Source: Oscillospiraceae bacterium (GTDB lineage Bacteria > Bacillota > Clostridia > Oscillospirales > Acutalibacteraceae). Taken from it: a DNA stretch of 64,000 bases. Both the position numbers and the translations under genes were made by a program. Below are positions 1 through 64,000 of the stretch, piece after piece; the first letter of the stretch is position 1, and every line of letters begins with the position of its first letter. The stretch is taken from the NCBI GenBank assembly GCA_910574935.1, contig CAJTCU010000001.1:545695-609694 (forward strand), given 5' to 3'. The notes beneath the pieces are model-generated. The model saw only the letters and a list, made by a program, of their open reading frames with translations, made no database searches and was not told the origin of the DNA.

Positions 1-50
1 ATTTCTGAGCATAAATCCAGCATTTCTCCGATTTCAAAACAGACTCTAGC
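1..50. repeat. Right half of a TA-ended inverted-repeat element (family E), cut by the window edge
   Basis: The segment ending AAAACAGACTCTA just after the fucosidase stop matches the right half of the element at 4190-4251 (shared TTTCTCCG, then AAA and CAGACTCT). The left half lies outside the window. Other members are at 37839-38009 and 43209-43313. Confidence 0.5.
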
Positions 51-51
51 A

Positions 52-1527
52 TCAGTCTAGCTGAATCTTAAACGTCACAGGCCCCTGGGCCCGATAGTCT
101 GTAAAGAGGTGCAGCCCCTCCTCGTCCCGGGTCCACCGGGGCGGCTGGCTAGCGCCCAGCACCTCTACCCCCTTCACCACACCGTGGAACACCGTGCCCG
201 CGGTGTGCTCCTGCATCCGCAGGGAGCGTACACAGTATGCCCCGTCCTCCGCCGCCTTTAGGGCCATGGCGTACAGGGCGCCGCCCTTCGCGGTAAAGCG
301 GAAATCCTCTGGGGTAAAATTTTTCTTCACGCTGTCGGAAAAATGCCCGTCCCGCACCTGGGTGGGGCCCTCGCCAAAGGTTTTCCACACCCGGGTATCA
401 TAGATGGCCTCGCCGTTTACCCGCATCCAGCTGCCAATGGCTGTAAGAACCGCCTGGTCCTCTTCCGAGAAAGTCCCGTCCGCCTTTGGTCCCACGTTCA
501 GCAGCAGGGCCCCGTTTTTGCTGACAATGTCGCACAGGTCGCAAAGAATGCCCTCCGGGTCCCGGAAGTCATTGTTCTCTGTATAGCACCAAGAGTTCAG
601 GGCAATGGCTGTGTCTGTCTGCCAGAAATAGGGCTTAATGTCCGCCATCTGCCCCCTCTCAATGTCCGGCACCCCGGCGCCGAACAGGTAGGCGTCGTGC
701 TTATAGTCAATGGCCACCTCCACGCCCCACTGGGCGGCCCGGTTGTAGTAGTAGGCCGCCAGCTTTTTCAGATAGGGCTTGGCGTTCACATGGTGAATCC
801 ACCAGTCAAAATAGAGGATGCGGGGCTGGTAGCGGTCGATGAGCTCGCAGGTGCGGACCAGCCAGTCCTCCAAAAACTCCTGGCTGGGGCCCGGCTGGCC
901 GGTAATGTCGTCCCAGTTTTCGCTGTCTGGCATGGAGGGCCAGTACAAGTGGTCCCGGTCTGGCTTTTGGGGAATGTCGCTGTCAAAGTCCTTGCCGTGG
1001 CTCATAAAGAACCAGTGCTCAATCCGGTGAGAAGAGGCCCCCAGCACCATGCCCTCTGCCTCCACAGCCTCCTTCAGCTGGCCCAGCACGTCCCGCTTCG
1101 GCCCCATTTCGGCAGCGTTCCAGTGGGACAGCTCGCTTTTGTACATCTGGAAGCCGTCGTGGTGCTCGGCCACAGGCACCACATACCGGGCCCCGGCCTG
1201 ATGAAAGAGCTGGGCCCAGGCGGCGGGGTCGAACTGTTCCGCTTTAAACAAGGGGATAAAATCCTTGTAGCCAAAGTCCTTGTGGGGGCCATAAGTGGCA
1301 ATGTGGTGCTGGTACTCCTTAGACCCCTGGATGTACATGTTACGGGGGTACCACTCGCTGCCAAAAGCGGGCACCGCATACACCCCCCAGTGGATGAAGA
1401 TGCCGAACTTGGCGTTCCGGTACCACTTAGGGGGTTCCCACGTGGAGAGGGACTCCCAGGAGGGTTCGTATGGCCCCTGGGCAACGACCTGGTCAATGGC
1501 CCCAAGGGCGGCGGTTTTGTCATACAT
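52..1527 (-). CDS. Alpha-L-fucosidase, glycoside hydrolase family 29
   Basis: Hydrolyses alpha-L-fucosyl linkages, as on host glycans or milk oligosaccharides. The N-terminal part has the GH29 signature region with FGIFIHWG and EWYPRNMY, and the barrel continues through VAEHHDGFQMY. The expected catalytic nucleophile is Asp 241 in ILYFDWW. About 491 residues, normal for the family core. There is no obvious signal peptide, so it is probably cytoplasmic and acts on imported oligosaccharides. I chose the ATG at 1527 because GGAAAGG lies about 10 bases upstream; the frame stays open to 1620 but has no ribosome site there. It lies downstream of the GH31-like gene on the same strand, separated by a small mobile element. 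Confidence 0.9.
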   Translation of the reverse strand: MYDKTAALGAIDQVVAQGPYEPSWESLSTWEPPKWYRNAKFGIFIHWGVYAVPAFGSEWYPRNMYIQGSKEYQHHIATYGPHKDFGYKDFIPLFKAEQFDPAAWAQLFHQAGARYVVPVAEHHDGFQMYKSELSHWNAAEMGPKRDVLGQLKEAVEAEGMVLGASSHRIEHWFFMSHGKDFDSDIPQKPDRDHLYWPSMPDSENWDDITGQPGPSQEFLEDWLVRTCELIDRYQPRILYFDWWIHHVNAKPYLKKLAAYYYNRAAQWGVEVAIDYKHDAYLFGAGVPDIERGQMADIKPYFWQTDTAIALNSWCYTENNDFRDPEGILCDLCDIVSKNGALLLNVGPKADGTFSEEDQAVLTAIGSWMRVNGEAIYDTRVWKTFGEGPTQVRDGHFSDSVKKNFTPEDFRFTAKGGALYAMALKAAEDGAYCVRSLRMQEHTAGTVFHGVVKGVEVLGASQPPRWTRDEEGLHLFTDYRAQGPVTFKIQLD

Positions 1528-1600
1528 AGGCGAAATTCCTTTCCAATCAATAGGATTTTGCGCCATTATAGCAGGTTTTGGGGATTTGTCAAGAGGGGAG

Positions 1601-1773
1601 GGGGAAGCGGGAGTGTCCAAAAGAAGAGTTTATGACGATAGAGTAGCCTCCGGCGGTTTAGGGGCTCTGCCCCTAAAAGCCCCGCAACCTTTGAAAAGGT
1701 TGACGAAACTTTTACTGTTTCTTCATCGGAGCCTCGTTTTTTAACTCTTCATTTTGGACACTCCCGGGGGAAG
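1601..1773. mobile_element. MITE-like element with 23-bp terminal inverted repeats and a 7-bp target duplication
   Basis: The arms at 1608-1630 and 1743-1766 are inverted copies of each other (CGGGAGTGTCCAAAA, then GAAGAGTT) with one indel. Both are flanked by the direct repeat GGGGAAG (1601-1607 and 1767-1773). The interior (about 1645-1725) is a GC hairpin repeat seen elsewhere in the window (CCTCCGGCGG, GGGGCTCTGCCCC, then AACCTTTGAAAAGGTT). No coding capacity. It ends one base short of the stop codon of the gene at 1775-3505. Confidence 0.75.
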
Positions 1774-1774
1774 C

Positions 1775-3505
1775 CTACAGATTTTCCTCCACATACTTTT
1801 TCCAGGCCTCTGCCACATAGCTCCACATGCCCTGTGGAATCTCCTCATAAAAAGACTCGGTCCGGCTGACGCAGTACAGGGCGGGGGTGGCCAGCCGGGT
1901 CTGGAACTGCATGTACTGGAACCACTCTTTCACAGTGGTGCAAGAGGCATTGTCGCAGTCCAGCACCTGCCAGCCCGCAATGCGGGCCACCCGGGCCCGG
2001 GTCTGCATGGTGTCGCACACATGCCGGGTGGAGAACCACAGGTCGTTGAGCCGCAGTACGTCCGAGGACTCCCGGAACAGGGGGTGGGGCGTCTGGGTCT
2101 CTACCAGCGCGTCGGGTTTCACCTGGTGGGCCGCGTCCCATAGAATCCACTGGAACCGCCGCACCATTTCAATGCCGTGGAGCGCCCCATAGCCCGGAAT
2201 GCCCGCCTCTCGTGCGCAGCCGCCGATCCAGTCCTCTTTAAAGCCGTCCGCGCCGACGTCCCGTACCAGGTGGGTGATCTGCTCGCGCATCAGCTTTTCA
2301 TAGGCTGGGTCCGCCACATTGGCAAAGAGACTGCGGCCTTCCTGATTGAAGATGCACATCTGGTCCGGCAGGCCCTGGGTGTGGTAGCTGGCGGTCCACA
2401 GCAGCACATGCCGGCCCTTTTTGTGCTGGGCGTCGATAAAGCCCTTCATATCCGGCCACTTTTCCTCATCCACCTCAAAGGTACCATAATACTTCTGCCA
2501 CTTGTCGTCAATAACGATGGTGGAGAAGGGCACGCCCCGCTCTTCCAGCTTCGCGATCCACTCCTCATAATTTTTCTGGGTGGCCTCTGCCCCAGACTCG
2601 GTATTCTTTAGATAAGACTGTACCGTCTGTTCGGCCCAGCCGCAGAACACAGGGGCCCGGTGCCAGGGGGCGGGCTCATAGGCGAACTGGGTGGAAAAGC
2701 CCCGGTCGTCGCACCAGTCGATGTGCTTTTCCAGTACGTCCAAAGGGCCGCTGCCAAAGGTAAAGGACACCCTGGGCGTGGCGTACTCCCCCTGGGCCTG
2801 GGTGTATCCCAAATAGTTGATATAGAAGGCCGCCCCCCGCTTGCGGGCTCCCGAGTACTCAAAGCTGGCGAAGCGGTACTGACCGGGCTGGGTGCCCAGG
2901 CCCACGCCCATGGCGCTTTGGCCGTCGTAGAAACAGAAGCACAGGGGCGAAGGGGCGAAGTCACCCTGGGATTTTTCCAGCAGCAGCTGTTCCCGCACGG
3001 GAAACTCTGGCCACAGGCCCGTGGTGCCGTACTGGTTGTTGCGGAACTCTTCCACATTGCCCAGGTTGGTGTCGGGGTTAAAGTAGAACTCCGCGTTGAT
3101 ACGGGCATTGTACGCAAAGCCCTGGCTGTCGCCAGGGTCGTACTCGCCAGGAATCCCCGTGGAGAAGAAGAAGCACCGGCCCAGGGGGCCCCGCCCTTTT
3201 ACGATATGAAAATGCTCGGCCCGGCGCTTTTCAAAGCGCCAAATAAAGGTGTGCTCCTGCCACAGGGAACTCTCGGCCCGGAACACAGCCTCCAGCGCCA
3301 CCCCCTTGCAGTCCAGCTTTTCTAAGGTAATGGCCCCCAGCACCTCTTTTTGGCCCAGCTGGTCAAAGGCCGCCGCCGCGGGGAAATCGCCAAAGTTCAC
3401 CCCATCCAACACAAAACTGAAAAAGGGCTGTTCCCCCAGTACCAGCCGCGCGCCGTAGCGCCCGCCCCGTAAAACATATCCATTCAAAACTTGCTGCCAT
3501 TCCAC
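1775..3505 (-). CDS. GH31-like (alpha-galactosidase/alpha-glucosidase superfamily) glycoside hydrolase
   Basis: A barrel-type retaining alpha-glycosidase related to clan GH-D/GH31. The N-terminal half is a beta-rich domain. The barrel then carries STIVIDDKWQ (Asp 333, Asp 334) and the nucleophile-like segment GADGFKEDW (Asp 425), comparable with the FKTD motif of GH31. The substrate cannot be read from sequence; a galactoside or xyloside is possible. The length of 576 residues assumes a GTG start at 3505, which has AGGAGA 10 bases upstream. An ATG at 3577 in the same frame lacks a ribosome site. No signal peptide is seen, so it is probably intracellular. The neighbouring fucosidase suggests joint use of host or plant glycans. 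Confidence 0.72.
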   Translation of the reverse strand: MEWQQVLNGYVLRGGRYGARLVLGEQPFFSFVLDGVNFGDFPAAAAFDQLGQKEVLGAITLEKLDCKGVALEAVFRAESSLWQEHTFIWRFEKRRAEHFHIVKGRGPLGRCFFFSTGIPGEYDPGDSQGFAYNARINAEFYFNPDTNLGNVEEFRNNQYGTTGLWPEFPVREQLLLEKSQGDFAPSPLCFCFYDGQSAMGVGLGTQPGQYRFASFEYSGARKRGAAFYINYLGYTQAQGEYATPRVSFTFGSGPLDVLEKHIDWCDDRGFSTQFAYEPAPWHRAPVFCGWAEQTVQSYLKNTESGAEATQKNYEEWIAKLEERGVPFSTIVIDDKWQKYYGTFEVDEEKWPDMKGFIDAQHKKGRHVLLWTASYHTQGLPDQMCIFNQEGRSLFANVADPAYEKLMREQITHLVRDVGADGFKEDWIGGCAREAGIPGYGALHGIEMVRRFQWILWDAAHQVKPDALVETQTPHPLFRESSDVLRLNDLWFSTRHVCDTMQTRARVARIAGWQVLDCDNASCTTVKEWFQYMQFQTRLATPALYCVSRTESFYEEIPQGMWSYVAEAWKKYVEENL

Positions 3506-3694
3506 TGTCCATCGCTCTCCTCTCAGTTGATTCTTCCTCCCAGCCGCTGCCAGGGCCAAGGGTTGTTTTGGATTCATTGTAGCATTTTTACCGGTTTACA
3601 CACAAGAGGCAGACGCAAACAGGCAAAGTCTATACACAATTCCCAAAAATGCTCCACCCAATGAGCTTTGGTGCAAAAAGCCACAAAAAAGTAC

Positions 3695-3723
3695 TTGATT
3701 TTTTCTTTCACAGGGAGTATAAT
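3695..3723 (+). promoter_or_regulatory. Promoter of tRNA-Leu
   Basis: TTGATT at 3695-3700, a 17-base spacer, then a perfect TATAAT at 3718-3723, which is 14 bases before the tRNA 5' end. Confidence 0.85.
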
Positions 3724-3737
3724 GATGAAGTTAAATT

Positions 3738-3824
3738 GCCGGTGTGATGGAATTGGCAGACGTGATGGACTCAAAATCCATTGGTAGCGATACCGTGCCG
3801 GTTCGAGTCCGGCCACCGGCACCA
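3738..3824 (+). tRNA. tRNA-Leu (anticodon CAA)
   Basis: The acceptor stem GCCGGTG pairs with CACCGGC and is followed by ACCA, so the 3' CCA is encoded. The anticodon loop CTCAAAA gives CAA, decoding UUG. The long variable arm and the T-arm GGTTCGAGTCC fit a class II leucine tRNA of 87 bases. Confidence 0.95.
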
Positions 3825-3831
3825 CAAAATC

Positions 3832-3872
3832 CCTCAGTCGATGCTATCATCGACTGAGGAATTTTTAATTTT
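3832..3872 (+). terminator. Intrinsic terminator after tRNA-Leu
   Basis: A perfect 12-bp stem CCTCAGTCGATG/CATCGACTGAGG with a 4-base loop, followed by AATTTTTAATTTT. Confidence 0.9.
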
Positions 3873-3947
3873 GCCTATAAAAGAGCCTTGAAATCAGGGG
3901 GTTACCGGGACCACTGGGGGCATATTGCCTATGGCATCCCGTTTTTT

Positions 3948-4112
3948 AGGCAATACCGCAGAATTCTAAGTACCGTATTGGGCAGTCAGATTTTTCTTCA
4001 GAAGAGGGTACAGATTGGGCGCCGTCCATCTCACCATTGACCAGCGAAAGCTGTGCGCTATCACGGAAAATCTGCAAGCAAGACGGTGCTTAGAATGGTG
4101 CGGGGTTGCCTT
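3948..4112 (+). mobile_element. MITE-like element, family A, copy 1
   Basis: About 165 bp bounded by imperfect inverted repeats of about 33 bp that begin AGGCAATACCGCAGAATTCT and end as the complement of AAGGCAACCCCGCACCATTC. A second copy in opposite orientation lies at 58219-58360. The two interiors align along most of their length; copy 1 carries about 24 extra bases. A short reading frame containing KLCAITEN and ARRCLE is shared by both copies, but it ends with the element, so it is probably incidental. Confidence 0.7.
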
Positions 4113-4189
4113 AAATATTACAACCTTTGATTCTGCTGCCAGGGCAAGATTCTTCTTGCAAAAATTGCCTAAACCTGTTAAGATAATGC

Positions 4190-4251
4190 CTAGAGTCTGT
4201 CTTAAAACTTTGAAAAGACGTCTTTTCTCCGGGTTTAAAGCAGACTCTCAT
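4190..4251. repeat. Family E inverted-repeat element (short copy)
   Basis: TAGAGTCTGTCTTAAAAC at the left mirrors GTTTAAAGCAGACTCT at the right, with AAAAGACGTCTTTT in the centre, so nearly the whole 60 bp folds into one hairpin. It sits 45 bases before pth. Confidence 0.65.
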
Positions 4252-4295
4252 ATTTTCTTGGTATTCATCCCCTTGCCATCAAGGAGGTTTCTATA

Positions 4296-4898
4296 ATGTT
4301 TGTCCATTTCAAGCGCCCTGCTCCCGCGGGCCCCTGCCAGTTTATCTTAGCGGGCCTGGGCAACCCCGGCCGGGAGTATGAGGGCACCCGGCACAACGCG
4401 GGCTTTATGGCCCTAGACCGCCTGGCGGAAAAACAGGGGGTCCGTATTAACCAAATAAAATTCAAAGGCACAGTGGCACAGTGTCTTCTGGGGGACGTGC
4501 CGGTTCTTCTGCTAAAGCCCGGCACCTTTATGAACCTTAGCGGCCAGTCGGTGCGGGAGGCCATGGCCTTTTATAAAGTTCCGCCAGAGCGCACAATGGT
4601 TCTGTTCGACGACATCAACCTGCCCCCCGGCCGCCTGCGGGTGCGCCGCAAGGGCAGCGACGGGGGCCACAACGGCATGAAGAACATTATCTACCTGTCC
4701 GGGTCGGACCAGTTCCCCCGCATTAAGTTGGGGGTGGGCCAAAAGCCCCACCCAGACTATAACCTGGCGGACTGGGTGCTCTCTAAATTCAGCCAGCAGG
4801 AGCTAAAGGACCTGGACCCTGCCCTGGAAGCCGCCGGGGCCGCGGCAGAGCTGATTGTGCGCGGGGAGATTGATAGGGCCATGAATTTGTACAATTAA
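4296..4898 (+). CDS. pth: Peptidyl-tRNA hydrolase
   Basis: Releases tRNA from prematurely dropped peptidyl-tRNA in the cytoplasm. The family residues are present: LGNPG and the catalytic His in GTRHNAGF, the substrate Asn in KPGTFMN, and the Asp of FDDINLPPG, followed by GSDGGHNGMKN. Length 200, normal. AAGGAGG ends 9 bases before the ATG. In many Firmicutes pth stands beside mfd or spoVC; here dut follows after a 410-base gap. Confidence 0.96.
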   Translation: MFVHFKRPAPAGPCQFILAGLGNPGREYEGTRHNAGFMALDRLAEKQGVRINQIKFKGTVAQCLLGDVPVLLLKPGTFMNLSGQSVREAMAFYKVPPERTMVLFDDINLPPGRLRVRRKGSDGGHNGMKNIIYLSGSDQFPRIKLGVGQKPHPDYNLADWVLSKFSQQELKDLDPALEAAGAAAELIVRGEIDRAMNLYN

Positions 4899-5309
4899 GG
4901 CCACGCCACACAAAGTCTTTCCACGGCATTTCCCCACGCTTTTTCCGTTATAGCACGGCCGCATTATTGCCTGCGGCTTTCATTTTCCAGAATCGCAAAA
5001 CCATGCACGGTATAACCATACAGCGTTCCATCAATAGACTTCTTGCGAAATAGCTGCAAGCCGACCAGAGCACGCGGTCCAGGGGCGTTGGGCCCCTGGC
5101 AGGGTGTGGGGCAGAGCCCCATGGCCTTGCCGTAGGGCGCGCCCTTTGCGCCCGGAGGCCTTTTTATTACTCAAACAATTATTATTTTCGCAAGAGGTCT
5201 AATGAATTGGCCGCGTAACCCACGTACAATAGGCGGTATTGCCTTACAGCCCCAAATAACCGTACCCCTTTCCCATTACTTCAGCACTTTTTAGAAGGAG
5301 CTTATCTCT
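4899..5309. other. Gene-free spacer with stacked GC hairpins
   Basis: No convincing gene. From 5092 to 5168 there are three consecutive hairpins: CCAGGGGC/GCCCCTGG, GGGGCAGAGCCCC, and GGGCGCGCCC followed by GCGCCC and a short T-run. These belong to the GC-rich hairpin repeats scattered through the window and may end the pth transcript. The part at 4964-5066 reads openly on the minus strand but has no start. Confidence 0.5.
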
Positions 5310-5759
5310 ATGAAAATACAGTTTGTGAAGCTTCACCCCCAGGCCCTTATTCCCCGGCGGCAAACCCAGGGCAGCGCGGGCTATGACCTTTCCGCCTGCG
5401 CGGAAGAGCCCATTCTCATTCCGCCGGGAGAGATGGTCATGGTGCCCCTGGGCTTTGCCATCCAGATTCCAGAAGGCTACGCTGGGTTTGTGTTTTCCCG
5501 CAGCGGCCTGGGGCGCCTGGGCCTGGTGGTGGCCCAGGGCGTGGGGGTGATTGACAGCGACTACCGGGGCCAGTGGTGGGTTCCCCTGCGCAACCTAAGC
5601 GGCCAGCCCATTACCGTGGAGCCAGGAGAGCGCATTGCCCAGGTGGTATTTATGCGGGTCGCCGCACCGGAGCTGGAGGAAGTGGAAGAGCTGGAGGAGA
5701 CAGACCGGGGACAGGCAGGCTTTGGCAGTACAGGCCTTAGGCCGCGTACGGAGATATAG
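5310..5759 (+). CDS. dut: dUTP diphosphatase (dUTPase)
   Basis: Cleaves dUTP to dUMP and pyrophosphate, keeping uracil out of DNA and feeding dTMP synthesis. The trimeric-type motifs appear in order: SAGYDL, SRSGLG, GVIDSDYRGQ, PGERIAQ and the C-terminal GQAGFGSTG that closes over the active site. Length 149, typical. AGAAGGAG precedes the ATG. Fits functionally with the ribonucleotide reductase genes at 17.7-22.2 kb, although it is not in the same operon. Confidence 0.95.
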   Translation: MKIQFVKLHPQALIPRRQTQGSAGYDLSACAEEPILIPPGEMVMVPLGFAIQIPEGYAGFVFSRSGLGRLGLVVAQGVGVIDSDYRGQWWVPLRNLSGQPITVEPGERIAQVVFMRVAAPELEEVEELEETDRGQAGFGSTGLRPRTEI

Positions 5760-5830
5760 TGGAAAACCCAGAGAGCAACGTAATATATGCCGGATTTTTC
5801 GGGTTTTACAAATTATCTGTAAGCATACGG

Positions 5831-5859
5831 TTGAGAAAGGGAAAAAAATGCGTTATAAT
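5831..5859 (+). promoter_or_regulatory. Promoter of the mreBCD operon
   Basis: TTGAGA at 5831-5836, a 17-base spacer and TATAAT at 5854-5859. Transcription would begin near 5866, leaving about 277 bases of leader before mreB. Confidence 0.8.
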
Positions 5860-5865
5860 AGATAG

Positions 5866-6142
5866 AGTAAAGAAGAAATAAGCAGCGGCTCCCCAAAAAG
5901 CAGCGGCCCAGGGTTTTCTCCGCCGTACCGTCCCATAGAGCCAAAGAACACGTAAAGTGAGTTTTTTAGCGGCGGGCCCCATAGGAAGCCCATATCAGCC
6001 GTAAAGACGCCCTTAAAACTCTTTTCCCCACAAAAACGAAATCAAGCGTCCCTTCTCCAAATAATGGGCGGCTCATTGGGGATACTTTCATTTTAGGGTT
6101 TTATCCACACTTATCGCTTTATTAGTAGAAAGGCGGATCGAT
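5866..6142 (+). other. Long untranslated leader of mreB, possibly a structured RNA
   Basis: About 277 bases without a credible gene between the promoter and mreB. It contains repeated AGCAGCGGC at 5881-5909 and a DnaA-box-like TTATCCACA at 6101-6109. I do not recognise a known riboswitch or ncRNA core here. Confidence 0.35.
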
Positions 6143-7195
6143 ATGGCAGGCTTTTCCAGTTTTTTATCCATGTTTTCCATGTTTTCCAAAGATATTGGCA
6201 TTGACCTGGGCACCGCCAACACCCTGGTGTTTATGCGGGGCAAAGGCATTGTAATGCGCGAACCCAGCGTGGTGGCCGTGGACGTGCGTTCTGACGAGGT
6301 GCTGGCCGTGGGCAAACAGGCCAAAGAGATGCTGGGGCGTACCCCTGGCTCCATTGTGGCGGTGCGCCCCCTAAAGGACGGGGTCATCGCGGACTTTGAC
6401 GTAACAGCAGCCATGCTGAAGTATTTTATTAAGAAGGCCCTAAAGGCCGGGGCCCTTAGCCGGCCTCGCATTGTCATCTGCATTCCTTCCGGGGTCACCG
6501 AGGTGGAGCGCCGGGCCGTAGAGGACGCCGCCCGCCAGGCTGGCAGCAATAATGTAGACCTGATGGAAGAGCCCATGGCAGCCGCGGTGGGCGCGGGTCT
6601 GCCGGTTTCCGAGGCCACGGGCAGCATGGTGGTGGACATTGGCGGCGGTACCAGCGAGGTGGCCGTTATCTCCCTGGGAGACATTGTCACAGCCGTGTCC
6701 GTGCGCATGGCGGGGGACAAGTTCGACGAGGCCATTATCACCTATGTAAAGAAAAAGTACAACCTGCTCATCGGCGACCGTACCGCCGAGGAGATTAAAA
6801 TGCGCATCGGCTCGGCTTTCCCCACAGAGGAAACCATCAACGCCTTTGTGGAGATCAAGGGCCGCAACCTGGTGGACGGCCTGCCCAAAAATGTCACCAT
6901 CCACGCCGACGAGGTGCGGGAGGCCCTGGCAGACAGCGTGATGGTGGTGGTAGACGCCATTAAAGAGACCCTGGAACAGACCCCCCCAGAGCTGGCGGCG
7001 GATATTATTGACCGGGGCATTATGCTTACCGGCGGCGGCGCCCTGCTTAAGGGCCTGGACCGGCTGGTGAGCCAAGAAACGGGCATTCCCGTGCATGTGG
7101 CGGAGCGCCCCCTGGACTGCGTGGTGGAAGGCACGGGCAAAAGCCTGGAGATTGAGCTGCCCAAGTCCTACTACCGGAACACCAGAAGGAAATAA
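6143..7195 (+). CDS. mreB: Rod-shape-determining protein MreB
   Basis: Bacterial actin that forms membrane-associated filaments and guides lateral wall synthesis. The phosphate-1 loop is GIDLGTANT (residues 19-27); phosphate-2 is [13 protein letters not shown]; the adenosine loop is [12 protein letters not shown]. The extra N-terminal stretch with [11 protein letters not shown] could be an amphipathic membrane anchor. Length 350. GAAAGGCGG precedes the ATG. First gene of an mreB-mreC-mreD-pbp2 operon. Confidence 0.96.
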
Positions 7196-7258
7196 CCGGC
7201 CGGCCCCTTGCCCGTGCCGCCCTTTGTCCTATCCCCCATCTATATTAGGAGAAACATC

Positions 7259-8152
7259 GTGAATGACTTTTTGAAAGGCAGCTCCTTCAAGGTCCTCCTC
7301 ATCGCCGTGGTGGTCCTGCTGGGGCTTATCATCTATACCGCTACTGCCGGGGGCTCTTTGGTATCCAGCATTCTGGGCTTTGCCACCACCCCGATGCAGA
7401 GCATTGCCACCGAGGTCACGGGAAACGTCACCGAGTTTTTGGACCTAGACGGCTTTTCCAAAGAGGAGCTGAAGGACCTGGTGGTTCGCCTGCAAAATGA
7501 GAACGGCCAGCTGCTGGACCGGCTGGTGGACTATGACGCGGCCATTCAGGAAAACCAGCGGCTAAAGCAGCAGCTGAATATCAGCCAAGAAGCGCCAGAA
7601 ATAGAAATGCGCTCCGCCGCTGTCATTGCCCGAGACCCCAACGACGTGTTCTATGGCTTTTCCATTGACGTGGGCACCCTGGCCGGAGTAAATACCGGGG
7701 ACCCGGTGATCACCTCCCGGGGGCTGGTGGGCATTGTCTCCGAGGCCATGCCCACTTCCAGCAAAGTAAGCTGCCTCTTCTCTGAAAAGGTGCATGTGGC
7801 GGCCGTCTCCATTGACAAGCAGGAAACCGGCGTGGTGAGCAGTAATATGATGCTGGCGGGCACAGGGCTTTTGCGCATGAACTACCTGACCACCACCACC
7901 CAGCTGGAGCCCGGGGATATTATCACCACCTCAGGCGTGGGGGGCGTGTACCCCGCCCAGCTGAAGATTGGCCAGGTGGAAAGCGTGGAGCGCTCGGAGA
8001 CCGACGTCTCCCGCTACGCGGTGCTGCGGCCCTTTGAGGACCTAAGCAAGGTAAAAGACGTGCAGGTGATCATCGACTTTCCCGGCAAGGGCCAGGACGC
8101 CTCTGCCCCCGAATCCTCTCAAAGCCCTGTGGGCGGGGAGGACGCCGAATGA
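7259..8152 (+). CDS. mreC: Rod-shape-determining protein MreC
   Basis: Extracytoplasmic scaffold that links MreB filaments to PBP2 and MreD. One membrane segment near the N-terminus (VLLIAVVVLLGLIIYTA), then a coiled-coil stretch (about residues 70-105, ELKDLVVRLQNENGQL) and the paired beta-barrel region with GVNTGDPVITSRGLVGIV. I start at the GTG at 7259 because TTAGGAG lies 6-7 bases upstream; the frame is open from 7208 without a ribosome site. 297 residues. Overlaps mreD by four bases. Confidence 0.92.
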   Translation: MNDFLKGSSFKVLLIAVVVLLGLIIYTATAGGSLVSSILGFATTPMQSIATEVTGNVTEFLDLDGFSKEELKDLVVRLQNENGQLLDRLVDYDAAIQENQRLKQQLNISQEAPEIEMRSAAVIARDPNDVFYGFSIDVGTLAGVNTGDPVITSRGLVGIVSEAMPTSSKVSCLFSEKVHVAAVSIDKQETGVVSSNMMLAGTGLLRMNYLTTTTQLEPGDIITTSGVGGVYPAQLKIGQVESVERSETDVSRYAVLRPFEDLSKVKDVQVIIDFPGKGQDASAPESSQSPVGGEDAE

Positions 8153-8661
8153 GGGACCTGAATCGGACCATCCGGTATTTGGCCTATACCCTGGAGCTGC
8201 TGGTACTGTTTATGCTCCAGCAAACCCCAGGGCTGCTCCCCACTATCAGCGGTGTGCGGCCTGTGCTTGTACTGCCCGCCGCGGTGGTTATGGCGATGTT
8301 TGAAGAAGAGGTGCCCGCCATGGCCTTTGGCATAGTGGCCGGACTTTTTTGCGATTTCGGCCTTTCCGGCGCTCTGGGCTTTCACGCCCTGGTGCTGGGG
8401 GTTTTATGCTTTTTTGTCAGCCTGCTGGTGCAGGCCTATATGCGGGTGAACATGGTTACTGCCGTGCTTACGGGCCTTTGGACCATGGCGGTTACCCTGG
8501 GCGGGCAGTGGCTGTATACTTATTATTTTCATTATTCCCTGCCGGGGTACGCGCTCACCCACCACTATGTGCCCAAGTTTTTTTATACGATGCTCTTCGT
8601 CCCCCTTTTATATCTGCTGAACAAGGGGCTTTCCGAGGCCCTGGGGGCGCAGGAGAAGTAG
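8149..8661 (+). CDS. mreD: Rod-shape-determining protein MreD
   Basis: Small polytopic membrane partner of MreC, 170 residues with about five hydrophobic helices (for example LELLVLFMLQQTPGLL and LGVLCFFVSLLVQAYM). The ATG overlaps the mreC stop (ATGA), indicating translational coupling. Sequence conservation in this family is low, so the identification rests on topology, size and position. Confidence 0.88.
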   Translation: MRDLNRTIRYLAYTLELLVLFMLQQTPGLLPTISGVRPVLVLPAAVVMAMFEEEVPAMAFGIVAGLFCDFGLSGALGFHALVLGVLCFFVSLLVQAYMRVNMVTAVLTGLWTMAVTLGGQWLYTYYFHYSLPGYALTHHYVPKFFYTMLFVPLLYLLNKGLSEALGAQEK

Positions 8662-8694
8662 AGCCCGCAAAGCGTGCTCTGGAAAGGCGTCATT

Positions 8695-11244
8695 ATGCAA
8701 ATACCCCATATCAAGTTTGGACGCACAGCCGCCTGCATTTTGGTGGTGGCTGTGTTTTTCAGTATATTTGAGTTCCAGCTATTCAACTGGCAGGTGATAA
8801 ACGGCGACAAATTTGAGCAGGAGGCCTTGAGCCACCGCACCGACGCCGTAGAGATTCAGGCCGCCCGGGGGGAAATTCTGGACCGCAATGGCAACGTGCT
8901 GGCCGGCAACCATATTGTGTACCAGGTAATCTATAATGCCCTGTATATGGACGATTCCCAGCGAAACGCCACGATTTTGGAGGTCATCGACCTTTTGGAA
9001 GAGCTGGAAGAGCCGTGGCGGGACATTCTGCCCATCCAGCTGGACGCGGAAGGAAACTTCCAGTTTAAAGAGGGGGAAGAGGACGAGATAGAGACCCTGA
9101 AAAGCCGGGACTACCTAAACCTGGCGGACTATGCCACCGCAGACGACTGCATACGGGAGCTGGCCAAGCGCTACCGGTACCAGGGCTTTTCCAAAGAGGA
9201 TACCCGTACCGTGGTGGCGGTGCGGTACTGTATGACCCGGGACGGCTTTTCCATTAACGAGCCCTATGTGTTCGCCACGGGGGTGAGCTCCGAGACCGTG
9301 GGCGTGTTTCGAGAGAGCGCCAACCGCTGGCCAGGCGTTGAAACCCGGGTAAACGTGAGCCGCTACTATGACGAGGACGGCTTTTTGGCCCCCCACCTAA
9401 TCGGCTCCACAGGAGAAATCAGCGAGGCCGGGCTGGAAAAAGCAGAGGAAAACGGTACCCTTTATGACAGCGAGACCAATATTGCCGGGTACAGGACCAA
9501 GGATATTGTGGGCATAGACGGGGCCGAGGGGGCCTTTGAGGAATATCTGCGGGGCAAGCGGGGGCAGGAGGCCGTGTACACAGACGAAAACGGCAATGTA
9601 ACCACCACCGCCCTGCGCATCCAGCCCGAACAGGGCCACACGGTACAGCTGACCCTGGACTCTTACCTGCAAACCGTGGCCAACCGTTCCCTGGAAAAAA
9701 ACATACAGGCCAGCTTCGCTGCCTCCACGTACAAGGACCCCAAGAAGGACTGCATCTCTGGGGCGGCCGTGGCCATTGACATCTCAGACTTCGGGGTCTT
9801 GGCCTGTTCCTCTTACCCCAGCTATGACCTAAATAAAATTACCCGGGGCAGCGAATCCTATGACGGGGAATACCATCAAAGCCTTCTGGATGACCTGGTG
9901 TATCAGCCCCTAAACAACCGGGCCCTTACGGGCCGCTACGTCCCGGGCTCGGTGTTCAAACCCCTGGTGGCCATTGCGGGCCTGCAAGAGGGCATAGTGG
10001 GCGCGGGAGAGAGCATCTATGACTGCAACATGCACTTTGTCTACGAGGACCTGGACCTGGCCTGCACCGATATGCATGGCAACGCCAATATGTATACAGC
10101 CATTGCCGAGTCCTGCAACGCCTACTTCTGCCAGCTAGGGCTGGACCTGAAGATCCGCCGGCTGGACGCCTACGCCCAGTGCTTTGGCCTGGGGGAGTAC
10201 ACAGGCGTAGAGCTGTACGAGGAAAAGGGCAACATGACCAGCCCCCAGACCTACCGGAACCTGCACGCGGACACCGGCGCCCAGTGGACGGACGGCAACA
10301 CCGCCCAGGCGGCCATTGGCCAGGCGGACGACCTCTTCACGCCCATTCAGCTGGCCACCTACGCGGCCACCATCGCCACCGGGGGCAGGCGCTACCGCAC
10401 CCACTTTTTACAGAATGTGTTGGACTACTCCGGCCAGGAGCTGATTGAACGCTATCAGCCCGAACTGCTCTACGACGCGGAGATCAGCCCAGACGTTACC
10501 GCCGTGGTCACCCAGGCCATGTGCCAAACCGCTACCAGCGGCACGGCCCGGGGGGTTTTCTCCAACTACCCGGTGTCTGTGGCCTGTAAAACCGGCACTG
10601 CCGAGACCTCCGGCATTCCCTACAAAGAGGGGGGCACGGGCGAAAACATCAGCTTTATCTGCTTCGCCCCAGCCGAGGACCCCAAAATTGCTGTGGCTGT
10701 GATGCTGCAGCACGGCCACCAGGGCCCCCATGCCCAAAACGTGGCCAAGGATATTCTGGACGCCTACTTTGAGTTCTACACCTGGGACGAGGAGGGCCAT
10801 AAGTTTGACCAAGACGGTAATATGGTGGACGACGACGGGAAGGTTTTAAAGACCAAGGAGGAGCTGGACGAAGAGGCCGCCCGCAGGGAGCAGGCCGCCC
10901 AATCCCCCTCTGGTTCTCCTCGCCCCTCCCCCAGCGGAGACCAGCCCAGTGGAAACGACGCACCCAGCGCCACGCCAGACCCCACCCCCACCCCCACTCC
11001 CCAGCCCAGCCGGGGCAGCGATATCCCAGACACCATCTTTACCGGCGGCGCGCCCGCGCCCTCGCCCGAGCCCTCACAACCAGAGGCGGCTGACCCCACC
11101 CCCATCCCCAGCAACGATACGCCCTTTTACCGGGGCAGCGGCCAGACCCCAGAACCCGGGGACCAACCGGAAGAGGATGAGGAAGGAGAAGAATACAGCG
11201 GAGAGGAAGGTCCAGAGGACGATTCCTGGGAAAGCAGCGGCTAA
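8695..11244 (+). CDS. mrdA: Penicillin-binding protein 2 (class B transpeptidase of the elongasome)
   Basis: Cross-links peptidoglycan during elongation; anchored by one N-terminal membrane helix (AACILVVAVFFSIFEFQLF). The dimerisation region begins ARGEILDRNGNVLA. The transpeptidase motifs are SVFK (Ser 419), SCN (Ser 473) and KTG (Lys 632). After the catalytic domain comes an unusual tail of about 150 residues rich in Pro, Ser, Thr, Asp and Glu, low complexity and probably disordered outside the membrane. The ATG at 8695 has GGAAAGG seven bases upstream; the frame also opens at a GTG at 8674. Last gene of the mre operon. Confidence 0.92.
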   Translation: MQIPHIKFGRTAACILVVAVFFSIFEFQLFNWQVINGDKFEQEALSHRTDAVEIQAARGEILDRNGNVLAGNHIVYQVIYNALYMDDSQRNATILEVIDLLEELEEPWRDILPIQLDAEGNFQFKEGEEDEIETLKSRDYLNLADYATADDCIRELAKRYRYQGFSKEDTRTVVAVRYCMTRDGFSINEPYVFATGVSSETVGVFRESANRWPGVETRVNVSRYYDEDGFLAPHLIGSTGEISEAGLEKAEENGTLYDSETNIAGYRTKDIVGIDGAEGAFEEYLRGKRGQEAVYTDENGNVTTTALRIQPEQGHTVQLTLDSYLQTVANRSLEKNIQASFAASTYKDPKKDCISGAAVAIDISDFGVLACSSYPSYDLNKITRGSESYDGEYHQSLLDDLVYQPLNNRALTGRYVPGSVFKPLVAIAGLQEGIVGAGESIYDCNMHFVYEDLDLACTDMHGNANMYTAIAESCNAYFCQLGLDLKIRRLDAYAQCFGLGEYTGVELYEEKGNMTSPQTYRNLHADTGAQWTDGNTAQAAIGQADDLFTPIQLATYAATIATGGRRYRTHFLQNVLDYSGQELIERYQPELLYDAEISPDVTAVVTQAMCQTATSGTARGVFSNYPVSVACKTGTAETSGIPYKEGGTGENISFICFAPAEDPKIAVAVMLQHGHQGPHAQNVAKDILDAYFEFYTWDEEGHKFDQDGNMVDDDGKVLKTKEELDEEAARREQAAQSPSGSPRPSPSGDQPSGNDAPSATPDPTPTPTPQPSRGSDIPDTIFTGGAPAPSPEPSQPEAADPTPIPSNDTPFYRGSGQTPEPGDQPEEDEEGEEYSGEEGPEDDSWESSG

Positions 11245-11267
11245 GCCGTACCTTATCAACACAACAA

Positions 11268-11306
11268 AAGGGCATACGGGCCAGTAGGGCCGTGTGTCCT
11301 TTTTTC
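11268..11306 (+). terminator. Intrinsic terminator of the mre-pbp2 operon
   Basis: AGGGCATACGGGCC pairs, with G-U pairs and one mismatch, to GGGCCGTGTGTCCT around an AGTA loop, followed by a run of T. Confidence 0.7.
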
Positions 11307-11341
11307 TTGGAAAAAGCCGGAAGAATTGTGACCCATCCGTA

Positions 11342-11458
11342 TATAGTAAACACACTTGAAAATCGGTACATGGCGATTTTCAAGCAGCGCGGCGCGGGCA
11401 TACCCGTGCCGCCAGGTTCAAAAGAGGTATTACCTCTTTTGAACTGCGTTAACTATAA
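11342..11458 (+). repeat. Three-hairpin intergenic element, family B, copy 1
   Basis: About 117 bp bounded by near-inverted TATAGTAAAC and GTTAACTATA. Inside are three consecutive hairpins: TTGAAAATCG/CGATTTTCAA, GGCGCGGGCAT/ACCCGTGCC, and TTCAAAAGAGG/CCTCTTTTGAA. The second copy in the window is at 31494-31609, in the same orientation. Confidence 0.75.
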
Positions 11459-11605
11459 TGGAAAACAATTTCTCCAAATCTGATTATACAATGAATTTAT
11501 TCCCCAGTTGGCTAAAATATTGAAAAATGAGCTTCAAGAGATAACAAATCTTCGTTTTGTTTTTTGTGCGCATTCAATATAATTCTTAAAAAATAATATT
11601 TGTTT

Positions 11606-11634
11606 TTGACAAAACTCCATTTCTGTGGTAAGAT
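11606..11634 (+). promoter_or_regulatory. Promoter of minD
   Basis: TTGACA at 11606-11611, a 17-base spacer and TAAGAT at 11629-11634, 22 bases before the chosen minD start. Confidence 0.8.
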
Positions 11635-11656
11635 GGTAGACGAGGTGGTGTTCCAT

Positions 11657-12397
11657 ATGGGAATCGCGTCCGTTATCACCTCCGGAAAGGGCGGCGTGGG
11701 CAAGTCCACCGCCGCAGTCGGCTTGGGCCGTGCGCTGGCTCGCCGCGGCCGCCGGGTTCTTTTGGTGGACTGCGACGCCGGGCTGAGAAGCCTGGACCGT
11801 ATGACCGGCACGGAGGAAAGCCTAGTTTTTGACAGCTCCGACGTGGTGTTCGGCCGGTGTTCTCCGGCGGAGGCCATTTATCCCTGCCCGGGCAGCCAGG
11901 GACTGTTTCTTTTGCCCGCGCCTGCCAGCGGCGAAAACCGGGTGAGTCCAGGGGTCATGCGGCGGTTGGTGCCCCTGCTGAAGCGTTATTACGACCATGT
12001 GCTGCTGGATTCCCCCGCTGGCGTGGGGGACGGCTTTCGCTCTGCCGCCTGCGCGGCTGACCGGGCCTTGGTGATTTGCAGCCCAGACCCTGTGTGCGTG
12101 CGCAGCGCCAGTACGGTGCGTCAGCTTTTGGACCGGCTGGGGGTGGCGGACAAGCGTCTGGCCATCAACCGCTTTAACGACGAAGCTTTTGACGAAGCAG
12201 GGGTCTACAACGATCTGGACGCCATTATTGACGCTTCGGGCCTGCGGCTGTTCGGCCTTGTCCCAGAGGACATCTCTCTGGCCGCGGCATTCCAAAAGGG
12301 CGGACCCGCCCGGGAGGATTCGCCCGGCATGATGGCCCTCTCCCGCATGGCGGCCCGGCTGGAAGGAGAAGCTGTGCCCATGCCCAGCAGACTATAG
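11657..12397 (+). CDS. minD: Septum-site-determining ATPase MinD
   Basis: ParA-family ATPase that binds the membrane in its ATP form and recruits MinC to block misplaced division. The deviant Walker A is SGKGGVGKST (residues 9-18), Walker B is YYDHVLLDSPAGV, and the MinD-like C-terminus ALSRMAARLEGEAVP can form the membrane-targeting amphipathic helix. The ATG at 11657 follows GAGGTGG; the upstream in-frame stretch crosses the promoter and is not coding. 246 residues. Placed after mreBCD-pbp2 as in many Firmicutes, but no minC is found between. Confidence 0.88.
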   Translation: MGIASVITSGKGGVGKSTAAVGLGRALARRGRRVLLVDCDAGLRSLDRMTGTEESLVFDSSDVVFGRCSPAEAIYPCPGSQGLFLLPAPASGENRVSPGVMRRLVPLLKRYYDHVLLDSPAGVGDGFRSAACAADRALVICSPDPVCVRSASTVRQLLDRLGVADKRLAINRFNDEAFDEAGVYNDLDAIIDASGLRLFGLVPEDISLAAAFQKGGPAREDSPGMMALSRMAARLEGEAVPMPSRL

Positions 12398-12476
12398 GAC
12401 CAAGGGTCCTTTATGATTACCAAGCAGAAACGCCTATTATATAATTTTATTATACTGTTGAACGGAGGAGTTTTGT

Positions 12477-12875
12477 ATGAACATTGCTTTGACAGCGCAC
12501 GACGCCAAAAAGGAATTGATGGTGCAGTTTTGCATTGCTTATTGCGGCATATTAAGCCACCACAGCTTATGCGGCACCGGCACAACGGGCAAGATGATTT
12601 CCGAGGCCACGGGCCTAAGCCTACAGCGGTTTTTAAGCGGCCCCCAGGGCGGAGACCAGCAGATTGCCGCCCGCATTTCCTGTGACGAGATTGATCTGCT
12701 GCTGTTTTTCCGGGACCCATTGAATCCCCAAAGCAACGAACCCAGCGCCTTAAACCTGCTGCGTTTGTGCGACCAACACAATATCCCTGTGGCCACCAAT
12801 ATTGCCACGGCGGAGGTTCTTGTACATGGCCTGGAGCGGGGCGACCTGGACTGGCGGGACATTGTAAAAGGGTAA
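12477..12875 (+). CDS. mgsA: Methylglyoxal synthase
   Basis: Converts dihydroxyacetone phosphate to methylglyoxal and phosphate, a bypass of lower glycolysis when sugar phosphates pile up. The family segments are all present: [19 protein letters not shown] (phosphate-binding), [22 protein letters not shown] with the catalytic Asp, and the C-terminal [12 protein letters not shown]. Length 132, normal. ACGGAGG precedes the ATG. Confidence 0.95.
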
Positions 12876-12889
12876 ATTTTTTCAGGCTA

Positions 12890-12918
12890 TTGATTAAATG
12901 GGCCGTTCCCTTTATAAT
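12890..12918 (+). promoter_or_regulatory. Promoter upstream of hisS
   Basis: TTGATT at 12890-12895, a 17-base spacer, TATAAT at 12913-12918. It lies directly after the mgsA stop and about 190 bases before hisS. Confidence 0.75.
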
Positions 12919-12932
12919 AAGGGGAGGCCACC

Positions 12933-12968
12933 CAGAGGGGCGAGCCAAGAAGGCGCGCCCTTTTTTTA
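12933..12968 (+). terminator. Hairpin with T-run just downstream of the hisS promoter
   Basis: GGGCGAGCC pairs with GGCGCGCCC (one mismatch) around AAGAA, followed by seven T. It starts only about ten bases after the predicted start site, so it may end mgsA transcripts, attenuate hisS, or both. Confidence 0.6.
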
Positions 12969-13104
12969 CATGAACGAAACCGTGAGAAAAGCGGCGCGGC
13001 GGCAGTGGGCGCGGGGGTGGGTCCCTGCCCTCTTCTCTCCGCCAGTCTACGGGGCGCGCCGTTCTCTTTCCTCTGAAAATTCTTATTAGGATGTGATTCT
13101 CTAT

Positions 13105-14391
13105 ATGGACCTGATTACCAAGGCCCCAAAGGGCACCCAGGACCTGACCCCTGCCCAGACCGCCAAATGGCGCGCGGTGGAGCAGGCGCTGGTCAGCGAG
13201 GCGGAGCTGAACGGCTTTGCCGAAATACGCACCCCGGTGTTTGAGCACACCGAGCTCTTCCAACGGGGCATGGGCGACGTAACCGACGTGGTGGAAAAAC
13301 AGATGTATACCTTTACAGATAAGGGCGGGCGCTCTGTAACCCTGCGGCCCGAGGGTACTGCCGGGGCAGCCCGGGCCATGCTGGAAAACGGCCTGTATAA
13401 CAGCGGCTACCCGATACGGCTGTACTACAATATTCCCTGCTACCGCTATGAAAAACCCCAAGCCGGCCGTATGCGGGAGTTCCGCACCTTTGGCGCCGAG
13501 GTGTTCGGCGCCGCCGAGCCCGTGGCCGACGCACAGCTGATTGCCATGGCCATGTCTGCTTTCAAACGTCTGGGGCTGCACGACGTAGGCCTGCAACTGA
13601 ACTCTATTGGCTGCGCTACCTGCCGGAAGGAATACCACAAAGCCCTAAAAGAATTCTTCACCGGCCACAAGGACCAGCTGTGCGAGACCTGCCTCTCCCG
13701 GCTGGACCGCAGCCCCATGCGCATTCTGGACTGCAAGAGTCCCCAGTGCCAGGAGATTGCCGCTGGCGCGCCAAAAATCACCCAGTACCTCTGCCAGGAC
13801 TGCAAAAGCCACTTTGCTCGGGTGCAGGAGCTTTTGACCGCCCTGCATATTGACTTTACCCTGGACCCCGGCCTGGTGCGGGGCCTGGATTACTACACCC
13901 GGACTGTGTTCGAATTCCCCTCCCAAAGCCTGGGCATTGCCCTGGGCGGCGGCGGACGGTATGACGGCCTGATCCAGGAGATGGGCGGCAAGCCCACCCC
14001 GGCCCTGGGCTTTGGCCTGGGACTGGACCGCATTCTCTTGGCCCTAGAGAAGCAGGGCGCAGACTTTGACCAGGGGGCCCGCTGCCAGGTGTACATTGCC
14101 TCCATGGGGCCGGCGGCCCAGATGAAAGCTCTGGAACTTTGTGATCTACTGCACAGCTGCGGCGTGGCGGCAGACTGCGACGTGTGCGGCCGGGGGCTGA
14201 AAGCCCAGATGAAGTACGCGGATAAAATCGGGGCCCGGTATAGCCTGGTGTTGGGCGAGGAAGAGCTGGCCACTGGACAAGCCCAGATGAAGGAGATGAA
14301 AACTGGCCAAGCCGAGCCGGTGGAGATCGGCGAAAAATTTATAGAGAGCTACCTAACGGCCACCACCAAACCGGAAAGCCTAGCCCTCTAG
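13105..14391 (+). CDS. hisS: Histidyl-tRNA synthetase
   Basis: Class II synthetase charging tRNA-His. It opens with KAPKGTQDLTP. Motif 2 is in the CYRYEKPQAGRMREFRTFGAE region, the histidine-specific loop is GLVRGLDYYTRTVFE, motif 3 is ALGFGLGLDRILL, and a C-terminal anticodon-binding domain follows. The Cys-rich insert (CATCRKEY, CETCLSR, CQDCKSHF) is usual in clostridial enzymes. The ATG at 13105 gives 428 residues; a GTG at 13093 is possible. No T-box leader was recognised. Confidence 0.95.
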   Translation: MDLITKAPKGTQDLTPAQTAKWRAVEQALVSEAELNGFAEIRTPVFEHTELFQRGMGDVTDVVEKQMYTFTDKGGRSVTLRPEGTAGAARAMLENGLYNSGYPIRLYYNIPCYRYEKPQAGRMREFRTFGAEVFGAAEPVADAQLIAMAMSAFKRLGLHDVGLQLNSIGCATCRKEYHKALKEFFTGHKDQLCETCLSRLDRSPMRILDCKSPQCQEIAAGAPKITQYLCQDCKSHFARVQELLTALHIDFTLDPGLVRGLDYYTRTVFEFPSQSLGIALGGGGRYDGLIQEMGGKPTPALGFGLGLDRILLALEKQGADFDQGARCQVYIASMGPAAQMKALELCDLLHSCGVAADCDVCGRGLKAQMKYADKIGARYSLVLGEEELATGQAQMKEMKTGQAEPVEIGEKFIESYLTATTKPESLAL

Positions 14392-14730
14392 CCCAAAGAG
14401 AAAACAGCGTAGCGGCAAAAGAGTGCAGGGGCAAAGCTCCTGCCGAGGGGTGCGGGGACGAGAAGCCCCCGCGACCTTGCCCTTAGCGGCGCGGAAAGTG
14501 AACGTAGTCCCTCAATCCCCGCCAAAAGTAGACCGCCCAAAGAGAACCGCCCAGTTCCGCGCCGCTCCCCCAGCGCCTTTCGCCGGTGGAACACCGCCGA
14601 AATAGCGGCCCGCTGGTAGATTCCCCAATAAGATCCTCCCCCTATAAGTAAAGGCTCTTCTCCCCCGTTTTCGCAGAAGCCGCTCCCAGCCATGGGCCCT
14701 CGGCCCTGTCAATCATAAAAACACTTTCGC
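14392..14730. other. Gene-free spacer with dispersed GC hairpins
   Basis: About 14420-14480 carries hairpins of the CAGGGGCAAAGCTCCTG / GGGGACGAGAAGCCCC type. Positions 14572-14608 hold a palindrome (TTTCGCCGGTGGAACACC and its mirror) whose inverted counterpart is at 31745-31790. No credible gene on either strand. Confidence 0.5.
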
Positions 14731-15380
14731 TGATTACGGCCTCTCCTCTTGGGGGCCTGTCCGCTTACTTTCCGCTCTTCTAAAAATCTCGCTTCGCTGG
14801 TTTTACAATATTTTTGGGGCGGCTGATTACGGCCTCTCCTCTTGGGGGCCTGTCTGCTTACTTTCCGCTCTTCTAAAAATCTCGCTTCGCTGGTTTTACA
14901 ATATTTTTTGGGCGGCTGATTACGGCCTCTCCTCTTGGGGGCCTGTCCGCTTACTTTCCGCTCTTCTAAAAATCTCGCTTCGCTGGTTTTACAATATTTT
15001 TGGGGCGGCTGATAAGGGCCTCTCCTCTTGGGGGCCTGTCCGCTTACTTTCCTCTCTTCTAAAAATCTCGCTTCGCTGGTTTTACAATATTTTTTGGGCG
15101 GCTGATAAGGGCCTCTCCTCTTGGGGGCCTGTCTGCTTACTTTCCGCTCTTCTAAAAATCTCGCTTCGCTGGTTTTACAATATTTTTTGGCGGCTGATTA
15201 CGGCCTCTCCTCTTGGGGGCCTGTCTGCTTACTTTCCGCTCTTCTAAAAATCTCGCTTCGCTGGTTTTACAATATTTTTTGGGCGGCTGATTACGGCCTC
15301 TCCTCTTGGGGGCCTGTCTGCTTACTTTCCGCTCTTGTAAAAATCTCGCTTCGCTGATTTTTACAATTTGCTGGCTAGCT
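14731..15380 (+). repeat. Seven tandem copies of a 93-bp repeat
   Basis: Units begin with TGATTACGGCCTCTCC or TGATAAGGGCCTCTCC at 14731, 14824, 14917, 15010, 15103, 15195 and 15288, a period of 93 (one 92). Copies differ at only a few bases (TTAC/TAAG, CCGC/CTGC, T-run length); the last degenerates after 15345. Each has TCTCGCTTCGCTGG followed by TTTTACAATATTTTT. Reading frames exist through parts of it, but T-run length changes break them. Confidence 0.92.
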
Positions 15381-15464
15381 GGGCGGCGCGCGTCTATGCT
15401 CCCTTTTTATCTTGGGGATCTGGGCCGGGCAGGCGTTTCCCGGTTTTACTTTCGCGCCGCCGCA

Positions 15465-15545
15465 AGGACAAGGTCGCCTCCGGCGGCCAGGGCTTCTCGC
15501 CCTGGACCTCGGCAGGAGCATTGCCCCTGCACCCTTCTATCTGCC
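15465..15545. repeat. GC hairpin repeat (same family as 31875-31960)
   Basis: GGTCGCCTCCGGCGGCCAGG, then CTTCTCG and CCCTGGACCTCGG are repeated almost exactly at 31875-31920. The core folds as CCAGGGCTTCTCGCCCTGG. Confidence 0.7.
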
Positions 15546-15601
15546 GGTCTTTTCTGGCGCTTCCTTTCTTTTACACACTATTCTCTTAGGAGTGATTCAT
15601 C

Positions 15602-17380
15602 ATGTATCGTACCCACAACTGCGGCGAGCTCCGCCTCTCTCACACCGGGCAAACCGTCACCCTTACCGGCTGGCTGGAAAACCTCCGTGAGGTGGGCGGC
15701 GGCGTGGCCTTTTTGGTACTACGGGACTTCTTCGGCACCACCCAGGTGGTCATTGAAACCCCGGACCTGCTGGCCCAGGTAAAACCCCTGAACAAAGAGA
15801 CCACCATCGCCGTGACCGGCTCTGTCCGGGAACGCACCAACAAAAACCCCAAGATCCCCACCGGCGATATTGAAATAGCTCCCAGCGAAATCCAGGTCCT
15901 GGGCCGCTGCCGCTACAACGAGCTGCCCTTTGAGATCAACTTCTCCCGGGACGCCGACGAGGCCCAGCGCCTGCGCTACCGCTACCTGGACCTGCGGAAT
16001 CCCCAGGTAAAGGGCAATATCGTCCTGCGCAGCCGGGTGGTCAGCGCCCTGCGCCACGCTATGGAGGACCAGGGGTTTTTGGAGATCACCACCCCCATCC
16101 TCACCGCCTCCTCCCCAGAGGGGGCCCGGGACTACCTGGTGCCCTCTCGCAAGCACCCGGGCAAGTTCTACGCCCTGCCCCAGGCGCCCCAGCAGTTCAA
16201 GCAGCTGCTGATGGCCTCTGGCTTTGACAAGTACTTCCAGATCGCCCCCTGCTTCCGGGACGAGGACGCCCGGGGGGACCGGTCGCCAGGCGAGTTCTAC
16301 CAGCTGGATATGGAGATGGCTTTCGCCACCCAAGAGGATGTGTTCGCCGTGCTGGAAAAGGTGCTGCCCCCAGTCTTTCAGCAGTTCGGCTGCTACAGCC
16401 GGACCAGCAGCGGACCCTTTGTGCGCATCCCCTACCTACAGGCCATGGAGGACTACGGCAGCGACAAGCCCGACCTGCGCATTGACCTAAAGCTGCGGGA
16501 CGTCACCGGTTTATTGGGCGGCTGCGGCTTTGGCCCCTTTGAAAACGCGGTGGTCAAGGCCGTACCTGTAAGCGGCTGCGCCCTGGCCCGCAAGGCCATT
16601 GACAAAATCTGTGCCGAGGTAGAGGTGCAGACCGCCCAGAAAGTCTACTGGTTCAAGGTGGACGAGAAGGGGGAGATTGTCGGGGGCATCGCCAAGTTCA
16701 TGAACAGCGACCCCGCCCTGGCCGCAAAAGTCATAGACGCGTTAGAGCTAAAGCCCGGGGCCCTGGTCATGCTGGCCGCAGGCCCCAAAGCCGCGGCCCA
16801 AAAGACCGCCGGCGTGGCCCGCAGACTGCTGGGGGCCGCCTGCCCGGAGCATATGGACGAGGACCAGTACGCCCTGTGCTGGATTGTGGACTTCCCCATG
16901 TATGAGATTGGCGAGGAGAGCGGCCAGCTGGAGTTTGGCCACAACCCCTTCTCCATGCCCAACGGCGGCATGGAGGCCCTCTTAAAGGCCGAGCGGGGCG
17001 AGCTGGACCCCCTGGACCTGCGGGCCTGCCAGTACGACCTGGTGTGCAACGGCTACGAGCTGGCCTCTGGCGCGGAGCGGAACTATGACCCGGAGATTAT
17101 GGTAAAGGCTTTCCAGCTGGTGGGCCTGACCGAGGAGGACGTGCGGGGCAAGTTCCCGGCCATGTACAGTGCTTTTTGCTACGGCGCGCCCCCCCACGCG
17201 GGCGCGGCCCCTGGAGTGGACCGGCTGATTATGCTGCTCACCGGCGAGAGCTACATTCGGGAGGTCATCGCCTTCCCCATGAACCAGAGCGCCCAGGACG
17301 TGATGATGGGCGCTCCCAGCCAGGTGACCGAGGCACAACTGCGGGAACTGAATATAGCGGTGACAAAAGAGGAGGAGTAA
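15602..17380 (+). CDS. aspS: Aspartyl-tRNA synthetase
   Basis: Class IIb synthetase charging tRNA-Asp (possibly also tRNA-Asn; not decidable here). An N-terminal OB-fold (GWLENLREVGGGVAFLVLRD) is followed by the catalytic core with FRDEDARGDRSPGEF (motif 2), the bacterial GAD insert around residues 290-420, FGHNPFSMPNGG, and motif 3 PGVDRLIMLLTG. 592 residues, typical. TTAGGAG lies nine bases upstream of the ATG. hisS and aspS are often adjacent; here the 93-bp repeat array separates them. Confidence 0.95.
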   Translation: MYRTHNCGELRLSHTGQTVTLTGWLENLREVGGGVAFLVLRDFFGTTQVVIETPDLLAQVKPLNKETTIAVTGSVRERTNKNPKIPTGDIEIAPSEIQVLGRCRYNELPFEINFSRDADEAQRLRYRYLDLRNPQVKGNIVLRSRVVSALRHAMEDQGFLEITTPILTASSPEGARDYLVPSRKHPGKFYALPQAPQQFKQLLMASGFDKYFQIAPCFRDEDARGDRSPGEFYQLDMEMAFATQEDVFAVLEKVLPPVFQQFGCYSRTSSGPFVRIPYLQAMEDYGSDKPDLRIDLKLRDVTGLLGGCGFGPFENAVVKAVPVSGCALARKAIDKICAEVEVQTAQKVYWFKVDEKGEIVGGIAKFMNSDPALAAKVIDALELKPGALVMLAAGPKAAAQKTAGVARRLLGAACPEHMDEDQYALCWIVDFPMYEIGEESGQLEFGHNPFSMPNGGMEALLKAERGELDPLDLRACQYDLVCNGYELASGAERNYDPEIMVKAFQLVGLTEEDVRGKFPAMYSAFCYGAPPHAGAAPGVDRLIMLLTGESYIREVIAFPMNQSAQDVMMGAPSQVTEAQLRELNIAVTKEEE

Positions 17381-17479
17381 GGGCGGCTTCTCTTAGAAAA
17401 CACTGGCGGCGCGGGGCCTTGCGGGGCCCCTTTGCCATACCTATATTTTGGGTTATATCTCTGGGATGATTTTTTATTC

Positions 17480-17495
17480 ACACAAGATATAGTGC
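17480..17495 (+). promoter_or_regulatory. Possible NrdR box before nrdD
   Basis: ACACAAGATATAGTGC resembles the NrdR operator consensus (ACAC, central ATAT, GTG) and lies 20 bases upstream of the -35 element of nrdD. NrdR sites normally come in pairs; I do not see a clear second one. Confidence 0.45.
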
Positions 17496-17514
17496 AAAGC
17501 ATAGAAAGAAGGTA

Positions 17515-17543
17515 TTGACAGCCCGGCGCTTTTGTCTTATAAT
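17515..17543 (+). promoter_or_regulatory. Promoter of nrdD
   Basis: Perfect TTGACA (17515-17520), 17-base spacer, perfect TATAAT (17538-17543). The leader of about 118 bases contains C/G-rich hairpins. Confidence 0.88.
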
Positions 17544-17667
17544 AGAAACTGTGCCCTCCCAGGGAAGCTTTCTCCCGGGGGCGTTCTCCAGGGGCTTTTG
17601 TCCCGGGCCATTACCGAAACTACCGCTGCATTTAGCTTAAACATATCAGGGAGTTGAATCCATCAAG

Positions 17668-19965
17668 ATGCCAAAGATCATTGTCAAACGCAACGGCCAA
17701 GAGGTCAAATTCGACGCCACCAAAATTCGCAACGCCATCTTCAAGGCCAACGTCCGCCTGGCCGCCGAACGCTTTACCGAAGCCGACCTGGACCAGCTGA
17801 CCGCCCAGGTGGTGGCAGAGCTGGAAAAAATGAAGGAAACCCCCACCGTAGAGCGCACCCAGGATATTGTGGAGGAAAAGCTCATCGCCGCCGGGTACGC
17901 CAAAACCGCCAAGGCCTATATTCTCTACCGGGCCCAGCACCAGCGCCTGCGGGAAATGGACGACGAGCTGGTGAAAATCTACTCGGCCCTCACCTTTGTC
18001 CCCGCCGAGGACGTGGACCTAAAGCGGGAAAACGCCAATATTAACGCGGACACCGCCATGGGTACCATGCTGAAGTATGGGTCCGAGGGAGCCAAGAGCT
18101 TTTATGACAAGTACGTCATCCCCCCCCACCTGACCAAAGCCGACGAGGAGGGGGACATCCACATTCATGACAAGGATTTCTACACCCTTACCGAGACCTG
18201 CTGCCAGATTGACCTGATCAAGCTGTTCAAAAACGGGTTCTCCACTGGCCACGGCTACCTGCGGGAGCCAAAGGACATCCGCAGCTACGCGGCCCTGGCC
18301 TGCATTGCCATTCAGGCCAACCAAAACGAGATGCACGGGGGCCAGAGCGTGCCCATCTTCGACTACTCCATGGCCCTGGGGGTGGACGCCACCTATCACA
18401 AGGAGTATTTTAAGGCCCTCACCCAGTTCTTTCAGCTTATGAAGGTAATGCCCCACGGCCAGGCCGAGGCCATGGTAGAGGCCGCCCGGGTGGCCCTGCA
18501 CAGCAAGGTCACTATGAAGAACGTGGACCAGTATGCAGAGCGCTTTGCCAAATTCCTGCCCAAGCACCAGAAAGACAGCGGCTTTGAAGAGGTCACCTGG
18601 GAGGAGGCCAGCGACGCCGCGGCCTATGCCAAAGAGACCGCCTGGCGGGAGACGGACAAGGCCACCTATCAGGCCATGGAGGCCCTGGTGCACAACCTGA
18701 ACACCATGAACTCCCGGGCAGGGGCCCAGGTGCCCTTCTCCTCTCTGAACTACGGCACCGACACCAGCGAGCAGGGCCGCATGGTCATCCGCAACCTGCT
18801 GCTGGCCACCGAGGCCGGCCTGGGAGACGGGGAGACGCCCATCTTCCCGGTGCAGATCTTCAAGGTAAAGGAAGGGGTCAACTATAGCGAGGGCGACCCC
18901 AACTACGACCTGTTCAAACTGGCCATGCGGGTCTCCGCCAAGCGGCTGTTTCCCAACTTCAGCTTTATTGACGCGCCCTTTAACCTGCAATACTACAAGG
19001 CCGGGGACTACGACACCGAGGTGGCCTATATGGGCTGCCGCACCCGGGTGATGGGCAATGTCCACGACCCAGACCGCCAGACCACCTGCGGCCGGGGCAA
19101 CCTAAGCTTTACCTCTGTCAACCTGCCCCGCATCGGCATTGAGGCCAAGGGGGACGTGAAAAAGTTCTACACCATCCTGGATGAGCGCATCGCTATGTGC
19201 GTAGAGCAGCTTTTGCACCGCTTCAAAATTCAGTGCAGCAAAAAAGCCTATAACTACCCCTTCCTTATGGGGCAGGGGGTGTGGATTGACTCGGAGAAGC
19301 TGGACCGCAACGACTCCGTGGCCGAAGTCTTAAAGCACGGCACCCTCTCGGTGGGCTTCATCGGCCTGGCCGAGACCCTAAAGGCCCTTACTGGCAAGCA
19401 CCACGGGGAAAGCGAGGAGAGCTACAAGCTGGGGCTGGAGATCATCACCTATATGCGCAAAAAGATGGACGGCCTCTCGAAAGAGACGGGGCTGAACTTC
19501 ACCCTGCTGGCCACCCCGGGCGAAGGGCTTTCCGGCACCTTTACCCGCATTGACAAAAAGAAGTTTGGGATCATCCCCGGGGTCACGGACCGGGATTACT
19601 ACACCAACTCCTTCCACATTCCCGTGTACTATCCCATCAGCGCCTTTGAGAAAATCCAGAAAGAGGCCCCTTTCCACGCCCTGACCAACGCGGGGCACAT
19701 CAGCTATGTGGAGCTGGACGGGGACGTCTGCAAGAATATCGACGCCTTTGAGAGCGTGATCCGCTGCATGAAAGAGGCCGGGGTGGGCTACGGCTCGGTG
19801 AACCACCCGGTGGACCGGGACCCGGTTTGCGGGTATAACGGCATCATCGATGAGGTCTGCCCCCGGTGCGGCCGCCACGCGGGAGAGGGCGTGCCCCTGG
19901 AGAAGCTGGAGGAACTGCGGAAAAAGTACCACGACGTACCGGACTATTCCAGCCTTATCAGCTAA
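17668..19965 (+). CDS. nrdD: Anaerobic ribonucleoside-triphosphate reductase, large part lacking the glycyl-radical segment
   Basis: Class III reductase converting NTPs to dNTPs without oxygen. An ATP-cone (residues about 3-95, beginning KIIVKRNGQEVKF) precedes the ten-stranded barrel. Active-site cysteines are expected in TETCCQIDL (178/179) and MGCRTRV (457). Two things are odd. The zinc ribbon, normally four Cys, has D718, C721, C731 and C734. The chain then ends 31 residues after C734 without the RxxGYL glycyl-radical loop that closes other NrdD proteins. That loop is encoded separately at 20174-20362. 765 residues. The promoter at 17515 and a possible NrdR box lie upstream. Confidence 0.9.
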   Translation: MPKIIVKRNGQEVKFDATKIRNAIFKANVRLAAERFTEADLDQLTAQVVAELEKMKETPTVERTQDIVEEKLIAAGYAKTAKAYILYRAQHQRLREMDDELVKIYSALTFVPAEDVDLKRENANINADTAMGTMLKYGSEGAKSFYDKYVIPPHLTKADEEGDIHIHDKDFYTLTETCCQIDLIKLFKNGFSTGHGYLREPKDIRSYAALACIAIQANQNEMHGGQSVPIFDYSMALGVDATYHKEYFKALTQFFQLMKVMPHGQAEAMVEAARVALHSKVTMKNVDQYAERFAKFLPKHQKDSGFEEVTWEEASDAAAYAKETAWRETDKATYQAMEALVHNLNTMNSRAGAQVPFSSLNYGTDTSEQGRMVIRNLLLATEAGLGDGETPIFPVQIFKVKEGVNYSEGDPNYDLFKLAMRVSAKRLFPNFSFIDAPFNLQYYKAGDYDTEVAYMGCRTRVMGNVHDPDRQTTCGRGNLSFTSVNLPRIGIEAKGDVKKFYTILDERIAMCVEQLLHRFKIQCSKKAYNYPFLMGQGVWIDSEKLDRNDSVAEVLKHGTLSVGFIGLAETLKALTGKHHGESEESYKLGLEIITYMRKKMDGLSKETGLNFTLLATPGEGLSGTFTRIDKKKFGIIPGVTDRDYYTNSFHIPVYYPISAFEKIQKEAPFHALTNAGHISYVELDGDVCKNIDAFESVIRCMKEAGVGYGSVNHPVDRDPVCGYNGIIDEVCPRCGRHAGEGVPLEKLEELRKKYHDVPDYSSLIS

Positions 19966-20121
19966 AAATAGAGGGAATGAGGTCTTTTGGCCCAAAAGCG
20001 GTGAATTGCAAGGAGAAAGCCGCGGGCTGTACCGCCAGCGAGGGGGGCTGACCCCGAAAGAGTCCGCTTTCTTGGTAAAAAGGCGGCGCTTGTGATTGTT
20101 CCAACAAGTTCTAATACCCCT
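19966..20121. other. Spacer between the two NrdD parts
   Basis: 156 bases from the nrdD stop to the next promoter. It includes a short hairpin GGGGGGCTGACCCC at about 20044. No reading frame joins the two proteins, so a simple frameshift does not explain the split. Confidence 0.5.
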
Positions 20122-20150
20122 TTGACAAAATCTTATATTTTTGATATAAT
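20122..20150 (+). promoter_or_regulatory. Strong promoter of the glycyl-radical small protein and surE
   Basis: Perfect TTGACA (20122-20127), 17-base spacer, perfect TATAAT (20145-20150), ending 23 bases before the small gene, with AAGGAGG in between. Confidence 0.9.
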
Positions 20151-20173
20151 TTACTTATAAGGAGGAACCAACT

Positions 20174-20362
20174 ATGTCTAACACTTCTAAGAAAAACGCC
20201 ATGATTTCCGGCACGGATCAAATCACTGTGGGCGAGGGCCGCGACTTCGAGCGCATTCGCCGCATTACCGGCTACCTGGTGGGCACCACGGACCGCTGGA
20301 ACAACGCCAAACGCGCCGAGGAGCGGGACCGGGTAAAGCACTCCCTGGCCAGCCGGGGTTAA
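20174..20362 (+). CDS. Stand-alone glycyl-radical domain of anaerobic ribonucleotide reductase
   Basis: 62 residues. The second half, RIRRITGYLVGTTDRWNNAK then RAEERDRVKH, matches the C-terminal glycyl-radical tail of NrdD proteins; Gly 33 would carry the radical. The first 22 residues are polar and unfamiliar. AAGGAGG ends nine bases before the ATG, and the gene has its own consensus promoter. By analogy with YfiD/GrcA, the detachable radical domain of pyruvate formate-lyase, I infer that it docks on the truncated NrdD encoded upstream and is activated by NrdG (21670-22173). The GYL motif points to NrdD rather than formate-lyase (GYA). It could be essential here, not a spare part, because the large protein has no copy. 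Confidence 0.82.
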   Translation: MSNTSKKNAMISGTDQITVGEGRDFERIRRITGYLVGTTDRWNNAKRAEERDRVKHSLASRG

Positions 20363-20395
20363 CCCCCGCTATATTTCGGGAAAGGAAGGTCGTAC

Positions 20396-21136
20396 ATGAA
20401 TATCCTGCTTGTAAACGACGACGGTATTAACGCCTCTGGCCTTTGGGCCCTTTCGGGCGCGTTAATGCGCAGTCACATGGTCACTGTGGCAGCCCCCACC
20501 CAAAACCGCAGCGCGGTGGGCCATGGCGTCACCCTGCACGAGCCGCTTTTTGCCCACAGCGCGGACTTTCCCCATGGGGTAACGGCCTGGTCTGTTTCCG
20601 GCACTCCTGCCGACTGCACCCGCCTGGGCCTGCTGAACTTTGCCCCCGGCCCGGTGGACCTGGTGATTTCCGGCCCCAACAACGGCCAGAACACCGCCCT
20701 GGACGTGCCTTATTCCGGCACGGTAGCCGCCGCCCTGGAGGCCGCCATGATGGGCGTAAAAGCCATTGCCCTTTCCGCCCCCCAGGGCACGGACGAGCAG
20801 CTGATTGTTGAGACCTTTCTATGCCTGTTTGACCTACTGGACATTGAAAACGACTTTGACCAGGTGCTAAACATTAACATACCGGGCCTGCCCATTCAGC
20901 AAATCAAGGGCATCCGCTGGGCCCCTCTGGGCAGCAACCCCTGGAAAGGCACTTATGAATACCGGACCTCGCCCAATGGGCAGAGCTACTACTGGCCGCC
21001 CTCCCTGTGCCCCAAGCACACCCCAGGTGAAACCGATGACTGGAACAGCCTGAACGACGGTTACGTAACCCTTACGCCCCTAACCTATCGGCAAGAGCAG
21101 TCCATTGAAAACCGCCGCCCCATCCCCTGGCAATAG
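20396..21136 (+). CDS. surE: 5'/3'-nucleotidase SurE
   Basis: Metal-dependent nucleoside monophosphatase of the cytoplasm. The metal site motif LVNDDG is at residues 5-10, followed by PTQNRSAVGHG, SGTPADC, and SGPNNGQN with the conserved Asn. 246 residues, normal. GAAAGGAAGG precedes the ATG. It lies 33 bases after the small glycyl-radical gene and probably shares its promoter, placing nucleotide dephosphorylation among the dNTP genes. Confidence 0.93.
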   Translation: MNILLVNDDGINASGLWALSGALMRSHMVTVAAPTQNRSAVGHGVTLHEPLFAHSADFPHGVTAWSVSGTPADCTRLGLLNFAPGPVDLVISGPNNGQNTALDVPYSGTVAAALEAAMMGVKAIALSAPQGTDEQLIVETFLCLFDLLDIENDFDQVLNINIPGLPIQQIKGIRWAPLGSNPWKGTYEYRTSPNGQSYYWPPSLCPKHTPGETDDWNSLNDGYVTLTPLTYRQEQSIENRRPIPWQ

Positions 21137-21152
21137 CAGCCGCCCAGCGCAA

Positions 21153-21618
21153 GCAACGTGACGTTGCATCCAATGTCGCGGGGGCGTTCGCTTGGGCTCA
21201 CTTGCCGGTGTTAGCTTCTGGCCCAGCCAGCGCGGACAGGGGCCGAAGGAGTGGGGCCCGTATTGGCTAAAGAGATACATAAAGAAAGGCCCATGCCGGG
21301 AGCGTCACGCTGCCCGGGAGTTTCCAGAGGAACGCGCTGGCTATGCTAACGGTTTACACCTGCGAGTGAGCCAGGGCGAACGACTCCGCGACTAAAGGTG
21401 CAGCGCTTGCGCTGCCCGGGAGTTTCCAGAGGAACGCGCTGGCTATGCTAACGGTTTACACCTGCGAGTGAGCCAGGGCGAACGACTCCGCGACTAAAGG
21501 TGCAGCGCTTGCGCTGCCCGGGAGTTTCCAGAGGAACGCGCTGGCTATGCTAACGGTTTACACTGACGAGGGCGCAGCTTTGCCCGACTCCGCGACATTG
21601 GATGCAACGTCACGTTGC
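21153..21618. repeat. Repeat island: perfect 29-bp inverted ends around 102-bp tandem repeats
   Basis: Positions 21153-21181 and 21590-21618 are perfect inverted copies (each holds the palindrome GCAACGTGACGTTGC). Between them a 102-bp unit with TGCCCGGGAGTTTCC recurs at 21311, 21413 and 21515, the last diverging near its end. The left part (about 21181-21240) is a diverged inverted copy of the same unit (GGCTCACT, GTTAGC, CCAGCCAGCGCG). Each unit carries GCAGCGCTTGCGCTGC. No gene is evident. Confidence 0.88.
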
Positions 21619-21669
21619 CCGCGACATTGGGTGCAGCGCTTGCGCTGCTGCGCTGTGGAAAGGATGTTT

Positions 21670-22173
21670 ATGACTCTTCAAGTGGCAGGTATTGTAAAGG
21701 AATCGATTGTGGATGGCCCTGGTATACGTTATGCGGTGTTTGTCCAGGGCTGCCCGCACCATTGCCCTGGATGCCATAACCCCCAGTCTCTGCCCTTTCA
21801 AGGGGGGCGCGAGATGGACACCCAGGACATTTTTGCCCAGTTTCAAGGGAATCCCATCCTAAAGGGTATCACCCTTAGCGGGGGCGAACCCTTTTGCCAG
21901 CCAGAGCCCCTGGCCCACCTGGCCCGGCTGGTGCACGGCACGGGCAAAGACGTGGTGGTGTACACAGGCTATACCTATGAGGAGCTGCTGGACCTGCCCA
22001 GCCCTGGGGTAAAGGCCCTGCTGGACGAAACCGACCTGCTGGTGGACGGCCCCTTTATAGAGGCAAAGCGCAATTTGGAGCTTTCTTTTCGCGGCAGCGA
22101 AAACCAACGGCTGATCGACCTAAAAAGGACCCGGACCAGTGGCCAGGTGGCGCTGTGGGAGCCCATACATTGA
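21670..22173 (+). CDS. nrdG: Anaerobic ribonucleotide reductase activating protein (radical SAM)
   Basis: Radical-SAM enzyme that abstracts hydrogen from the NrdD glycine. The 4Fe-4S cluster motif CPHHCPGC (CX3CX2C) is near residues 28-35, followed by the SAM-binding TLSGGEPF. 167 residues, typical. The ATG at 21670 has GGAAAGG six bases upstream; the open frame further upstream runs into the repeat island. Its substrate here should be the separate glycyl-radical protein at 20174-20362. Confidence 0.94.
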   Translation: MTLQVAGIVKESIVDGPGIRYAVFVQGCPHHCPGCHNPQSLPFQGGREMDTQDIFAQFQGNPILKGITLSGGEPFCQPEPLAHLARLVHGTGKDVVVYTGYTYEELLDLPSPGVKALLDETDLLVDGPFIEAKRNLELSFRGSENQRLIDLKRTRTSGQVALWEPIH

Positions 22174-22194
22174 ATTTATTAAGGAGAAAGCCAG

Positions 22195-23064
22195 ATGTTA
22201 TACGGCATTTACTACGCCTACTGGGAGCAGGAATGGGGCGGAGACTTTATCCCCTATGTGGAAAAAGTGAAAAGGCTGGGGTTCGATATTTTAGAGGTGG
22301 CCTGCCAGAAGTTGACCGAGGCCAGCGACCAGTATTTGCTGGAGCTGCGGGAAAAGGCCCAGGAGGCTGGAATTATTTTAACCGGCGGCTACGGCCCCAG
22401 CCGCGCCTATCATATCGCGGACTCCGACCCAGCGGTGGTAAAGGCCGCCTTTGCCAAATACCAGGGCATCTTTGAGAAGATGAAGCTGGCAGGCATAGAA
22501 AAGCTGGGCGGGGGGCTGTACTCCTATTGGCCAGCGGACTACTCTGTTCCCCCAGACAAGCCTGGAGACCTGCGGCGTAGCGTGGCAAATACCCGCGCCC
22601 TGGCAGATATGGCGGCGGACTACGGCATTACCCTGGGTATGGAGGTTTTGAACCGTTTCGAGGGGTATCTGCTAAACACCTGCCAGGAGGCTGTAGACTT
22701 TGTGGTTCAGGTGGACCGGCCCAACGTAAAGGTGATGCTGGACACTTTCCACATGAACATTGAAGAGGACTCCTTTGGGGCAGCCATCCGCCTGGCGGGG
22801 CCGTATCTTGGGCACCTGCATGTGGGCGAGGCCAACCGCCGCCCGCCCTTCCCCGGCGGACGCATCCCCTGGGAGGAGATTGGGGAGGCCCTGGGTGATA
22901 TTGGCTATACCGGCACAGTGGTGATGGAGCCCTTTGTGCGCATGGGCGGAACTGTGGGACAGGATATTCGGGTGTGGCACGACCTATCCCAGGGCTGCCC
23001 AGAGGAAAAGCTGGACCAGGACGCCGCCGCAGCGGTGCGCTACCTGCGGGGGCTTTGGGGATAA
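22195..23064 (+). CDS. D-psicose (allulose) / D-tagatose 3-epimerase family protein
   Basis: Sugar epimerase of the xylose-isomerase-like TIM-barrel family, interconverting ketohexoses at C3. GIYYAYWEQEWG, ALYSYW-like GGGLYSYWPADYS, EVLNRFE, VMLDTFHMNIEEDS, HLHVGEANR and VVMEPFVRMGGTVG match characterised clostridial allulose 3-epimerases, as I recall them. Metal ligands are the Glu of EVLNRFE, the Asp of MLDTFH, and the Glu of MEPFVR. 289 residues. It follows nrdG by 21 bases with AAGGAG upstream of its ATG. Confidence 0.88.
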   Translation: MLYGIYYAYWEQEWGGDFIPYVEKVKRLGFDILEVACQKLTEASDQYLLELREKAQEAGIILTGGYGPSRAYHIADSDPAVVKAAFAKYQGIFEKMKLAGIEKLGGGLYSYWPADYSVPPDKPGDLRRSVANTRALADMAADYGITLGMEVLNRFEGYLLNTCQEAVDFVVQVDRPNVKVMLDTFHMNIEEDSFGAAIRLAGPYLGHLHVGEANRRPPFPGGRIPWEEIGEALGDIGYTGTVVMEPFVRMGGTVGQDIRVWHDLSQGCPEEKLDQDAAAAVRYLRGLWG

Positions 23065-23097
23065 TGGCGAAAACCACCGCCCCGGCGCAAAAAGAGC

Positions 23098-23126
23098 TTG
23101 CATTTTGGCCGGGTTTGTGGTATGAT
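23098..23126 (+). promoter_or_regulatory. Promoter of rpsT
   Basis: TTGCAT at 23098-23103, 17-base spacer, TATGAT at 23121-23126. Confidence 0.7.
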
Positions 23127-23163
23127 ACATGTTGTATAGTGATGGGTAAGGAGGTGTTACGCT

Positions 23164-23424
23164 TTGCCAAACATCAAATCTGCAAAAAAGCGCGTGAAGG
23201 TCATTGCTACAAAGACCCTGCAAAATAAGGCTGTTAATTCCCAGCTCAAGACGCAGATCAAGAAGGCTAACGTGGCCATTGAGACCAATGCCAGCGATAA
23301 AGCCGCCGTTGTGTGCGCAGCTGTGAAGAAAATAGACCAGGCCGCTGCAAAGGGCATTATCCACAAAAATAACGCCGCCAGAAAGAAAGCCGCTTTAGAC
23401 AAAAAGCTGCACGCCGGTGCGTAA
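23164..23424 (+). CDS. rpsT: 30S ribosomal protein S20
   Basis: Primary 16S-binding ribosomal protein; 86 residues with the typical start PNIKSAKKRVKVI and Lys/Ala-rich three-helix composition. It begins with TTG, eight bases after GGAGG, which fits the known habit of rpsT to use weak start codons for autogenous control. Confidence 0.95.
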   Translation: MPNIKSAKKRVKVIATKTLQNKAVNSQLKTQIKKANVAIETNASDKAAVVCAAVKKIDQAAAKGIIHKNNAARKKAALDKKLHAGA

Positions 23425-23480
23425 GCTCCGTTTCCTTTTTGTCTCGTCCTGTTGTGATACAGGCTCTATAAATTCGGCCG

Positions 23481-23528
23481 CAGGGCTTGGGGTTCGTTTT
23501 TTGCAAACGAACGCCCGGGCCTTTTCTG
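23481..23528 (+). terminator. Intrinsic terminator of rpsT
   Basis: GGGGTTCGTTT pairs with AAACGAACGCCC, extended by GGC/GCC, followed by CCTTTTC. Confidence 0.7.
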
Positions 23529-23621
23529 TTTATAGGGCGCCTTTGAAGTTTTAAGGAGATGGAAACAGGGCGGTGGGTTTTCGATTTTTCAAACAATTTT
23601 CAGTTGTTCACAAGTTTTATA

Positions 23622-23650
23622 TTGACTTTTCCCACAAAAATGAGTATGAT
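23622..23650 (+). promoter_or_regulatory. Promoter of the small membrane protein
   Basis: TTGACT at 23622-23627, 17-base spacer, TATGAT at 23645-23650. Confidence 0.7.
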
Positions 23651-23772
23651 TTACATAGAGTCTATTCTTTGGGCGGAAAACGGCCCTTTAGCCGCAATAA
23701 ACGCCGCCTTTTGGCAAATACTATTTTTCTGCCAGCCTTGCTTCATTCCTGAAAAGAAAGAGGGTCACCACC

Positions 23773-23922
23773 ATGAAAAAAGGGACAAAAATTTCTCTGT
23801 TCATCGGTATCATTACCGCCATTGCGGCCGTCGCGGCCTCTATCACTGCGCTGCTGCTCTACCTGGACCACAAAAAGGACGAGGAAGAGCTGGAACACTA
23901 TCTGGACTGCTCCATCCAGTAA
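23773..23922 (+). CDS. Small single-span membrane protein, unknown function
   Basis: 49 residues: a Lys-rich start (MKKGTKIS), one hydrophobic helix (about residues 8-30, LFIGIITAIAAVAASITALL), then an acidic cytoplasmic-looking tail with KKDEEELEHYLDCSIQ. AGAGGG lies eight bases before the ATG, a consensus-type promoter is 120 bases upstream, and a terminator follows, so it looks like a real single-gene unit. I do not recognise a named family. Topology is probably N-in or N-out with the charged tail inside; not decidable. Confidence 0.72.
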   Translation: MKKGTKISLFIGIITAIAAVAASITALLLYLDHKKDEEELEHYLDCSIQ

Positions 23923-24013
23923 AGGCCCAAAAATCAGGCCCTGCGGCCCTTGTACGGGTGCTTGTCATTTTCGTTATGGCATCATCCGTCCGGCGGGGGC
24001 TGGTAAACAGGAT

Positions 24014-24052
24014 AACGGGTATTCGGTGAAAGCCGGGCACCCGTTATTTTTT
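24014..24052 (+). terminator. Intrinsic terminator after the small membrane protein
   Basis: AACGGGT pairs with ACCCGTT, with an inner CGG/CCG stem, followed by ATTTTTT. Confidence 0.7.
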
Positions 24053-24257
24053 GCCCATGGATAAAAGCAAGGTCATTCGCCCACATTTTACCAACGATGG
24101 AGCCAGAAATGGGCAAGACAAAATCGTTTCAGCCGTCTCACAGCGCTGCGATGAACAGGGAATGTTTTTGCGGGCGTGTCCAAAGGGAATATTTTGGGGT
24201 GATTATTATGCTATGAAGTAGCAAATGGTCTCCGGCAGGGAAGAGTTTGCATCCTCA

Positions 24258-24286
24258 TTGATTTATTTACACATGCATGATATAAT
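24258..24286 (+). promoter_or_regulatory. Promoter of the restriction-modification fusion
   Basis: TTGATT at 24258-24263, 17-base spacer, TATAAT at 24281-24286. Transcription would start near 24293, giving a leader of about 165 bases. Confidence 0.72.
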
Positions 24287-24456
24287 GAGGGAGTATATAA
24301 GCACAGAGGACGGCTTTACAGGGATACTATATAAAAAGCTTTTGAAGCGCAATCATTACTGATTTCTTGATGCCATTGAGAAGATCTGCGGGACGCTTCA
24401 TAATGGTGTTGAGGATATTCTCGATTTTTATGATGAACCCAGGGAAGGACAAGACA

Positions 24457-27400
24457 ATGCCTGATATAAACGCATTACTTGATTCTATGGTCAATCGCCT
24501 TTTTGAAGAGGATTGCCTTGAATGTATGAAGCGAATTCCAGACGCCGCTATTGACATGATTCTTTGCGATTTGCCCTATGGAATGACTCAAAATCAGTGG
24601 GATAGCTATATTCCATTAGATTTGCTTTGGGAACAATATTTACGAATTATCAAACCAAACGGGGCTATTGTGCTTACCTCCCAAGGACTGTTTACCGCAA
24701 GATTAATTCTTAGCCAGCCAAAGTATTACAAATATAAATGGATCTGGGAAAAATCAAAACCCACAAATTTTCTCAATGCCAAAAAGCAGCCTTTAAGAAA
24801 GCACGAAGATGTCTGTGTGTTTTATAAAAAGCAGCCAACGTATCATCCGCAAATGACAAAAGGAGAGCCGTATGACAAAGGGGTTAGAAAAGATCAATTA
24901 AGCGGCAGTTATGGAGATTTTCAGCCTGTCCATGTTACCAGCGAAGGGGAACGCTACCCCACTGACATTATTTATGTTAAAACCGCTGAATGCGAAGGCG
25001 AGGTGGTCCACCCTACCCAAAAGCCCATTGAGCTGGGCCGATACTTTATTCGTACCTATTCAGACCCTGGAGATGTAGTTCTGGATAATACATTTGGAAG
25101 CGGTTCCTTTTTGGTTGCCGCCCTTATGGAAGGCCGCAACTTTATTGGCATTGAAAAAAATGAAGATGTCGCTTTATTCAAAAAGGATGAAATCAACTAC
25201 ATTGAGGTCGCAAAACGACGCCTGTTTTTGGCCTGGGAACGTTTGGACCAAGAGACGCGGCAGCATATTGCACAAACCAATCTCATAAAAGATTTTACAG
25301 AAAAGGCAGGGATTACTGTGGGAGCGACCCTCCGAAAAAACGAACGCAGTTGGGCAATAGAACTGATCTCAAAAATCAATGCTATTACCTCTGCCAATGA
25401 TTTGATGATCAAGCGGGCTGGGGGTGAAAGCACCATTTCCACCGGGCGGGGAAACGCCATGTTTCCCGATGTTATTCTTTACGGGAACCAGGAGCAGAAC
25501 ATCATTTTACAGGGTTGGGAACTTAAGATGCCTGATGTGCCCATTGAAGATGAGGGATTCATCAAAGATGCGCAGCGAAAAGCCATTGCCCTAAATTTGA
25601 ATAGTTGTTTAATTTGGAACTTCTCCTACGCGGTTCTTTACATAAGGGACGACCAAAACAATTTTACAAAGTTCAAGCAATGGGACGCAACCAGCCATAT
25701 TCATTCTAGAGCAGATGTGGAGACATATCGTGGGGATTGGGAAAAGCTTCTGGAACGAATTATCCTTGAGATTAACGGCTATTTTGTATCCGGCCAATTT
25801 CGCAATGCCAGTTTTAGGGACGTTATTTCTGAAAGCATGATGGCAACCCTTATTCTTCGGAATAAGGACGCCGTAGCGGATGCTCTAAAAGCGGCTGCTT
25901 TCCGCGACTCGGTTATGGCGGCTTATATTGACCGCTGGTGGATGGGAATTAAATCGGAATACGAGCATGACGAAACGGACAAATACAAAGCCTATGCAAA
26001 AACCATTATTTTGAATTGGTCAAACCGTATTATCTTTGCTCATGTCATTAAAAACAGACAAAATAGCGCGTTGATGATCCATGATCTTGATTACGCCACC
26101 ACACCCAATGGAGCAAACGAAATTTTCAAAAAAATTACATCCAGATGCGATTTTTACAATGTGTTTTCCCCAATCAGGTACGATGACGTTTTGCCAGACA
26201 TGTCTTGGCAGGATTTTGTGGAGTTTTCAAACTTTTTGAAGGATAATGGAATCGAAAAGCTTAACCAAGAGGCCTTACAAAACATCTTGGAGGGAACTGT
26301 CGCAACAAGCAAACGGGCTATGAATGGGCAGTATACAACGCCGCCTGAATTGGCAAACCTGCTTGTCCGTTTAGCCGTAAAAGATTGGGCCGATACCGTA
26401 TTGGATTGCTGCTGTGGAACCGGAACGATTTCAAAGGCTGTTATTCAGATTAAAAAAGAGCGGCTTTCTCCCAAAGACGCCGTTGAAACGGTGTGGGCCT
26501 GCGATAAATACCAATATCCTTTGCAAATCGCGAATCTTAGCATGACAGACGCGGATACCATCCATCTTGCTAACCGGCTGTTTCAGCACAACGCGCTTTC
26601 TTTATCCATTGGGGACGATGTGGCAATTGTCAACCCAGAAACAGGCAAGGAAATGCATCTTTCCCTTCCCGCTTTTGGATCAGTAGTTTCTAATTTTCCC
26701 TTTGTCCCCTTCGAAATCATTCCAGAGGACGACAAGGATGAGATATCAAACATGGAATGGGCCGCCGAACTGAATGTAAGGTCAGATTTGTATTGCTATA
26801 TTGCCGCAAAGATCGCCGATGTGCTTAAGCCGGGCGGTACGCTGGGCATGATTGTTTCCAATTCATGGCTTGGCACCAACGCGGGCGTTGAGTTTATTGA
26901 GGTCTTAAAGCAACGATATCATATTAAACAAGTTCATATCAGCGGAAAGGGCCGCTGGTTTAAGAACGCCGATGTTGTGACAACCATCATTGTATTAGAG
27001 AAGAAGTCCAACACCCCAAGCCCTCATACAGATTTCTGGCTTTGGAAACGGTCTTTGGAAGATTTATCAAGGGACCCTGATGGGGAAAAAACTCTGCTAA
27101 ATTCCGCTTTACTTGGAACAGAAATTGACAAAACCGTTTCCAAACTGTCAAGGTATTCTCAAAAACAGATAGAGGACATTTTAAGCCTCAATGTTTGTTA
27201 TAACACACTATTTCACAACGTGGAATGGTTACTGGATGTAAAAGACAAGATGGTTCCTCTTAACAAAGTTTTTCGTGTTTTTAGAGGAAGCCGCCGTGGG
27301 TGGGACGCCTTATTCTACCCACAAAAAGGGCAGCACAGAATTGAAAACACCTATTTAAAAAAGGTCCTGATCAATGCAAGAAATGTAACCGGGCTTACCG

Positions 27401-28050
27401 CAACCGCGGACCACGACGCGTTTTGCTGTAACGCGTCTTTAAGCGAATTAAAGGCACTTGGGCACACCGGCGCATTGGAATGGATTTCTAAATTTGCCGA
27501 CCAAAAAAACGGTGTTGGAAAACCGCTGCCAAGCGTTTTGAAGAGAAAGGGAATGGAATGGTACACGCTGCAAGACCATGAGATCGCGGAGATATTTACC
27601 ATGATGAACCCCGACCAAAGACTGTTCTTTGCAAAATTTGAAACTCCGTCTTTTGTGAACCAGAGGTTGATTGGTCTAACACATAAAGCGGCCTATCCCG
27701 ATGAAGAGCTGAACCATGCTTTGCTGAACTCAATATTCACGATGTTTTATATTGAAGCCTCGGGTTTTGGGCGGGGGCTTGGGGTTTTAGATATAAACAA
27801 AGACAATATCGCAAATAGTTATATGCTAAACCCGAAGTTGGTAAGCGCTTCGGACCGCCAAAGAATTTTGGAGGCTTTTGAAAAACTGAAAGCAAGAAAA
27901 ATTAAGAAAGTCTCTGAAGAACTATGTGATAAAACCCGTTCCGCTTTTGAGTATGAGGTTCTGCGCAGTTTTGGAGTGGATGAATACTTTGATAAGATAA
28001 AATCTTCGCTTCTTTCTATGCAGGAGGCAAGAGCAACCGCCAGGGAATAG
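24457..28050 (+). CDS. Single-chain restriction-modification candidate: two DNA methyltransferases flanking a nuclease-like domain
   Basis: 1197 residues. Residues 1 to about 270 form a beta-class amino-methyltransferase: DLPYG (38-42), then HPTQKPIEL, then FGSGS (about 212). Residues about 310-420 contain FPD (336-338) and ELK (355-357), the PD-x16-ExK pattern of PD-(D/E)XK nucleases. A helical connector leads to a second, gamma-class N6-adenine methyltransferase: GQYTTPPELA (from 624), DCCCGTG (650) and NFPF (746-749, a variant of NPPF/Y). The C-terminal 320 residues resemble the recognition domain of type IIG enzymes. The ATG at 24457 follows GGGAAGGA; a TTG at 24367 opens the same frame. 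AT-richer codon use than all neighbours points to horizontal transfer. No other restriction gene lies nearby. Confidence 0.8.
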   Translation: MPDINALLDSMVNRLFEEDCLECMKRIPDAAIDMILCDLPYGMTQNQWDSYIPLDLLWEQYLRIIKPNGAIVLTSQGLFTARLILSQPKYYKYKWIWEKSKPTNFLNAKKQPLRKHEDVCVFYKKQPTYHPQMTKGEPYDKGVRKDQLSGSYGDFQPVHVTSEGERYPTDIIYVKTAECEGEVVHPTQKPIELGRYFIRTYSDPGDVVLDNTFGSGSFLVAALMEGRNFIGIEKNEDVALFKKDEINYIEVAKRRLFLAWERLDQETRQHIAQTNLIKDFTEKAGITVGATLRKNERSWAIELISKINAITSANDLMIKRAGGESTISTGRGNAMFPDVILYGNQEQNIILQGWELKMPDVPIEDEGFIKDAQRKAIALNLNSCLIWNFSYAVLYIRDDQNNFTKFKQWDATSHIHSRADVETYRGDWEKLLERIILEINGYFVSGQFRNASFRDVISESMMATLILRNKDAVADALKAAAFRDSVMAAYIDRWWMGIKSEYEHDETDKYKAYAKTIILNWSNRIIFAHVIKNRQNSALMIHDLDYATTPNGANEIFKKITSRCDFYNVFSPIRYDDVLPDMSWQDFVEFSNFLKDNGIEKLNQEALQNILEGTVATSKRAMNGQYTTPPELANLLVRLAVKDWADTVLDCCCGTGTISKAVIQIKKERLSPKDAVETVWACDKYQYPLQIANLSMTDADTIHLANRLFQHNALSLSIGDDVAIVNPETGKEMHLSLPAFGSVVSNFPFVPFEIIPEDDKDEISNMEWAAELNVRSDLYCYIAAKIADVLKPGGTLGMIVSNSWLGTNAGVEFIEVLKQRYHIKQVHISGKGRWFKNADVVTTIIVLEKKSNTPSPHTDFWLWKRSLEDLSRDPDGEKTLLNSALLGTEIDKTVSKLSRYSQKQIEDILSLNVCYNTLFHNVEWLLDVKDKMVPLNKVFRVFRGSRRGWDALFYPQKGQHRIENTYLKKVLINARNVTGLTATADHDAFCCNASLSELKALGHTGALEWISKFADQKNGVGKPLPSVLKRKGMEWYTLQDHEIAEIFTMMNPDQRLFFAKFETPSFVNQRLIGLTHKAAYPDEELNHALLNSIFTMFYIEASGFGRGLGVLDINKDNIANSYMLNPKLVSASDRQRILEAFEKLKARKIKKVSEELCDKTRSAFEYEVLRSFGVDEYFDKIKSSLLSMQEARATARE

Positions 28051-28055
28051 TATAA

Positions 28056-28097
28056 AAATAGAGGCGATCAACCATATAAGTTGGTCGCCTTCTATTA
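28056..28097 (+). terminator. Terminator after the restriction-modification gene
   Basis: AGGCGATCAAC pairs with GTTGGTCGCCT (one G-U pair) around CATATAA, followed by TCTATT. Confidence 0.75.
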
Positions 28098-28333
28098 TGC
28101 TAAACAGAAACAGCTATCATGGGAGAAATATTCACAGAAAAGGGGGAGCAATACCATCCGCTGGAAGTCCCGGACAAGTTCCGCCGCGGAATATTTGCAT
28201 TTCTTAATGGCCTTGCGGGCTTCCTCCTCATAAAACAACGGCGAAAACAGAAAACGGCAGGCCAAAGCCATGCCGCTCCTGAAAAAACCATGGTCCTTTC
28301 TTAGGCCTCTAACCGCTTGCCGCAAGCCGGTCT
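28098..28333. other. Gap between the horizontally acquired gene and spoVAE
   Basis: 236 bases with short open frames on both strands (about 61 and 76 codons) but no credible ribosome site or recognisable protein. Nothing I can name. Confidence 0.35.
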
Positions 28334-28690
28334 TTATGACTTATCCCGAGACTTGGACAGAAGCGCGGCTAAATAGCCGAAAAACACCGCCGCCGTGGTG
28401 CCCGCCGCGCCTGCTGTAAGGCCGCCGGTAAAAACTCCTATAAACCCCTGTTCCACCACAGCCTTGCGAACCCCTTCGGACAGCGCCCAGCCAAAGCCGC
28501 ACAGGGGCACCGTGGCCCCGGCCCCAGCATAGTCTACCAGGGGGCCATACAGCCCCAGGCCCCCCAGCAGCACCCCCAGAGTGACAAACAGCACCATGAT
28601 ACGGGCAGGGGTCAGCTTGGTCAAATCAATAAGCAGCTGGCCCACTACGCAAATAGCGCCCCCCACCCAAAACGCGTTGAGATATTCCAA
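28334..28690 (-). CDS. spoVAE: Stage V sporulation protein AE
   Basis: Membrane component of the SpoVA channel that loads and releases dipicolinic acid in spores. 118 residues with about three to four hydrophobic helices, including VGGAICVVGQLLIDLT, GVLLGGLGLYGPLVDYAGAGA and the Gly-rich C-terminal helix. I chose the TTG at 28690 because AAAGGAGGG lies seven bases upstream. The usual partners spoVAC and spoVAD are not next to it; a HAD phosphatase gene precedes it instead. Its presence is the main sign of sporulation in the window. Confidence 0.85.
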   Translation of the reverse strand: MEYLNAFWVGGAICVVGQLLIDLTKLTPARIMVLFVTLGVLLGGLGLYGPLVDYAGAGATVPLCGFGWALSEGVRKAVVEQGFIGVFTGGLTAGAAGTTAAVFFGYLAALLSKSRDKS

Positions 28691-28766
28691 AAAAATCCCT
28701 CCTTTGGCAATAGCCTTTCCAGGCAGCGGAAAGATATGCACCGGGCGGGCCATGTCTGCTCATTTC

Positions 28767-29570
28767 TTATCTTTCTGTCTCTGGGCCCAGACAAGCCGCC
28801 AGCTGGCCCAGGTCGCCAAACACTAGGTCCGGCTTTATCTTACTGCCGGCCAGCATCTCCGGGGTGGTCTCGCCGCTCATCACCAAAATGGAGGTCACCC
28901 CGCTGCCCGCCGCCACGGCAATGTCTGTATACAGCCGGTCCCCCACCACAGCCAGCTCCTCCTCCCGGCGGCCAGTTTTTTCCAGCAGATAGTTCAGGGT
29001 GTGGGCCGAGGGCTTGCCAAAAAACTGGCACTGCACCCCGGTAGAGGCCCTCACCAGGGCCGCAATGGACCCGCAGTCTGGGATAAAGCCCCCCTCCACC
29101 GGGCAGTTCCAGTCCGGGTTTACCCCATACACCGGCGCGCCCCGGCGGATAAAATCGCAGGCCAGCCGCAGCTTTTCATAGGTCAGGGTGGTGTCAAAGC
29201 CCAGCACCACGTAGCCGGGGCTCGTGCTCTCCGGCTCAATGCCCGCCGCCCGGAAGTCCTCCCGCAGGGCGGGGGTCCCCACCACATAGGCCTGCTCCCC
29301 CGGGTGGTGGGCCAGCAGCCAGCGGAGAATCACCCCGCTAGAAATCAGCATCTTCTCCGGCGGCACGTCAATGCCCATGTCCCCCAGCTTTTGCAGATAG
29401 GCCTCTCGGTTTTTGGAGCTGTTATTGGTGAAAAACCAGTAGTCCCGGCCTGTGGCCAGCACCTTATGCAAAAAATCTTTGGTATAGGGAAACAGCCGGT
29501 CCCCCAGATAGATGGTGCCGTCCATATCCAGCACAAAGGTTTTAACAGCGTCCAGCCGGGATGCATCCAT
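28767..29570 (-). CDS. HAD-superfamily hydrolase, NagD-like (subfamily IIA)
   Basis: Cytoplasmic phosphatase of broad or unknown substrate. Motif I is LDMDGTIYLG (nucleophile and acid Asp), motif II FTNNSS, motif III around FGKPS, motif IV VVGDRLYTD. The C2 cap typical of NagD and pyridoxal- or nucleotide-phosphatases lies between. 267 residues. AAGGAGGAGG precedes the ATG. It starts 17 bases after glmS ends and is probably co-transcribed; a link to amino-sugar phosphates is possible but unproven. Confidence 0.88.
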   Translation of the reverse strand: MDASRLDAVKTFVLDMDGTIYLGDRLFPYTKDFLHKVLATGRDYWFFTNNSSKNREAYLQKLGDMGIDVPPEKMLISSGVILRWLLAHHPGEQAYVVGTPALREDFRAAGIEPESTSPGYVVLGFDTTLTYEKLRLACDFIRRGAPVYGVNPDWNCPVEGGFIPDCGSIAALVRASTGVQCQFFGKPSAHTLNYLLEKTGRREEELAVVGDRLYTDIAVAAGSGVTSILVMSGETTPEMLAGSKIKPDLVFGDLGQLAACLGPETER

Positions 29571-29586
29571 GGCGCGCCCTCCTCCT

Positions 29587-31416
<1,830 letters not shown>

Positions 31417-31493
31417 AGGCGTACCTCCAAGTGAATGATTTTGAGTAAAACGGCGGGGTGCCCGCGCTGCTGGTTTGTGTCTTTGGGTGATTT

Positions 31494-31609
31494 TATCGTA
31501 AACGCACTTAAAAACCGATACATGGCGATTTTCAAGCAGAGCGGCGCGGGCATCCCCGTGCCGCCAGGTTCCAAAGAGGTATCCCCTCTTTGGATCTGCG
31601 TTAACCATA
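31494..31609 (+). repeat. Three-hairpin intergenic element, family B, copy 2
   Basis: Same order of hairpins as 11342-11458: around CATGGCGATTTTCAAGC, GCGGCGCGGGCATCCCCGTG, and TCCAAAGAGG/CCTCTTTGGA. The third stem has a compensated change relative to copy 1 (A-T replaced by C-G). It lies in the glmS leader, antisense to it. Confidence 0.75.
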
Positions 31610-31983
31610 AGGCACTGCCTCTTTAGGGACCACTCTGCGGCGGGTCTTTCCGCTGCGCCGCCTGGCGCAGTAGCTGGCGGGCCGGGCGGTTTTAGTTTGG
31701 GAATTTCGTGGCGCTGGCTCTTTGGGGGCATACTGCTGCGAGCCCGCTGTTTCGGCGGCGTTCCGCCGGCGAAAAGCGCTGCTTTTTTGCGGCGCGGGCG
31801 GGTGGGCCCCACTGAAAAACATATTGCTCTTTTGATTACTGCTCCCCGCTGATCTCTCCGCGCCGCTTAGGTCAAGGGATTAGGTCGCCTCCGGCGGCCA
31901 GGGCTTCTCGCCCTGGACCTCGGAAGGGGCCTCATGCCCCTTCACCGCGCTCTCGCTTCGCGTTCTGTTCCTCTGGCCCGCGC
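31610..31983. other. Spacer with dispersed GC palindromes between purA and glmS
   Basis: 31745-31790 carries TTTCGGCGGCGTTCCGCC and its mirror, an inverted relative of 14572-14608. 31875-31960 repeats the hairpins CCAGGGCTTCTCGCCCTGG and AAGGGGCCTCATGCCCCTT. No gene is credible. Confidence 0.55.
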
Positions 31984-33267
31984 TTACTTTCTATAAATCA
32001 TATGCTCCCGGCTGGGGCCGTTTGACACAATTGTTACCGGCACCCCCAGGCCCTTTTCCGCAAACTCCACGTACCGCCGGGCGTTCTCCGGCAGGTCCTC
32101 ATACCGGGCGACCCCGCTGATATCGCACTTCCATCCAGGCAGCGTCTCCAGCACCGGCTTGCAGCGCTTCAGCTGGGCCGTGGGCGGGAAATAGTCGATG
32201 CGCTTGCCGTCCAGCTCATAGGCCACGCAGACCGGAATCTCGTCCAGATACCCCAGGGCGTCCAGCACGGTAAAGGCCACGTCTGTGGCCCCCTGCACCA
32301 TGCAGCCGTACCGGGCGGCCACCAGGTCCAGCCAGCCCACCTGCCGGGGGCGGCCGGTGGTAGCCCCATACTCGCCCTTATCGCCGCCGTGCTGGCGCAG
32401 GGCCTCGGCCTCCTCGCCGAAGATTTCCGAGACGAACTCCCCGGCCCCCACCGCGCTGGAGTATGCCTTTACCACGCAGTAGATTTTCTGGATGGCATAG
32501 GGCGGGATGCCCCCCGCCCCCACCGCGCCGTAGCCAGCCAAAGGCGAAGAGGAAGTGGTCATGGGGTAAATGCCCATGTCCGGGTCCCGCAGAGAGCCCA
32601 GCTGGCCCTCCAGCAGGATAGTCTTGCCCTGTTTCACCGCATTGTACAGCAGGGCGGTGGTGTCCGCCACATAGGGGGCCAAAATCTCCTTATATCCCAT
32701 TAAGGTCTGGTAGATTTCCTCCCGGTCCAGGGGCGGGCGGTGGTACAGCTGGGTGTACAGCACGTTTTTCAGGCCCAGCACGTGGTCAATGCGCTCGTAG
32801 AGGCTGTCCTTATCGTCAAACAGGTCGCTGACCTGAAAGCCGATTTTGGCATATTTATCTGAGTAAAAGGGCGCAATGCCGGACTTGGTGGAGCCAAAGG
32901 CCTTATCTGCCAGGCGGGCCTCTTCCAGGCCGTCCAGCTCTTTGTGATAGGGCATCAGCACCTGGCAGCGGTTGGAAATTAAGAGATTGGGGGTGGGCAC
33001 GCCGCCCTTCTCCACATATTTTAGCTCGTCGACGAAATTTTCCACCGACAAAGCCACGCCGTTGCCAATGATATTAATGATATTCTGCCTAAAAATGCCC
33101 GAGGGCAGCTGGTGCAGGGCGAAGCGGCCGTACTCATTGATAATAGTATGCCCCGCGTTAGAGCCGCCCTGAAAGCGGATGACGATGTCAGAATTTTCCG
33201 CCAGCGCATCCGTAATTTTCCCCTTACCCTCATCGCCCCAGCAGGCGCCTACAATTGCTTTTACCAT
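31984..33267 (-). CDS. purA: Adenylosuccinate synthetase
   Basis: Joins IMP and aspartate with GTP, the first committed step to AMP. The P-loop GACWGDEGKGK is at residues 7-17, the IMP site FQGGSNAGHT, then LLEGQLGSLRDPDMG and the GTP-base segment near the C-terminus. 427 residues, normal. GAAAGGCAAGGATC precedes the ATG. It follows an acetyltransferase gene by 48 bases, with purB upstream on the same strand, so both AMP-branch enzymes are together. Confidence 0.95.
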   Translation of the reverse strand: MVKAIVGACWGDEGKGKITDALAENSDIVIRFQGGSNAGHTIINEYGRFALHQLPSGIFRQNIINIIGNGVALSVENFVDELKYVEKGGVPTPNLLISNRCQVLMPYHKELDGLEEARLADKAFGSTKSGIAPFYSDKYAKIGFQVSDLFDDKDSLYERIDHVLGLKNVLYTQLYHRPPLDREEIYQTLMGYKEILAPYVADTTALLYNAVKQGKTILLEGQLGSLRDPDMGIYPMTTSSSPLAGYGAVGAGGIPPYAIQKIYCVVKAYSSAVGAGEFVSEIFGEEAEALRQHGGDKGEYGATTGRPRQVGWLDLVAARYGCMVQGATDVAFTVLDALGYLDEIPVCVAYELDGKRIDYFPPTAQLKRCKPVLETLPGWKCDISGVARYEDLPENARRYVEFAEKGLGVPVTIVSNGPSREHMIYRK

Positions 33268-33315
33268 GTTGATCCTTGCCTTTCGATTTTTATAGTATTG
33301 CGGAGCGGCCTTTGG

Positions 33316-33822
33316 CTACCCCTTCTGCCGCCAGTTCTCCCGCTTCAGCGAGAGGTGCAGCAGGCCCTCTTCTTCTCTCTCCACCTGAAACCCCGCCGCC
33401 CGGTGAATACGCAGCGCCGCCTTTCGTTCTGGCTGAAAGCAGTTGGTTGCCTCCTGGGCGCCCATCTTGGCAAAGGCCTGGTCCAGCAGAAGAGCCAGAC
33501 CCGCCTGGGCGCGGCCCCGGCCCCTGTGGGCGCTGTGCAGCACAATGCCTATTTCGTACACCCCGGGGGCGGTGGGGTACAGGCTTACCTCCCCTAAGAA
33601 GGCCCCCGCTTCTTCCAGGTAGGCGTAAAAGCGTCCGGGATCCTCCACCCAGCGGGCATACCAGGCGGCCCAGGCCTCCCTGGGGAAGTCTATGCAGCCG
33701 GTATCCTCATGATACCCGGCAAAGCCCAGTCCGCAGCCCTTATTATAGCTCATGGTGGCAGGGTCCGCCAGCAGAGCCTGGCGGAAGCCCAGCTCGTCTA
33801 ATTGGGGGATGTAGAGTTGCAT
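33316..33822 (-). CDS. GNAT-family N-acetyltransferase
   Basis: 168 residues. The acetyl-CoA fold is indicated by YEIGIVLHSAHRGRGRAQAG (motif A) and the C-terminal TNCFQPERKAALRIHRAAGF with the motif B helix. The acceptor substrate cannot be inferred. ATG at 33822 with GAAAGGA six bases upstream. The first 38 codons, the ribosome site and the region before it exist twice (33709-33865 and 33866-34022), so translation may also begin at a second, nearly identical start that leads into another frame. It lies between purB and purA. Confidence 0.85.
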   Translation of the reverse strand: MQLYIPQLDELGFRQALLADPATMSYNKGCGLGFAGYHEDTGCIDFPREAWAAWYARWVEDPGRFYAYLEEAGAFLGEVSLYPTAPGVYEIGIVLHSAHRGRGRAQAGLALLLDQAFAKMGAQEATNCFQPERKAALRIHRAAGFQVEREEEGLLHLSLKRENWRQKG

Positions 33823-34022
33823 ACAGGTTCCTTTCTTTGGGTGATTTGATAAATTTTTTGTCATAATGATACCCGGCAAAGCCCAGTCCACAGCCCTTAT
33901 TATAGCTCATGGTGGCAGGGTCCGCCAGCAGAGCCTGGCGGAAGCCCAGCTCGTCTAATTGGGGGATGTAGAGCTGCATATGGGTTCCTTTCTTTGGGTA
34001 ATTTGATAAATTTTTTGTTATA
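33709..34022 (-). repeat. Tandem duplication (period 157) of the acetyltransferase 5' end
   Basis: 33709-33865 recurs at 33866-34022 with only a handful of differences (for example CCGCAGCCC/CCACAGCCC). The unit holds the leader, the ribosome site and the first 38 codons of the GNAT gene. Confidence 0.92.
33743..33979 (-). pseudogene. Truncated duplicate of the acetyltransferase start, frame-shifted into the real gene
   Basis: The upstream copy starts at an ATG at 33979 with GAAAGGAAC before it and encodes MQLYIPQLDELGFRQALLAD and onwards for about 38 residues. It then crosses the duplication junction in another frame and stops at 33743 inside the real gene. It overlaps the true start at 33822, so it might affect translation of the acetyltransferase. 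Confidence 0.7.
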
Positions 34023-34148
34023 CGGAGCGGCCTTCGGCAGGGTCGCGGGGCTTTGCACCACACCCCATTTAGGAATCTTTTTGAAAAAAGCTTCTTAAAA
34101 ATCCTCAAAAACTTTTACTTTTCCCCCCTCCGAAGTGGGAATTTGGGG
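34023..34148. repeat. GC/A-rich spacer repeat between purB and the acetyltransferase
   Basis: GGCCTTCGGCAGGGTCGCGG and GGGCTTTGCACCACACCCC, then TTTTTGAAAAAAGCTTC and CAAAAACTTTTAC, resemble the interior of the element at 1645-1725 and the spacer at 59930-59975. Probably a transcript-end signal. Confidence 0.5.
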
Positions 34149-35585
34149 CTATACTGTCACTTCCGCGCCGCCGGTATCCACATCTTTATATTTTGCCAAT
34201 ACGGGCTCCACCTGCTCCTCCAGGAACTCCAGGGTCTGCTGGGGGGCGCGGCCCACATACTTTTCTGGCTGAAGAATGCCGCCCAGCTCTTCCAGGGTCA
34301 CCCCAAAGATGGGGTCCGCAGCAATACGCCGCAAAAGGTCGTTCTCGCCGCCCTCTTCCTTGATCACTTTGCCCGCGGCCATGGAGTGTACTCGGATGGC
34401 CTCGTGAAGCTGCTGGCGGTCGCCGCCCCGCTTTACCGCGTCCATCATGATGTTCTCTGTGGCCATAAAGGGCAGCTCTTTTAAGAGATGCTGCTCAATC
34501 ACCTTGGGGTACACCACCAGGCCTTCGGCCACATTGGCGTACAGGTTCAAAATGCCGTCCACCGCCAAGAAAGCCTCGGGCACACTTAAACGCTTGTTGG
34601 CCGAGTCGTCCAGGGTGCGTTCAAACCACTGCCCCGCCATGGTGAAAGCCGGGTTCAGGCTGTCCACCATTACGTACCGGGCCAAAGAGGCGATGCGCTC
34701 GGCGCGCATGGGGTTGCGCTTGTAGGCCATGGCGCTGGAGCCGATCTGCCCCTTTTCAAAAGGCTCCTCCACCTCTTTTAGGTGCTGCAAAAGCCGGATG
34801 TCGTTAGAGAACTTCGCCGCGCTTTGGGCAATGCCCGAGAGTACAGAGAGCATTTGGCTGTCCAGCTTGCGGGAATAGGTCTGGCCTGAAACCGCAAAGC
34901 AGGCGCTGTAGCCCAGTTTTTCCGCAATCTTTTGGTCCAGCTTTTTCACCTTTTCGCCATTGCCCTCAAACAGCTCCATAAAGCTGGCCTGGGTGCCCGT
35001 GGTGCCTTTGCTGCCCAGCAGTTTTGCCTTGGAGAGCTGATACTCCACATCCTCCAGGTCCATCAAAAGGTCCTGCATCCACAGGGCCGCGCGTTTGCCC
35101 AGGGTGGTGGGCTGGGCGGGCTGGAAGTGGGTAAAGGCCAGGGTGGGCTGGCCGTGGTGCTCTTTTGCAAAGGGGGCCAGGGCCCGCAGCACCCCCACCA
35201 GCTTGTTGCGAATCAGGCGCAGGGCCTCTGTCATAATAATAATATCCGTATTATCCCCCACATAGCAGGAGGTGGCTCCCAGGTGGATAATCCCCGCCGC
35301 CTTTGGGCACTGCTGGCCATAGGCATACACGTGGCTCATCACGTCGTGGCGCACCTGCTTTTCTCGGGCCTCGGCCACCTCATAGTTGATGTCCGTGGCG
35401 TGGGCCTTCAGCTCGTCCACCTGTTCCTGGGTGACGGGCAGGCCCAGCTCCATCTCGGCCTCGGCCAAGGCAATCCATAGCCTGCGCCAGGTGCGAAACT
35501 TCATATCCGGGGAGAAAAGGTACTTCATCTCTTTGCCGGCATAGCGGGCGGAAAGAGGCGATTCGTAGACGTCTTTATGATTCAT
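34149..35585 (-). CDS. purB: Adenylosuccinate lyase
   Basis: Splits SAICAR and adenylosuccinate, acting in both IMP synthesis and the AMP branch. Fumarase/aspartase-fold signature SSAMAYKRNPMRAERI lies near residue 285; the catalytic His regions are HLGATSCYVGDN and HFQPAQPTTLGKR. 478 residues. ATG at 35585 has GGAAGGAG upstream. A promoter at 35897-35926 would give a leader of about 300 bases with GC hairpins. No purine riboswitch was recognised. Confidence 0.95.
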   Translation of the reverse strand: MNHKDVYESPLSARYAGKEMKYLFSPDMKFRTWRRLWIALAEAEMELGLPVTQEQVDELKAHATDINYEVAEAREKQVRHDVMSHVYAYGQQCPKAAGIIHLGATSCYVGDNTDIIIMTEALRLIRNKLVGVLRALAPFAKEHHGQPTLAFTHFQPAQPTTLGKRAALWMQDLLMDLEDVEYQLSKAKLLGSKGTTGTQASFMELFEGNGEKVKKLDQKIAEKLGYSACFAVSGQTYSRKLDSQMLSVLSGIAQSAAKFSNDIRLLQHLKEVEEPFEKGQIGSSAMAYKRNPMRAERIASLARYVMVDSLNPAFTMAGQWFERTLDDSANKRLSVPEAFLAVDGILNLYANVAEGLVVYPKVIEQHLLKELPFMATENIMMDAVKRGGDRQQLHEAIRVHSMAAGKVIKEEGGENDLLRRIAADPIFGVTLEELGGILQPEKYVGRAPQQTLEFLEEQVEPVLAKYKDVDTGGAEVTV

Positions 35586-35689
35586 TGGCAAGGAGCTCCT
35601 TCCAAAAATTTTACAAATTTGACGGGAAAAGTAGTGGAAATTGCAAAAGAGCCAAAAGGGGAAAGCTCTCTGCCAGAGTGTGGGGACGA

Positions 35690-35800
35690 GCGTCCGCCAT
35701 GTGGCAAAGAGTTGATGCGGAGCATCCACGCTAGCTGTGAACCGGCCGAAGGGGCGGCTAAGACTTGGCCCCTCACGACCTTAAAACAGCGGCCTGCCGG
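35690..35800. repeat. Dispersed repeat, family D, copy 1 (in the purB leader)
   Basis: TGGCAAAGAGTTGATGCGGA, then GCATCC, GAACCGGCC, GGGGCGGCTAAGACTT parallel 58072-58220 (TGGCAAAGAGCGGATACAGA, GCATTC, GAACCAGCC, CAAGACTTAG). Similarity is partial. Confidence 0.5.
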
Positions 35801-35896
35801 CCCCTTGCCCCCACCAGGAGGAACCAGCCCAAGGCATCCCAGCCCACGGGCAGGGCCCGTATCAGCGGGCAAATTCACTTTTTCCCATACCAATTT

Positions 35897-35926
35897 ATTG
35901 TAATACATACCACCCGCCCCTGTCAA
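35897..35926 (-). promoter_or_regulatory. Promoter of purB
   Basis: On the minus strand TTGACA (35926-35921), an 18-base spacer and TACAAT (35902-35897). Confidence 0.65.
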
Positions 35927-36008
35927 CTGCAAAAGCCCCTTTTTCAACAATTTTGCAACATCAACAGTTCCCTTTTGTAATTTTCTAAAACTTTCTCTCC
36001 CTTTTCCC

Positions 36009-36037
36009 TTGCAATATCCGCTGTTCTGTGGTAAGAT
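36009..36037 (+). promoter_or_regulatory. Promoter of gdhA
   Basis: TTGCAA at 36009-36014, 17-base spacer, TAAGAT at 36032-36037. Confidence 0.65.
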
Positions 36038-36039
36038 AA

Positions 36040-37425
<1,386 letters not shown>

Positions 37426-37454
37426 ACTTACTGTAACCATATAGCTTCCTCATG

Positions 37455-37496
37455 AAAAAGACCGCTGCCCAGTATAGGAGCAGCGGTCTTACTTTA
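37455..37496 (+). terminator. Bidirectional terminator between gdhA and the DUF6440 gene
   Basis: Perfect 11-bp stem AAGACCGCTGC/GCAGCGGTCTT; T-run ACTTT on the plus side and TTTTTC on the minus side. Confidence 0.88.
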
Positions 37497-37520
37497 TGCG
37501 CTTTTATAGGCGGCAGCCAG

Positions 37521-37688
37521 TTACTTCCCCAGCTCCACCACAGGCTTTCCATCTTTATCCAGCAGCGGCGTAAGGCCTCCCGCGTATCCGTCTTTGTGGA
37601 ATAGGTACAGAACGCCGGTTTCCGTATCCCGCCAAATCTCCGTCACGGTAATCTTTCCTTGGTCATAAACTTTTTCAAAGCGGTTCAT
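37521..37688 (-). CDS. DUF6440-type small protein
   Basis: 55 residues: MNRFEKVYDQGKITVTEIWR and DTETGVLYLFHKDGYAGGLT, ending PLLDKDGKPVV. This is the pattern of the small DUF6440 family, common in Firmicutes and of unknown role. ATG at 37688 with AGGAGGACC upstream, and a promoter with perfect hexamers at 37726-37754. Single-gene unit sharing the bidirectional terminator with gdhA. Confidence 0.8.
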   Translation of the reverse strand: MNRFEKVYDQGKITVTEIWRDTETGVLYLFHKDGYAGGLTPLLDKDGKPVVELGK

Positions 37689-37725
37689 TTGTGGTCCTCC
37701 TATGTAATCAGAAATTTTCGTATAA

Positions 37726-37754
37726 ATTATATCATCCGATTCCTTAGGTGTCAA
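37726..37754 (-). promoter_or_regulatory. Promoter of the DUF6440 gene
   Basis: TTGACA (37754-37749), 17-base spacer, TATAAT (37731-37726), minus strand. Confidence 0.88.
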
Positions 37755-37838
37755 GAACTTTTTTGATTTAGATCTTGCTTGAACAAGGCCTTCCTTTGGG
37801 CAAAAAGACAGCGTTTTCGTTTTTCCCATTGAGACAAA

Positions 37839-38009
37839 GGGTCTGTTTTAAATACTTCAAAAAGTCATCTTTTCGCCAAAAGCCAATGGCCTCTGTGTCA
37901 CAAAAACCGCAAGAAAGACGGTTGCCCTTCTTACGGTTTTCCTTGAACCCTTCTCGTTTTCCCTTAAAAAACCCTGGCTCTTTTCCAGGTTTAAAACTGG
38001 CTCTATCCC
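37839..38009. repeat. Family E inverted-repeat element (long copy)
   Basis: Starts GGGTCTGTTTTAAATACTTC and ends TTTAAAACTGGCTCTATCCC. The first 75 bases match the complement of 43313-43240 (TCATCTTTTCGCC, CAATGGCC, CTGTG). The right part contains further small palindromes (ACCGCAAGAAAGACGGT, CCTGGCTCTTTTCCAGG). Confidence 0.65.
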
Positions 38010-38021
38010 AAAGCGCCTCTT

Positions 38022-39431
38022 TTAGTTTGCCTCAAAATAAGCCTTAAAGGCCCGGTATGCCATATACAGGTCCAGCTTTGAGATAACCTCAAAGGGCGCG
38101 TGCATGGAGAGCACCGGTACGCCAATGTCAATGACGTCCGCGTTCAGCCGGGCCACGTCATAGGCCACCGTACCGCCGCCGCCCTGGTCTACTTTGCCCA
38201 ACTCGCCAATCTGCCACAGCACGTCCGCATCTTCCAGAACCCGGCGCACCCAGCCCAAGAACTCGGCCGACGCGTCATTGCTTCCGCCCTTGCCCCGGCT
38301 GCCGGTATACTTTGCAATGCCCACGCCGCGGTTAAAGAAGGTGGAATTACCCAGCTCAAAGCAGGAGGCATAGGTGGGGTCATAGGCCGCGGTCACATCA
38401 GCGGAAAGGCAGTTGGACATGCTCCACACGTGCTGGGGCTCCAGGCCCTCGGCCCGGGCCAGGTCGCTGACAAAGTAGTTCAGATACTCCGAGCACAGGC
38501 CCGTATTGCCCACGCTGCCAATCTCCTCTTTGTCCGCCAGCACCGTGATGGCCGTACGCTCCGGGGCTCCGCAGTCGAACAGGGCCTCCAGGGCAGGGTA
38601 GGCGCAGACCCGGTCGTCGTGGCCGTAGGCGCCAATCATGCTGCGGTCCAGGCCAATATCCACCGCCGGAAAAGCGGGCACAAATTCCAGCTCGGCGGAG
38701 ATCAGGTCGCTCTCAATAATACCATACTGGTCGTGGAGGATCTTCATCACGTTCAGCTTGTACAGCTGTTCGCCCTCCTCGGTCAGGGGCAGGCTGCCCA
38801 CCAACACATTTAGGTCCTCGCCGCTGAAGGCCTCGCCAATCTTCTTGACAGCCTGGTCCTTGCCCAGGTGGGGCAGGATGTCCGTAATGCAGAACTGGGG
38901 GTCGCCGGGGTTCTCGCCAATGCAGACCGTTACCTCGCTGCCATCCTTGCGCACAATCTTGCCGTGCAGGGACAGGGGCATGGCGGTCCACTGGTACTTC
39001 TTGATGCCCCCGTAGTAGTGGGTTTTCAGCAGGGCCAGCTCGTTGCTCTCATACAGGGGAATGGGTTTTAGGTCAATGCGGGGGCTGTCAATATGGGCGG
39101 CGGCAATGCGCACACCCTCTGCCACGCCCTTTTTGCCAATGACGGCCAGGCACATGGCCTTGCCCCGGTTGTTATAGTAGATCTTCGCCCCCTCGCTATA
39201 CTTCTTATTGGGGTCAAACTCCACAAAACCGGCAGCCTGGGCAGCTTTCACGGTCCAGTCCACGGTCTCCCGCTCGGTTTTGGCCGCGGTGATAAAGTCC
39301 TTGTATCCCTCGCCAAAGTCCATGGCCTTGTCCATCTGCTCCAGGCAGACCTTCACGGCCTTTTTAGAACGATCCATCAAAAGCTGTTCGGCCAGTTGTT
39401 TAGCCTGGTCCTTTTTTGCGTTTTCTTCCAT
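38022..39431 (-). CDS. M18-family aminopeptidase
   Basis: Cytoplasmic dizinc aminopeptidase with preference for acidic or neutral N-terminal residues in the family. Metal ligands are expected in AAHIDSPR, GAYGHDDR, LADKEEIGSVG and the C-terminal MHAPFEV. 469 residues, as usual for the M18 group of Firmicutes. AAAGGAGG precedes the ATG. It stands alone, with repeat-filled spacers on both sides. Confidence 0.92.
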   Translation of the reverse strand: MEENAKKDQAKQLAEQLLMDRSKKAVKVCLEQMDKAMDFGEGYKDFITAAKTERETVDWTVKAAQAAGFVEFDPNKKYSEGAKIYYNNRGKAMCLAVIGKKGVAEGVRIAAAHIDSPRIDLKPIPLYESNELALLKTHYYGGIKKYQWTAMPLSLHGKIVRKDGSEVTVCIGENPGDPQFCITDILPHLGKDQAVKKIGEAFSGEDLNVLVGSLPLTEEGEQLYKLNVMKILHDQYGIIESDLISAELEFVPAFPAVDIGLDRSMIGAYGHDDRVCAYPALEALFDCGAPERTAITVLADKEEIGSVGNTGLCSEYLNYFVSDLARAEGLEPQHVWSMSNCLSADVTAAYDPTYASCFELGNSTFFNRGVGIAKYTGSRGKGGSNDASAEFLGWVRRVLEDADVLWQIGELGKVDQGGGGTVAYDVARLNADVIDIGVPVLSMHAPFEVISKLDLYMAYRAFKAYFEAN

Positions 39432-39534
39432 GATTAAGAGCCTCCTTTTGGCAATGTCTTACTGCGGTTCATTCTACTCTTTCCCAGAAGAAATGTCAAG
39501 GGGCGGGGAGCTCAAATAAGCCGCGGAACGCGGC

Positions 39535-39810
39535 AGGGGGCCTGGGGGAAACTGGTTTCCCCCAGCAGGGTCCAGGGACAGAGTCCCTGGCCGCCGGAGG
39601 CCTTCTCGTGCGTCAAGCACTTTATGGGCATTTTCTATGAAAATGCCCATCTGGGGGAACCCCCGACGAGGGTTCCCCCATGAGAAACGTCCCACCGGGA
39701 CGTTTCTCTGTCCCCTTCCTGCGTTGTTTTCTCAGGATATTAAGGGCGAGACCGTGGGGGCTTCTCGCCCCCACACCCCATCGGAAGGGGCCTAACGCCC
39801 CTTCACCGCG
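39535..39810. repeat. Array of seven consecutive hairpins
   Basis: In order: GGGGGAAACTGGTTTCCCCC; CCAGGGACAGAGTCCCTGG; ATGGGCATTTTC/GAAAATGCCCAT; GGGGGAACCC/GGGTTCCCCC; GAGAAACGTCCC/GGGACGTTTCTC; GGGGGCTTCTCGCCCCC; AAGGGGCCTAACGCCCCTT. The second, sixth and seventh belong to GC hairpin types found elsewhere in the window. No gene lies here. Confidence 0.85.
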
Positions 39811-39852
39811 CAATATTTCCTACTGTCAAGTTCCGGGGTAATAAAAAACACT

Positions 39853-40422
39853 CTACCCCCCGCCATACAGCCTTTCATAAATTTCCCGGCTTTTCAGCAC
39901 CTTCTTCACATAGGCCGCTGTCTCTGGAAAGGGGATGCTGTGCAGGGTCTCCCCGTCTTTGGAGTGTTCCCCTTCCTCCAGCCAGCGGTCTACATTCCCA
40001 ATGCCCGCGTTATACGCTGCCAGGGCCACCTCCATACTCCCGTTATAGTGGTCCAGCAGCCGCCGCAAAAGAGCGCACCCGCAGTGAATGTTGTCGTTCA
40101 CGTCGAACATATCCCCGCCCCCATTCTCCGGCGGATATTCCTCGGCCATCCAGCGGAACGTCTCCTCGGTCAGCTGCATCAGTCCCCTGGCCTGGGCCCG
40201 GGAAGTGGCCCTGTGGTCAAAGCCGCTCTCGGTCTTGATCACCGCGTACACCAGCTCTTCTTCCAGGCCGAACTCCCTGGCCTCTTGGGCCACCACCTGG
40301 CTATAGTCCCGGGGATAAATCCGTACCATCACCCACCCGGCCAGCCTGGGCCCTGCCGCCACTGCCCCAAGGCACAGAACCAGCAGCACCAAACCGGCTA
40401 TGCACAGCTTCCTCATGGCCAT
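39853..40422 (-). CDS. Lytic transglycosylase (SLT domain), membrane-anchored
   Basis: Cleaves the glycan strand of peptidoglycan to a 1,6-anhydro end. One N-terminal membrane segment (CIAGLVLLVLCLGAVAAGP) is followed by the SLT domain with the catalytic Glu in IKTESGFD, then ARGLMQLTEET and LAAYNAGIGNVDRWL. 189 residues, minimal type. The start ATG overlaps the stop of the preceding gene (ATGA), indicating coupled translation with the TsaC-CoaE fusion. Confidence 0.9.
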   Translation of the reverse strand: MAMRKLCIAGLVLLVLCLGAVAAGPRLAGWVMVRIYPRDYSQVVAQEAREFGLEEELVYAVIKTESGFDHRATSRAQARGLMQLTEETFRWMAEEYPPENGGGDMFDVNDNIHCGCALLRRLLDHYNGSMEVALAAYNAGIGNVDRWLEEGEHSKDGETLHSIPFPETAAYVKKVLKSREIYERLYGGG

Positions 40423-42014
40423 CACCCGCCTTTCAGTTGGGCCACAATGGCCCTTACGCTTTCCGTTAGGTCCTCTCCTCCGGAATTTTCCACCACCCAG
40501 TCTGCCCGCTGGGCGTAGAATTCCGGGGGTTGCTGGGCCGCAAACCGCATCCGGGCCTGCTCTTCGCCTATACCGTCCCGGACCATTACCCGCTCCAGCC
40601 GCAGCTCTTCTGGGGCGGTTATTGCAATGATCCGCCTGCACATGCTGTCCAGTCCGGCCTCAAACAGCGTGGGGGCGTCCAGCACCACAGGGCCGACGGC
40701 CTCCCCAGCCAGCCGCCGCACCTGGGCCGTGATGCGGGGAAAGGTGATCTCACCCAAACGCCGCTGCCCCTGGGGGCTGGCAAAGGCCCGGTTTGCCAAA
40801 AGCCGCCGGTTCAGGCGCCCTTCTGGGGCCACATCCCGGCCAAAAGCCTGACGCAGCTCCTCCAAACAGGCCTCGTCATATACCTGGGGGCTGCGGGTTA
40901 GGGCGTCGCAGTCAATGACTGTCAGCCCCCGCTCCTCCAAAAGCTTTGCTACTGTGGACTTCCCCGCGCCGCTTTGCCCCACCAGCCCCGCCACCAGAGG
41001 GCCAGGCGCTTTCTGCACCCGGTGGGCCGCTGCCCGTATCAACCGGTTATACACCGCTAGGCCTATCCCCCGCTGCCCGGGGCGCTGGGCAAAGACCTCC
41101 TCTGCCCCCAGATAGTCCAACTGGTGCAGGACCCCAAACAGCCGTCGGGCCTGCTCCCCCTGGTCATACCGGGGTCCATAGGATAGGCGGGGGCCAGTAA
41201 GCAGGGGCTTTGTCTCGTCAAAGCAAAGGGCAAAGCACCCGGGCCGGGCATTGACAAAATCCGCGAACTCCTGGGAGGAACCATCAAAAATGGTCACCTT
41301 TGCGGCCGGGGCGTAGTGCTGGTACTTCATGCCCGGCGACAGGGCCTTCTGCCCCGGCTCCAGCCGGCTGAGCACCGCTGGGTCCACCTCTATTTTCCCC
41401 AGCACCGCCTCCAGCTGAGGGAGGGTGATCCCACCCGGACGAAGCAGCCGTGGGGCCTCCCCCGCCAGGGACACCACGGTGGACTCTACCCCCACGGGGC
41501 AGTCCCCCCCGTCTAAAATGGCGTCCACCCGGCCGTTCATGTCCTCATACACATGGGCAAAGCTGGTGGGGCTGGGCCGGCCAGAGCGGTTGGCCGAGGG
41601 CGCGGCCAGGGGAACCCCCGCCGCCTGTATCACCGCCCGGGCCGTGGGGTGGCTGGGAAAGCGCACCGCCACGGTAGAAAGCCCGCCGCTGGTCTCTGGA
41701 GGTATTCTGTCCGATTTTTCTAAAATTATGGTCAGCGGCCCTGGCCAAAAGGCCCTGGCCAGCTTTTTGGCTGTCTCCGGCACCTGCTGTACCAAGGGCG
41801 CCAGCTGGTTCCAGGACCCAATATGGGCAATCAGCGGGTTATCGCCCGGGCGGCCCTTAGCGCCAAAAATTTTTTTCACTGCTTCTCCGTCCAGGGCGTT
41901 GGCCGCCAGGCCGTACACGGTCTCGGTGGGAATGGCCACCAGCCCCCCGGCCCGGAGGATCTCCCCGGCCCGGGCCACTCCCTGGGGAGAACTGTCCAGT
42001 ATCTCCGTCACCAT
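40422..42014 (-). CDS. Fused threonylcarbamoyl-AMP synthase and dephospho-CoA kinase
   Basis: Two enzymes in one 530-residue chain. Residues 1 to about 330 are a Sua5-type threonylcarbamoyl-AMP synthase, which supplies the t6A tRNA modification: IPTETVYGLAANA, KGRPGDNPLIAH, SANRSGRPSPT, and a Sua5 C-terminal domain after SPGMKYQHYAP. Residues about 340-530 are dephospho-CoA kinase (CoaE): P-loop GLVGQSGAGKST, IDCDALTR, and the lid region RMRFAAQQP. The reading frame is continuous with a short linker (RVQKAPGP). ATG overlaps the prfA stop by one base. Either enzyme is normally separate. Confidence 0.9.
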   Translation of the reverse strand: MVTEILDSSPQGVARAGEILRAGGLVAIPTETVYGLAANALDGEAVKKIFGAKGRPGDNPLIAHIGSWNQLAPLVQQVPETAKKLARAFWPGPLTIILEKSDRIPPETSGGLSTVAVRFPSHPTARAVIQAAGVPLAAPSANRSGRPSPTSFAHVYEDMNGRVDAILDGGDCPVGVESTVVSLAGEAPRLLRPGGITLPQLEAVLGKIEVDPAVLSRLEPGQKALSPGMKYQHYAPAAKVTIFDGSSQEFADFVNARPGCFALCFDETKPLLTGPRLSYGPRYDQGEQARRLFGVLHQLDYLGAEEVFAQRPGQRGIGLAVYNRLIRAAAHRVQKAPGPLVAGLVGQSGAGKSTVAKLLEERGLTVIDCDALTRSPQVYDEACLEELRQAFGRDVAPEGRLNRRLLANRAFASPQGQRRLGEITFPRITAQVRRLAGEAVGPVVLDAPTLFEAGLDSMCRRIIAITAPEELRLERVMVRDGIGEEQARMRFAAQQPPEFYAQRADWVVENSGGEDLTESVRAIVAQLKGG

Positions 42015-43087
42015 CAGGCCTCTGTCTCCTCCCTTAGCTTCTCTGCCCGGTCGGCGGCAATCAGACTGTCCACAATCTCGTCCATGCCCCCAGCCAGCAC
42101 CTCTTCCAGCTTATACAGGGTCAGGCCAATGCGGTGGTCTGTTACCCGGGATTGGGGGAAGTTGTAGGTGCGGATGCGCTCAGACCGGTCACCGCTGCCC
42201 ACCTGGCTGCGGCGCTCCTCTGCCACCTGGGCGCTGGCCTTTTCCCGCTCTTGGCCCAGCAGCCGGGCCCGCAGCACTTTCATGGCCTTATCCTTATTCT
42301 TATACTGGCTGCGCTCGTCCTGGCACTCCACCACCATGCCTGTGGGCAGGTGGGTAATGCGGATGGCGGAGGAGGTCTTGTTGATATGCTGCCCCCCAGC
42401 CCCGCTGGACCGGAAGGTGTCTATTTGCAGGTCTTTGGGGTCAATGTCCACCTCCACCTCTTCGGCCTCGGGCAGCACAGCCACTGTGGCGGCAGAGGTG
42501 TGAATGCGCCCCTGGGTCTCGGTCTCGGGCACCCGCTGCACCCGGTGGGCCCCGCTCTCGTACTTCAGCTTGGAGTAGGCCCCCGCCCCGTCGATGAGAA
42601 AGCTCACTTCTTTAAAGCCCCCCAGCTCGGTCTCGTTCAGATTGACAATTTCTGTGTGCCAGCCCTGCTTTTCCGCATAGGCCGTGTACATGCGGTACAG
42701 GTCATAGGCAAACAGGGCCGCCTCTTCCCCGCCGGTGCCCCCGCGTATCTCCATAATTACATTCTTCTCGTCATTGGGGTCCTTGGGCAGCAGGAGCAGC
42801 TTAATTTCTTCCTCCAGCTGGGCCAGGGCCCGCTCGTTCTCTTTGATCTCCTCCTGGGCCATTTCCCGCAGCTCCCGGTCCGAGGACTCCTCCAGCAGCT
42901 CCTTTGCCCCAGAAAGGGCCTCTTGGCAGCGCAGATAATTGCCATACGCCGTAACAATGGGCTCCAGCTCCCGGCTCTCTTTCATCAGCTGGGCAAAAAG
43001 AGCGGGGTCTGCGGCACTTTGGGGATCATAAAGCTTTTGGGTCAGCTCTTCATAGCGATTCTGAAATACTTGCAAGTTTTCAAACAT
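42014..43087 (-). CDS. prfA: Peptide chain release factor 1
   Basis: Recognises UAA and UAG and triggers peptide release. It has the codon-reading PxT motif as PET in [10 protein letters not shown] and the GGQ loop in [12 protein letters not shown]; 357 residues, normal. The usual neighbour prmC (the GGQ methylase) does not follow; the TsaC-CoaE fusion does, overlapping by one base. The sequence ahead of the ATG has only a weak ribosome site (AGGACGCG). Confidence 0.95.
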
Positions 43088-43208
43088 AGTCGCGTCCTCT
43101 ATTCTTATTCTATAAAATCATTACGCCTGGCGGCTTAAAGCGGGAAACACTGCCCGGTCGGAACGCGCCCCCTAAAACCACCGGACGCGCAACCATACGT
43201 CATAAGGC

Positions 43209-43313
43209 CTAGAGCCTGTTCTAAGGCTGGAGAAAAGTAAGGATTTTTCGCACAGGGGCCACTGGTTTTCGGCGAAAAAGACATCTTCTTCATGTCTTAA
43301 AACAGACTCTAAC
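43209..43313. repeat. Family E inverted-repeat element (middle copy)
   Basis: TAGAGCCTGTTCTAAG at the left mirrors CTTAAAACAGACTCTA at the right; both ends finish in TA. About 105 bp, lying between the monooxygenase-like gene and prfA. Confidence 0.7.
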
Positions 43314-43371
43314 CCCTTTGGGGGATGCGGCCCAGACCCACAGCCGCCTGTCCGCTTATAAAAGGAATCCC

Positions 43372-43704
43372 TTAATCCCGGATAAACCCCCGGTCGCTTT
43401 GGGGAATGTCCTCCTGGCCCCCAGCATACCGCTCTGCCCGCATATGCAAGTCATACTTTTCCCGCAGGCGGACAATCTCCGCCATCACCGGTCCGGCATG
43501 GTGGGCGTCCAGGGCCGCCTGGTCCCGCCAGCTGTCTATAAGCAGTATGGTTTCTGGGTCCTCCAGGGGGAGAAAATACTCATACCGCAGGTTTCCCTCC
43601 TCTGCCCGAATCTGGTCCACCAGGCCGGAAGCCCTCATCTCTTGGGCAAACTGCCGGGCGCTGCCCTTTTGCCCCTGGTAATAGATATGAATGGTAATTG
43701 CCAT
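43372..43704 (-). CDS. Antibiotic biosynthesis monooxygenase (ABM) fold protein
   Basis: 110-residue ferredoxin-like ABM-domain protein. Typical pieces are RAEEGNLRYEYFLPLEDPET, LLIDSWRDQAALDAHH and MAEIVRLREKYDL. Members range from quinol monooxygenases to proteins of unknown role, so no substrate is assigned. ATG at 43704 with GGGAGGAG upstream; it begins two bases before the stop of the DUF951 gene, which precedes it in transcription. Confidence 0.85.
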   Translation of the reverse strand: MAITIHIYYQGQKGSARQFAQEMRASGLVDQIRAEEGNLRYEYFLPLEDPETILLIDSWRDQAALDAHHAGPVMAEIVRLREKYDLHMRAERYAGGQEDIPQSDRGFIRD

Positions 43705-43705
43705 G

Positions 43706-43891
43706 CTAGCTCTCCTCCCGGATGACCTTCTTGATGTTTTTTTCACACTTCAGCCTGGGCAGCATCACTTCTCGCCCACAACCCAGACACCGGATTTTGA
43801 AATCCATTCCCACCCGCAGCACAAGAAATTCCCGGCTGCCGCAGGGGTGGGGCTTTTTCATTTGCAGCTGGTCCCCTACCCGCACATCCAC
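43706..43891 (-). CDS. DUF951 family small protein
   Basis: 61 residues with the strongly conserved pattern VGDQLQMKKPHPCGSREFLV, then DFKIRCLGCGREVMLPR. The three Cys suggest a metal-binding fold; the function is unknown. It begins with GTG, preceded by GAGGAGG. It lies between ybbR/cdaA and the ABM gene on the same strand. Confidence 0.88.
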   Translation of the reverse strand: MDVRVGDQLQMKKPHPCGSREFLVLRVGMDFKIRCLGCGREVMLPRLKCEKNIKKVIREES

Positions 43892-43917
43892 GGGCAGCGC
43901 CTCCTCTCCTGACTCAA

Positions 43918-43958
43918 AGCGGCCTTTGCCTCAAAAGGCAAAAGCCGCCCTGGGTTTT
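43918..43958 (-). terminator. Hairpin between ybbR and the DUF951 gene
   Basis: GCGGCCTTTGCCT pairs with AGGCAAAAGCCGC (single bulge). On the minus strand only TTTGAG follows, so termination may be partial; the plus side has a T-run. Confidence 0.5.
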
Positions 43959-43960
43959 TA

Positions 43961-45367
43961 TTAGTCCGCGGGTGAAGCCACGTTCATCCTGGGCCGCTGA
44001 GAGTCCGCCTGGGCGTTGGCCTGAACGGACTCTGGGGCCATGGTCACCGTCATGGTATAAGTTCCTATCACCCAGCAATCCTCTCCTGCCGAGCCGGTAA
44101 GGGTTACTGTGGCCGGCACGTCTACGCTGCCCGCCTGGGCGTCTACATTGGTCATATCCAGCTGCACCATCAGGGCATCTCCGGTTAGCTTAGAGACCTG
44201 CGCCGCTGGCCCCAGCAGATTCACTTCCAGGGTGCGGGTGGTCAGGGTTGCCTCCAGCCCGCCAGCGGTAGGCGCGTTCAAAATTTGCACATTTCCCTCT
44301 GGCACGGTAACGGCGGCCTGGCGGTAGCCGTTTAGGTTAATGGTCACCTTGGCGGTGGCCACGGTGTTGGTAGAGGAGTTGCTCACTGTGTTGGTAATGT
44401 TCCGGGCCCCGGCTGGAATGGGAATCTCCATATTAAACACCGAGGTACGGTCGCTAAGCTCCAGGCTGGCAAAGTCAATGATCTCTTCCAGCCGTATTTC
44501 GGAAATACTGTCCAGGGTCTCTTGAGAGCCAGCTATGTCAATCTCCGCCGGCTCGATAATAATCCGGTTGTCCGGGAACCCGGTCGGCTGGTGGGCTGTA
44601 GTTACCCGCAAGGGAACGGTCTTTTTGGGCATAACCGGCATGGTCACCTGCACCGAATCAATATCGGTGGACAGGTACAGTCCGCTGGTATCGGTAATTT
44701 CCTGATTCTCCTGGTCAAAAAGCCGCAGCGGGCAGGTGGCCTCCACCGTCTCCCGCAGGGGACTTTCCGCGTTATAGGCCACCTCCACCCGGCTGATTTT
44801 GTTCACCGCGGACTCCGGCCCAGAGACAACCACCCGTTCCTCAGAGAGCACGGCGGTACCCGGGTAATAGCCCGTATCCGCCTTATAGTTCAAATTCATC
44901 TCAATGGGCAGGGCGGTCTCCCGAAAGCGGTCGTACTCAATATTGATCTCTTCCGGCTTTACAGAAACGATCTCATAGTCCGTCATAGAAGAGCGCTTAA
45001 TGGCCCGCACCGCGGCGGTCATTTTTTGCATGGTGTTGCCTGTCAGTTTGGTGGAAGCTGGATTCAAAGAGGCTGTTACCTGAAAGTCTTCCGCTGTTAG
45101 CTTAGAGGTAATCACACTGCTGCCCGAAACTTCTATATCCACGTTGGCGTAGCTGGTGTTAAACACCCGCAGGCCATCGGCCTGGGCCTCCGCAGACAAA
45201 TTCACCTCAATGGGCACATCGTAAATGGTATAGTTTACGTCGCTGGCGGAAATCATCACAAACCAGGCCACCAGCGCTGTTATAAAAGAGCACGCCAGCA
45301 CAAAGCTGTTGTGGTATAGCAGCTGGCCCAGCGAGCGCTTTTTTTTGCCTTTGGCCGTTTCTTTCAT
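43961..45367 (-). CDS. cdaR: YbbR-domain protein, regulator of diadenylate cyclase (CdaR)
   Basis: Membrane-anchored extracytoplasmic protein that modulates CdaA. One N-terminal helix (FVLACSFITALVAWFVMIS) precedes four repeated YbbR domains of about 85 residues; 468 residues. GAAAGGAGG precedes the ATG. It lies directly after cdaA, the usual pairing in Firmicutes; glmM, often the third gene, is absent here and replaced by the DUF951 gene. Confidence 0.9.
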   Translation of the reverse strand: MKETAKGKKKRSLGQLLYHNSFVLACSFITALVAWFVMISASDVNYTIYDVPIEVNLSAEAQADGLRVFNTSYANVDIEVSGSSVITSKLTAEDFQVTASLNPASTKLTGNTMQKMTAAVRAIKRSSMTDYEIVSVKPEEINIEYDRFRETALPIEMNLNYKADTGYYPGTAVLSEERVVVSGPESAVNKISRVEVAYNAESPLRETVEATCPLRLFDQENQEITDTSGLYLSTDIDSVQVTMPVMPKKTVPLRVTTAHQPTGFPDNRIIIEPAEIDIAGSQETLDSISEIRLEEIIDFASLELSDRTSVFNMEIPIPAGARNITNTVSNSSTNTVATAKVTINLNGYRQAAVTVPEGNVQILNAPTAGGLEATLTTRTLEVNLLGPAAQVSKLTGDALMVQLDMTNVDAQAGSVDVPATVTLTGSAGEDCWVIGTYTMTVTMAPESVQANAQADSQRPRMNVASPAD

Positions 45368-45410
45368 AGCCAGGACCTCCTTTCACCTCACCTGTGGTTC
45401 AAAATCCGCT

Positions 45411-46307
45411 TTACCGCTTTTTTGCGCGGCCAATCCCCAGCCGGCCCAGGATGTGGCCAGCGGGGTCGCTTTTTTCCTGTTCGCCAATAAGCAGCTCCTC
45501 CAGGGTCTCGGTCAAAGTCAACCGGGTGTAGTTCCGGGTCAGCCGTCCCCCCAGGGCAATAGAAATCTGCCCGGTCTCCTCAGAGACCACCACTACCACC
45601 GCGTCCGAGTTCTCGCTCATGCCCAGGGCCGCCCGGTGGCGGGTACCCAGCTCCGCGCTTACCGTAGTACTGCTGGTTAAGGGCAGAATGCACCCCGCAG
45701 CACAGATGCGCCCCTCCCGGATAATCATGCCCCCATCGTGCAACGGAGCTTTATTGAAGAAGATATTGGCAATTAACTGCCCCGAGGGCCCCGCGTCTAC
45801 CAGGGCGCCGGTTTCGATAATCTCTCCCAGGCGGGTACTGCGCTCAAAGATAATCAGCGCCCCCATGCGCAGCTGCTGCAAAATGCCCGTGGCCTCCACC
45901 ACCCCGGCAATTGCCTGGCGGGTCTCGGCCCGGCCGCTGTCCTTGTCCCGCACCCCCACGGCGGTGCCCAGGGTCTGCAAGGTTTTGCTGCGGCCCACCT
46001 GTTCCAGCGCCTTGCGAATTTCCGGCTGGAAAAGAATGACCACAATGACCACCGCAGACTGCAAGAAAGCCTTTAAAATCTCGTTCAATACCAGCAGTTC
46101 CCCGTAAAAAGAGAGCAGGTACAGGGCCACCAGCAGAATAATGCCTTTCACCAGCTGGCCGGCCCGGGTGTCCCGTACCAGCTTGATAATGCCATACAGC
46201 AATACTGTGACAATGGCCACGTCCAGGGCGTCCTTTAGGGTAAACAGACGGGCCCGGCTGAGCAGGACATTCCCAAACCGGGTGATATAGTCCATAATGG
46301 TTTCCAC
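45411..46307 (-). CDS. cdaA: Diadenylate cyclase CdaA
   Basis: Makes cyclic di-AMP from two ATP. Three N-terminal membrane helices (about residues 25-100) lead to the DAC domain, with the DGA motif present as LHDGGMII (DGG instead of DGA) and the RHR motif as GTRHRAA. I chose the GTG at 46307: GAAAGGG lies nine bases upstream, whereas the ATG at 46316 would sit on top of that site. 298 residues. Works against GdpP (61689-63665), the phosphodiesterase also in this window. Confidence 0.93.
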   Translation of the reverse strand: METIMDYITRFGNVLLSRARLFTLKDALDVAIVTVLLYGIIKLVRDTRAGQLVKGIILLVALYLLSFYGELLVLNEILKAFLQSAVVIVVILFQPEIRKALEQVGRSKTLQTLGTAVGVRDKDSGRAETRQAIAGVVEATGILQQLRMGALIIFERSTRLGEIIETGALVDAGPSGQLIANIFFNKAPLHDGGMIIREGRICAAGCILPLTSSTTVSAELGTRHRAALGMSENSDAVVVVVSEETGQISIALGGRLTRNYTRLTLTETLEELLIGEQEKSDPAGHILGRLGIGRAKKR

Positions 46308-46479
46308 CGGCGTCATCCCTTTCTTATGTATAGGTATTTTTTCAGACCTGGCTTTGGAAAAACAGCCGCGGTCCCCTTGTATCCATTCGCTTATCTATTT
46401 TACCACAACCTGTGCGCAAATAAAAGCTTTTTTTGCGTTCTTTGTGAATTTCCCCAAAGGTCCGGCAGCTCTTCTCCGC

Positions 46480-46512
46480 AAAAAACAGGCGGCGCTTTTC
46501 CGCGCCGCCTGT
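46480..46512 (-). terminator. Intrinsic terminator of the purine permease gene
   Basis: Perfect 11-bp stem ACAGGCGGCGC/GCGCCGCCTGT, followed on the minus strand by TTTTTTG. Confidence 0.9.
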
Positions 46513-46542
46513 CCTTCGCAATCTTTTCTCTTTGGTCCTTCC

Positions 46543-47943
46543 TTACATAGGCACAATCAGCGTGATAATACGCAGCACAAACAGCCCAAAGGCCACCCAC
46601 ATTACAGGGTGCACGTCTTTCACCTTACCCGTGCAGACCTTCAAAATAACCCAGGCCAAAACGCCAAACATGATGCCATTGGCAATCGAATAGGTAAAGG
46701 GCATCATCACCAGGGCTAAAAAGCCGCCCACTACGTCCGCGATGTCCCCGTCAAACTTCATCTTCAGCACAGACTTCATCATCAGCAAACCCACAAACAG
46801 CAGGGCCGGGGTGGTGGCAAAGCTGGGGATGGCCAGGAAGATGGGGGAGAGGAACAGGGCCAGCACAAACATAATGGCACTGGAAATAGCGGTCAGGCCC
46901 GTGCGGCCGCCCTCCGCCACACCAGCGGTGGACTCCACATAACTGGTAACCGTCGAGGTGCCCAGCACAGCCCCCGCCACAGTGCCCACAGCATCACTCA
47001 TCAGAGCCGGGCCCGCGTTGGGCAGCTCGCCTTTTTCGTTCAGCAGGCCGCCCTGGTCCGCCACGCCAATCAGGGTGCCTACCGTGTCAAACAGGTCCAC
47101 AAACAGGAAAGCAAACACAATGGCCGCGAAGTTGATGAAATGCTGGGCCGCGAAGCCAAAGTCAAACTTAAAGAGAGTGGGGCCCAGAGAGGGGGGCAGA
47201 ATGCCGCTGCTGAAATCCGGAATCAGGGAGATGCCCTGGTACCAGCCCGCCAGTTCCGCGATGATGCCCAGCACCCAGGTGCCCAGAATGCCCCAAAGGA
47301 TGGAGCCCTTAATCTTAAAATGCCACATAATGCCAATGAGCACCAGGCCCACAAAGGCCAGCACCACCTGGGCGCTGCCCAGATTGCCCAGGGCCACCAG
47401 GGTGGAGGAGCTCACCGTAGCGGCGCCGTCCTCACCTACAATGGCGAAAGCATCTGTGGTAACAATCCCTGCTCCCTTTAGGCCCACAATGGAGATGAAT
47501 AAGCCAATGCCCGCGGAGATACCGTACTTCAGGTTGGCGGGCACAGAGTTCACCAGGGTCTCCCGGAACTTAAAGATAGACAGGATGATGAAGATAACGC
47601 CCTCCACCAAAATGGCGGTAAGGGCCACTTTCCAGGGGTCGGTGACGCCCATGCCGGCCACCATGGGGCAAACCGTGTAGGCAAAGTAGGCGTTTAAGCC
47701 CATGCCAGAGGCCAGGGCCACGGGGTAGTTGGCAAACACGCCCATAATAATGGTGGCAATGGCTGCCGAAACAGCGGTGGCTGTGAACACGGCGCCCTGG
47801 TCCATTCCAGACTCCGCCAGCATGCTGGGGTTAACCGCCAGAATGTAAGCCATGGAAAGAAATGTGGTAATACCGGCGATGACCTCGGTCTTTACGTCGG
47901 TGCCGTGCTCTTTGAGTTTAAAGCGAGCAAGCAGCTTTTCCAA
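46543..47943 (-). CDS. Purine base permease, AzgA/PbuG family
   Basis: Proton-coupled importer of guanine, hypoxanthine or adenine. 466 residues with about 12-14 membrane helices. Family segments are GITTFLSMAYILAVNPSML, ASGMGLNAYFAYT, LFVDLFDTVGTLIGVA and GTSTVTSYVESTAGVAEGGR. Feeds the salvage enzymes Hpt (56054) and the nucleoside phosphorylase (60836). A promoter lies at 48035-48063, about 90 bases upstream; the leader is too short for, and lacks, a purine riboswitch. Confidence 0.92.
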   Translation of the reverse strand: MEKLLARFKLKEHGTDVKTEVIAGITTFLSMAYILAVNPSMLAESGMDQGAVFTATAVSAAIATIIMGVFANYPVALASGMGLNAYFAYTVCPMVAGMGVTDPWKVALTAILVEGVIFIILSIFKFRETLVNSVPANLKYGISAGIGLFISIVGLKGAGIVTTDAFAIVGEDGAATVSSSTLVALGNLGSAQVVLAFVGLVLIGIMWHFKIKGSILWGILGTWVLGIIAELAGWYQGISLIPDFSSGILPPSLGPTLFKFDFGFAAQHFINFAAIVFAFLFVDLFDTVGTLIGVADQGGLLNEKGELPNAGPALMSDAVGTVAGAVLGTSTVTSYVESTAGVAEGGRTGLTAISSAIMFVLALFLSPIFLAIPSFATTPALLFVGLLMMKSVLKMKFDGDIADVVGGFLALVMMPFTYSIANGIMFGVLAWVILKVCTGKVKDVHPVMWVAFGLFVLRIITLIVPM

Positions 47944-48034
47944 AATTGTCGTCCTCCTACTAATAATTTGCGCGCCTTCGGGGCTTTATTTTAAAAGATT
48001 TTTTTGAAAATAAAGGAAGAAAGCACACAATGTA

Positions 48035-48063
48035 AGTATAAACGTCAATTCAAAAAAAATCAA
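48035..48063 (-). promoter_or_regulatory. Promoter of the purine permease gene
   Basis: TTGATT (48063-48058), 17-base spacer, TATACT (48040-48035), minus strand. Confidence 0.65.
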
Positions 48064-48115
48064 CTGTTTTGTCACAATATATTCATAAATCCCGAGAATT
48101 GTATTATAAGAAGGG

Positions 48116-48198
48116 CTGCCAGGAGAACAAGTTCCCCTGGACCCTGTTAACGCTGGCGGCTTATAAAGCCCCGCTTTCCTCAAAAGTTTTCTGTTACT
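48116..48198. repeat. GC hairpin repeat downstream of the topoisomerase A gene
   Basis: CCAGGAGAAC/GTTCCCCTGG hairpin, then CTGGCGGCTTATAAAGCC and CCTCAAAAGTTTTCTG, in the same order of parts as at 1645-1725 and 34023-34130. It may close the topoisomerase transcript. Confidence 0.5.
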
Positions 48199-48221
48199 TC
48201 CCCGTGTGATGTTCCCGTCCT

Positions 48222-50447
48222 TTACAGCTCTATCTGTTCTCCGGCCTCTTCCCCATCCGGCAGGGCTCCCAGAGCCGGCAGTTTTTTCCGGTAGCGGGCC
48301 GGGTTTTTTAGGTCCCCTTCCTCATACAGGGCCGCGCTCATCACCCGCTGGCCCTTTTTCAAGTTCATAGCCTGCACCCCTTGGGTGTTCTTGGTGGTTT
48401 TGGCCGCTACCAGGCCTGTGTGGAACAAAAGCATCCGCCCCGAGCTGGCGGTAAGCAGTATCTCCCGGTCCTCTGCCAGCTGAATCACTGCCACAACCGG
48501 AGATTTATCGCTGTAGGCGTTCATCAGCTTCTTCCGGTTGGTCTTGGTCTGGTAGGCGGAAAGCTCCACCTTGGCCGCCTTGCCGTTCTCAAATATGAAC
48601 AGCATGGCCCCGGTAAAGTCATTGGTATAGGCCATATAGAGGGCCCGCTCGCCCTCATCCATCTGTACCTTGGCAGGGATGTAGTCCCCCAAAAGGCTGG
48701 TTTTCCCGTCGTCAAAGTCCGCGGCCCGCTGCTTATACACCTGGCATTTGTCCGAGAAAAACAGCAGCTCCGTATTGTTGGTGGCCTCCGCGGTCTGGCT
48801 TAAGGCGTCGCCCTCCTTCAGCTTATGGTCGCCGCTCATGCGCAGGGACTGGGGGGTAATCTTCTTAAAATATCCCTCTTTGGTAAAGAACAGGTGCACC
48901 GGGTAGTCGGGGATCTCCTCTTTTATCTCCACCTCTTCCAGCTCGTCCGCGTACAGCAGAATGGTCCGCCGGGGCTTGCCATACTTTTTGGCCACTGCCT
49001 CCAGCTCCCGGATAATGATGTTCAAAATCTTCCCCCGGGACCCCAGCACGCCCTCCAGGTTTTTGATGTCCTGTTCCAGCTGTTCTGTCTCTTGGGTGCG
49101 TTTAAGGATGTACTCCCGGTTCAGGTGGCGCAGGCGGATCTCCGCCACGTACTCGGCCTGAATCTGGTCAATGCCAAAACCGATCATCAGGTTGGGCACC
49201 ACCTCGGCCTCTTCCTCGGTCTCCCGGACAATTTTCACCGCTTTATCAATATCCAGCAGGATTTTTTGCAGGCCCAGCAGCAGGTGAAGCTTCTCCTTTT
49301 TCTTGGTCAGCTCAAAGTAGGTGCGCCTGCGCACGCACTCCACCCGAAAAGCCGTCCACTCCTCCAGCAGCTGCCGCACCCCCAGCACCTGGGGGGCGCC
49401 TCCTACCAGCACGTTAAAGTTGCAGGCAAAGCTGTCCTCCAGGGTGGTCATTTTGTAGAGCTTGGCCATCAGCTTGTCCGGGTCCGTGCCCCGCTTTAGG
49501 TCAATGGTAATCTTCAGGCCCTCCAGGTCCGTCTCGTCCCGGACGTCGGCCACCTCCCGCAGCTTGCCCTGCTTTGCCAGCTCGATGATTTTCTCCACAA
49601 TCACCTCCAGATTGGTGGAGGGAGGAATCTGGGTCACATCAATACAGTTGGCCGCCTTGTCATAGCTGTACTTGCTGCGCACCCGAAAGCTGCCCCGGCC
49701 GGTCTCGTAGATCTTCTCCATCTGGGCCCGGTCGAAAATCAGCTGGCCGCCCCCCGGGAAGTCTGGGGCCTGTAGGGTCTCAAACAGGTCGGCCTGGGGG
49801 TCGCGGATCAAGGCAATGGTGGTCCTGCACAGTTCCGCCAGATTAAAGGAGCAGATATTGCAGGCCATGCCCACGGCAATGCCCGTGCTGGTATTGGCCA
49901 GAATGCTGGGGAAGGTTACGGGCAGCAGTACCGGCTCTTTTGTGGTACTGTCATAGTTGTCCACAAAGTCTACAGTGTCCTTGTCAATGTCCTCAAACAG
50001 CTCCCGGCACACAGCCTCCAGCTTGGCTTCTGTGTAGCGGCTGGCCGCCCAGGCCATATCCCGGGAATAGGCCTTGCCGAAGTTGCCCTTGCTGTCCACA
50101 TAGGGCAGCAGCATGGCCTCGTACCCCCGTGAGAGCCGCACCATGGTCTCGTAGTTCACCGCGTCGCCGTGGGGGTTCAGGGTCATGGTCCGTCCAGCGA
50201 TATTGGCGCTTTTGGTACGCGCACCGGTCAGCAGCCCCATGCTGTACATGGTGTACAGCAGCTTGCGCTGGGAGGGCTTGAGCCCGTCAATTTCCGGCAG
50301 GGCACGGCTGAAAATCACGCTCATGGCATAGGGCATAAAGTTTTCCCGCAGGGTGTCTGCCACATTTTGTTGAACGACCTCCCCGGCCCCGGCAATATAT
50401 CCTTTTATGTTGGGCCCTTTGGGGGCCCGCTTCTCTTTTATTGGCAT
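48222..50447 (-). CDS. Type IIA topoisomerase subunit A (ParC/GyrA-like)
   Basis: DNA cleavage and rejoining subunit. The 5Y-CAP core shows LPEIDGLKPSQRKLLYTMY, LNPHGDAVNYETMVRL (the quinolone region) and the catalytic Tyr in AASRYTEAKLEAV. 741 residues. The C-terminal part has pinwheel-like FFTKEGYFKKI but no GyrA box that I can see, favouring a topoisomerase-IV-type role. The matching B subunit is at 51918-53900; an acetyltransferase, a methyltransferase and a gene fragment lie between them. AGGTGAG precedes the ATG. Confidence 0.88.
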   Translation of the reverse strand: MPIKEKRAPKGPNIKGYIAGAGEVVQQNVADTLRENFMPYAMSVIFSRALPEIDGLKPSQRKLLYTMYSMGLLTGARTKSANIAGRTMTLNPHGDAVNYETMVRLSRGYEAMLLPYVDSKGNFGKAYSRDMAWAASRYTEAKLEAVCRELFEDIDKDTVDFVDNYDSTTKEPVLLPVTFPSILANTSTGIAVGMACNICSFNLAELCRTTIALIRDPQADLFETLQAPDFPGGGQLIFDRAQMEKIYETGRGSFRVRSKYSYDKAANCIDVTQIPPSTNLEVIVEKIIELAKQGKLREVADVRDETDLEGLKITIDLKRGTDPDKLMAKLYKMTTLEDSFACNFNVLVGGAPQVLGVRQLLEEWTAFRVECVRRRTYFELTKKKEKLHLLLGLQKILLDIDKAVKIVRETEEEAEVVPNLMIGFGIDQIQAEYVAEIRLRHLNREYILKRTQETEQLEQDIKNLEGVLGSRGKILNIIIRELEAVAKKYGKPRRTILLYADELEEVEIKEEIPDYPVHLFFTKEGYFKKITPQSLRMSGDHKLKEGDALSQTAEATNNTELLFFSDKCQVYKQRAADFDDGKTSLLGDYIPAKVQMDEGERALYMAYTNDFTGAMLFIFENGKAAKVELSAYQTKTNRKKLMNAYSDKSPVVAVIQLAEDREILLTASSGRMLLFHTGLVAAKTTKNTQGVQAMNLKKGQRVMSAALYEEGDLKNPARYRKKLPALGALPDGEEAGEQIEL

Positions 50448-50459
50448 AATCTCACCTGT

Positions 50460-50651
50460 TTACAACTCATATTCCTCTATTATACAGTTTCCCAGCGAGT
50501 AGTGAAAAAACCCCTCGTTGGTCATGTCCTGAAAATAAGTGTTGATCACCCGGCACACCCCGCCGTGGCATACCAGCAGGACGTTTTCTTCCGGATACTT
50601 CACCTTGATCTCCTCTATCAGCCCATTGGTTAGTGGCCTGGGCAACAACAT
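50460..50651 (-). pseudogene. C-terminal remnant of a histidine-phosphatase (phosphoglycerate-mutase-like) protein
   Basis: 63 codons remain, containing PEENVLLVCHGGVCRVINTY, the second-His segment of the histidine phosphatase family. The N-terminal RHG catalytic motif and about two thirds of the protein are missing, and upstream sequence is the GNAT gene in another frame. Non-functional as a phosphatase. Confidence 0.75.
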
Positions 50652-50655
50652 CCTG

Positions 50656-51111
50656 CTAATTAAAAAACCGCTCCATCAAGATATATATCTTCCCCTTGGC
50701 GTCCACTTCCTGGGCCCCGGTGGGACAAAAGCCCATCTTTTCGTACAGCCTTTGGGCCACCATATTCCCCTCTATATAGCAGATCTCCACCCGGCGGTAT
50801 TTCCCGTCCGCTCTCATGCTGTCTAGAATCAGCCCCATGGCCTGGGTACCCAGGCCTTTGCCCTGATACCGCTCATCAATGAAGAACTCGTCCACCACGT
50901 AGGAAGCGTATTCCTCGTTGCAGTCGCTGTACATCGCCATGCCTACCGGCGTATCGTCCTCATATATCAGGAACACCTGGGGCCTGTAATCCCGGAACAC
51001 ATAGGCCCGGGCCAAAATTTCCATGGTCTCTGGGCAAAAGTCCTTCTGCCACTCCGCTATGCGAAGCTCTGTCCTCCAATTCTTGGAAGTCACTGTCTCT
51101 AAATGTACCAT
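50656..51111 (-). CDS. GNAT-family N-acetyltransferase
   Basis: 151 residues. The acetyl-CoA loop is FIDERYQGKGLGTQAMGLIL, followed by the ICYIEGNMVAQRLYEKMGF helix. This resembles polyamine/aminoacyl acetyltransferases such as BltD, but the substrate is not certain. AAGGAGG precedes the ATG. It lies inside the stretch that separates the two topoisomerase subunit genes. Confidence 0.88.
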   Translation of the reverse strand: MVHLETVTSKNWRTELRIAEWQKDFCPETMEILARAYVFRDYRPQVFLIYEDDTPVGMAMYSDCNEEYASYVVDEFFIDERYQGKGLGTQAMGLILDSMRADGKYRRVEICYIEGNMVAQRLYEKMGFCPTGAQEVDAKGKIYILMERFFN

Positions 51112-51173
51112 GATTTCCTCCTTGATTCACGGCCAGGCCTCCCCTGGGGGGGCTCCCCGCTGTCTGGCTCTCA

Positions 51174-51902
51174 CTATACCGCTTGCGCCTTTACCAGCAG
51201 CATCATTGGGCGGCGCAGTTCATCTCTCATTCCCGGCAGGTCCAGCATCCCCGCCGGGGGCTGGGCCTCCTCCACAACTTCCAGAGAAAAGCCGGCGCGG
51301 CGCAGCCCCATGAGAATCTGGGTCAGGGTATGGTGGTATTTTACCACCTGGCACCCCAGGAAGTGGGTCTTTCGCTCTCCGGGCAGAAAGTATCCATCCA
51401 CAGGCCAGCATTGTATCTCTCCTTCCCCATCATACAGCCAGTCCTGGCCCACCCCAGCGGTAAAGGTAGGATGCTCCATGTTCAAGAGGAACACCCCGCC
51501 GTCCTTCAGCGTGCGGCGCACCTTCTGAAAAACAGGGGCCAGCTCTTCGATATAGTGCAGGGCCAGGTTAGAGACCACCAGGTCCCACTGGGCCGCTGGA
51601 TATTGGTACTCCTCGATGCCGCAGACCTGGTAGGTAATGTTCCGGCCGCTGTTCCGCCGCCTGGCCTCTTCCACCATGCGTTGGCTAAGGTCAATGCCCA
51701 GCACCCGGCAGGCCCCCTGCTCCTGGGCAAATTTACAGTGCCAGCCATAGCCGCAGCCCAGGTCCAGCACCGCCTTTCCCGAAAGCTCTGGAAACAGGGG
51801 CCTTAGCTGGCTCCACTCGCCGGCGGCGGACAGACCCTCTTTGCTGCGGGACATTTCCGCGTACTGCTGAAAGAACGCCTGGTTGTCATATTCATTGCGC
51901 AC
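51174..51902 (-). CDS. Class I SAM-dependent methyltransferase
   Basis: 242 residues, small-molecule methyltransferase type. Motif I is VLDLGCGYGWHCKFA, the acidic end of beta-2 is VLGIDLSQRM, motif III region WDLVVSNLALHYIEE, then LKDGGVFLLNMEHP. The substrate is unknown. Starts with GTG eight bases after GGAGG. It follows the topoisomerase B gene by 15 bases and is probably co-transcribed. Confidence 0.9.
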   Translation of the reverse strand: MRNEYDNQAFFQQYAEMSRSKEGLSAAGEWSQLRPLFPELSGKAVLDLGCGYGWHCKFAQEQGACRVLGIDLSQRMVEEARRRNSGRNITYQVCGIEEYQYPAAQWDLVVSNLALHYIEELAPVFQKVRRTLKDGGVFLLNMEHPTFTAGVGQDWLYDGEGEIQCWPVDGYFLPGERKTHFLGCQVVKYHHTLTQILMGLRRAGFSLEVVEEAQPPAGMLDLPGMRDELRRPMMLLVKAQAV

Positions 51903-51917
51903 TCCTCTTGCCTCCTT

Positions 51918-53900
51918 TTAGCTTACATCCAGTTCTTCTGTGTACTCGGCCCCGTGCTGGGCAATATAGTCTTTCCGGCTCGTCAGGTCATCCCCTAAAA
52001 GCACCTCGAACATCCGGGCCGCGTCCTCCATGTCCCCGGGGTTCACCTTAATCAGCCGCCGGGTCTTGGGGTTCATGGTGGTCAGGCTCATCATCTCCGC
52101 CTCGTTTTCGCCCAAGCCCTTGCTGCGCTGGATGGTATACTTTTTCCCCTCCAGCTTTTTTAGGAACTCCGCCTTTTCCGTCTCGTCATAGGCAAAATAG
52201 GTCTCGTCCTTGCTGGTGATTTCGTACAGAGGGCTCTCGGCAATATACACCTTCCCGGCCTGAATCAGCTCTGGGGCCAGGCGGTAAATCATCGTCAGCA
52301 ATTGGGTGCGGATATGGAAGCCGTCCACGTCCGCGTCTGTGCACAGGATAATCTTGTTCCACCGCAGGTTGTCCAGGTTAAACTCTCCCAGGTTTTTGTT
52401 CGCCCGGCTCTTCACCTGCACCCCGCAGCCCAGCACACGGATTAAGTCCGTAATAATTTCGCTTTTAAAGATGCGGTCATAGCCCACCTTTAGGCAGTTG
52501 AGTATCTTGCCGCGTATGGGCATCACGGCCTGAAAGCTGGCATCCCGGGCCTGCTTTACCGAGCCCAGGGCCGAATCGCCCTCCACAATGAACAGCTCCC
52601 GCTGGGCCACGTCTTTGCTGCGGCAGTCCACAAACTTCTGCACCCGGTTGGCCATATCCATCTTGCCGGTCAGCTTGGTCTTGATGTTCAGCCGGGTCTT
52701 TTCCGCGTCCTCCCGGCTGCGCTTGTTGATCAGCACCTGCCCGGCGATTTTCTCCGCGTCCAGGGGGTTCTCGATAAAATAGACCTCCAGACTGTGGCGC
52801 AGCATTTCGGTCATGGCTTCCTGGATGCCCTTATTGGTAATAGCTTTCTTGGTTTGGTTTTCATAGGAGGTCTGGGTAGAGAAAGACGAGATGACGATAA
52901 CCAGGCAGTCCTCCACGTCCTGAAAGGTAATTTTCGACTCGCCCTTGGTGTATTTGCCGTTCTGTTTCAGGTAGGCGTCAATTTGGTTTACAAAGGCACT
53001 GCGCACCGCCTTATCTGGGGCCCCGCCGTGCTCCAGCCAGCTGGAATTGTGGTAATATTCCGTCACGTGCACCCGATTCGAAAAAGCTGCCGCCACATTG
53101 ATCTTGGTGTTATATTCCGCCATGTCGGCCCGGTCCTTCACCCGCTTCTCGCTCTGCCATAGCTGCACGGGAGTAAGGCTGTCCTCCCCCGCCAGTTCCC
53201 GGGCATGGTCCAGAATGCCGTTTTCATAGCAGAAGTCCGTCTGCTCAAAGGCTCCCGGGGCGGTCTCGTTCAGAAAATGGAAGGTAATGCCCGCGTTCAC
53301 CACTGCCTGGCGCTTTAGCACATCCAGATAGTATTCGGCGCTAATGTCAATGTCTGTAAACACCTGTAGGTCTGGCTTCCACTTAAAGAGGGATCCTGTG
53401 TCTTTCTTTTTATAAGGCTCCTTGTGCAGGCCTCCCACATTTTCCCCGTGCTCAAAGTGCAGGGTATACAGGAAGCCGTCTCGGCGCACCTGCACGTCCA
53501 TATACTCCGAGGCGTACTGGGTGGAGCATAGCCCCAGGCCGTTCAGGCCCAGAGAATACTCGTAGTTCTCGCCAGAGTCGTTATTGTACTTGCCTCCAGC
53601 ATACAGTTCGCAGAACACCAGCTCCCAGTTATACTTCTGCTCCTTTTGGTTATAGTCCACCGGGCAGCCCCGGCCGTGGTCCTCCACCTGAACAGAGTGG
53701 TCCAGAAAGCGGGTAACGGTAATCTCGTCCCCGCAGCCCTGGCGGGCCTCGTCAATGGAGTTGGACAAAATTTCAAACACCGAGTGCTGGCAGCCATCAA
53801 TCCCGTCAGAGCCGAAGATCACCGCTGGCCGCAGCCGCACCCGGTCGGCGCCCTTTAGGCTTTGGATACTCTCGTTATCATAAACTGGTTTTTTAGGCAT
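51918..53900 (-). CDS. Type IIA topoisomerase subunit B (ParE/GyrB-like)
   Basis: ATPase and strand-passage subunit, 660 residues. The GHKL ATPase shows VRLRPAVIFGS, ILSNSIDEARQGCGDEI and GRGCPVDYN, with GLNGLGLCSTQYASE in the ATP lid; the TOPRIM domain shows ELFIVEGDSALGSVKQARD and CTDADVDGFHIRTQLL; then RSKGLGENEAEMM. These are divergent from standard GyrB (for example FGSDGIDGCQHSVFE for the usual TGLHHLVYE-type segment). AAGGAGA precedes the ATG at 53900. Partner of the A subunit at 48222-50447. Confidence 0.88.
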   Translation of the reverse strand: MPKKPVYDNESIQSLKGADRVRLRPAVIFGSDGIDGCQHSVFEILSNSIDEARQGCGDEITVTRFLDHSVQVEDHGRGCPVDYNQKEQKYNWELVFCELYAGGKYNNDSGENYEYSLGLNGLGLCSTQYASEYMDVQVRRDGFLYTLHFEHGENVGGLHKEPYKKKDTGSLFKWKPDLQVFTDIDISAEYYLDVLKRQAVVNAGITFHFLNETAPGAFEQTDFCYENGILDHARELAGEDSLTPVQLWQSEKRVKDRADMAEYNTKINVAAAFSNRVHVTEYYHNSSWLEHGGAPDKAVRSAFVNQIDAYLKQNGKYTKGESKITFQDVEDCLVIVISSFSTQTSYENQTKKAITNKGIQEAMTEMLRHSLEVYFIENPLDAEKIAGQVLINKRSREDAEKTRLNIKTKLTGKMDMANRVQKFVDCRSKDVAQRELFIVEGDSALGSVKQARDASFQAVMPIRGKILNCLKVGYDRIFKSEIITDLIRVLGCGVQVKSRANKNLGEFNLDNLRWNKIILCTDADVDGFHIRTQLLTMIYRLAPELIQAGKVYIAESPLYEITSKDETYFAYDETEKAEFLKKLEGKKYTIQRSKGLGENEAEMMSLTTMNPKTRRLIKVNPGDMEDAARMFEVLLGDDLTSRKDYIAQHGAEYTEELDVS

Positions 53901-53956
53901 AATGTACTCTCCTTTTTTACCCAGGGGGAAGCTGGCCGGTCCTCTTCCCCTCACAA

Positions 53957-53997
53957 CAAAGGCCCTGCCGCGCTGTTCACGGCAGGTCCTTTTTGGT
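53957..53997 (-). terminator. Intrinsic terminator of ftsH
   Basis: On the minus strand AAAGGACCTGCCG pairs with CGGCAGGGCCTTT, followed by GTTG; a T-run is present on the plus side. It may work in both directions. Confidence 0.6.
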
Positions 53998-54006
53998 CGC
54001 TTATTC

Positions 54007-56004
54007 CTATTCTTCCCCAGAAGGCTCGGGCTGTTCCGGGTCCTCTTCTGGCAAAACGTCCGCGCCCTCTCCCAGGCCTCCGCCTGCTTCTCGCGCTCCG
54101 CCGCTTTCTTGGTTCCCGCCGCCCTCCAGGGCCTGCACGCTTCCGGCGCTGGGCAGCAGCGCGCCGCCCATCACCTGCTGGAACTCCTCCGCGTCCAGCT
54201 TTTCTTTCTCATACAGCACCCCGGCCAGCCGGTGCAGCTCGTCGATGTGATCACTAAGGATCTTCTCCGTCTTTGCATAGGCCTCGGAGATAATGCCTTG
54301 TATTTCCTCGTCAATCTCGCTGGCCGTGCGCTCGGAGTAGTTGCTGATATGCCCCATCTCCTTGCCCAAGAAGGGGTTGGACCCATCAGACCCATAGCTA
54401 ATGGGCCCCAGCTTTTCGCTCATGCCATATTTGGTAACCATAGCCCGGGCAATCTTCGTGGCCCGCTCAATATCATTGCTGGCCCCTGTGGAAATATCAT
54501 CCAGCACCAGGGCCTCGGCTACCCGGCCGCCCAGCAGCACCACCAGGTTCTCCCGCATCTCATTGCGGCTCTGGTAAGACCGGTCCTCGGTGGGCAGGTG
54601 CATGGTATAGCCCCCTGCCATGCCCCGGGGGATGATGGAGATCTGATGCACCGGGTCCTGGCTCTCGCAGTAGTAAGTGGCCAGGGCGTGGCCCGCTTCA
54701 TGGTAAGCGGTCAGCTTCTTCTCCTTTTCGCTCATCACCCGGCTCTTCTTCTCGGTTCCCACCACCACCTTAATGGTGGCCTCCTCAATCTCCGTCATGG
54801 TAATGGCTTTCAGGTTCTTCCGGGCCGCCAGCAGGGCCGCCTCGTTCAAAAGGTTCTCCAGGTCCGCGCCGGTAAAGCCAGCCGTGCTCTTGGCAATGGT
54901 GGAAAGCACCACGTCTGGGGCCAGGGGCTTGCCCTTGGCATGCACCCGCAAAATCTCCTCCCGGCCCTTAATGTCCGGATGGCCCACCATCACCTGGCGG
55001 TCAAAGCGCCCGGGACGCATCAGCGCCGGGTCCAGAATATCCGGGCGGTTGGTGGCCGCGATCATAATGACGCCCTCGTTGGCCCCAAAGCCATCCATCT
55101 CTACCAGCAGCTGGTTTAGGGTCTGCTCCCGCTCGTCATGGCCGCCGCCCAGGCCCGCGCCCCGCTGGCGGCCCACGGCGTCGATCTCATCGATGAAGAT
55201 AATACAGGGGTGGTTCTTCTTGGCCTTTTCAAACAGGTCCCGCACCCGGGACGCGCCCACGCCCACAAACATCTCTACAAAGTCCGAGCCGGAAATGGAG
55301 AAAAAGGGCACCCCGGCCTCGCCGGCCACGGCCCGGGCCAGCAGGGTTTTACCCGTGCCGGGAGGGCCCACCAGCAGCACGCCCTTGGGAATACGCGCGC
55401 CCAGAGAGTTGAACTTGCCAGGGCTCTTCAAAAACTCCACAATCTCCCGCAGCTCTTCTTTTTCCTCGTCGGCCCCGGCCACATCTGCAAAGGTGGTGCG
55501 GCGCTTTTCGTCGCTGATCTGCTTAATCTTGGCCTTTCCAAAGTTCATCTGCTTGTCGCCGCCCCCGGCAGCGCCCAGGTGCCGCATCATAAACACCCAG
55601 AAGAAGATGAGCCCGCCAAAGAGAATCAGCGTGGGCAAAAGACTAATCAGCCAGCTGGTCTCTGCCGGTCGGCTAATATCCTGCACCATCTTCTTGTCCG
55701 GGTGGGCGGCGTTATAGGCCTCTATGTCGTCTCCAGCATCCCGATAAAACAGGTCCACGCTGGGCATCACAAAGCCCACGGTGGTTTGGTCATCCAGCTT
55801 CAGCACCATTTCGCCCGTACCCAGGTTCAGCGAGTACTCGGTGACCCGGCCCGTCTCAAAATAGTTTAGTATATCAGAGTACTTGTAAGTTGCCCCCTGT
55901 GGGACCCTGTTGCTGAACAGGAAGATGATGATAAACAGTACCACCACCGGTATCCCGATATACAGCAGCAAGTTTCGCAGTTTCCTGCCATTATTGCCAT
56001 CCAA
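54007..56004 (-). CDS. ftsH: ATP-dependent zinc metalloprotease FtsH
   Basis: Membrane AAA+ protease for quality control and regulators. Two membrane helices (about residues 12-30 and 115-138) flank the extracytoplasmic domain. The AAA module has [21 protein letters not shown] and the arginine-finger region; the zinc site is HEAGH (His 435). The C-terminus has an acidic, Gly/Glu-rich tail. 665 residues. tilS-hpt-ftsH on one strand is the classic Firmicutes order. Confidence 0.96.
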
Positions 56005-56053
56005 AGATTTGCCCTCCTAAATATATAAATTAACTTATCCGCCGTGCCGCCGT

Positions 56054-56608
56054 TTATTCGTACACCCGGGGCTTTAAAACCCCCACAAACGGCAGGTTGC
56101 GGTATTTTTCCGCGTAGTCCAGCCCATAGCCCACAATAAAGGCGTCCGGTATACGGGCCCCCACATAGTCGGGGTTCACGTCCGCTTCCCGGCGCTCGGG
56201 CTTGTCGAACAGGGTGCATATTTTTATGCTTCTGGGGTTTCTGGCCCGCAGTACATCCATCAGGTAGTGCAGGGTTTTTCCGCTGTCCAGAATATCCTCC
56301 ACAACCAGCAGGTCATAGTTTTCCAGGGGGATGTTCAGGTCCAGCACAATCTTCACCACGCCGCTGGTTTTGGCCCCCTTGCCATAACTGGAAACAACCA
56401 TAAAGTCAATGCCAGCCGGTATGGTGACCGCCCGCATCAGGTCTGCCATAAACACCACCGAGCCCTTTAAGACGCTGACCATCAAAAGGTTCTTTCCCCG
56501 GTAGTCCCAGCTAATCTCCCGCCCCATGCGGGAGACAATGGCCGCCAGCTCCTCTTTTGTAAAGAGTTCCCGTTCAATGTCCTCCAGCATACTTTTTTCT
56601 TCCATCAT
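56054..56608 (-). CDS. hpt: Hypoxanthine phosphoribosyltransferase
   Basis: Salvages hypoxanthine and guanine to IMP and GMP using PRPP. The PRPP loop is LLVVEDILDSGKTLHYL; VLKGSVVFMADL and the C-terminal flexible loop VVSSYGKG also fit. 184 residues. AGGAGAGGG precedes the start, which overlaps the tilS stop (ATGA). Two ATG codons stand side by side; either may be used. Confidence 0.95.
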   Translation of the reverse strand: MMEEKSMLEDIERELFTKEELAAIVSRMGREISWDYRGKNLLMVSVLKGSVVFMADLMRAVTIPAGIDFMVVSSYGKGAKTSGVVKIVLDLNIPLENYDLLVVEDILDSGKTLHYLMDVLRARNPRSIKICTLFDKPERREADVNPDYVGARIPDAFIVGYGLDYAEKYRNLPFVGVLKPRVYE

Positions 56609-57957
56609 TCAATACCCTCTCCTTGTCCCTCAGTCCATTCTACCACCAATACAACCCGGGTCTTTTCCGTAACCTGAAAGCCCTCTGCCACCCCGGCCCC
56701 TGGGCACCAGGCCAGCCGGCCCCCGCATTCCAGCAGCGGCAGGCTGGCCCGCCGGGCGGCAGGCGCCCGGTTTTCCTGAAAGATCTGCTTTAGGGGCTTG
56801 GAAACGCCCCGTCCCGCCGGGGCAAACCGGTCGCCAGGGCGGCGGGAACGCAACACTAAAGTTCCTGTCATTATATCATAGTCCAGCGCGTTTTTGAATA
56901 ACAAATTTTTAATTTTTTGCTGATTTTCTGTTTCCGACCGTGTTTTTTTGCTCAAAACCAAAATTTTTCCCCCAGGCAGGGGGTTTTCTCCCAGTTTTGC
57001 CGGAAAGCAGAAGCCCCCGGGGTCCTCGTTTTTCCCCACAAAGAGCATCCCCTGGGCGCACCGCAGCCAAAGGCCCCCGGGCAGGTCCATGCCGCCGCCC
57101 CGGGCCAGCACTGCCAGGGCCTGGTCCAGGTGCTTTTTTTCCAGTCGTCCGCAGCCCTCCTCTTCCAAAAAGAGCTTTAGGGCCCGGCTGCTTAGAGGCC
57201 CTGGGGCCTCCCGCAGAGGGGCGGCCTCCAGTCCGCCGCTGGTTTTCGCCTTTTCCAGCAGCCGCCTGGCCTCTCCCCGCAGATACTCCCTGTCCGCGCT
57301 CAAGAGCTCCGCTGTCTGCCCCGCCGCCTGGACAAACCGGGGGTTCAGCGCCTTTAACACAGGCGCCACCTGGTGCCGCAGCCGGTTGCGGGCATAGCTG
57401 TCCGTCAGGTTAGAACTGTCTGTCACAAAGTCTAGGCCGTTTTGGGCGCAGTAGGCCTCAATCTCCTCTCGGCTCACCCCCAATAGCGGACGCAGGATTT
57501 TCCCCCTTACCTCCGGGATGCCGCACAACCCCTCCAGCGCCGCGCCCCGGCACAGATTCAGCAGCAAGGTCTCCGCGTTGTCCTCCGCGTTGTGGGCCGT
57601 TAAAATACGGTCCTCCCGCCCAGGAGCCAGCTGGTGAAAAAACTGGTACCGCACCTGCCGGCCACAGTCCTCCAGTCCCTGGCCCCGCTTTTTGGCCAGG
57701 GCGGCCACGTCGGCCTCCAGCACCCGGATGTTCAGCCCCCACCGGGCGGCAAAATTCTGGGCAAAGGCCTGGTCCCGGTAGGCCTCCTCTCCCCGCAAGC
57801 CGTGGTTCACATGGGCCAAAAGAATGCGCCCAGGCTCTGCCTGGCCCATCAGCCAGTGGGCCAAAGCCGTGGAATCCGCCCCGCCGGAAAAGCCCACCAC
57901 CAGCCGCCCGGCGGGGGGCAGCAGCTGGGCGCGGGCGGCAGATAAAAGGCTGGGCAT
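56605..57957 (-). CDS. tilS: tRNA(Ile)-lysidine synthase
   Basis: Converts C34 of the CAU-anticodon tRNA-Ile to lysidine, so that AUA is read as Ile. N-terminal PP-loop GFSGGADSTALAHWL, then LAHVNHGLRGEEAYRD, NAEDNAETLLLNLCRG and SNLTDSYARNRLRHQ; the C-terminal TilS domain ends before residue 450. ATG at 57957 with AGGAGGG upstream. An ATG in frame at 58278 lies beyond a repeat and is not used. Confidence 0.94.
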   Translation of the reverse strand: MPSLLSAARAQLLPPAGRLVVGFSGGADSTALAHWLMGQAEPGRILLAHVNHGLRGEEAYRDQAFAQNFAARWGLNIRVLEADVAALAKKRGQGLEDCGRQVRYQFFHQLAPGREDRILTAHNAEDNAETLLLNLCRGAALEGLCGIPEVRGKILRPLLGVSREEIEAYCAQNGLDFVTDSSNLTDSYARNRLRHQVAPVLKALNPRFVQAAGQTAELLSADREYLRGEARRLLEKAKTSGGLEAAPLREAPGPLSSRALKLFLEEEGCGRLEKKHLDQALAVLARGGGMDLPGGLWLRCAQGMLFVGKNEDPGGFCFPAKLGENPLPGGKILVLSKKTRSETENQQKIKNLLFKNALDYDIMTGTLVLRSRRPGDRFAPAGRGVSKPLKQIFQENRAPAARRASLPLLECGGRLAWCPGAGVAEGFQVTEKTRVVLVVEWTEGQGEGIE

Positions 57958-57999
57958 CGTTATCCCTCCTAACGGGTTTGGTGTGGAGCAGAACAGCGC

Positions 58000-58218
58000 C
58001 GGAACGCCCGTGAGAAACGGGTTCAAGAGAGCCTGTTCTCCTGGCGGGGGGATGTGGTAACCGCCCGCTGGTGGCAAAGAGCGGATACAGAGCATTCTCT
58101 CTGGCCGCGAACCAGCCCAGGCGGGGCGGCTCTCCGGTTCCTTGGCGAACCTAAAGAACTGGGCTGTTCGAACCCGAGTCCCGCCGGCTTTACGGGCAGA
58201 CGAGACCAGCCAAGACTT
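58000..58218. repeat. Dispersed repeat, family D, copy 2
   Basis: 58072-58218 parallels 35690-35800 (see that entry). It also holds CGGTTCCTTGGCGAACC, an 8-bp-type hairpin. It directly abuts the family A element that follows. Confidence 0.5.
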
Positions 58219-58360
58219 AGGGCAACACCGCACAATTCTAAGCACCGTCTTGCTTGCACATTTTCCGTGATAGCGCACAACTTTCGCTTGTCAATCTGTA
58301 CACCCTGAAGAAAAATCTGACTGCGCAATACGGTACTTAGAATTCTGCGGTATTGCCTTA
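58219..58360 (-). mobile_element. MITE-like element, family A, copy 2
   Basis: 142 bp, inverted relative to 3948-4112. Ends AGGGCAACACCGCACAATTC and the complement of AAGGCAATACCGCAGAATTC. The complement of the interior matches copy 1 base for base over long stretches (CAGATTTTTCTTC, GTGCGCTATCACGGAAAAT, GCAAGCAAGACGGTGCTTAG). Confidence 0.72.
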
Positions 58361-58492
58361 GCGCTCTATGGTCTTGGCCTTAAAACGCCTGCTCCAGGAG
58401 AGGCAAGCCCCCAGAAGGAGCCCTTCTGGCAAACCAAATATTACTTACCTAAAGGAGCGGACCCCCACTTTTCGCCCGGCGTCCCTTTCCTC

Positions 58493-59878
58493 CTATATCT
58501 CCCGGGTCACATCCCGAGAAGTAAAGCGCATATACTCCGGCTGCCAATGCACCGGAATATCAATCGTGGCCCCGTGGCGATTTTTCGCCACGATGATCTC
58601 CGCCGCGCTGGTATCCATGTCCTCGGTCACCTGCCCCCCCTCGCTGGCCGCGTTATAGGCCTCCCGGTGCAGGAAAATCACAATGTCCGCGTCCTGCTCT
58701 ATAGAGCCCGAGTCCCGCAATTCGGAAAGCCCCGGCCGGTGGTCCTTGGACCGGTCCCCAGGCCTACGCAGCTGGGACATGGCAATGACCGGTACATCCA
58801 GCTCCTTGGCCATAATCTTCAGGGTTCGGGTGATCTCGCTGACCTCGTTTACCCGGTTATCCGTGCGTTTGGTGCCGCTCATCAGCTGCAAGTAGTCAAT
58901 GATCACCAGGTCCACATTCTTCAGCCTGCGCACCTTTGCCCGTATCTCCGGCACCGTGATGCCCGGGGTGTCGTCAAAGTACAAGTCCGCCCGGCTAAGA
59001 ATGTCCCCCGCCTCAATGAGCCGGGTCCACTCCGCCTTGTCCAGGTCGCCGCTGCGCAGCTTTGTACCCTCTACCGAGGCCTCGGTGGAAAGCAGCCGGG
59101 AGGAGAGCTGCTCCTTTGCCATTTCCAAAGAGAAAAAGGCCACCCGCCGGCGTGACTTGATCGAGGCGTGCCGGGCAATATTCAGCCCAAAACTGGTCTT
59201 TCCCACGCCAGGCCGGGCCGCCAGGATGATCAGGTCCGAGCGGTTCAGCCCCGTGATGGTGGAGTCTAAAAGGCCAATCCCCGTGGGAATGCCCTTGTAC
59301 TGGTCGCTGTCCGCCGAGTTCAGCCGGTCCAGCCGGTCAAAGGTATCCAGCAAAATCTCCTTAATAGGCTGTAAGCCCTTCATGGCCTTGCCCCGGCGGA
59401 TGTCGTAAATGCGCTGCTCCGCCGAGTCCAGCAGCAAAGAGGAATCCTCGGCCCCGGTATTGGCGTCGTCCAGAATCTCCCGGGCGGCCTGCATCAGGGT
59501 TCGCATATCGAAGCGGTCCCGGACAATGTTGGCATATACCTCCACATTGCTAATAGAAGGCACCAGCTGGGCCAGCTTGACCAGGTAGCCCCGGCCCGTC
59601 TCCCGGTCGAACTCCTTTACTTCCCGCAGTTTTTCCAGCACGGTGACAAAGTCCACCGGCTGGCCCAGGGTGTACATTTCCAGCATGGCGCCATAGATCA
59701 GCTGGTTGTTTACCCCGTAGAAGTACTCGGCCCGGGGCAGAATCTCCGCCACGGTAGAAAGGCACTGGGGGTCCAGCAGCACGGCCCCCAGCACAGACTG
59801 CTCGGCCTCTTCGCTAAAGGGCATCTGCATTCCAGGCTGGGCCTGGGTGTTTAAGTAGCTGGCCTGGTCGTAGTCCAT
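58493..59878 (-). CDS. dnaB: Replicative DNA helicase DnaB
   Basis: Hexameric 5'-3' helicase at the fork. The N-terminal helical domain begins PFSEEAEQSVLGAVLLDPQ; the RecA-like core has Walker A AARPGVGKTSFGLN, Walker B VIIDYLQLM, and SELRDSGSIEQDADIVIFL. ATG at 59878 with AAGGAGG upstream; 461 residues. rplI and gdpP lie upstream on the same strand, the usual gdpP-rplI-dnaB cluster. Confidence 0.96.
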   Translation of the reverse strand: MDYDQASYLNTQAQPGMQMPFSEEAEQSVLGAVLLDPQCLSTVAEILPRAEYFYGVNNQLIYGAMLEMYTLGQPVDFVTVLEKLREVKEFDRETGRGYLVKLAQLVPSISNVEVYANIVRDRFDMRTLMQAAREILDDANTGAEDSSLLLDSAEQRIYDIRRGKAMKGLQPIKEILLDTFDRLDRLNSADSDQYKGIPTGIGLLDSTITGLNRSDLIILAARPGVGKTSFGLNIARHASIKSRRRVAFFSLEMAKEQLSSRLLSTEASVEGTKLRSGDLDKAEWTRLIEAGDILSRADLYFDDTPGITVPEIRAKVRRLKNVDLVIIDYLQLMSGTKRTDNRVNEVSEITRTLKIMAKELDVPVIAMSQLRRPGDRSKDHRPGLSELRDSGSIEQDADIVIFLHREAYNAASEGGQVTEDMDTSAAEIIVAKNRHGATIDIPVHWQPEYMRFTSRDVTREI

Positions 59879-59929
59879 AAGAGGGCCTCCTTTTTTTATC
59901 ATCACGAAGTAATTAAGCGGCCTCCGCCT

Positions 59930-60010
59930 CTGAACCTTTGAAACGCTGGAGGAAACTTTTACCGTTTTACCAGTAGACCGTTTCCCATACCTCCTCGGGG
60001 CCTAATCCTC
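59930..60010. repeat. Dispersed spacer repeat between rplI and dnaB
   Basis: GGCCTCCGCC, then AACCTTTGAAACGCTGGAGG and AAACTTTTACCG parallel 1645-1725. Nothing else of note lies in 59879-60093. Confidence 0.5.
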
Positions 60011-60093
60011 CTTCGGAAGCGCCTTGGTTCGCCTTACCAGCTACACAACACAGGGCGCACAGCTTTTCGCGCCCTCGCGAAGTGGGTAAACGT

Positions 60094-60543
60094 TTACGCT
60101 TGCTCGCATACCGCCACGCTCATATTCGCGATAATGCCGTTATAGAACTTCACATCAAAGGAATAGGTGCCAAAAGCTTTAATATCCCCGTCCAGCACCA
60201 CCTTGCGCTTGTCCACCTCAACGCCGTACTGGCGGCCGATCTCCTCGGCCAGCTCCTTGGAGGTCACCGAGCCGAAGAGCTTGCCACCCTGGCCCGCCCG
60301 GGCGTAGATCTTCACCTGGCGGCCGTCCAGGGCCTTTTTGTTCTCCTGGGCCTGCTCGGTCTCCTTCTTAATCTTGTACTCCTTGGCGGCCTCGGCGTTT
60401 TTAAACTCGTTCATAGCCTGGGCGTTGGCCTCCTTGGCCAGTTTTCGGGGCAGCAGAAAGTTTCGGGCATAGCCGTCGGAAACATTGCACAGGTCTCCTT
60501 TTTTGCCAATGGACTTTACGTCTTGCAAAAGAATTACTTTCAT
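60094..60543 (-). CDS. rplI: 50S ribosomal protein L9
   Basis: Elongated 23S-binding protein at the base of the L1 stalk. Starts [20 protein letters not shown] and [13 protein letters not shown], then a long connecting helix rich in Lys/Glu, then a C-terminal domain with [14 protein letters not shown]. 149 residues, normal. GAAAGGAAG precedes the ATG. Confidence 0.96.
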
Positions 60544-60580
60544 TTTAATTTCTTCCTTTCAAAACAGCCTATATTATTTT

Positions 60581-60829
60581 TTATTTTAGCCGATACGTAC
60601 TCTGCCCGCTCTCTATCGCCGCGAACACAGCCTCCAGCTCCTGTCGGGCCCGGTCCTCGCCGGGGTACTGGGCAATAATGGGTTCTGAAAACAGCGCCCG
60701 GTCCGCGCTGCCGGTAGGGCAGTAGCCATACAGGCCCCACTGCTCTTCCTTCTTGCCGCCAAAAATTTTCTTTATGGTGAGCAGCTGGTACTTTCCCACA
60801 GTCCGCCCATCCTGAGACATAATATACAT
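60581..60829 (-). CDS. Conserved-looking small protein, unknown function
   Basis: 82 residues: MYIMSQDGRTVGKYQLLTIK, then KKEEQWGLYGYCPT and a C-terminal helix ARQELEAVFAAIES. I recall similar short proteins beginning MYIMSQD in other Firmicutes but know no function. The ATG is seven bases after the nucleoside phosphorylase stop, with AAAGGA overlapping the end of that gene, so it is probably translated from the gdpP-rplI transcript. Confidence 0.7.
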   Translation of the reverse strand: MYIMSQDGRTVGKYQLLTIKKIFGGKKEEQWGLYGYCPTGSADRALFSEPIIAQYPGEDRARQELEAVFAAIESGQSTYRLK

Positions 60830-60835
60830 AGCGAG

Positions 60836-61621
60836 TCAGTCCTTTCCCCGCGCGGCTTGCGCGGCCATGTTCTTGCCAGTCTCCACCGCCGCCCGAAAGC
60901 AGATTTCTTCCAGGCCCCGGCCTTTTTCCCGTAGGATGCCGTGGTCCCAGCCCTCGCTGTCTACCGTGTCTGTGGCGTAGAAAAACTGAGCGAAGGATAC
61001 CCCCCGGAACCGCGCCACTGCCGCAAGGCTTGCGCACTCCATCTCAACAGAAATACAGCCCTGTTCCCGGCGGCGGGCGGCCTTTTGCCTAGTCTCCCGG
61101 AAAAAAGCGTCTGTGGTCCAGGTCTTTCCCTCCACAAAGGGGACGCCCAGGCCGGCCAGGGCCTGGCGGCAGGCGGTGACGTTCTCTGGGGCCAGCTCCA
61201 CCTCGTCAGCCGGGGGCAGGTAGTGGTACGAAAGCCCCTCGTCCCGCACCGCGGCGGTGGGCAGCAGCAGCTTGCCGTGAGAGACGCCCTTCTCCAGCAC
61301 CCCGGCAGCGCCAAAATACACAAAGTACCTGCCGCCCTTAGGGATGCTCTCCTCCAGGGTGCCCGCCGCCCCGGGCCCGCCCACCGGGGGCAAAAACACC
61401 GCCGCGCTGGCGCCAAAGGCACGAATCTGGTAGATAGGAATATCCCCCAGGCAGCAGCGGAAACAGCTGATCTGTTCCCCGCCATAGGCATCCAGCAGCC
61501 ATTCCAGGATGGGGCGGGAGAATATCCCCACGCAGATTTCTGGAAAGCCGGGCTCCGGGGCATAGCAGTCCTCCGGATTGATAATGGCCCGAGGGGCGGG
61601 ATCAAATTCATTCCATAGCAC
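60836..61621 (-). CDS. Nucleoside phosphorylase (PNP/uridine phosphorylase superfamily)
   Basis: Phosphorolysis of a purine or pyrimidine nucleoside to base and pentose-1-phosphate. Typical parts are YFGAAGVL (phosphate site), TTDAFFRET, and the ribose/base segment SVEMECASLAAVARFRG with the ligand Glu. Substrate specificity cannot be told. 261 residues, starts with GTG after AGAGGTGG. Lies between gdpP and rplI; together with hpt and the permease it suggests active nucleoside salvage. Confidence 0.88.
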   Translation of the reverse strand: MLWNEFDPAPRAIINPEDCYAPEPGFPEICVGIFSRPILEWLLDAYGGEQISCFRCCLGDIPIYQIRAFGASAAVFLPPVGGPGAAGTLEESIPKGGRYFVYFGAAGVLEKGVSHGKLLLPTAAVRDEGLSYHYLPPADEVELAPENVTACRQALAGLGVPFVEGKTWTTDAFFRETRQKAARRREQGCISVEMECASLAAVARFRGVSFAQFFYATDTVDSEGWDHGILREKGRGLEEICFRAAVETGKNMAAQAARGKD

Positions 61622-61688
61622 AATCGACCACCTCTTTTCTTGGGAGTGAATGGAAAAAGGCCGCTGCGCCGTTTTCCTTTTTGCTTCA

Positions 61689-63665
61689 TCAGTCCTGGGC
61701 CTTGGTCTGGTCCAGCTTGGAGTCCAGGGCCCGCAGCAGCCGCCTTCTGGCCTCGCCTACACTCACATTCTTCAGCTGGGCCCCCGCCATCGTAAAGTGC
61801 CCGCCGCCCCCGAACTCCTCCAGAATCAGCTGCACGTTCACATCTCCCAAGCTTCGGGCAGAGACGCTCACGTCTCCTCCCACCTTATACAGTACAAAGG
61901 AGGCCATAACTCCCTGAATGGACAGTAGTTCATCCGCAGCCTGGGCGGCGGAAACCCGCATATCGTCAAACTCCCAGCTGGTCGTGGCTATGGCGCAGCG
62001 CTTGTACAGCTCTGCCCCAGAAACCAGCTGGGCCTTGCGCTTATAGCTGTCCAGGGTATCGGAAAAGAGCTTTTTCACTGTCACCGTGTCTGCCCCCCGC
62101 CGCCGCAGGTAGGCCGAGGCCTCAAAGGTGCGCACCCCGGTTTTCAGGACAAAGTTTTTCGTGTCCAGCATAATGCCCGCCAGCAGCGCCTGGGCGTCTG
62201 TTCCGTCCAGGGCCGAAGATTTGATATACTGCACCAGCTCCGTCACCATTTCAGAAGCCGAGCTGGCATAGGGCTCGTGATAAAAGATCAGCGCGTTTTT
62301 AATGTGGCTCACCATCATCCTGTGGTGGTCAATGACCACCACCCGGGGCACCTGGTCCAAAATCTCCCGGTTCTCCACATAATTTACCGAATGGGTGTCC
62401 ACAACGATTAAAAGGGAGCGCTCTGTAGCCAGCTGTAGAGCCTCGAAGGGGCTGATAAACACCCGGTCCTGGGGATAGGCCTCTTCCACCATGTCCACCA
62501 AAGAGGCCGCCAGGGTCTGGCCCCGGTTGATCACAATATTGGCTTGCTTTTCCAGGCCCTTATAGATAGCCGCCCACATCCCCACCGCAGAGCCCACGCT
62601 GTCCAGGTCCGAGTTGGCGTGGCCCATAATAAACACCCGGTCGCTGGCCATCACGTGGTCGGTCAGGGTGGCGGCAATCACCCGGGTGCGTACCTTATCC
62701 CGCTTTTCCACGCCCTTGGAAAGGCCGCCGAAAAACTCGTATGTATCGCCCCCCTGCATCACTGCCACCTGGTCGCCGCCCCGGCCCAGGGCCATGTCCA
62801 TGGCCTGGCGGGCCCAGCGCTCACTTTCGGCCACAGTGGCCGCGCCCCGGCCCACACCAATGGATATGGTGGCGCTCATATTGTTTTTGCTGTTTTTTAT
62901 CTCCCGTACCCGGTCCAAAACCCGAAAGCGCTTCTGCTTGGCCTCTTCAATATGGGCGTCGTCTGTCACCAGCAGATAGCGGCCATTGGAAAGCTTGCGG
63001 ATAAATCCGCCCAGCTCCTCCAGCACCCAGCCCCGCAGCACAGCCTCCACCTCGGCCGTCATGCGGGACTCTTCGCCCCCCAGGCCGTCCCGGGCCATCT
63101 CCTCCTGGTTGTCAAACACCGCCAGGCACACCACCGGCCGGCGCTCCCGGTACTCCCGGCTTATGGACTTAAAATAGGTATCGTCCACAAAATAGAGCAC
63201 ATATCCCCGCTGGGCCTTGGCCCCATACACCGTGTACTCTTTTCCCCCGTGGGACACGGCCGCGCCCTTTTCCTCCATCACTTGGCGGAACGTCTTGGGG
63301 TACACATACTTCAGCACATCCTCCCCCAGCACAGGCTTCCCCCGGCCCAAAGACTCCACAAAGGCCTGGTTGGCCCACACCACGTCTCCGGCAGGGGCCA
63401 CCACGGCCACCGGCAGGGCGAACTCTTGCAGGTCCTCCTCCTCTTCGGCAGAGAGGACCCGGCCCGCCGCTTTCACAGTGGTTGCCACGTTCTGCCGGTA
63501 AATCAGCCCAGAAGCCGCCACCGCCAGGGCGCACAGGCCGGCCACGGTGCACTCCACAATAAATATAATTCTGTTATAGGGGTAGCTGGCTATGGCCATA
63601 GCCAGCAGCGCCACCGCCATGAGATACATTAGGGGCGACGTTACCCACACCTTTTTTCTGCGCAC
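61689..63665 (-). CDS. gdpP: Cyclic-di-AMP phosphodiesterase GdpP
   Basis: Membrane-bound enzyme hydrolysing c-di-AMP to pApA. Two N-terminal helices (about residues 9-55), a PAS-like domain (about 75-150), a degenerate GGDEF domain (to about 300), then DHH/DHHA1: MGHANSDLDSVGSA, VVDTHSVNYVE, VVIDHHRM and the C-terminal EFGGGGHFTMAGAQ. 658 residues. GTG start preceded by GAGGAAGTGAGGA. Counterpart of CdaA at 45411. Confidence 0.94.
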   Translation of the reverse strand: MRRKKVWVTSPLMYLMAVALLAMAIASYPYNRIIFIVECTVAGLCALAVAASGLIYRQNVATTVKAAGRVLSAEEEEDLQEFALPVAVVAPAGDVVWANQAFVESLGRGKPVLGEDVLKYVYPKTFRQVMEEKGAAVSHGGKEYTVYGAKAQRGYVLYFVDDTYFKSISREYRERRPVVCLAVFDNQEEMARDGLGGEESRMTAEVEAVLRGWVLEELGGFIRKLSNGRYLLVTDDAHIEEAKQKRFRVLDRVREIKNSKNNMSATISIGVGRGAATVAESERWARQAMDMALGRGGDQVAVMQGGDTYEFFGGLSKGVEKRDKVRTRVIAATLTDHVMASDRVFIMGHANSDLDSVGSAVGMWAAIYKGLEKQANIVINRGQTLAASLVDMVEEAYPQDRVFISPFEALQLATERSLLIVVDTHSVNYVENREILDQVPRVVVIDHHRMMVSHIKNALIFYHEPYASSASEMVTELVQYIKSSALDGTDAQALLAGIMLDTKNFVLKTGVRTFEASAYLRRRGADTVTVKKLFSDTLDSYKRKAQLVSGAELYKRCAIATTSWEFDDMRVSAAQAADELLSIQGVMASFVLYKVGGDVSVSARSLGDVNVQLILEEFGGGGHFTMAGAQLKNVSVGEARRRLLRALDSKLDQTKAQD

Positions 63666-63870
63666 GTCCTCACTTCCTCGCTGCGAACTATCGGGCTGTC
63701 CTTACATCTCTAAGACAAAGCCCCCTCTGCCAATACGGGCGTGGGCCCAGGGCCCTTCTGTCTCTATTTTATAGCATGGTTGATCCGCCGGTTTTCAAGA
63801 CCCTGGTAGCTTTGCCCCCAACCCCTTACAAGTTTTCCCTTGGTCCCTGGCGCGTTCTGCGCCTTTTCCG

Positions 63871-64000
63871 CTATACCTCCATGATGATGGGCAGTATCAT
63901 GGGGTTGCGCTGGGTCTTGCGGTACAAAAACTTGGACAGCTCGTCCTTTACGTTCTGCTTTACCCCGCTCCAGTCCCGCACCTTGCGGTTAGCGCATTCC
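63871..64000 (-). CDS. rnj: Ribonuclease J, C-terminal end (cut by the window edge)
   Basis: The last 42 or so codons read VRDWSGVKQNVKDELSKFLY, then KTQRNPMILPIIMEV and a stop. This matches the C-terminal domain end of RNase J (pattern LSKFLYxKTxRxPMILPIIME). It would be the upstream neighbour of gdpP; the catalytic metallo-beta-lactamase part is outside the window. Confidence 0.85.
   Translation of the reverse strand, partial: ECANRKVRDWSGVKQNVKDELSKFLYRKTQRNPMILPIIMEV

What the first reader, a model, noticed from the sequence alone, without database searches (positions are those of the whole stretch)
17668..20362. Class III ribonucleotide reductase split into a body and a detachable glycyl-radical domain
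Seen: the 765-residue NrdD ends 31 residues after its zinc ribbon and contains no RxxGYL loop. A separate 62-residue gene 208 bases downstream carries exactly that loop (RRITGYLVGTTDRWNNAK), with its own perfect promoter and ribosome site. Known: in NrdD the C-terminal Gly of this loop holds the catalytic radical, and pyruvate formate-lyase has a detachable equivalent (GrcA/YfiD). Inference: here the detached domain is not a spare part but the only radical carrier, so holoenzyme assembly and radical dose could be set by expression of the small protein. I know of no description of such a split NrdD, but cannot search.
Basis: partly seen in the sequence, partly recalled or inferred. Interest (0 to 1): 0.88.

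Follow-up and report, generated by a model that had tools for sequence, protein, structure and literature searches.

The report
DNA-building enzyme with detached radical part
In this gut-type anaerobe the enzyme that makes DNA building blocks appears to come in two pieces, with the glycine that carries its essential radical on a separate tiny protein, and relatives, phages and mobile elements carry the same kind of detachable part.

Summary
Confirmed and widened. The window encodes a 765-residue class III ribonucleotide reductase (NrdD) body that stops after its zinc ribbon. A 62-residue protein 208 bases downstream carries the missing glycyl-radical loop. The 99.97%-complete genome shows no full-length NrdD and no class I/II reductase, but a second loop gene on a conjugative element. 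The split is conserved: 34 of 200 family genomes carry such a small gene, next to a loopless body in 33, across a contig break in one. Similar pairs occur in Lachnospiraceae, Butyricicoccus, Bacilli, Selenomonadaceae and Desulfovibrionaceae records. On a quick tree the split/fused state changed at least 7 times. Also: a longer stand-alone type accompanies intact NrdD like a GrcA spare part, and 66 of 80 viral loci kept carry a stand-alone loop gene with no adjoining body. Most likely NrdG puts the radical on the small protein, which docks as an exchangeable cartridge. Docking and chemistry are inferred; the model did not settle docking. Some split relatives have further reductases. No paper found in nine searches describes this.

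The parts
17668..19965 (+). nrdD body, 765 aa: ATP-cone, catalytic barrel and zinc ribbon, no glycyl-radical loop
   Evidence: PF13597 1-530/562, 627.6 bits; PF03477 ATP-cone; PRK07111 1062.8 bits
20174..20362 (+). small glycyl-radical protein, 62 aa, loop FERIRRITGYLVGTTDRWNNAKRAEERDRVKH
   Evidence: PF13597 531-562/562, 35 bits; conserved in alignment A1 of 20 stand-alone proteins
20270..20272 (+). codon of Gly33, the predicted radical glycine (equivalent of Gly711 of Prevotella copri NrdD)
   Evidence: alignment of stand-alone proteins with 8p23; numbering from PMC11226230 passages
19036..19038 (+). codon of Cys457 in MGCRTRV, predicted thiyl-radical cysteine of the body
   Evidence: aligned with 8p23; the role of this Cys is established knowledge (recalled)
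19828..19872 (+). zinc-ribbon cysteines CGYNG...CPRCG; the break lies after this element
   Evidence: sequence
19966..20173 (+). intergenic 208 bases; holds the second promoter; body and small gene are in different frames
17515..17543 (+). sigma-70-type promoter-like site of the body, 12 of 12
17480..17495 (+). NrdR-box-like sequence upstream of the body promoter (consensus recalled, 3 mismatches); none found before the small gene at that threshold
20122..20150 (+). sigma-70-type promoter-like site of the small gene, 12 of 12, TG before -10
20159..20166 (+). ribosome-binding site AAGGAGGA of the small gene
   Evidence: sequence
20396..21136 (+). surE, 5'/3'-nucleotidase, between the small gene and nrdG (neighbour, not a core part)
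   Evidence: TIGR00087 176.7 bits
21547..22173 (+). nrdG, radical-SAM activase (longest ORF; likely true start near 21664-21670)
   Evidence: TIGR02491 141.6 bits, residues 46-193

Best explanation
The two genes encode one class III ribonucleotide reductase in two chains. The body holds the ATP-cone, the barrel with Cys457 and the zinc ribbon. The 62-residue protein is the glycyl-radical domain. NrdG abstracts a hydrogen from Gly33 of the small protein, and its loop inserts into the barrel beside Cys457, forming the thiyl radical that starts reduction. Because oxygen cuts a glycyl-radical protein at the radical glycine, damage would fall on the cheap 62-residue cartridge, which can be replaced, and not on the 765-residue body. 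Shown here: split layout, conservation, co-occurrence, purifying selection, no other reductase found in this genome. Inferred: docking, radical transfer, exchange.
For: Complementary halves of one Pfam/NCBIfam model. Loop gene next to a loopless body in 33 of 34 family genomes that have this type, contig break in the other. Body, small gene and an nrdG-like gene (named by eye from its radical-SAM cysteines) contiguous in L236-L240, L244, L255, L256. In 8 of 19 loopless-body genomes, own genome included, no class I/II reductase and no other NrdD body was found. Loop Gly and Tyr kept in 74 of 74 genome-contig, 69 of 69 viral and 19 of 19 family stand-alone proteins scored, and in 3 of 5 from other records, the other 2 decayed. 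The loop residue equivalent to PcNrdD Arg719, which bonds the NxN flap, is Arg or Lys in 158 of the 165 loops matched. Frames 27/31/23 in 81 pairs, median gap 30 nt: separate translation. pN/pS 0.16.
Against: No biochemistry. AlphaFold2 of a read-through body+small of relative G171 placed the small part with low confidence (block pLDDT 39-77, radical Gly block 51), so docking is not shown. The split enzyme is not the only reductase everywhere: of 19 loopless-body genomes, 3 have a class I/II-type reductase (G114, G198, G049), 5 also have a full-length NrdD spanning the whole model (G002, G034, G122, G124, G196, the last of the window's own genus), G069 and G171 have a full-length paralog with Ser at the radical position, and G184 a partial second NrdD match.
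Confidence: 0.9

Rival explanations
1. Spare part: the small protein works like GrcA/YfiD, rescuing an NrdD that normally carries its own loop.
For: Stand-alone NrdD-type loops of a second architecture (type B, about 97 aa, extra N-terminal domain) accompany a full-length NrdD in 22 of 24 family genomes (G099 removed), and five more genomes have the order intact nrdD - type B - nrdG-like gene. Five split relatives also hold a full-length NrdD of another subfamily. GrcA precedent: PMC8683613, PMC12338860 (passages).
Against: In the window's genome no NrdD with its own loop was found to rescue. The small protein there is the short type A, which adjoins a loopless body in 33 of the 34 family genomes that have it.
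Confidence: 0.05
2. Decay or error: the nrdD gene is broken and the downstream ORF is the remnant.
For: A single genome taken alone would look like this; G090 shows that a loop can decay in place.
Against: Same layout in dozens of species with own start codons, purifying selection, and no other reductase found in 8 of 19 genomes.
Confidence: 0.02
3. The two ORFs are joined into one chain by frameshifting, stop-codon readthrough or splicing.
For: Introns and inteins in phage nrdD are known (PMC3653736, passages); in 27 of 81 pairs both genes share a frame.
Against: Frames spread 27/31/23; own RBS and ATG; a full promoter-like site in the 208-base gap; G090 has its loop gene on another contig.
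Confidence: 0.02
4. The small protein is a regulator or an NrdG decoy and not the catalytic radical carrier.
For: Separate promoter-like sites; extra copies in some genomes.
Against: Apart from the C10 copy no loop would remain in the genome for the body. Loop Gly-Tyr is kept in all intact stand-alone proteins scored.
Confidence: 0.03

Closest known systems
Class III ribonucleotide reductase NrdD (Prevotella copri 8p23, Streptococcus thermophilus, phage T4)
   Same: ATP-cone, barrel, active-site cysteines, NxN flap, zinc ribbon, NrdG activase, loop RITGYL-G-DRW-N
   Different: There the loop is on the same chain; in fused relatives compared here the linker after the ribbon is 7-9 residues in the 48 of 51 fused genes that could be scored. 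Here the chain ends after the ribbon and the loop is a separate protein.
GrcA / YfiD and T4 Y06I, autonomous glycyl-radical cofactors of pyruvate formate-lyase
   Same: Small stand-alone glycyl-radical domain; in E. coli GrcA supports formate production by a PflB whose own radical Gly is mutated (PMC12338860, passages)
   Different: Loop is NrdD-type, not PFL-type (matches PF13597, not PF01228). Partner enzyme lacks its own loop by nature. Gene sits beside nrdD.
Split class II reductase NrdJa/NrdJb of Pseudomonas aeruginosa
   Same: Reductase divided at a fixed place into two genes of one operon. PMC4520616 (2015) calls it the only split reductase found in a non-viral organism (passages).
   Different: NrdJb mediates disulfide exchange in a B12 enzyme; here the detached part carries the radical itself.
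Intron-, intein- or homing-gene-interrupted phage nrdD
   Same: nrdD in pieces (PMC3653736, passages)
   Different: No splicing element seen; break at a domain border, with separate genes under selection in bacterial chromosomes.

Membership tests
Class III ribonucleotide reductase | NRDD catalytic domain and ATP-cone | tested here: met
   PF13597 627.6 bits, PF03477 73.2 bits
Class III ribonucleotide reductase | Active-site Cys in MGCRTRV, NxN flap, zinc ribbon | tested here: met
   Cys457, N122-A-N124, CGY...CPRCG
Class III ribonucleotide reductase | Radical glycine loop on the same chain | tested here: not met
   Body ends at profile position 530 of 562; loop is a separate ORF
Class III ribonucleotide reductase | NrdG activase encoded nearby | tested here: met
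   TIGR02491 141.6 bits at 21547-22173
Class III ribonucleotide reductase | Glycyl radical formed by NrdG and nucleotide reduction | not testable with these tools
   Needs EPR and activity assays
GrcA/YfiD spare-part cofactor | PFL-type glycine-radical domain (PF01228) | tested here: not met
   Small protein matches PF13597 and, weakly (E 0.12), LPD23; no PF01228
GrcA/YfiD spare-part cofactor | Host enzyme has its own loop, stand-alone is auxiliary | tested here: not met
   No full-length NrdD in the genome; met instead by type B in 22 of 24 relatives
GrcA/YfiD spare-part cofactor | Restores oxygen-cleaved enzyme | not testable with these tools
   Biochemical
Intein/intron-split nrdD | Splicing element at the break | tested here: not met
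   208-base gap with promoter-like site and RBS; no frame rule over 81 pairs; no intron model search was run
Split class II NrdJa/NrdJb | B12-dependent NrdJ homology | tested here: not met
   No PF02867 match in the genome

The most novel reading that the evidence does not exclude
The glycyl radical of class III reductase is an exchangeable cartridge shared by host and mobile elements. Hosts swap damaged cartridges, and phages and conjugative elements bring their own to keep or take over the host's DNA-precursor supply during their replication. G090, whose NrdD loop has decayed while an unlinked type B protein is the only NrdD-type loop found, would be a natural case of a spare part becoming the sole radical carrier.
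Probability: 0.5. Interest if true: 0.93.

Novelty: new variant of a known kind. Interest (0 to 1): 0.86.

Why it matters
The radical domain of NrdD has been treated as an integral part of the chain. A natural enzyme with that domain in trans makes open questions testable: whether NrdG acts on the docked or free domain; whether dATP inhibition works through the glycyl-radical domain, on which PcNrdD and StNrdD structures disagree (PMC11226230, PMC12662201; passages); and whether spare parts exist for glycyl-radical enzymes other than PFL, raised in PMC8683613 (passages). It would also make a 62-residue protein necessary for de novo deoxynucleotide synthesis in anaerobes like this one, and point to a small gene by which phages and conjugative elements may act on host nucleotide metabolism.

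Tried and rejected
AlphaFold2 on read-through body+small of G171 (alignment A4): body good, small part low confidence, so it neither supports nor refutes docking; Foldseek's top hit 8p23_B says only that the body is an NrdD. Type B model: N-terminal beta-alpha-beta-beta at block pLDDT 76-83, loop below 60. Solved-structure search with type B gave NrdD (8p23) and a chance-level hit. Frameshift/readthrough rejected by frame counts. The fasttree count of 12 state changes was replaced after two split rows (L051, L100) mislabelled fused were corrected and three long rows (L036, L057, L059) dropped; 9 changes, 7 forced; the method is 'quick' and five long rows remain. One of 25 type B candidates (G099) was dropped as a contig-edge piece of a fused gene, and one of 17 in the class sample (G449) as a ribbon+loop fragment. 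I did not study whether viral contigs with the gene infect hosts with split NrdD.
Full report
OBSERVATION. The window carries, on the + strand, a 765-codon ORF (17668-19965) and a 62-codon ORF (20174-20362) separated by 208 bases. hmmscan divides one family model between them: NRDD 1-530 of 562 in the first, 531-562 in the second; PRK07111 3-711 and 707-744 of 746. The glycyl loop motif occurs once in six frames of the 64 kb, in the small ORF. The two ORFs lie in different frames, each with a promoter-like site matching 12 of 12 consensus bases (17515-17543 and 20122-20150), and AAGGAGGA precedes the small ATG. A sequence resembling an NrdR box (consensus recalled) lies at 17480-17495 before the body; none was found before the small gene at the same threshold. 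nrdG is downstream, after surE.

GENOME. The window lies in a 4.17 Mb, 109-contig genome rated 99.97% complete, 2.39% contaminated. NRDD matches three places: the body, the small gene and a second stand-alone loop gene on contig C10. PF02867, the large-subunit barrel of class I and II reductases, has no match (the same search rings in 11 of 14 control genomes). The C10 gene (L034:8516-8674, 53 aa) precedes a D12 adenine methylase; on the same contig are two serine recombinases, NikA/MobC, TrbL and a TraG-like ATPase, so I read it as an integrated conjugative element. The body groups with Neglecta/Neglectibacter, Acutalibacter and Scatolibacter records in an all-split clade.

CONSERVATION. Of 200 family genomes, own included, 195 match NRDD. 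With a profile of 20 stand-alone proteins (A1), 34 of 200 carry the short stand-alone form, here type A. I looked at all 34: in 33 a loopless body lies next to it (17, 16); in G184 body and small gene lie at the ends of different contigs (L044, L263). From the other side, 19 of 19 fetched loopless-body genomes have a stand-alone loop, 18 type A and G090 type B. The listing was cut off, so these 19 are those seen, not all. In 81 body/small pairs (some genomes present twice) frames are 27/31/23 and the median start gap is 30 nt. Body, small gene and an nrdG-like gene (recognised by eye) are contiguous in L236-L240, L244, L255 and L256. G171 has two small genes in tandem. Fused relatives have 7-9 residues between ribbon and loop (48 of 51 could be scored); split bodies end 15-52 residues (median 29) after the ribbon (85 scored).

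OTHER REDUCTASES IN SPLIT RELATIVES. Of the 19 loopless-body genomes, 3 (G114, G198, G049) match PF02867. Five (G002, G034, G122, G124, G196) also have a full-length NrdD over model positions 1-562 that the A1 profile does not reach, so of another subfamily; one was read, ending CGYIGTQFWNQGRT... (L036). G069 and G171 have a full-length paralog with Ser at the radical position, and G184 a second match over 6-502. In the remaining 8 (G000, G112, G073, G119, G194, G110, G038, G090) the loopless body is the only reductase found. So the split enzyme is the sole reductase in some species, the window's among them, not in all.

BREADTH. In named genomes (577 confirmed, best 80 kept, biased to this form), 62 loci are split pairs, 6 fused, 12 stand-alone without an adjoining body in the held DNA, 3 of these near a contig edge. 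Split pairs come from Oscillospiraceae/Acutalibacteraceae (Massiliimalia timonensis, Scatolibacter rhodanostii), Butyricicoccus, Lachnospiraceae, Bacilli, Selenomonadaceae (Anaerovibrio slackiae) and Desulfovibrionaceae records, many of them metagenome bins. In a class-wide sample of 393 genomes, 10 have type A and 16 a longer stand-alone form (17 by ORF length, less G449; the weak end of the list was cut). On a tree of 132 bodies (body columns only, quick method, three long rows dropped beforehand) split and fused need 9 changes, 7 forced by well-supported branches: the loop has been detached and/or rejoined repeatedly.

TYPE B, A SPARE PART FOR NRDD. A second stand-alone form of about 97 residues has a conserved N-terminal domain (xTVxGGxLSxxEIxxY...DGDYVxLxY) before the same loop. 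In the family sample 24 genomes have it by ORF length (11 sequences read); 22 of these also have a full-length NrdD, one (G195, 89% complete) shows no NrdD body, and one is G090. None of the 11 loci read holds an NrdD body (some are cut by contig ends); in G095, not read, the two genes lie about 5 kb apart. In five further genomes the order is full-length nrdD, type B, nrdG-like gene (L248-L252). G090 is telling: its NrdD ends CPQCGRKECEREEHSERIKRLI*, which I read as a decayed loop, an nrdG-like ORF follows, no class I/II reductase or other NrdD body is found, and type B on another contig (L233) is the only NrdD-type loop. So a type B protein seems able to serve as sole carrier.

MOBILE CARRIERS. 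In viral contigs (401 confirmed, best 80 kept, several near-identical) 11 loci are fused, 3 split and 66 stand-alone with no adjoining body: 51 with over 3 kb upstream held and no body in the locus, 12 with less held, 3 with a body elsewhere in the locus. Ten proteins from seven viral loci were scanned against PHROGs: endolysin/amidase (L163, L168, L175), tail protein (L175), DNA methyltransferases (L157, L202), NrdG (L192, beside a body and a loop gene), and three that match only families of unknown function (one each from L163, L168, L154). The other viral loci rest on IMG/VR's classification. G198 has two extra type A genes, one (L235) beside a D12 methylase and an amidase. Loop Gly and Tyr are kept in 69 of 69 viral stand-alone proteins scored, which argues against poisons. 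Two Subdoligranulum plasmid records hold decayed loops (L062, L063).

SELECTION AND CHEMISTRY. Pooled pN/pS is 0.16 for seven type A pairs and 0.19 for four type B pairs (single pairs 0 to 0.46). Residues named in the P. copri NrdD structure paper (passages) are present on the two chains: radical Gly711 and Tyr712 = Gly33 and Tyr34 of the small protein, Arg719 = Arg41, NxN flap = N122-A-N124 and Glu581 = E619 of the body (alignments; positions). The mapping is mine.

MECHANISM. Best reading: a two-chain class III reductase whose radical domain is a replaceable cartridge. The Sci. Adv. 2025 paper states that radical installation involves the domain flipping out of the core (passage); a separate chain could do this by binding and release. 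Oxygen cleaves class III enzymes at the glycyl radical (PMC3019208, passage); here the cut would fall on 62 residues. Precedent that a radical carried in trans works: E. coli PflB G734A with GrcA still makes formate (passage). Docking is not shown: AlphaFold2 gave the small part block pLDDT 39-77.

LITERATURE. Nine full-text searches (listings) and passages of PMC9669993, PMC9531940, PMC3653736, PMC8683613, PMC11226230, PMC11528403, PMC12662201, PMC2795772, PMC3019208, PMC12338860, PMC4520616 show no description of an NrdD with its radical domain on another chain. PMC4520616 (2015) calls split NrdJ the only split reductase in a non-viral organism. PMC8683613 says only YfiD and Y06I were validated as spare parts and speculates that others exist. 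Subscription journals are mostly not held, so an unseen report is possible. The small proteins fall under existing NrdD models, so databases probably list them as NrdD.

VERDICT. Real, conserved and functionally compelling; a new variant of a known enzyme, with a probable wider system of stand-alone radical domains in relatives and mobile elements.

Noticed in passing
L268:1971-4394 (G069), L269:1538-3868 (G171): Full-length NrdD-like paralogs with the loop RRITSYLAGP: the radical Gly is replaced by Ser, and the first active-site Cys and the NxN flap are also changed, in genomes that also hold a split NrdD. Seryl-radical enzymes are described for other GREs (PMC11528403, passages), not for NrdD in the passages seen.
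   Followed up: partly
L060:1647-5081 (Eggerthella phage EL753P1): Phage NrdD with an intein-like insert after MGC and no loop; a separate small loop ORF downstream is interrupted within the loop and unannotated. Described only.
   Followed up: no
L192:2987-6136 and L196:265-2389: Viral contigs with a loopless body and type B-like loop gene, and in L192 NrdG behind them.
   Followed up: partly
L253:3061-3345 (G449): Short ORF with zinc ribbon and loop but no catalytic body, directly before an nrdG-like ORF.
   Followed up: no
window 21310-21540 and 15121-15357: Near-identical direct repeats are visible by eye between surE and nrdG, and as a repeated ORF upstream of an aspartyl-tRNA-synthetase-like ORF; no repeat search was run.
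   Followed up: no
L245-L247 (own genome, contig C10): Conjugative element with serine recombinases and a large T-Q ester/SpaA-domain adhesin-like protein, carrying the second loop gene.
   Followed up: partly
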